In this document: in pieces, positions 1 to 20,629 of the stretch
How positions within the stretch are numbered: the stretch's first letter is position 1
Layout: each line of letters begins with the position of its first letter
Source of the DNA: a virus
Direction: 5' to 3' (one strand)
Virus record (IMG/VR): IMGVR_UViG_3300044630_005584
Coordinates: 1-20,629 of that record
Length of the DNA stretch: 20,629 nt
Made by a program: the position numbers and the translations under genes
The notes under the pieces: model-generated
Databases searched by the model: none
What the model saw: only the letters and a program-made list of their open reading frames with translations
Told to the model about the DNA's origin: nothing

Positions 1-230
1 ATGAACTGAAGAAGCGCCTTGAGTATGTGCTGGGTTCCAAAGGTTCCCGCCGTGTAGATGAAGAAGTTGCCGAAGAGGAAGAATATTCTCGTGGTCCTGT
101 GAAGGAACTTGATGATGATCTTCGTTCTGAACTGAACAATCTTCAACCCACTCGCCGTGCTGCTGCCCCTGCAGAAGAGGATGAAGACGATGATGCACTT
201 TCTTACTTCGCCCGTTTGGCAGAAGACTGA
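1..230 (+). CDS. 32: gp32 single-stranded DNA-binding protein, C-terminal fragment
   Basis: The frame is open from position 3 to the TGA at 228-230, so the 5' part lies outside the window. The first visible residues, ELKKRLEYVLGSKG, resemble the T4 gp32 segment near FEELNTKFGQVMG that closes its ssDNA-binding core. They are followed by a highly acidic, Ala/Pro-containing tail ending in EEDEDDDALSYFARLAED. An acidic C-terminus is the hallmark of gp32, where it recruits replication, recombination and repair partners. The protein coats single-stranded DNA during phage replication. All eight arginine codons here are CGC or CGT, unlike the AGA-rich structural genes downstream. A strong terminator follows 11 bp after the stop. 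The call rests on this C-terminal pattern only; another acidic-tailed phage protein is possible but less likely. Confidence 0.72.
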   Translation, partial: ELKKRLEYVLGSKGSRRVDEEVAEEEEYSRGPVKELDDDLRSELNNLQPTRRAAAPAEEDEDDDALSYFARLAED

Positions 231-241
231 TTAGGTAATAT

Positions 242-271
242 AAAAAGGGGAAGGAAACTTCTCCTTTTTTT
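242..271 (+). terminator. Rho-independent terminator, probably bidirectional, GAAA loop
   Basis: The 5' arm AAAAAGGGGAAG (242-253), tetraloop GAAA (254-257) and 3' arm CTTCTCC plus seven T (258-271) form a long stem with one G-T wobble and a U-tract. It ends gp32 transcription. The complement carries a T-run from the 5' arm's A-run, so the same hairpin can stop minus-strand transcription leaving gp53, whose stop codon at 270-272 overlaps the T-run. Confidence 0.9.
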
Positions 272-974
272 ATGGAGAAGTAATTCTTAAATTTTCTCCT
301 TTCTTTAAATATTCATTAATATATTGAGAAGACAAAGGTTTATATTTCATTTCTACTCTCATATCATTTAAGAACATTTCTAGATATTGTTTTTTTAATA
401 CTCTGATTTCTCTTTTGAGATCATTTTTTCTTGTTTCATATTCAAGATTTGACACGGGAACTGTAATGTTTTGAACCGTTTTATATGAATTTGTATCTTC
501 ATCATAATATCGTACATAAGATTGTGTTGGAAGATCATCTGTAACTGGTTTTGGTAACTTATAATTTCTATCAACTACTTGTCCTGCAGGAATAATCAAT
601 CTTCCCTTCGAGTCTTTAACTTCTTTTGTCTCATAAAATTTTACAGAGTTTACTTCCGCACCATAAATGTTTTCTGCATATTCGGAAAGATCTCTATTTG
701 ACAACGGCCAATCATTTCTAACATTAGTTATTCCAGCACATATTAAAACAACCCAATCAAGATCTGGAGAACCATATAATTGATCTGCAACTTGATCTGG
801 TCTATTATCTTCTATGATAGTGTAATTATTAAATGCAGTATAAACATTTTCAAAATCTGATCTTACTCTAACTCTTCTAAAAAGGTTTTTTGCTTCAACG
901 TATTCTAAAGAAGATTTTCTATCTACTAATGGAGATTGATATTCTAGATTTGGTAGTTCTCTGAAGTATCCCAT
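270..974 (-). CDS. 53: gp53 baseplate wedge subunit
   Basis: This 234-aa protein is a candidate T4 gp53, which joins baseplate wedges during assembly of the tail baseplate. The supporting segment lies around residues 45-85: a short YTI-type strand, then RPDQVADQLYGSPDLDWVVL, which matches the T4 gp53 pattern of RPEELANAIYGNPQLYWVLL (a LysM-like small fold). The C-terminal part (about 180-230) is a charged helix rich in Lys, Arg and Glu followed by a short tail. T4 gp53 is about 196 aa, so this version is somewhat longer. The ATG at 972-974 lies one base beyond the stop of gp48, indicating translational coupling in the gp4-to-gp53 minus-strand operon. It ends convergently against gp32, sharing the terminator. 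Confidence 0.87.
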   Translation of the reverse strand: MGYFRELPNLEYQSPLVDRKSSLEYVEAKNLFRRVRVRSDFENVYTAFNNYTIIEDNRPDQVADQLYGSPDLDWVVLICAGITNVRNDWPLSNRDLSEYAENIYGAEVNSVKFYETKEVKDSKGRLIIPAGQVVDRNYKLPKPVTDDLPTQSYVRYYDEDTNSYKTVQNITVPVSNLEYETRKNDLKREIRVLKKQYLEMFLNDMRVEMKYKPLSSQYINEYLKKGENLRITSP

Positions 975-975
975 T

Positions 976-1869
976 TTAGTATCCTACTCCTAGATTAGAT
1001 GCTGAATTTACATTTGGAACATCACCTTCTCCATATTCTTCATTATAAATTGGTGTTAATTCTTGGAAATTTAAATCTAATATGATTGATATTGGTGTTC
1101 CATCAAAATATGTTGCATAAACATTTTCTCCTGTATAATTAACAGATACACCTTTTAATGCACAGTCTTTAAAACGATGTAAAAATGGATGACGGTTTCT
1201 TCCTTTCATGTATGCTAATCTAAAGACATTTGGCGTGTTTAAATAAAGATTACCACCTTCTCCTTCTTTTTTTGCTGCCATATATTTTTTAAAAGTTCTT
1301 ATAATTTTTATAACACTATCACTTTCTTTATCATCTCTTGGAGTCATCTTAAAAGAAAATCTAAAATCACGAAGAGTTACTCCATTAAATAACAATTCTA
1401 AATTTGGATTGAAAATTTGTCCACTTTGACGTGCTAATATTTGATCAATACTTACGTTCCCTCCGAAAACATTAACTGCCTCTGCTGCTAATTGCTGTGT
1501 TATTAATTTTACTGCTCCAGAAGCATCAAGACCAGTACCTTTAAGACCTGTATTAAATGCATCAGTCACTTGATCAAAATTACCCTTTAAAACTTCACCA
1601 ACATTTGTATTTGACATGAGATTATATGTTCCTGTTACAGCTCCAGCGGTAATAGAATTCATCTTATCCTCACCCCAACTCACAGCATTTGTATCTTGTA
1701 TGTTAGAAGGCATCGGTAACAAAATATTTTGTATTCCTCCTACTGGCGCTGTTTCTGCACCTGCAGTCAATCCTTTTCTTTGATAAGATAAAACCTGCAC
1801 TTGAAAATAATCGGTTTCTCCATTAAGCATATCGTTAGGATATCTTAATATATCTGTAGGTGCTGCCAT
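976..1869 (-). CDS. 48: gp48 baseplate tail tube cap
   Basis: The 297-aa protein resembles T4 gp48, which caps the hub and starts the tail tube together with gp54. The diagnostic part is at about residues 160-195, where a tube-fold strand reads FRFSFKMTPRDDKESDSVIK and continues into a helix. This parallels the T4 gp48 stretch VFTWDLTPRSTEDLMAIINI. The later segment around LNLNFQELTPI-type residues (about 262-275) fits the last strand of the tube fold, followed by a flexible tail. T4 gp48 is about 364 aa, so this is a short version. gp48 and gp54 share the tube fold, so the exact assignment is less certain than the family. A CTAAATA box lies 18 bp upstream on the minus strand. Confidence 0.75.
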   Translation of the reverse strand: MAAPTDILRYPNDMLNGETDYFQVQVLSYQRKGLTAGAETAPVGGIQNILLPMPSNIQDTNAVSWGEDKMNSITAGAVTGTYNLMSNTNVGEVLKGNFDQVTDAFNTGLKGTGLDASGAVKLITQQLAAEAVNVFGGNVSIDQILARQSGQIFNPNLELLFNGVTLRDFRFSFKMTPRDDKESDSVIKIIRTFKKYMAAKKEGEGGNLYLNTPNVFRLAYMKGRNRHPFLHRFKDCALKGVSVNYTGENVYATYFDGTPISIILDLNFQELTPIYNEEYGEGDVPNVNSASNLGVGY

Positions 1870-1881
1870 TTGGTGGAGTTT

Positions 1882-2286
1882 TTAACTATTTAGACGAAAT
1901 TTACCAAATGGGATGGTTTGAAGATCTTTTAACTCTGCAGGATATACTTCATAAATTCCTCCAGCAATCTCATCCCAAGTATATTGTCGGACTTCTCCCC
2001 AGTGGAAATTAATTCCTCTAAATCCCCACGAAAAAACATCAGTAACTGCAACTAATGGATTTTGGTCATATTGAATGTTTAGTGTTTTTGGATTATAAAC
2101 AAAAACATAATACTTTCCAGTTTTTGGAACTTTTTCAGTTTCTGTTAATGCACTAATTATTTCAAGCATTAAATCATCTGGATCTTCATTTCCAATTAGA
2201 TTATTTGTTACATTACGAATTCTATTAATACTATCATTAGTATCTGTATTTGTTCTTCTTCTTTGTTTGAGTGTTTTTCTTGGCAT
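1882..2286 (-). CDS. Conserved-looking phage protein of unknown function between gp48 and gp4
   Basis: I do not recognise a named T4 counterpart. The 134-aa product starts with a basic, Arg/Lys-rich segment (residues 1-12), then a polar helix with NRIRNVTNNLIGNEDPDDL. A compact region follows with aromatic residues (KYYVFVYNPKT, VFSWGFRG, FHWGEVRQYTWDE), ending IPFGKFRLNS. It has no signal peptide, membrane segment or enzyme motif that I can see. Its position inside a tight head-completion/baseplate operon (1-nt gap to gp4, 12 nt to gp48) argues for a virion or virion-assembly role, which is inference. Its last codons contain the late-promoter box for gp48. The ATG start is 1 nt after the gp4 stop, implying translational coupling. 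Confidence 0.85.
   Translation of the reverse strand: MPRKTLKQRRRTNTDTNDSINRIRNVTNNLIGNEDPDDLMLEIISALTETEKVPKTGKYYVFVYNPKTLNIQYDQNPLVAVTDVFSWGFRGINFHWGEVRQYTWDEIAGGIYEVYPAELKDLQTIPFGKFRLNS
1887..1893 (-). promoter_or_regulatory. CTAAATA late-promoter-like box for gp48-gp53
   Basis: Read on the minus strand, the sequence is CTAAATA, close to the T4 late -10 consensus TATAAATA. It is 18 bp upstream of the gp48 ATG, inside the last codons of the 134-aa gene. It matches the boxes at 2720, 2751 and 3535, which supports a real element. Late boxes of this type would be recognised by the phage gp55 sigma factor with the sliding clamp; that part is family knowledge. Confidence 0.6.
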
Positions 2287-2287
2287 T

Positions 2288-2719
2288 TTAGATACCTAAT
2301 TCATCTTCTGTGATGATTTTAAATTGCCACTGACGATCTTCGCAAAATTCTCTTGCTGCTTTCCACTTTGCCTGGTTTTTAGCATACTCTACTACTTCGT
2401 AGATGTATCCTTTTGTTTTTCTTTTTTGTACTTTTGGTTCAACAGTTTGTTTTTTTGGTTTTATTTCAATTAAATATTTTTTAATTATTCCACTTTCATT
2501 TACCTTAATATAAAAATCTGGAAAATAACGGTGAATACGATTGTCTATTGGTGAGCGATATGGGAGGCAAATTTCTTCAGATCCCCATTCTAAAATATGT
2601 TCTCTCGTATCACAATAAACCATAAATTTTCTCTCCCACAAAGACCTGTATATGATATTTGTGGGATCACCTTTATATTTTTTTGGGTATGATGGTTTAT
2701 ATTTTCCCTTATATGACAT
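2288..2719 (-). CDS. 4: gp4 head completion protein, PD-(D/E)XK nuclease-like
   Basis: The 143-aa protein closely follows T4 gp4 (also called gp50), which is needed to finish the DNA-filled head before tail joining. The N-terminus has KYKGDPTNIIYRSLWERKFM, as in T4. The nuclease-like signature is visible: Glu29 in the WER helix, Pro67-Asp68 in RYFPDFYI, and Glu85-Ile86-Lys87 in YLIEIKPK, giving an E...PD...ExK active-site layout. gp4 of T4-like phages has been reported to act as a nuclease in morphogenesis. The length is close to the T4 protein (about 150 aa). It is first in a four-gene minus-strand operon and is preceded by a CTAAATA box on its strand at 2751-2757. I see no missing catalytic residue. 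Confidence 0.93.
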   Translation of the reverse strand: MSYKGKYKPSYPKKYKGDPTNIIYRSLWERKFMVYCDTREHILEWGSEEICLPYRSPIDNRIHRYFPDFYIKVNESGIIKKYLIEIKPKKQTVEPKVQKRKTKGYIYEVVEYAKNQAKWKAAREFCEDRQWQFKIITEDELGI

Positions 2720-2726
2720 CTAAATA
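2720..2726 (+). promoter_or_regulatory. CTAAATA late-promoter-like box for the gp54-like gene
   Basis: CTAAATA begins one base outside the gp4 start codon and reads rightward, 33 bp before the ATG at 2760. The longer string CTAAATAATTCATAAC is nearly identical to CTAAATAATCATAAC at 3535, upstream of gp26, which supports a functional motif. It is paired with an opposed box at 2751-2757. Confidence 0.68.
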
Positions 2727-2750
2727 ATTCATAACATAGTATCTTAAAGA

Positions 2751-2757
2751 TATTTAG
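2751..2757 (-). promoter_or_regulatory. CTAAATA late-promoter-like box for the gp4-gp53 operon
   Basis: TATTTAG on the plus strand reads CTAAATA on the minus strand, 31 bp upstream of the gp4 ATG. It lies beyond the plus-strand box at 2720, so the two promoters face each other and their 5' transcripts would overlap by about a turn of DNA in the 40-bp gap. Confidence 0.65.
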
Positions 2758-2759
2758 AA

Positions 2760-3533
2760 ATGAAAGTACCAGAGATTGGCACAGTTAATATGAGTACTTT
2801 GCCAATACTTTTAAATGGGGGATTGGCAAGATCAAATTTATATGAAGTGTCGATAAAACCACCTTCTAAAGAATTTAGTGATTTTTTGAAGACTGGAACT
2901 CAATATGGTCAAATTATTTTTGACTCTGATTTTGGAAATACATTAGGTTTATTGTGTTCTGAAGCATCTCTTCCAACTTCTTCATATGCAACTGCTGAAG
3001 TAAAAGATAATTATATGGGAGTTGCTCAAGAATTTGCTCATACTAGAATTAATACTGATATTGATTTTACTTTTTATATTGATAGGCAATATAAAGTTTT
3101 AGGATTTTTTGAGGCATGGATGGACTATATTTCTGGTGGTAGTCAAGCAACTCAACAACAAGGTAATGGAGAACCATCTGTTGCTTATTATAGAAGATTT
3201 AATTATCCAAAATTTTATAAAACTGATAGCATTTTTATAAAGAAGTTTGAAAGAGATTTTGCAGCATCTGGTGCAACTAATGTTTCTTTTCAATTAGTAA
3301 ATGCTTTTCCAAAATCTGTCACAGCAATACCAGTTGCTTATGGAGAAGCAGAAATTATGAAAATTACTGTTACGATGAATTATGATAGATATATTATGAG
3401 AAGAGAATATGGAAAAACAGTTGTTACTCCAGGTTATGTTACACCTCAAGAATATAATGGAGTAACCTATAACTTTGGTGGTGTTGATCAAGTTTTTGGT
3501 AATACTCCAGGATTTGATGCTGATATTGCTTAA
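2760..3533 (+). CDS. 54: Tail-tube-fold protein, probable gp54 baseplate tube initiator
   Basis: The 257-aa protein looks like a member of the T4 tail-tube family (gp19, gp48, gp54). Near the N-terminus LARSNLYEVSI resembles the first tube strand of gp19 (FARPNLFQVEI). In the middle, TDIDFTFYIDRQYKVLGFFE is followed by the helix AWMDYISGG, like the DPLVISF...MQDWVNS segment of gp54. Near the end, MKITVTMNYDRYIM matches the closing strand (FDVTFAYRVM in gp54). gp54 sits on gp48 and nucleates tube polymerisation, and the neighbouring gp48 and gp26 favour gp54 over the main tube protein. T4 gp54 is about 320 aa, so this is shorter. A divergent gp19-like tube protein remains possible. It starts 33 bp from a CTAAATA box, with a little A-rich leader and no clear Shine-Dalgarno. 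Confidence 0.65.
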   Translation: MKVPEIGTVNMSTLPILLNGGLARSNLYEVSIKPPSKEFSDFLKTGTQYGQIIFDSDFGNTLGLLCSEASLPTSSYATAEVKDNYMGVAQEFAHTRINTDIDFTFYIDRQYKVLGFFEAWMDYISGGSQATQQQGNGEPSVAYYRRFNYPKFYKTDSIFIKKFERDFAASGATNVSFQLVNAFPKSVTAIPVAYGEAEIMKITVTMNYDRYIMRREYGKTVVTPGYVTPQEYNGVTYNFGGVDQVFGNTPGFDADIA

Positions 3534-3534
3534 G

Positions 3535-3541
3535 CTAAATA
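3535..3541 (+). promoter_or_regulatory. CTAAATA late-promoter-like box for the long hub operon
   Basis: CTAAATA starts one base after the gp54-like stop codon, 27 bp before the gp26 start. It is followed by ATCATAAC, repeating the flank of the box at 2720. I see no further CTAAATA box in an intergenic position downstream, so this one may drive the whole run of tightly packed genes from gp26 to the fibre. Confidence 0.65.
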
Positions 3542-3560
3542 ATCATAACTGAATTGTATT

Positions 3561-3565
3561 AGAGG
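3561..3565 (+). promoter_or_regulatory. Ribosome binding site of gp26
   Basis: AGAGG lies only 3 nt before the ATG at 3569, an unusually short spacing. It supports this start because no other in-frame ATG is preceded by a purine-rich site nearby. Confidence 0.5.
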
Positions 3566-3568
3566 ATT

Positions 3569-4291
3569 ATGCCTTTACCTAAAATTAATACTCCAACTTA
3601 TGAGTTGGAAATTCCTTCGACTGGAAAAAAAATAAGATACAGACCTTTTCTAGTTCGGGAAGAAAAAATTCTTATTATGGCATTAGAGTCTGAAGATATG
3701 AAACAGATAACTAATGCGATTGTTCAAATCTTAACAGAATGCATTCTTACGAAAGGAGTTAAAATTGCAGATCTTGCAACTTTTGATATTGAATATATTT
3801 TCTTAAACGTTAGAGCAAAATCAGTTGGAGAAACTGTTGAAGTTAATGTAATTTGCCCAGATGATGGGGAAACTCAAGTTAAGATGGAAATTGGTATTGA
3901 TGAAATTAAAGTTCAAAAAGATCCAGAGCATGTTCAAATTGTTAGATTAGATGATGAACTTTCCATGAAGATGAAGTATCCATCATTAGAACAATTTGTT
4001 GAAAATAACTTTGAATATAATAGTGATAATAATGATGTTGACAAATCTTTGGACATGATCGTTTCTTGTATTGATATGATTTACAATCAAGAAGAGTCTT
4101 GGTCTGCTGCAGATTGTACCAAAAAAGAGATAAAAGAATTTGTAGATCAGATGAATACCAAGCAGTTGAAAGAAATTGAAACTTTCTTTACAACGATGCC
4201 TAAATTATCTCACAAAATTGAAGTTACAAATCCCAAAACAAAAGTTGAAAGTGAAGTAGTTCTGGAGGGTCTTGCCAGTTTTTTCACTTGA
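3569..4291 (+). CDS. 26: gp26 baseplate hub assembly protein (tail assembly chaperone family)
   Basis: This 240-aa protein is recognisable as T4 gp26 by its N-terminal half. KYETTIPS-type residues appear as TYELEIPSTGKKIRYRPFLV, then EEKILIMALES and a helix ending in LTECIL, then DIEYIFLNVRAKSVGE. In T4 this family is needed for hub assembly and lies just before gene 51 and the tape measure region, the position occupied in other phages by the tail assembly chaperone pair. The C-terminal half (residues 150-240) is acidic and helical. The reading frame ends at TGA 4289-4291 straight after a T TTT TTC heptamer (4279-4285). A -1 slip there would extend it by 66 residues into the overlapping frame, for about 305 aa. 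T4 gp26 is about 208 aa. Confidence 0.88.
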   Translation: MPLPKINTPTYELEIPSTGKKIRYRPFLVREEKILIMALESEDMKQITNAIVQILTECILTKGVKIADLATFDIEYIFLNVRAKSVGETVEVNVICPDDGETQVKMEIGIDEIKVQKDPEHVQIVRLDDELSMKMKYPSLEQFVENNFEYNSDNNDVDKSLDMIVSCIDMIYNQEESWSAADCTKKEIKEFVDQMNTKQLKEIETFFTTMPKLSHKIEVTNPKTKVESEVVLEGLASFFT

Positions 4292-4305
4292 GTATGGCTC
4301 ATACT
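4264..4305 (+). promoter_or_regulatory. Probable programmed -1 ribosomal frameshift cassette at the end of gp26
   Basis: Three elements are lined up. A Shine-Dalgarno-like GGAGGG is at 4264-4269 inside the gp26 codons. A canonical slippery heptamer T TTT TTC, phased as codons AGT TTT TTC, is at 4279-4285, nine bases later. A six-base-pair hairpin AGTATG-GCT-CATACT lies at 4291-4305, after a five-base spacer. The gp26 TGA is one codon past the heptamer, and the -1 frame is open to 4485. This layout resembles bacterial dnaX and the lambda G/GT tail chaperone frameshift. The stem is short, so efficiency cannot be judged from sequence. Confidence 0.68.
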
Positions 4306-4485
4306 AGCCTTGAGTCATATTTCAAAATTAATTTTGCTATGATGCAACACCATAAATATTCTTTGACAGAGCTAGAAAATATGATGCCTTGGGAAAGAGA
4401 AGTTTATGTTTCTCTTTTACAACAACATGTTGAAGAAGAAAACTTAAAGGCACAGCAGCAAAGTGGAAATCGATCAGGTTTATAA
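4294..4485 (+). CDS. 51: gp51-like hub assembly ORF, possibly made mainly as a gp26 -1 frameshift extension
   Basis: The frame reads MAHTSLESYFKINFAMMQHH, then KYSLTELENMMPWEREVYVS and a Gln/Glu-rich tail, 63 aa from the ATG at 4294. The hydrophobic helix followed by H-K-Y-S-L-x-x-L-E-x-M-x-P-W-E-R is the type of signature I associate with T4 gp51 and the downstream half of tail assembly chaperones. The T4 gene order (26, 51, hub) supports this. The ORF is far shorter than T4 gp51 (about 249 aa). There is no Shine-Dalgarno close to the ATG: the only purine-rich site is 24 nt upstream and better placed to stimulate frameshifting. Independent initiation at 4294 and fusion to gp26 are both possible. 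It overlaps the next gene by 23 nt. Confidence 0.62.
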   Translation: MAHTSLESYFKINFAMMQHHKYSLTELENMMPWEREVYVSLLQQHVEEENLKAQQQSGNRSGL

Positions 4486-7084
4486 GGCACCATCTATTCC
4501 CAAATTAAATCGTAGAAACATTAAGTCTACGTTAATTAGTGGTGCCATTAAACCTGGTGTTGAATTAAAGAAAACAAAATTTAGTTTTATTAAACCTTTA
4601 GCAAAGTTAATTCCAGACTCTTTAATTCCAGATAAATCTGATGAGAATAAAAGAGAAGGTTTAGTAAAATATATACAGTCTAATTTTGGGATACAGAAAG
4701 TATTAGAACAATCTAATAAACTGTTATCTCAAATCAAAGAACAATTATCTTTAGATTTTCTTTCTAAAATTAGAGAAGAGAAAAAAGATCTAGAAGAGTC
4801 TAAAAAAAGAATTGCGGCAGAAAAGGTTAAAGATAAAGAAAAAAAATTAGAGAGTGGTGGTGTAAGAGGATTTTTAGGCAAAACTTTTAGTACACTTCTT
4901 GCTCCAGCAAAAAGTATTTTTCAGAAGTTAATTGATTTCTTTTCAATAATACTGACTGGAATTTTAGTTAATACTGCTTTTAAGTGGTTACAAAAACCAG
5001 AAAATCAAGAAAAACTTAAGCAGTTCTTCCAGTTTTTAAAAGATTATTGGAAAGAACTTTTAGTAGTTTTTGGTGCAATTAAGTTATTAGGATTAGTTAG
5101 AAAAGTTTTAAAGGTTGCGAATGCACTTAAAAGTCTTATAGATTTCTTCAAGAAAAAACCACCACAATTACCTTGTAAGTGCCCACCATCTCCTGCACAA
5201 AATGTAGATGATTGCTTACCTCTTAAGGATTGTATTGATAGTTTAGTCAAAAATCCTAGAAGAAGTGGACCGATGCTTGAGGCTCTTGCGAGTCTTATTA
5301 TATCAACTACTGCATTTGAAGGTATTAGGAGATTATTAAATCAAAAACCACAACAAACTCCAATACCAGCGCCGACACCATTATTACCAATATCACCAAC
5401 AACTCCAACTCCAAAACCAGCACAAAATCCAATAGTTCAACCATTACCTACACCATCCCCACCAGCACCTTCAGCACCCCCAGCACAAACACCAACAACT
5501 GCTGCTAATAAAAGAGTTCCTTTTACAAGAACACCTACTACAACACCTACTAAAACACCCACTTCTTCTGGAGCATTTAGATCTGGAATTCCTATGGGAA
5601 CTCGCTCTGGTTTATTTTCTATTCTTGGTGGATTTGCGCTTGGGCAGGTAGAACAAGAAAGAGTAAAAAATAAAGTATCACAATTACAGCAGTTAAAAAC
5701 ATCAAATCCTAAAGAGTATAAAAGGCAGTTAAATGAATTAAGAAATGAAGCTAAATTTCAAAAATATTTAATCAACCCAATTGCTGAAATTACTAGTGCT
5801 CCTTTTATTCCAACTGCAAAAATACTCAAAGCACTTGGTGAATTAAAAGAGGATGAAATACCAAAAAGTATTAATATTTTTAAAAAGGATCAAGATCAAT
5901 TAACTCCGGATTTAAACAAAGATGGGACTCCAGTAATATCTCAATCTAATGCATCTAAAGAAAATATAGAACGGATTATTAGGGAAAAAAATCCAACTTT
6001 TAATCAAAAACAAATAGTTAATGCCACAACAACTTCTTTAAGATTAATACAAAAAGGAGTTGCAGTTACCCAAGCTATTATTCAAGCAACTGCGGCAGTA
6101 GCATCTACTGCTGTTGAGCGTTCAAAAGGTGGAACAATCCCAAAAATTTCACTGTTTGCTGGAGGTGGAACTGTTGGAGGACCTGGTGCATTAGGAGTTG
6201 ATAGTGTTCCTGCTGCAATAGCATCTGGGGCAGGAAAACTTGCTAACTATGGAAAGGCACTACTCGCACCTGGTGAAGAAGTTATTAATACTCGTGCATC
6301 TATGCTTTTCAGACCGTTACTGAAAGACATTAATGATAATGCTGCTAGAATGTGGCAGAGTTTTACAAATGCGGTAAGAAGACAAGATGCTGTTAATTCA
6401 ATTAAGAGTGGTATAATTGAAGAACTGAATAAAATTTTAGAAGAATTCCGAACATTATTGGATAAAGAGTCCACTGAAATAAAAAGAAAAAAAAGAACTG
6501 GTGGAGCAACTGGAGGTGGAGTTTTTAGACCATCTCTTGGTGGAAGTAATCCAATTCAAAAAATTGATAAGGGAGTTGGTGGATTAATTAAAGATGTTGG
6601 TGGGATGATTGGTAGAAACCAAGGAAAACAAACTAGAATTCCTGGAGGTGGATTTGTTGGAGAGCAACTCGGGAGAAATGAAGCAGAAAGCAGATATGAA
6701 GACTTTAAAAATTCAATTAGAGAACTTATGAATAGATCTAGATCTAATATATCTAGACCAAATATTAATGTTCAAAATCCAATAAATTTGACACAAAATA
6801 TAGTTAATCCGGAAATTGAAAAAACTATACTAGGTAATCAGAATGTGTACGTTATTCCTGTACCAATTTCTAGAGAAACATCTAAATTGTCTGGATCTAA
6901 ATCTTCTGGTGGAAATATCAGCGTCATAAATCTTCCACCAAAAACACTTAATTTAAATAAACCTAAATCTAAACCATTACCCTCATCACCTTCAGGAACA
7001 ACAGTTCCTTCTATTTCTCCTATTGACCAAAGTAATGATTATGTGTTCACAACGCCTTCCATGTACGGTATTCTAGTAGTTTAG
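4463..7084 (+). CDS. Large virion protein, candidate tail tape measure (873 aa)
   Basis: No certain homolog is recognised, but several features fit a tape measure or tail-lumen protein. The N-terminus (1-135) is basic and helical, with a coiled-coil-like Lys/Glu stretch at about 95-130. Hydrophobic segments follow at about 155-180 (FFSIILTGILV) and 195-215 (LLVVFGAIKLLGLV). Cysteines at 238, 240, 251 and 257 form CxC-x10-C-x5-C. Residues about 293-375 are Pro/Thr-rich. At about 560-620 is a Gly-rich stretch with GGTVGG, VDSVPAA and LLAPGEEVINTRA, which resembles the GG-V-G-G-x-D-x-V-P-A...PGE-V motif common in tape measure proteins. It directly follows the gp26/gp51 chaperone pair, the usual tape measure position. 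The start is GTG at 4463, since no in-frame ATG occurs in the N-terminal region. T4 gp29 is about 590 aa. Confidence 0.62.
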   Translation: MEIDQVYKAPSIPKLNRRNIKSTLISGAIKPGVELKKTKFSFIKPLAKLIPDSLIPDKSDENKREGLVKYIQSNFGIQKVLEQSNKLLSQIKEQLSLDFLSKIREEKKDLEESKKRIAAEKVKDKEKKLESGGVRGFLGKTFSTLLAPAKSIFQKLIDFFSIILTGILVNTAFKWLQKPENQEKLKQFFQFLKDYWKELLVVFGAIKLLGLVRKVLKVANALKSLIDFFKKKPPQLPCKCPPSPAQNVDDCLPLKDCIDSLVKNPRRSGPMLEALASLIISTTAFEGIRRLLNQKPQQTPIPAPTPLLPISPTTPTPKPAQNPIVQPLPTPSPPAPSAPPAQTPTTAANKRVPFTRTPTTTPTKTPTSSGAFRSGIPMGTRSGLFSILGGFALGQVEQERVKNKVSQLQQLKTSNPKEYKRQLNELRNEAKFQKYLINPIAEITSAPFIPTAKILKALGELKEDEIPKSINIFKKDQDQLTPDLNKDGTPVISQSNASKENIERIIREKNPTFNQKQIVNATTTSLRLIQKGVAVTQAIIQATAAVASTAVERSKGGTIPKISLFAGGGTVGGPGALGVDSVPAAIASGAGKLANYGKALLAPGEEVINTRASMLFRPLLKDINDNAARMWQSFTNAVRRQDAVNSIKSGIIEELNKILEEFRTLLDKESTEIKRKKRTGGATGGGVFRPSLGGSNPIQKIDKGVGGLIKDVGGMIGRNQGKQTRIPGGGFVGEQLGRNEAESRYEDFKNSIRELMNRSRSNISRPNINVQNPINLTQNIVNPEIEKTILGNQNVYVIPVPISRETSKLSGSKSSGGNISVINLPPKTLNLNKPKSKPLPSSPSGTTVPSISPIDQSNDYVFTTPSMYGILVV
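5338..5570 (+). repeat. Pro/Thr/Ala-rich low-complexity segment within the tape measure candidate
   Basis: Codons for Pro, Thr, Ala and Ser dominate (runs of CCA, ACA and GCA), encoding PTP, PAP and SPP-type motifs at residues about 293-370. It looks like a flexible linker between the hydrophobic N-terminal module and the C-terminal half. No exact long DNA repeat is visible. Confidence 0.7.
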
Positions 7085-7090
7085 TAGATC

Positions 7091-9886
7091 ATGAAACTAA
7101 CAGAAACAAAACCAACAGAAAAATCATCAAAAAAATTAAAGTTAAGTATCTTTAACATTAAGAGTCTTTTGGTTTTTAATAAAAAGAAATTAGATAAAAT
7201 TAAAAAAGAAAAGAAAAAGTTTTCTTTATTTCAAATGAAGAAAAAGAAAGTTGAAGAGAAAGAAAATAAGATTGAGTCTCCACGCACTGTTGGGTCTACA
7301 TTAAAGAATATTGGCAAAGGTTTATTGGCAAAACCATTAAGTATTATTGACAAACTAAAAGAATTTTTTGGTATAATACTTTTAGGTGTTCTAGTTAATA
7401 ATTTACCTACTATAGTTAAAAAACTTCAAGATGTATTAGGTCAAATAAAGAAATTTTTTGATGATAATCCATGGATTGGTAAAGTTATAACATTTACTTT
7501 TGATATTATTGCCAAAGGAATGATGGGTATTTTGGATTTAACCAAAATTTTGATGCCTGTAATTGGTGGTTCATTTAAGTTTGCTCTTGATACAATTAAA
7601 ACTGCTGGAAAAGAAATTGGAAAAGCAATATCTATATTTGACCAATTAGATGCTGGTATTAGCGCAGTAATGAATGCTTTTGGATATAAACCACCAGCAA
7701 AAGCAGCACAGTCATATGCAAAAAGTAAAGGAAAATATTACTCAAGCACTACTGGAAAAACTTATGCAAATTATAAAAGTGCATTAAAAGACCCTAAAGT
7801 AAAGCAAGGTGCTCAACAACAAGCAACGCAGAAATCAAAAAAAATACGCCAAGTTCCAACAGCATCTGGAGGATCTTATAATCCTAATACTGGTTATACA
7901 TATAATCCAAATTTTAAAGATCCTGCACAGGCAGTTGGTGTTTTAGCACCAAAAGGTGGGGTAATGGGAACTATGATACCTGGTCAAAAAGATACTTGGA
8001 GAGAGTATGGACCAGGAGAAAATAAAAATATCTATAAACAAAATGTGCAGAGATATAGCACTGTAAATCAAGCACAAAAAGTACAAAAACTTTCTATTGG
8101 TGGAACAGTTAGAAACTTCTTTGGTGGAATGTTCGGATCTAGAAGAGGACTGGGAAATATACCACCACAAGAAGGAACTGGAAGAGGTGGTCCATCTGAT
8201 ATTAGAATGGCAACTAAAGATAGTGGACAATCTTATACAAGTCCTTATGCATCACCAGCAGGAACTGCCAAAGGAAGAAAGGCAAGAGAAACTGTAAATT
8301 ACTTTAAATTCTTTGAAAATAATGTTAAAAATGAAGAACGTAATTTAGTTGGCGAAGAAAAAAATCTTACCATGTTTAGTGAGTTCATGAAGAGTTATAG
8401 CAATCTTCTTGATATAAGAAAGAAATATGGTGATACAGATTTAAGTGTACCTCCAGGACCAGGAGGAACTTCTGGATTACCTGATGAAGCAATTTCAGTA
8501 AATGAAAATGAAGTAATTGGTAAAGTAGGAAGTACAGGACAGTCGACAGGACCTCATATACATTTGGAGGCTATGAGTTCTGATAAAAAAATTCCATTAT
8601 CATTAAGAAAAAATATATTTGTAAGTGGCAAAAGTTTAACTTCCAATAACTGGCCAATAAGTTCTCCTGTTGGTAATAGAATACACCCAATAACAGGAAA
8701 ACTAAAATTTCATGCTGGAGAAGATTGGCCTGCACCGTCTAATTCACAAATTACTTTACGTGGAGGAGTTAAATTTGTAAAATATATTCCAGAGGGATCT
8801 GATCCTAGATATTCTGGATATGGCAATGTCAGTGTTATACAGGATACTGATGGAAAACAATATTTTATGGGTCACTTGAATGCTGGTCCAACTAATCTTT
8901 CTGCATTAGTGCAGAGACAGCAACAACAATTGTCTAAAAAAATTCCTGGTGGAACTAATGCAGAAAAAGTTTGGAATTTCTTTAAAAGTAAAAAATATGA
9001 TGGAAAACCTTTAAGTGATTTTGCTGTTGCAGGTATTATGGGAAATGCCCAACAAGAAAGTGGATTTAATCCAACAATAGCACATTCCATGAAAGGAAAT
9101 GGTGGTAAGTTTATTGGAATATTCCAGTGGGGAAATAAAGGAAATGGTGATAGATGGGGAAATTTAAAGAAGTGGGCAAAGAATAATGGAGATTTAGATC
9201 CAGAAAGTATTGATACTCAATTAAAATTTACATGGGTTGAATTGGGTGGATCTTATGGTCATGTTCTCCCTAAACTACAAGCAGCAAGAACCCCAGAAGA
9301 AGCAGCAAAAGTTTGGTATGATGATTATGAAGCAGCATCACATGGTCTTTCTAATAGACAAAATTATGCAAAAGGATTTTACACAAGATATAAAGGTAAA
9401 GGCGGACAAAGTTCTGCTCCAGTTGCAGCACCATTAACAAAAACTCAACAACTTGAAAAAAATATTGTTGAAACTATGGTTGAAAAATATGGTACTAGAA
9501 GTATGACAGTTGGGGATAAAAATATTACTGTTGAAAAATCTGGAGATAAAAATATTTTAAAAATAACAACTGGTGGTATATTTGGTATAGGTGCTAGACA
9601 ATTGCAGTTAAATGAGACTTTATTAAATAATCTTTTATTTGAAATAAGAAAAAAAGCACAATCAGTCCAACCAGTTCAAACTCCACCACCATCGACCGAA
9701 GGTGCTGGAGCAAGAGGATATGGTGGAGCAAATGCAAGTAATGATTTAGTTATCGTAAAAGAAACATTAGTTGCCGTTGTTGAGAGTCCACCCGAAGTAA
9801 TTACTAATACGGTAAATAATTATGTTCCAATTTTGATTTCTCAAAATTCTTCTGCTTCAAGAAGTTTAAGATCTACACTTTCATAA
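7091..9886 (+). CDS. Hub-associated enzyme: permuted M23 peptidase plus tail lysozyme (931 aa)
   Basis: The N-terminus is extremely Lys-rich (1-70), then a hydrophobic segment at about 90-110 (FFGIILLGVLVNNLP) resembles the matching part of the preceding gene. At about 465-600 are all M23/LytM metallopeptidase motifs but in permuted order: VGSTGQSTGPHIHLE (His489, His491) comes first. Next comes NRIHPITG with HAGED (His541, Asp545), then GYGNVSVI and FMGHLN (His595). Residues about 623-770 fit a phage tail lysozyme domain: KVWNFFKSK, AGIMGNAQQESGF with probable catalytic Glu656, IGIFQWG, then helices ending in YTRYKG. Both domains would cut peptidoglycan during injection, taking the role the lysozyme domain of gp5 has in T4. 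The C-terminus (780-931) is unassigned. It lies just upstream of gp27-like and gp5-OB. It could alternatively be a second tape-measure-like protein. Confidence 0.78.
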   Translation: MKLTETKPTEKSSKKLKLSIFNIKSLLVFNKKKLDKIKKEKKKFSLFQMKKKKVEEKENKIESPRTVGSTLKNIGKGLLAKPLSIIDKLKEFFGIILLGVLVNNLPTIVKKLQDVLGQIKKFFDDNPWIGKVITFTFDIIAKGMMGILDLTKILMPVIGGSFKFALDTIKTAGKEIGKAISIFDQLDAGISAVMNAFGYKPPAKAAQSYAKSKGKYYSSTTGKTYANYKSALKDPKVKQGAQQQATQKSKKIRQVPTASGGSYNPNTGYTYNPNFKDPAQAVGVLAPKGGVMGTMIPGQKDTWREYGPGENKNIYKQNVQRYSTVNQAQKVQKLSIGGTVRNFFGGMFGSRRGLGNIPPQEGTGRGGPSDIRMATKDSGQSYTSPYASPAGTAKGRKARETVNYFKFFENNVKNEERNLVGEEKNLTMFSEFMKSYSNLLDIRKKYGDTDLSVPPGPGGTSGLPDEAISVNENEVIGKVGSTGQSTGPHIHLEAMSSDKKIPLSLRKNIFVSGKSLTSNNWPISSPVGNRIHPITGKLKFHAGEDWPAPSNSQITLRGGVKFVKYIPEGSDPRYSGYGNVSVIQDTDGKQYFMGHLNAGPTNLSALVQRQQQQLSKKIPGGTNAEKVWNFFKSKKYDGKPLSDFAVAGIMGNAQQESGFNPTIAHSMKGNGGKFIGIFQWGNKGNGDRWGNLKKWAKNNGDLDPESIDTQLKFTWVELGGSYGHVLPKLQAARTPEEAAKVWYDDYEAASHGLSNRQNYAKGFYTRYKGKGGQSSAPVAAPLTKTQQLEKNIVETMVEKYGTRSMTVGDKNITVEKSGDKNILKITTGGIFGIGARQLQLNETLLNNLLFEIRKKAQSVQPVQTPPPSTEGAGARGYGGANASNDLVIVKETLVAVVESPPEVITNTVNNYVPILISQNSSASRSLRSTLS

Positions 9887-9890
9887 AAAC

Positions 9891-11177
9891 ATGGCAAGTT
9901 TTTCAAGAGCATCTCAATATAAAGAAATTAAAATTACTAGAGATAATACTAGCATTTATATAGATTGGAAAACAGTCAATTTTTCCTACTATGAAAGTAT
10001 CTTTTCACCCATAGTTACTGCAAGTTTAACATATGTTGATACTGGAGATCTTGTTCGTTCAAATAAATCTGTAGACGTTCAGGAAAGAACTGGAACGTTA
10101 TTGGAAGCACTTCCCATTCAAGGTAGAGGAAAAGAAAAAATTTCTTTCAAAATAGAAAATGCTTCTGGTGAACTTGATTTTACTTCAGCACCGATGCTTG
10201 TTTCTGATCCAATACCTGTTTTTCAAGATGATACTAGAGAAAGTGTAAGATTAAATTTACTTTCAAAATATTCTACTATTAATGAAAACATAAATTTATA
10301 TAAAAAATATTATAACACAATTTCAAGTTCTGTTCAAAAAATTTTAACAGAAGAATTAAAAATACCAACTGAAAAATTAAAAATTGATGCAACTTCTAAT
10401 AGTTCTTCTATTAGTGGATCTGGGCAAAGACCATTTGATGTTATTATTAATGCTGCTACTAAATCTTTATCTTCTTCGGGAGGACCTGGATTTTTCTTCT
10501 GGGAAACTAGAGAGGGATTTCATTTCAAGTCAATAGATGACATGATATCTTCAGAGTCTGTTCAAACATATAATTATCATAATGTTGCCACAAGTAGTCT
10601 TGATGATCCAAACACAAATTATAGAATTTTAAATGAACCTAGTTATAAAAATAATTCAAATCTGTTAAATGATTTAAGAGTAGGTCTTTATAGATCTAAA
10701 AATGTATCTTTTGATTTTAGTACTTTTGAATATAAGCAAGAATTTCTTAATCTATCTAAAAGTGGATTTAAAACATTAGGAAATTATGCGGATTATTCAA
10801 ATACTTTTGATGAAAGTGAAAGTTTTACGAGAACCAACTTTTTTATACTGGATTCTGGTTTAACTAATCCTGGTATAACTACGTTTATTGATAATAACGA
10901 AAGGTTTTATCTTCCTCAATCCTTATCAAGATATAATTTACTTATGAGTCAAGTGCTAGATATTACTATTCCTTGTAATTTAAAATTAAAAGCTGGAGAT
11001 GTTATAACCTGCGAATTTAAAAAAAGATCTACTAGTGATTTAAGTTCTGGATCTATTGGTCAGCTTCAAAGTGGAAGATATATTATTACTCATTTGTGTC
11101 ATAATTTTACTCCAAAAAGATCATTTTCTTCATTACGAATAGTTCGTGATACACCTGGAATATATACAAATAAGTAA
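9891..11177 (+). CDS. 27: gp27-like baseplate hub subunit
   Basis: The 428-aa product fits the gp27/gpD-like hub family that forms the trimeric ring between the tail tube and the spike. Visible features are an N-terminal beta-rich start with YKEIKITRDN and DWKTVNFSYYESI. A central module then reads RPFDVIINAATKS, GGPGFFFWETREGFHFKSID, and a late module contains FKKRSTSDLSSG and SGRYIITHLCHNFTP. The phrase with PGFFFWETREGFHF is typical of these hub proteins, where it lies near the tube-like domain. T4 gp27 is about 391 aa. It starts 4 bp after the preceding stop and is followed by the gp5 OB-fold gene 10 bp later, the same partnership as gp27-gp5 in T4. No clear Shine-Dalgarno precedes the ATG at 9891, suggesting translational coupling. 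Confidence 0.8.
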   Translation: MASFSRASQYKEIKITRDNTSIYIDWKTVNFSYYESIFSPIVTASLTYVDTGDLVRSNKSVDVQERTGTLLEALPIQGRGKEKISFKIENASGELDFTSAPMLVSDPIPVFQDDTRESVRLNLLSKYSTINENINLYKKYYNTISSSVQKILTEELKIPTEKLKIDATSNSSSISGSGQRPFDVIINAATKSLSSSGGPGFFFWETREGFHFKSIDDMISSESVQTYNYHNVATSSLDDPNTNYRILNEPSYKNNSNLLNDLRVGLYRSKNVSFDFSTFEYKQEFLNLSKSGFKTLGNYADYSNTFDESESFTRTNFFILDSGLTNPGITTFIDNNERFYLPQSLSRYNLLMSQVLDITIPCNLKLKAGDVITCEFKKRSTSDLSSGSIGQLQSGRYIITHLCHNFTPKRSFSSLRIVRDTPGIYTNK

Positions 11178-11187
11178 ATAACTAAAA

Positions 11188-11694
11188 ATGTTTAATCCCG
11201 GATTTTTTGGTAAGTCGCCACCAAAATGGTTTATAGGACAAGTTCCTTTAGGACAAACCGTCAATAAAGATGATCCAAATGGTTGGGGTGATAGAGTAAA
11301 AGTTAGGATTGTTGGTTATCATCCTGCAGAAGGGAATAAACTTGCAGACAAAGACTTGGATTGGGCTCTTATATTAAGAACGACTAGTCATGGTTCTCTA
11401 AATAGAATGAGCACAGGTATAACTGGAGGAGAATGGGTTATTGGTATTTTTATTAATGCCGATTTACAGAAACCTTTACCTTTAATACTTGGAGTTCTTG
11501 GTAGAAGTGATTCAAAATATGAAATTACTTCTTCGGAAGCAGAGGCAAAACAAAGTTCCGAATTTAAAAAAACTTTAAATTGGTATGGATCTGTTGCTCC
11601 TCAATTGCACCATAGTTTAAGTGGAAAACAACCAGGAAAAAAAGCAGAGCAACAAAATAATTTAGTCATACCAAATAATTTTTTTAGAAAATAA
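11188..11694 (+). CDS. 5: gp5 N-terminal OB-fold hub protein, lacking lysozyme and beta-helix
   Basis: The 168-aa protein matches the OB-fold domain at the front of T4 gp5. KWFIGQVPLGQ is followed by WGDRVKVRIVGYHP, parallel to NWFVGVVEDR...LGRVRVRVVGLHP in T4. Next come LDWALILRTTSHGS, GITGGEWVIGIFI and LPLILGVLGRSD, like the T4 segment ending in GHFLDKWKTNGIVLGTYGG. This domain docks gp5 onto the gp27 trimer. T4 gp5 continues into a lysozyme and a triple beta-helix (575 aa in all). Here the protein stops after a basic, Gln/Lys-rich tail. The lysozyme appears to be relocated to the 931-aa gene and the spike to the 198-aa gene downstream. The stop is followed by AGAGG for the next gene. Confidence 0.82.
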   Translation: MFNPGFFGKSPPKWFIGQVPLGQTVNKDDPNGWGDRVKVRIVGYHPAEGNKLADKDLDWALILRTTSHGSLNRMSTGITGGEWVIGIFINADLQKPLPLILGVLGRSDSKYEITSSEAEAKQSSEFKKTLNWYGSVAPQLHHSLSGKQPGKKAEQQNNLVIPNNFFRK

Positions 11695-11699
11695 AGAGG
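11695..11699 (+). promoter_or_regulatory. Ribosome binding site before the 907-aa gene
   Basis: AGAGG just after the gp5-OB stop lies about 13 nt before the ATG at 11713. It is one of the few Shine-Dalgarno-like sites in this operon, and it supports the chosen start. Confidence 0.4.
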
Positions 11700-11712
11700 T
11701 CGTATAATTAAT

Positions 11713-14436
11713 ATGAAAAATGCAACATCTTTAAATCATGACTTAAATTTTGGATACGATAACATTAAGTATGAAGAAGGTGTGGCATTTTTTAATGATG
11801 CCGCATCTAAAGGATTAGTAAGATCTTGTTATGCGGACACAAATTCTTATCAGTCTTATCTGGAAATGTGCCAGATACCACATGGCAAAGCTCAACCATG
11901 TGGAAAGGATACCTTTGGAAAAATTTATAGGGCACTAAAGAAATTTTTTATAGTTTTAAGAGGTCTTAAAAAATATCTTGATAAGTATGTAAATCAAACT
12001 CTAAATGCCATACAAAATTTACAATCCGAAATACAAGCAACCATACAAGAAATAGTTGGTGTACTCAAAACATTAGTTCATAGAGCACGAGAATGGGTTC
12101 TTAAAAAAATAAAAAAAGGTATAGAAGATCTTATAGACAAAGCAACTACTCCGCAAAGTACAGAACCAAAAAAAGCTTTATTATCTAAAATTATAGATGA
12201 AATATTTTGTAGATTTGAAGATATTATTGCGGGATTATTTAATTTAGTAGGAGACTTTTTATATTCTCTAATAGGTAAAGTTATAAATGTTCCTTTTTGT
12301 GCTGTAGAGTCTTTTATTAATGCTCTTTTAAGTAAACTGCTTAATGATATTGATAGGGCTTTAAAACCATTTTTTGATCAAATTAATAAAGCATTAGCAC
12401 CAGTTTCCAAGATAATGGGATCTGTATTTCAGGTTATAGATTATATACTTGGATTTGAAGGATTTTTATGTGAAAAACCAGAATGCAATGATGAATTAAA
12501 AGAATTTGAGGCTGGTCCATGGGGAAGACCTCAAAATACTAAATCTGATAATTGGTCTAACTTTTCTTTTAGTTCTGGTATTAGTAAAAATGTTAATGGG
12601 TGGATGAATGACTTTTTTGGTGCTGGAAAAGGTGGGAATTATGTTTCCCCTGGTGGTTGTTATGCTGGAGATTTTAATTGTGGAGTTAATGTTGAAATTT
12701 TTGGGGGAGGAGGTTCTGGAGCTGCTGGAGCTGCAGTTGTTAATAAGATAGGACAAATTGTAGGTGTTAATTTATTTAATAGCGGTTCAGGATATACTTC
12801 TCCACCTTTCGTAAGTTTTGTTGACCCTGGTGGTTGTGGTAATAATGCTTCTGGACATGCAAATATTGAAAATGGTGAAATAATAGATATTCCTATTGAT
12901 AATCCAGGAATAGGTTATACTGATACATATCCTTTGTCCCCAGTTATAAGAGATTTTATTGCCAATCCCAGTTCTGTAGAAGTTGGGAAATCAATATTAT
13001 TTACTTGGGACACTGAAAATGCAACAAATGTCTCATTATCATCTAAAGATTATACTCTCACTGGTTATTCTAAACTTTCTCTTGATGGATCGCAAATTGT
13101 TGGAATTAACTCAAGTGATATTAATTTTCCTGCAGGAAAAACAAGCACATTTATTACTTATACTCTTACTGCCAATAAAACTGTTGTTGGGTGGGGAGAG
13201 CAAAATGTTTATAAGGATGTTAAAGTCGAAGTTTATTTACCAGGATCAACTCCATCTTCACCAACACCAAGTACTACATCTACGTCTTCACCATCGATAT
13301 ACAGTTTTGAGGCAACTCCACAATTGGCAAAAGTTGGAAATGTTGTCAAATTTAATTGGCAAACATTAGATACTACTTCTGTTCAATTGGGTTTATCTAA
13401 TGGCACGGGTTCTGTAACCCCAATTTATGATAATTTAGTTCCTAACGGAGCAGCATCCATAGTCTTGCCTAATGATTTAACATTTCCTAGTGATGGGTCA
13501 AATATTAAAAATACTTACGTTTTAACTGCAATTAATAATAAAGCTCCTGCAGGAAAAAATACTGATGTTAAAAATACTATTGTAGAAATAGTTTCCCCAA
13601 AAACTCTTTTACCAGATTGGGACGGTACAAAACCAGTTACTACACCTACTGGAACTGGTAATAATATTGATTTAACTGGAACTATACCAACAGATTCAAC
13701 TCAAAAAGATAAGGAATTTAGTAGTGGTAGTTTGGAGGATTTTGGAAAAACAAAAGATAATATACCCACCGATAATAACCAACAATTAAATAATAATCAA
13801 GATGAAACAAGAGATCCAACTATCAATAATACTGGTGGTGGAAATGATGGAACTAATAATCTAAACAATTTTTTACCAAGTGGAGATCAACTTTCTGGTG
13901 GTGGCGCTGGTATTGATCCAACAGGAGATTCAACTGGTGCTGGAACTGGTACTGAACCTGGTGGTGTCATTGGTGCTGATACTGGTGCTGGTGCTGGTGT
14001 TGATACTGGTGCTGGAACTGGCACTGGTACTGGTGGAACTGCGATTGGTGGTGAAACTGGCGTTGGTACTGGTGGTGATACAGGTGCTGGTGGTAGTGCT
14101 GGAAATGAAGTTATATCAGAAATTAAAAGTATTGAAATTATTAGCACAGGAACTGGATATTCTCCAAATGATAAAGTTCAAATTATTGGGGGAAATAATG
14201 GTGCAGAATTGGAGATTGAAACCACACCATCCGGTCAAATAATTAACATAAAAGTTATATCTGGTGGTTATGGTTTTGTAACTATTCCACAAATTAGAAT
14301 AAATACCGTAGATGGACTTGGTGCCAAATTCAGACCAGTGCTTCGTTTTATTCCTGCTTCAAGATTTACTCAAAGAGAATTGGACCGTATAGGAACAGAT
14401 AAACTTTTAAGAGTAGTAGACTGTGTATTAAAATAA
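11713..14436 (+). CDS. Large virion structural protein with Ig-like domains and Gly-rich linker (907 aa)
   Basis: I do not recognise a named homolog. Residues about 65-260 form long amphipathic helices. Cysteines are frequent in residues 38-370 (for example FLCEKPECNDE, GGCYAGDFNCG). Residues about 325-410 hold short repeats of the type NSGSGYTSPPFVSF and NPGIGYTDTYPLSP. Two related Ig-like domains follow: at about 408-510 (IRDFIANPSSVEVGKSILFTW) and 530-635 (IYSFEATPQLAKVGNVVKFNW). Residues about 645-725 are polar, 726-798 are Gly/Thr/Ala low complexity, and the end (800-907) has another GTGYSPND and GGYGFVTIP pair. Ig-like and GSGY modules suggest a surface-exposed decoration or adaptor near the spike; this is inference from context. 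Its TAA overlaps the next ATG by one base (TAATG). Confidence 0.82.
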   Translation: MKNATSLNHDLNFGYDNIKYEEGVAFFNDAASKGLVRSCYADTNSYQSYLEMCQIPHGKAQPCGKDTFGKIYRALKKFFIVLRGLKKYLDKYVNQTLNAIQNLQSEIQATIQEIVGVLKTLVHRAREWVLKKIKKGIEDLIDKATTPQSTEPKKALLSKIIDEIFCRFEDIIAGLFNLVGDFLYSLIGKVINVPFCAVESFINALLSKLLNDIDRALKPFFDQINKALAPVSKIMGSVFQVIDYILGFEGFLCEKPECNDELKEFEAGPWGRPQNTKSDNWSNFSFSSGISKNVNGWMNDFFGAGKGGNYVSPGGCYAGDFNCGVNVEIFGGGGSGAAGAAVVNKIGQIVGVNLFNSGSGYTSPPFVSFVDPGGCGNNASGHANIENGEIIDIPIDNPGIGYTDTYPLSPVIRDFIANPSSVEVGKSILFTWDTENATNVSLSSKDYTLTGYSKLSLDGSQIVGINSSDINFPAGKTSTFITYTLTANKTVVGWGEQNVYKDVKVEVYLPGSTPSSPTPSTTSTSSPSIYSFEATPQLAKVGNVVKFNWQTLDTTSVQLGLSNGTGSVTPIYDNLVPNGAASIVLPNDLTFPSDGSNIKNTYVLTAINNKAPAGKNTDVKNTIVEIVSPKTLLPDWDGTKPVTTPTGTGNNIDLTGTIPTDSTQKDKEFSSGSLEDFGKTKDNIPTDNNQQLNNNQDETRDPTINNTGGGNDGTNNLNNFLPSGDQLSGGGAGIDPTGDSTGAGTGTEPGGVIGADTGAGAGVDTGAGTGTGTGGTAIGGETGVGTGGDTGAGGSAGNEVISEIKSIEIISTGTGYSPNDKVQIIGGNNGAELEIETTPSGQIINIKVISGGYGFVTIPQIRINTVDGLGAKFRPVLRFIPASRFTQRELDRIGTDKLLRVVDCVLK
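13890..14106 (+). repeat. Gly/Thr/Ala low-complexity coding repeat
   Basis: Degenerate repeats of GGTGCTGGTACT-like units encode GAGTG, TGAGAG and TGGTG motifs for about 72 residues in the 907-aa protein. The irregular spacing suggests repeat-driven growth and drift of a flexible linker. The composition also creates open frames in two other phases, which I do not call as genes. Confidence 0.85.
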
Positions 14437-15032
14437 TGTCCCAACAAAAAGCTCCAGATTTTACTATAGCAAATAATCCACATGCATTTATTCACTGTGG
14501 ACCTGTAGGTCCAGAAGGAGTTGATGACGGTAGAGATTTTAGTATAGTAACTGCTTCAAATAATCATTGTGTATGGCATAGTAATGGATACAAAATTGAG
14601 CAAATACAAAAAGGTTATCATGAAGTTTCTGGTCATACTTTAGATGTTACTCAAAAAGAAGCAATTGCCAGATCTATTATTGCAAAAAATGGCGATCTTG
14701 TTCTAAATGCTGAAAGAGGAACTATCTATCTAAAAGCTAAAAATATACATTTAGAAACCTCTGGAGGAGATAAAGAAGGTAATTTTTTAGTAACTTCTAA
14801 TGGTTTTATAGTTCTTACATCAACGCAAGAAGTTCGTTTGGCAGGAAGTAGAGTTTGTATAACTGGAACATCTGGAATTAATATTGTAAGTTCTAATTTT
14901 ATAAACATGTATGGAAAAATGAATACAAAAGGACCAAAAACTTTAAGTTCTATTAAAGATTTACTTTCTGGAAATTGGTCTTCTCTTGTGGATGGTCTTT
15001 CAAAAAGTTGTGGGGAGGTTGAAATAGTATAA
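14436..15032 (+). CDS. Beta-helix spike candidate, gp5 C-terminal-like (198 aa)
   Basis: The first 70 residues include AFIHCGPVGPEGVDDGRDFS and HCVWHSNGYKIEQIQKGYHE. From about residue 85 onward alternating strands appear, typical of a triple-stranded beta-helix: NGDLVLNAERGTIYLKAKN, LVTSNGFIVLTSTQEVRLAG, then VCITGTSGINIV. T4 gp5 ends with such a helix forming the membrane-piercing spike, and gp5 here lacks that part. I infer that this gene supplies it or its adaptor, but no specific match is certain. The C-terminus is short and charged (SCGEVEIV). It begins with the TAATG overlap and ends with the same overlap on the next gene, so the three genes are translationally coupled. Confidence 0.68.
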   Translation: MSQQKAPDFTIANNPHAFIHCGPVGPEGVDDGRDFSIVTASNNHCVWHSNGYKIEQIQKGYHEVSGHTLDVTQKEAIARSIIAKNGDLVLNAERGTIYLKAKNIHLETSGGDKEGNFLVTSNGFIVLTSTQEVRLAGSRVCITGTSGINIVSSNFINMYGKMNTKGPKTLSSIKDLLSGNWSSLVDGLSKSCGEVEIV

Positions 15033-15985
15033 TGCCAGCACATAATATAGATTCTCTTTCAACTTCATATTTGGAAGTTTTTAACCCAACTCTTGGAGCA
15101 GCTTTAAATGTTCCGAGTTCCTTTATACCTCCAGGATCAGCAAACATTTATCAGTGTTTTATTGGATCTGCTTATAACAAAGTTGTAAATGCTTCATTAG
15201 TTGTTGGGGCAAATGCTACAAATCCACAAGCACTTCAAGTAACTGGTCAAAGCAGACTTCAAGGAAGAGTGGAAATATGGGGAGATCTTATAGTTCAAGG
15301 AATTTCTGCTCCTACTCCAGGATCTGGTCTTACAAAAACTCCAGGATCAACAGAAATTGGTGGAAAAGATTTTAGAGTTACTGCACTTTCAACAGAATTT
15401 ACAAGTACAAAATTTGCAGTAAATTCTTCATCTACAGTTAGTCTTTATTGTTCAAAAGGAGTTGATATTTCTGGGGGAAAATTTATAGTTGGTTGCCCTA
15501 AAATTAATCTTAATGGCACAGTAACTGTTCCTATGGCAGGAGATGTTGGTGCAGCAATTCTTGAATTGAGAGCTTCTAAAAAAACTTTCGATGTTACCCA
15601 TCCAAATAAACCTGGGTATAGATTAAGACATGCTTGTGTGGAAGGACCAGAAGCAGCAGTTTACGTTCGTGGTGTGTTAAATAATACTAATAATATTGAA
15701 CTTCCAGATTACTGGAATGGTTTTATTGATCCAGAAACAATTACTGTAAATCTTACTCAAATTGGACACAGTCAAGATTTAATTGTTGAAAAAATAGAAT
15801 GGGGTAAAAAAATTATTATTAAATCTGGAAACGGTACAACTATCAATTGTTATTATCAAGTTTGGGCAGATCGTTTAGGTGAAAAATTAATTGTCGAATA
15901 TCAAGGTGAAACTCCAGATGATTATCCAGGTGAAAATTCAACATATTCAATCGCAGGTTGGACATACGATAGAAGAAACTCATGA
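15032..15985 (+). CDS. Fibre/spike-associated virion protein with conserved marine-phage C-terminal domain (317 aa)
   Basis: The N-terminal half (about 60-185) alternates short strands, with ALQVTGQSRLQGRVEIWGDL and IVQGISAP, then KFAVNSSSTVSLYCSKGVD and ISGGKFIVGCPK, which suggests a beta-helical or beta-solenoid shaft. The C-terminal part (about 190-317) reads KTFDVTHPNKPGYRLRHACV, EGPEAAVYVRG, IELPDYWNGFIDPETITVN and LTQIGHSQDLIVEKIEW. I recall this domain at the end of fibre-like proteins of many marine phages, where it may be a cap or folding domain; its exact function is unknown to me. Its TGA overlaps the ATG of the next gene (ATGA), so both are probably co-translated. Confidence 0.75.
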   Translation: MPAHNIDSLSTSYLEVFNPTLGAALNVPSSFIPPGSANIYQCFIGSAYNKVVNASLVVGANATNPQALQVTGQSRLQGRVEIWGDLIVQGISAPTPGSGLTKTPGSTEIGGKDFRVTALSTEFTSTKFAVNSSSTVSLYCSKGVDISGGKFIVGCPKINLNGTVTVPMAGDVGAAILELRASKKTFDVTHPNKPGYRLRHACVEGPEAAVYVRGVLNNTNNIELPDYWNGFIDPETITVNLTQIGHSQDLIVEKIEWGKKIIIKSGNGTTINCYYQVWADRLGEKLIVEYQGETPDDYPGENSTYSIAGWTYDRRNS

Positions 15986-18900
15986 CCAAAATTAGAATCT
16001 ATCATACCGATAGACCGCCCGAAGATCTATCAGATTTAGAAATTGATAATCTTTATGTCGGTACTGGTGTTACCATATATGGTAGTGTTGGTATTGTTAG
16101 TGCAGTTTCTTTCTATGGTGATGGATCTAATTTATCAAATGTTGGTATAGAAGTAAGTGAAATCGATACTTTAAATGGTAATGCAATATTAAATGTTGTC
16201 GAAAATGTAAAGGCAATTCGTTTTGATACAGATTCTGGATTTGATGTAACAGATTTAGGTGATGGTGCTGTACAAATTGCATTAAATAGTACATTTAAAT
16301 ATTGGGAAATTGAAGGACAACCAACACTTATTGCAGAAGGTCTTGATACTGTAAAAATTGTAGCTGGTGTTGGAATTGCAATTACAACTCAAAATATTGA
16401 AGATGATAAAAGAATAACGATTACTGGAACTCTTGGGGCACAAGGTGTTCAGGGTACTATAAGTAATTTCCAAGGAACTCAAGGTCAACAAGGAACTCAA
16501 GGTACTCAAGGTCAACAAGGAACTCAAGGTACTCAAGGTCAACAAGGTACTCAAGGACAGCAAGGCATTCAAGGAGTATTGGGAAATTTCCAAGGAACTC
16601 AAGGAATACAGGGAAGACAAGGTACTCAAGGTCTACAAGGTAATCAAGGATTACAAGGTAATCAGGGTATTCAAGGATTTCAAGGTACTCAGGGTGTAAT
16701 ATCAAATTTCCAAGGTGCTCAAGGAATACAAGGAAGACAAGGCACTCAAGGCACCGGAGTTCAGGGAAATCAAGGAATTATTGGTGAGAAAGGAAATAGT
16801 GGGGATAAAGGAGGAGTTTTTTATAGATTTATTTCCAATACAGACACAACAGATCCTGGTAGTGGACAATTTAAATATAACAATTCGAACATATCTTTAG
16901 TAAATAAAATTTACATCGATGACGTAGATTTTCTTGGCAATAATCAACAATCTTGGTTTCCAACTTGGGTTCAAGAAGGAATAGGATATTTGTATGTTAT
17001 TCAATCTTCGGCATCCGGAACTGTTGTTAATATTTGGAAAATTATCAATGCAACTAGATATAGTTTTATTTCTACTTATTGGGAAATAACAGTTACATAT
17101 GTTTCTGGAATTCTTCCTTCAAACAATACTACATTTTCTTTAAATTTTTCCTCTTCAGGTATTCAAGGACTTCAAGGAACATTAAGTAATTTCCAAGGCA
17201 CTCAAGGACTTCAAGGTCTACAAGGATTGCAAGGTATTCAAGGAGTTCAAGGCAATCAAGGAGTTCAAGGTAATCAAGGAGTTCAAGGTAGGCAAGGTAC
17301 ACAGGGAGGACAGGGAATTCAAGGTGTAATTGGGAATTTCCAAGGCACTCAAGGATTACAAGGACTTCAAGGTACTCAAGGGAGACAAGGACTTCAAGGA
17401 GTTCAAGGCAATCAAGGAGTTCAAGGTCCATTAAGTAATTTCCAAGGCACTCAAGGATTACAAGGATTTCAAGGAGTTCAAGGCAATCAAGGAGTTCAAG
17501 GTCCATTAAGTAATTTCCAAGGTGCTCAAGGAATTCAAGGACTTCAAGGTCCACAAGGAAGACAAGGAATTCAAGGATCTCAAGGTACTCAAGGTAATCA
17601 AGGACTTCAAGGTGTAATTGGTAATTTCCAAGGTACTCAAGGATTGCAAGGACTTCAAGGTCTACAAGGAGGACAGGGAGTTCAAGGTCCATTAAGTAAT
17701 TTTCAAGGAATACAAGGAACTCAAGGACTTCAAGGTCCACCAGGAAGACAAGGAGTTCAAGGTCCATTAAGTAATTTCCAAGGTACTCAAGGAGTTCAAG
17801 GCAATCAAGGACTTCAAGGTCCACAAGGAAGACAAGGAATTCAAGGCAACCAAGGTACTCAAGGAGTTCAAGGCAATCAAGGACTTCAAGGTCCACAAGG
17901 AAGACAAGGAATTCAAGGCAACCAAGGTACTCAAGGAGTTCAAGGACTTCAAGGTAATCAAGGACTACAGGGTAATCAAGGATTGCAAGGTATTCAAGGA
18001 GTTCAAGGCAATCAAGGAGTTCAAGGCAATCAAGGACTTCAAGGACTTCAAGGTAATCAAGGACTTCAAGGCAACCAAGGTACTCAAGGACTTCAAGGTA
18101 ATCAAGGATTACAGGGTAATCAAGGACTTCAAGGCAACCAAGGTACTCAAGGACTTCAAGGACTTCAAGGTAATCAAGGACTTCAAGGACTTCAAGGTAA
18201 TCAAGGACTTCAAGGCAACCAAGGTACTCAAGGACTTCAAGGACTTCAAGGCAACCAAGGTACTCAAGGATTACAAGGTCTTCAAGGCAACCAAGGTACT
18301 CAAGGATTGCAGGGTAATCAAGGTCTTCAAGGCAACCAAGGTACTCAAGGATTACAAGGTCTTCAAGGAGTTCAAGGCACTCAAGGATTACAAGGATCTT
18401 TAAGTAATTTCCAAGGTACTCAAGGATTACAAGGTCTTCAAGGAGTTCAAGGCAATCAAGGAGTTCAAGGTCCATTAAGTAATTTCCAAGGCACTCAAGG
18501 ATTACAAGGACTTCAAGGTACTCAAGGGAGACAAGGACTTCAAGGTACTCAAGGTACTCAAGGAAGACAAGGTACTCAAGGTCTACAAGGTAATCAAGGA
18601 TTACAAGGATCTTTAAGTAATTTCCAAGGCACTCAAGGATTACAAGGTCCTCAAGGTACTCAAGGAAGACAAGGATTGCAGGGTGCTCAAGGTACTCAAG
18701 GTCTTCAAGGTTTTCAAGGTACTCAAGGTCTTCAAGGTACTCAAGGTCTTCAAGGTAATCAGGGCACTCAAGGATTGCAGGGAGCACAAGGTAGATCTGC
18801 ATTTGATGTATTTGATGATGTTTCAAGCGATGTTATTTTTTATCCATCAATACTACCAATTACTAATGCATCAATTTCTACGGTAACAACTTCTTCAGAA

Positions 18901-20629
18901 AAATTAGTTTTTAACCCATCATCTGGGAGCATTGGAATTGGAACAAGTGTTATCACAAATACATTGACAGTTGTTGGAACTGCAACTGCTACAAATTATT
19001 ATGGTAACGGTGAAACATTAGTAGGAATTGTGACTCAAATTGTTCCAGGAATTGGAATTGATATTTTCGAATCTCAAATTCCGGGTAAAGGTAAAGTTGA
19101 AATACAAGCATATAAACCAATTGGTAGAACAATTTACGTTTCTATGACTGGAGATGATAATAATACTGGATTAGCAGAAAATTATCCAAAGAGAACTATA
19201 AAAGCAGCGGCATCAGTTGCAGTTTTTGGTGACACGATTAAAATATTCCCAGGAACTTACGTTGAAGACAATCCAATTGTTCTTGCCAAAACAGTTTCTG
19301 TGGAGGGAACGGAGCTTAGAAATTGTGTAATTACTCCTAGAAATAGAAATCAAGATATGTTCTATGTGAATAATGGTTGCCATATTACCGATGCAAGTTT
19401 CATCGGACCATCAATGACAAATGGTGCGGCAGTTGTTGCTCTTCAACCATTACTTGGTGTCGCAACTGATAGATTTTTTGATGCTTCCAGGATGATTAGA
19501 TTTAATTTGAGATATATTGCAAAAGAATCTGTTGGATTCTTAACAAGTGGATTCAGTGGATTTGCTGGTGGACATAGAGAACAAGATGCTGCAAAATTAA
19601 TCGATTCAAACTTAAACTATATTTCTGCAGAGGCAGTTGGATTCTTAACATCATCTTCTGGATATAATTTTACTTTAAACAATAGCGATTATACTAACTG
19701 TAGAGAAGATGTTGTTAGCATTATGAATGCTATTTCCTATGATTTAAAAGCAAATAGCAATCGCAAATCTATTGGTGCTGGTTATTCATACTTTAATAAT
19801 TCTGGTGGATTAATTCACATTACTGGAATTGGTGTTTCACAAGCAACTATTGCTGCTCTTGATTATGCTGCAGGAATTGCAACTCATGTTATTAATAATT
19901 TAACTCCTCCCATTTCTTATCAGGGAGTTGGAAATAGTGTATCTCAGGTTAAAAATCTTTCAGTCATTCAGGTTGAAGGTGGATGTGTGGGCGTAGGAAC
20001 AACCATTAGGCAATTGGTTGGAATTGTAACTAATATGATTGGTGCAGGAACAACATTAAATGCTCCACCAGTTAGATATGGCGTTACATTAGAAAGTCAA
20101 GACTGTGCAGACGATGTTGTAGATATTTGGAAGTGTATTATTCATGATATTACCAGAGGTGGAAATTCAAGATCTGTTGCTGCGGGTAAAGCATATTATA
20201 ATGATGATTGGAGTTTAAAAACTGGTATTCTTAAAAATCCAGAAGAAGTTAAACAGACTATATCAACTATCGATTATTCTTTTAATATTGCACGTGCAGT
20301 AATTAACAACGTTACTTGGGGAGGATATCCAGTTGGTTTAGGAACAACCGTTGTAAATGCATTTTATGATAATAATACTGGAATTACTACAATTACAGCC
20401 ATTAATCATGGTCTTATTAGAAATGATTCGGTTAAGATTATTGGATTAGAATTTTCTTGCCCATCTGGACCAACATCATTAATATATCCTACTGGATCTT
20501 TGGGATATATCTTTAACGTTAATAAAGTTGTTGGGGTGAATACATTTGAAGTTGTAGTTGGTCAATCAACTTTACCTCATACCTACGTTTCTGGGGGAAC
20601 AATTCAAAAATATACTAATTATCAGAATG
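15982..20629 (+). CDS. Collagen-like tail fibre with beta-helix C-terminal region, incomplete at window end
   Basis: The frame is open from ATG 15982 to the last base, at least 1549 codons. Residues 1-151 are beta-rich, with FYGDGSNLSNVGI as in many cyanophage fibres. Residues 152-278 are collagen-like Gly-X-Gln triplets ending in charged GEKGNSGDKGG. A globular insert follows at 279-392 (FYRFISNTDTTDPGSGQFKY, Trp-rich). A second collagen-like tract spans 393-937. The region from about 1048 has GRTIYVSMTGDDNNTG, then FGDTIKIFPGTYVEDNPIVL, typical of a parallel beta-helix. Duplicated alpha-rich segments follow at about 1230-1445. The whole suggests a trimeric fibre or tip adornment that contacts the host. 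The stop codon, and hence the C-terminal chaperone or receptor-binding tip, is outside the window. It starts inside the previous stop (ATGA). Confidence 0.85.
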   Translation, partial: MTKIRIYHTDRPPEDLSDLEIDNLYVGTGVTIYGSVGIVSAVSFYGDGSNLSNVGIEVSEIDTLNGNAILNVVENVKAIRFDTDSGFDVTDLGDGAVQIALNSTFKYWEIEGQPTLIAEGLDTVKIVAGVGIAITTQNIEDDKRITITGTLGAQGVQGTISNFQGTQGQQGTQGTQGQQGTQGTQGQQGTQGQQGIQGVLGNFQGTQGIQGRQGTQGLQGNQGLQGNQGIQGFQGTQGVISNFQGAQGIQGRQGTQGTGVQGNQGIIGEKGNSGDKGGVFYRFISNTDTTDPGSGQFKYNNSNISLVNKIYIDDVDFLGNNQQSWFPTWVQEGIGYLYVIQSSASGTVVNIWKIINATRYSFISTYWEITVTYVSGILPSNNTTFSLNFSSSGIQGLQGTLSNFQGTQGLQGLQGLQGIQGVQGNQGVQGNQGVQGRQGTQGGQGIQGVIGNFQGTQGLQGLQGTQGRQGLQGVQGNQGVQGPLSNFQGTQGLQGFQGVQGNQGVQGPLSNFQGAQGIQGLQGPQGRQGIQGSQGTQGNQGLQGVIGNFQGTQGLQGLQGLQGGQGVQGPLSNFQGIQGTQGLQGPPGRQGVQGPLSNFQGTQGVQGNQGLQGPQGRQGIQGNQGTQGVQGNQGLQGPQGRQGIQGNQGTQGVQGLQGNQGLQGNQGLQGIQGVQGNQGVQGNQGLQGLQGNQGLQGNQGTQGLQGNQGLQGNQGLQGNQGTQGLQGLQGNQGLQGLQGNQGLQGNQGTQGLQGLQGNQGTQGLQGLQGNQGTQGLQGNQGLQGNQGTQGLQGLQGVQGTQGLQGSLSNFQGTQGLQGLQGVQGNQGVQGPLSNFQGTQGLQGLQGTQGRQGLQGTQGTQGRQGTQGLQGNQGLQGSLSNFQGTQGLQGPQGTQGRQGLQGAQGTQGLQGFQGTQGLQGTQGLQGNQGTQGLQGAQGRSAFDVFDDVSSDVIFYPSILPITNASISTVTTSSEKLVFNPSSGSIGIGTSVITNTLTVVGTATATNYYGNGETLVGIVTQIVPGIGIDIFESQIPGKGKVEIQAYKPIGRTIYVSMTGDDNNTGLAENYPKRTIKAAASVAVFGDTIKIFPGTYVEDNPIVLAKTVSVEGTELRNCVITPRNRNQDMFYVNNGCHITDASFIGPSMTNGAAVVALQPLLGVATDRFFDASRMIRFNLRYIAKESVGFLTSGFSGFAGGHREQDAAKLIDSNLNYISAEAVGFLTSSSGYNFTLNNSDYTNCREDVVSIMNAISYDLKANSNRKSIGAGYSYFNNSGGLIHITGIGVSQATIAALDYAAGIATHVINNLTPPISYQGVGNSVSQVKNLSVIQVEGGCVGVGTTIRQLVGIVTNMIGAGTTLNAPPVRYGVTLESQDCADDVVDIWKCIIHDITRGGNSRSVAAGKAYYNDDWSLKTGILKNPEEVKQTISTIDYSFNIARAVINNVTWGGYPVGLGTTVVNAFYDNNTGITTITAINHGLIRNDSVKIIGLEFSCPSGPTSLIYPTGSLGYIFNVNKVVGVNTFEVVVGQSTLPHTYVSGGTIQKYTNYQN
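16435..16815 (+). repeat. First collagen-like Gly-X-Gln coding repeat
   Basis: Repeats of the 9-bp form CAA GGN NNN encode QGT, QGQ, QGI and QGL triplets for about 125 residues. They are broken by three GxxxNFQG interruptions near 16453, 16579 and 16693. The tract ends in a more classical charged sequence, GEKGNSGDK, before the globular insert. Confidence 0.92.
17158..18792 (+). repeat. Second collagen-like Gly-X-Gln coding repeat with periodic NFQG interruptions
   Basis: About 545 residues of Gly-X-Gln triplets are made from near-identical 9-bp and 27-bp DNA units, such as CAAGGACTTCAAGG and CAAGGCAACCAAGGTACT. Ten interruptions have the form G-[TVPS]-[LI]-[SG]-N-F-Q-G (near 17176, 17320, 17425, 17500, 17611, 17689, 17761, 18391, 18472 and 18609). 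Between 17780 and 18390 about 200 residues run with no interruption. Confidence 0.93.
17779..17922 (+). repeat. Perfect 72-bp tandem duplication in the collagen tract
   Basis: The 72-bp unit at 17779-17850 is repeated exactly at 17851-17922 (24 codons, eight triplets), and a third copy starts at 17923 with its first 18 bases. No synonymous differences have accumulated between the two full copies, which points to recent slippage or unequal recombination. Confidence 0.9.

Follow-up and report, generated by a model that had tools for sequence, protein, structure and literature searches.

The virus contig analyzed here, a stretch of 20,629 nucleotides (20.6 kb) referred to below as the window, carries tail genes of a T4-like cyanophage. 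Among these is a gene for gp26, which is followed in the -1 frame by a segment related to gp51. This arrangement raises the question of whether gp51 is a separate protein or the C-terminal part of a long form of gp26, produced by ribosomes that change frame at the end of the gp26 gene. The second possibility had been put forward in a first-pass annotation of the window, made from the sequence alone, in the form of a -1 frameshift cassette resembling that of dnaX.

Organization of the gp26-gp51 locus

The sequence was re-read, and GGAGGG (4264-4269) and T TTT TTC (4279-4285, in the phase of gp26) were found where the first-pass annotation had placed them. The gp26 gene ends in CTG GAG GGT CTT GCC AGT TTT TTC ACT TGA, the stop codon being located one codon beyond the slip site, as claimed, and the -1 frame remains open until TAA 4483-4485 (Table 1). 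The computed lengths were 240 residues for gp26 and 305 residues (239 + 66) for the conceptual gp26-gp51 fusion, matching the predicted values of 240 and about 305. The junction peptide of the conceptual fusion is VESEVVLEGLASFFHLSMAHTSLESYFK and the C-terminal peptide of gp26 is VESEVVLEGLASFFT. The proposed 6-bp hairpin was only partly upheld: an inverted repeat of this length exists at 4291-4305, but folding predicts a longer stem of 10 bp with a loop of 9 nt (-11.1 kcal/mol, z -2.95), which replaced it in the analysis. In addition to phrog_634, the -1 frame matched the C-terminus of phrog_150, which first suggested that in part of the gp26 family the two segments are joined in a single protein.

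Table 1. Features of the gp26-gp51 locus and its neighbors.
Feature	Position	Strand	Basis
Tail-tube-family gene upstream of gp26	2760-3533	+	PF23849, E 3e-18
gp26 gene, 0 frame, 240 aa, putative short chaperone form	3569-4291	+	PF12322 T4_baseplate, E 2e-73; phrog_150, E 4e-79
GGAGG, putative internal Shine-Dalgarno (SD)-like stimulator, 10 nt upstream from the slip site	4264-4268	+	Conserved in clusters; GAG codon bias
Slippery heptamer T TTT TTC, predicted -1 slip	4279-4285	+	Same position in 167/171 loci and 65/69 clusters; codon-level control
gp51 segment, -1 frame, 66 residues past the slip, predicted to extend the long form at its C-terminus	4285-4485	+	phrog_634 (gp51), E 3e-30; phrog_150 positions 239-280; alignment with the C-terminal part of T4-type gp51
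gp26 stop TGA, one codon past the slip site	4289-4291	+	Direct reading; relatives swap TAA/TAG/TGA
Stem-loop, putative stimulator, 4292-4301 paired with 4311-4320, 9-nt loop	4292-4320	+	Starts 6 nt downstream from the slip site; shuffle, tiling and synonymous-codon controls
873-aa ORF overlapping the 3' end of gp51, tape-measure candidate by position only	4463-7084	+	Position

The 873-aa ORF had no Pfam match and did not resemble residues 1-374 of T4 gp29; this comparison gave no support to its identification as the tape measure, for which it is a candidate by position only. At the N-terminus, this ORF and the next large one on the plus strand (7091-9886) share a hydrophobic stretch that is 33% identical over 95 columns (E 4e-5), and the second ORF also has M23 peptidase and tail lysozyme domains. 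A plus-strand ORF of 1549 codons (15982-20628), which adjoins baseplate genes and runs off the contig, is rich in collagen-like G-x-Q triplets (GNQGLQGTQG...). The minus-strand ORF of 565 codons at 17129-18826 is the mirror image of the latter and not a gene.

Conservation of the slip site and of the -1 phase

The word TTTTTTC occurs 19 times on both strands of the window for an expected number of 18.95. Its frequency, being at chance level, was dropped as evidence, and the case therefore had to rest on conservation. The comparison comprised 171 loci grouped into 69 clusters, with gp26 identity extending down to about 25%. T TTT TTC was present in phase in all 80 nearest viral contigs (gp26 identity of 78-100%) and was kept in all 80 nearest relatives of the gp26 of S-PM2 (47-100% identity). 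In the complete set, TTTTTTC was located one codon ahead of the stop codon at 167 of the 171 loci, corresponding to 65 of the 69 clusters. Conservation of the T run, suggested as a check in the first-pass annotation, was thus borne out. The four exceptions were S-H34, with T TTT TTC abutting the stop codon, phiM7, with T TTT TTT two codons ahead of it, P10VF, with T TTT TTG, and GR28A (Ackermannviridae), the only one of the four devoid of a T-TTT-TTN-type site. Sixteen further loci were recovered from bacterial or archaeal genome assemblies, mostly metagenome bins, and are probably stray phage contigs. At fifteen of them T TTT TTN precedes the stop codon by a single codon, and at the other the T run is ten codons ahead of it. 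In-phase sites whose second codon was TTC, TTT, or TTG were also found in Schizotequatrovirus, Angelvirus, Menderavirus, Otagovirus, Emdodecavirus, and Pootjesviridae, in phage SRB7757, in Vibrio phage Bakedbeans, and in Acinetobacter phage SH-Ab 15599. Some Ackermannviridae had weaker or different sites (A/G ATT TTC, G GCT TTC, C GTT TTT). A scan with the vibriophage gp26 returned nothing.

In all fetched T4-type relatives with separate frames, gp51 was in the -1 frame of gp26 and in no case in the +1 or 0 frame; the separated or differently phased frames that the first-pass annotation had suggested looking for did not occur among them. No -1 stop codon was present between the slip site and the second ORF, either in the window or in any of the fetched two-frame relatives. 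The +1 frame was rejected as a candidate: in those named relatives that were inspected, it closes shortly past the stop codon of gp26, and it does not contain the conserved domain. Aeromonas phage G2 had appeared to encode the fusion in a single piece; its DNA revealed the two-frame arrangement with T TTT TTC.

In the Kuttervirus-type Ackermannviridae, 18 of 18 gp26 homologues end in A/G ATT TTC ATY TAA and are followed by a -1 frame with a gp51-like domain, in most cases without an ATG at its start. This organization appears frameshift-like, with a different, non-canonical candidate slip site.

Translation of the gp51 frame

A separate small gp51 could be produced by termination-reinitiation (translational coupling), ribosomes terminating at TGA 4289-4291 and restarting at ATG 4294, two bases beyond the stop codon. 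This possibility is favored by the position of this ATG, by the fact that in 31 of the 69 clusters the start codon nearest downstream from the slip site is an ATG, and by the usual practice of annotators, who call gp51 as a gene of its own. However, GGAGG is 25 nt from ATG 4294, too distant to be its SD sequence, and a free gp51 would miss the first ~200 residues of T4-type gp51 (PMC3037559). In addition, the heptamer, including its wobble bases, is retained where the start codon is lost. In 13 of the 69 clusters, the -1 frame had no ATG, GTG, or TTG among its initial 16 codons, and in 5 of these 13 a -1 stop codon immediately precedes the slip site. Thus, barring a rare start codon, the gp51 domain would be translatable there only by a shift at the slip site. 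Aeromonas phages AsFcp_4 and PX29, which have identical protein sequences, and an 80%-identical relative have no ATG ahead of the conserved gp51 domain. Loss of the heptamer with retention of a gp51 gene under its own SD had been named as an observation to look for; the opposite was seen, the gp51 start being often lost while the heptamer stays. We therefore consider reinitiation improbable and favor production of the gp51 domain by a -1 shift.

Selection on the DNA of the slip site and of the flanking elements

Third codon positions carried 1.7-2.0 bits of information in the heptamer versus about 0-0.5 bits at nearby third positions, the SD position excepted. F238 was encoded by TTT in 68 of 68 clusters and F239 by TTC in 67 of 68, whereas other conserved phenylalanine columns of gp26 were mixed (TTT:TTC of 35:33 for F27, 26:42 for F206, and 48:17 for F207). 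Phe-Phe pairs located elsewhere in the same gp26 genes were encoded by TTT TTC in only 8 of 68. A T preceded the run in 68 of the 69 clusters, while the corresponding residue varied between Ser, Ala, Asn, and Asp. Wobble freezing is thus confined to the slip site, indicating that the heptamer is selected as DNA.

Upstream from the slip site, GGAGG was found in 30 of the 69 clusters and GAGG in 18 (48/69 together), AGGA in 6, and none of these motifs in 15. The glutamate codon of GGAGG was GAG in preference to GAA (44:11), versus 430:1115 in the rest of gp26 (80% versus 28% GAG; Fisher P 5e-15, the clusters not being fully independent). The other conserved glutamate columns of gp26 ranged from 10% to 62% GAG, compared with 80% for the GGAGG column. 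These results indicate that the upstream GGAGG is selected as DNA. Its conservation, another of the checks proposed initially, holds for the majority of the clusters and for the GAG codon but does not extend to the 15 clusters without an SD-like match.

Folding of the 46 nt past the slip site was more stable than that of dinucleotide shuffles (mean z of -2.8 over the 69 clusters, with 74% of the clusters below -2), and tiled windows displayed a peak only at this position (-0.9 to +0.15 in other windows). When synonymous codons of the -1 frame were shuffled so as to leave the protein unchanged, the mean z was still -2.6, versus +0.07 and -0.38 for two control stretches. The sequence of the stem differs by lineage, for instance AUGGCUCA/UGAGUCAU in the window and GUUCUAUAAUAAU/AUUAUUAUAGAAC in S-PM2. 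Thus, both putative stimulators, the SD-like GGAGG and the stem-loop, are under selection at the DNA level. They are not universal, since 15 of the 69 clusters had no SD-like match according to the criteria used and about a quarter had no strong stem. The dnaX-like layout recognized in the first-pass annotation is supported across the family; in the window, the SD lies 10 nt upstream from the heptamer and the stem-loop about 6 nt downstream.

The same fusion would result from transcriptional slippage, the RNA polymerase adding a U in the T run, and a run of six T is indeed present at the junction. Slippage by bacterial polymerases typically involves runs of 8 or more, and six T is short for these enzymes. 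Furthermore, neither the fixed codon phase nor the final C would be expected from transcriptional slippage, and the same holds for the selection on the internal SD and for the stem-loop; we regard this explanation as very improbable. Coincidence, with SFF conserved for protein reasons, genes merely overlapping in -1, and an incidental hairpin, could invoke the chance frequency of the heptamer in the window and the protein-level conservation of S/A/N/D-F-F, but it is refuted in the main by the phenylalanine codon columns and the survival of the stem-loop in the synonymous-codon control. The rarity of TTT TTC at other Phe-Phe pairs also speaks against coincidence, to which we give next to no credit.

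Relationship to gp26 and gp51 of phage T4

The hub assembly chaperones gp26 (208 aa) and gp51 (249 aa) of T4 both belong to PF12322 (E 9e-64 and 4e-52), as does the gp26 of the window, and are similar to each other (E 2e-6). Only gp51 of the T4 pair extends into the C-terminal part of phrog_150, and this C-terminal segment is present in the long form deduced for the window. The conceptual cyanophage-type fusion aligned end to end with T4-type gp51, through the junction (hhalign E 9e-16). Judging from these alignments, T4 gp51 is the same protein as the fusion, encoded in a single frame, and T4 gp26 is its short paralogue. In T4, the short and long forms are encoded by two adjacent, divergent genes, whereas the window has one locus with two frames. 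The equivalent T4 sites, TTC TTT GAG in gene 26 and GTG TTT AAG in gene 51, contain no slip site.

The gp51 of cyanophages and marine vibriophages has been described as lacking its initial ~200 residues, and no gp51 was apparent in Aeh1 (PMC3037559, 2010). The 'missing' residues would be accounted for because this part is gp26, read through the frameshift. In the large Aeromonas phages fetched (AsFcp_4 and a relative with 80% identity), the gp51 frame is retained but has no start codon close by.

In a tree, the T4-type short proteins and the T4-type long proteins each formed a group of their own, distinct from the frameshift type; the tree does not fix the root or, consequently, the order of events. 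We see about even chances that the frameshift cassette is ancestral for the whole T4-like group, with an SD and stem-loop specific to cyanophages, and that the T4 branch replaced the cassette by an inverted duplication of the locus, giving an in-frame long gp51 and a truncated short gp26 with loss of the slip site. If this scenario is correct, a recoding signal was exchanged for a gene duplication in the T4 branch.

Proposed mechanism and comparison with known frameshift systems

The locus is very probably best read as a -1 frameshift of the lambda G/GT tail-assembly-chaperone type with dnaX-like stimulators. The arrangement, its phase and conservation, the DNA-level selection on three elements, and the homology of the fusion to the single-gene gp51 of T4 are directly established. 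From these we infer slippage itself and its rate, pairing of the SD with rRNA, and the chaperone role of the products. Most ribosomes would terminate at TGA 4289-4291 and release a short tail-assembly chaperone of 240 residues. In a fraction of ribosomes, held by pairing of the upstream GGAGG with 16S rRNA and by the downstream stem-loop, the two tRNA-Phe bound to TTT-TTC would slip to TTT-TTT in the -1 frame, leading to a long form of 305 residues that combines gp26 and the gp51 domain. The two forms would be the counterparts of lambda gpG and gpGT, a chaperone set for the tape measure and the tail tube. On comparative grounds, a short conserved signal in the RNA almost certainly causes part of the ribosomes to move back by one base as they finish gp26, so that a short and a long form of the same chaperone would be produced.

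The same frameshift trick is known in other phages. The -1 frameshift of the lambda tail assembly chaperone genes G/GT was reportedly described by Xu in 2004. The window resembles lambda in having adjacent tail genes in the 0 and -1 frames, preceded by a tail tube gene and followed by large tail genes, with a slip site just ahead of the first stop codon and, by deduction in the window, a short major and a long minor product. It differs from lambda by its slip site (T TTT TTC versus G GGA AAG) and by its internal SD and stem-loop; the window proteins belong to PF12322, and no sequence link to lambda gpG was found. The tau/gamma cassette of dnaX also combines an SD-like GGAGG 10 nt upstream, a slip heptamer, and a stem-loop about 6 nt downstream. 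However, the heptamer is A AAA AAG in dnaX, in a gene for DNA polymerase III subunits tau and gamma, and T TTT TTC in the window, in a tail gene, making the latter dnaX-like but not a member of this system. The -1 product of dnaX is the shorter form, whereas the -1 frame of the window gives the longer one. According to the accessible part of the report on phage Adele (Vandenendeviridae/Andersonviridae, PMC12846349), a poly-T -1 site similarly ends a short chaperone gene and the -1 frame is open across the family. That phage differs by its GTTTTT motif and by its family, and the same part of the report contains no conserved cassette of SD and stem-loop.

For comparison with chaperone folds, an AlphaFold2 model was used (pLDDT 86.5). 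The fold search with gp26 gave no significant match, the HK97 tail assembly chaperone (2ob9) being placed at rank 4-5 (E 1.1-1.2, probability 0.35-0.72). Searching solved structures by sequence gave no match, nor did a fold search with T4-type gp51.

Previous reports and annotation of related phages

The core idea is said, in citing papers, to go back to Vladimirov et al. in 2022. According to the accessible portions of these papers, some T4-like phages do not frameshift but carry two genes, one short and the other long and fused (PMC10885494, attributing this to Vladimirov et al. 2022), and -1 signals of the poly-T kind have been recognized in the chaperone genes of T4-like phages (PMC12846349). 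Based on these portions, the core claim is probably not new, and the belief, voiced with reserve in the first-pass annotation, that no case had been described in T4-like phages is doubtful. The 2016 recoding review that describes the lambda G/GT frameshift considers G-T frameshifting to be widely conserved 'except T4' (PMC5009743). No paper on the cyanophage case or on the SD and stem-loop cassette was retrieved by a literature search in which most subscription journals were outside the scope.

Frameshifting would explain why the cyanophage 'gp51' looks like a truncated stub, and the T4 'catalyst' gp51 would become the long form of a chaperone pair. T4 and the cyanophages would also provide a natural comparison between recoding and gene duplication for setting the ratio of one protein. 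Hundreds of cyanophage records would need re-annotation with a joined CDS, which is probably missing from many public records. In those of ACG-2014d, AsFcp_4, and Aeromonas phage G2, gp51 is unannotated, probably because the frame has no usable start codon. Cyanophage-like tail contigs are filed under metagenome bins of bacteria and archaea (Flavobacteria, Euryarchaeota, and Planctomycetota), most likely through binning contamination.
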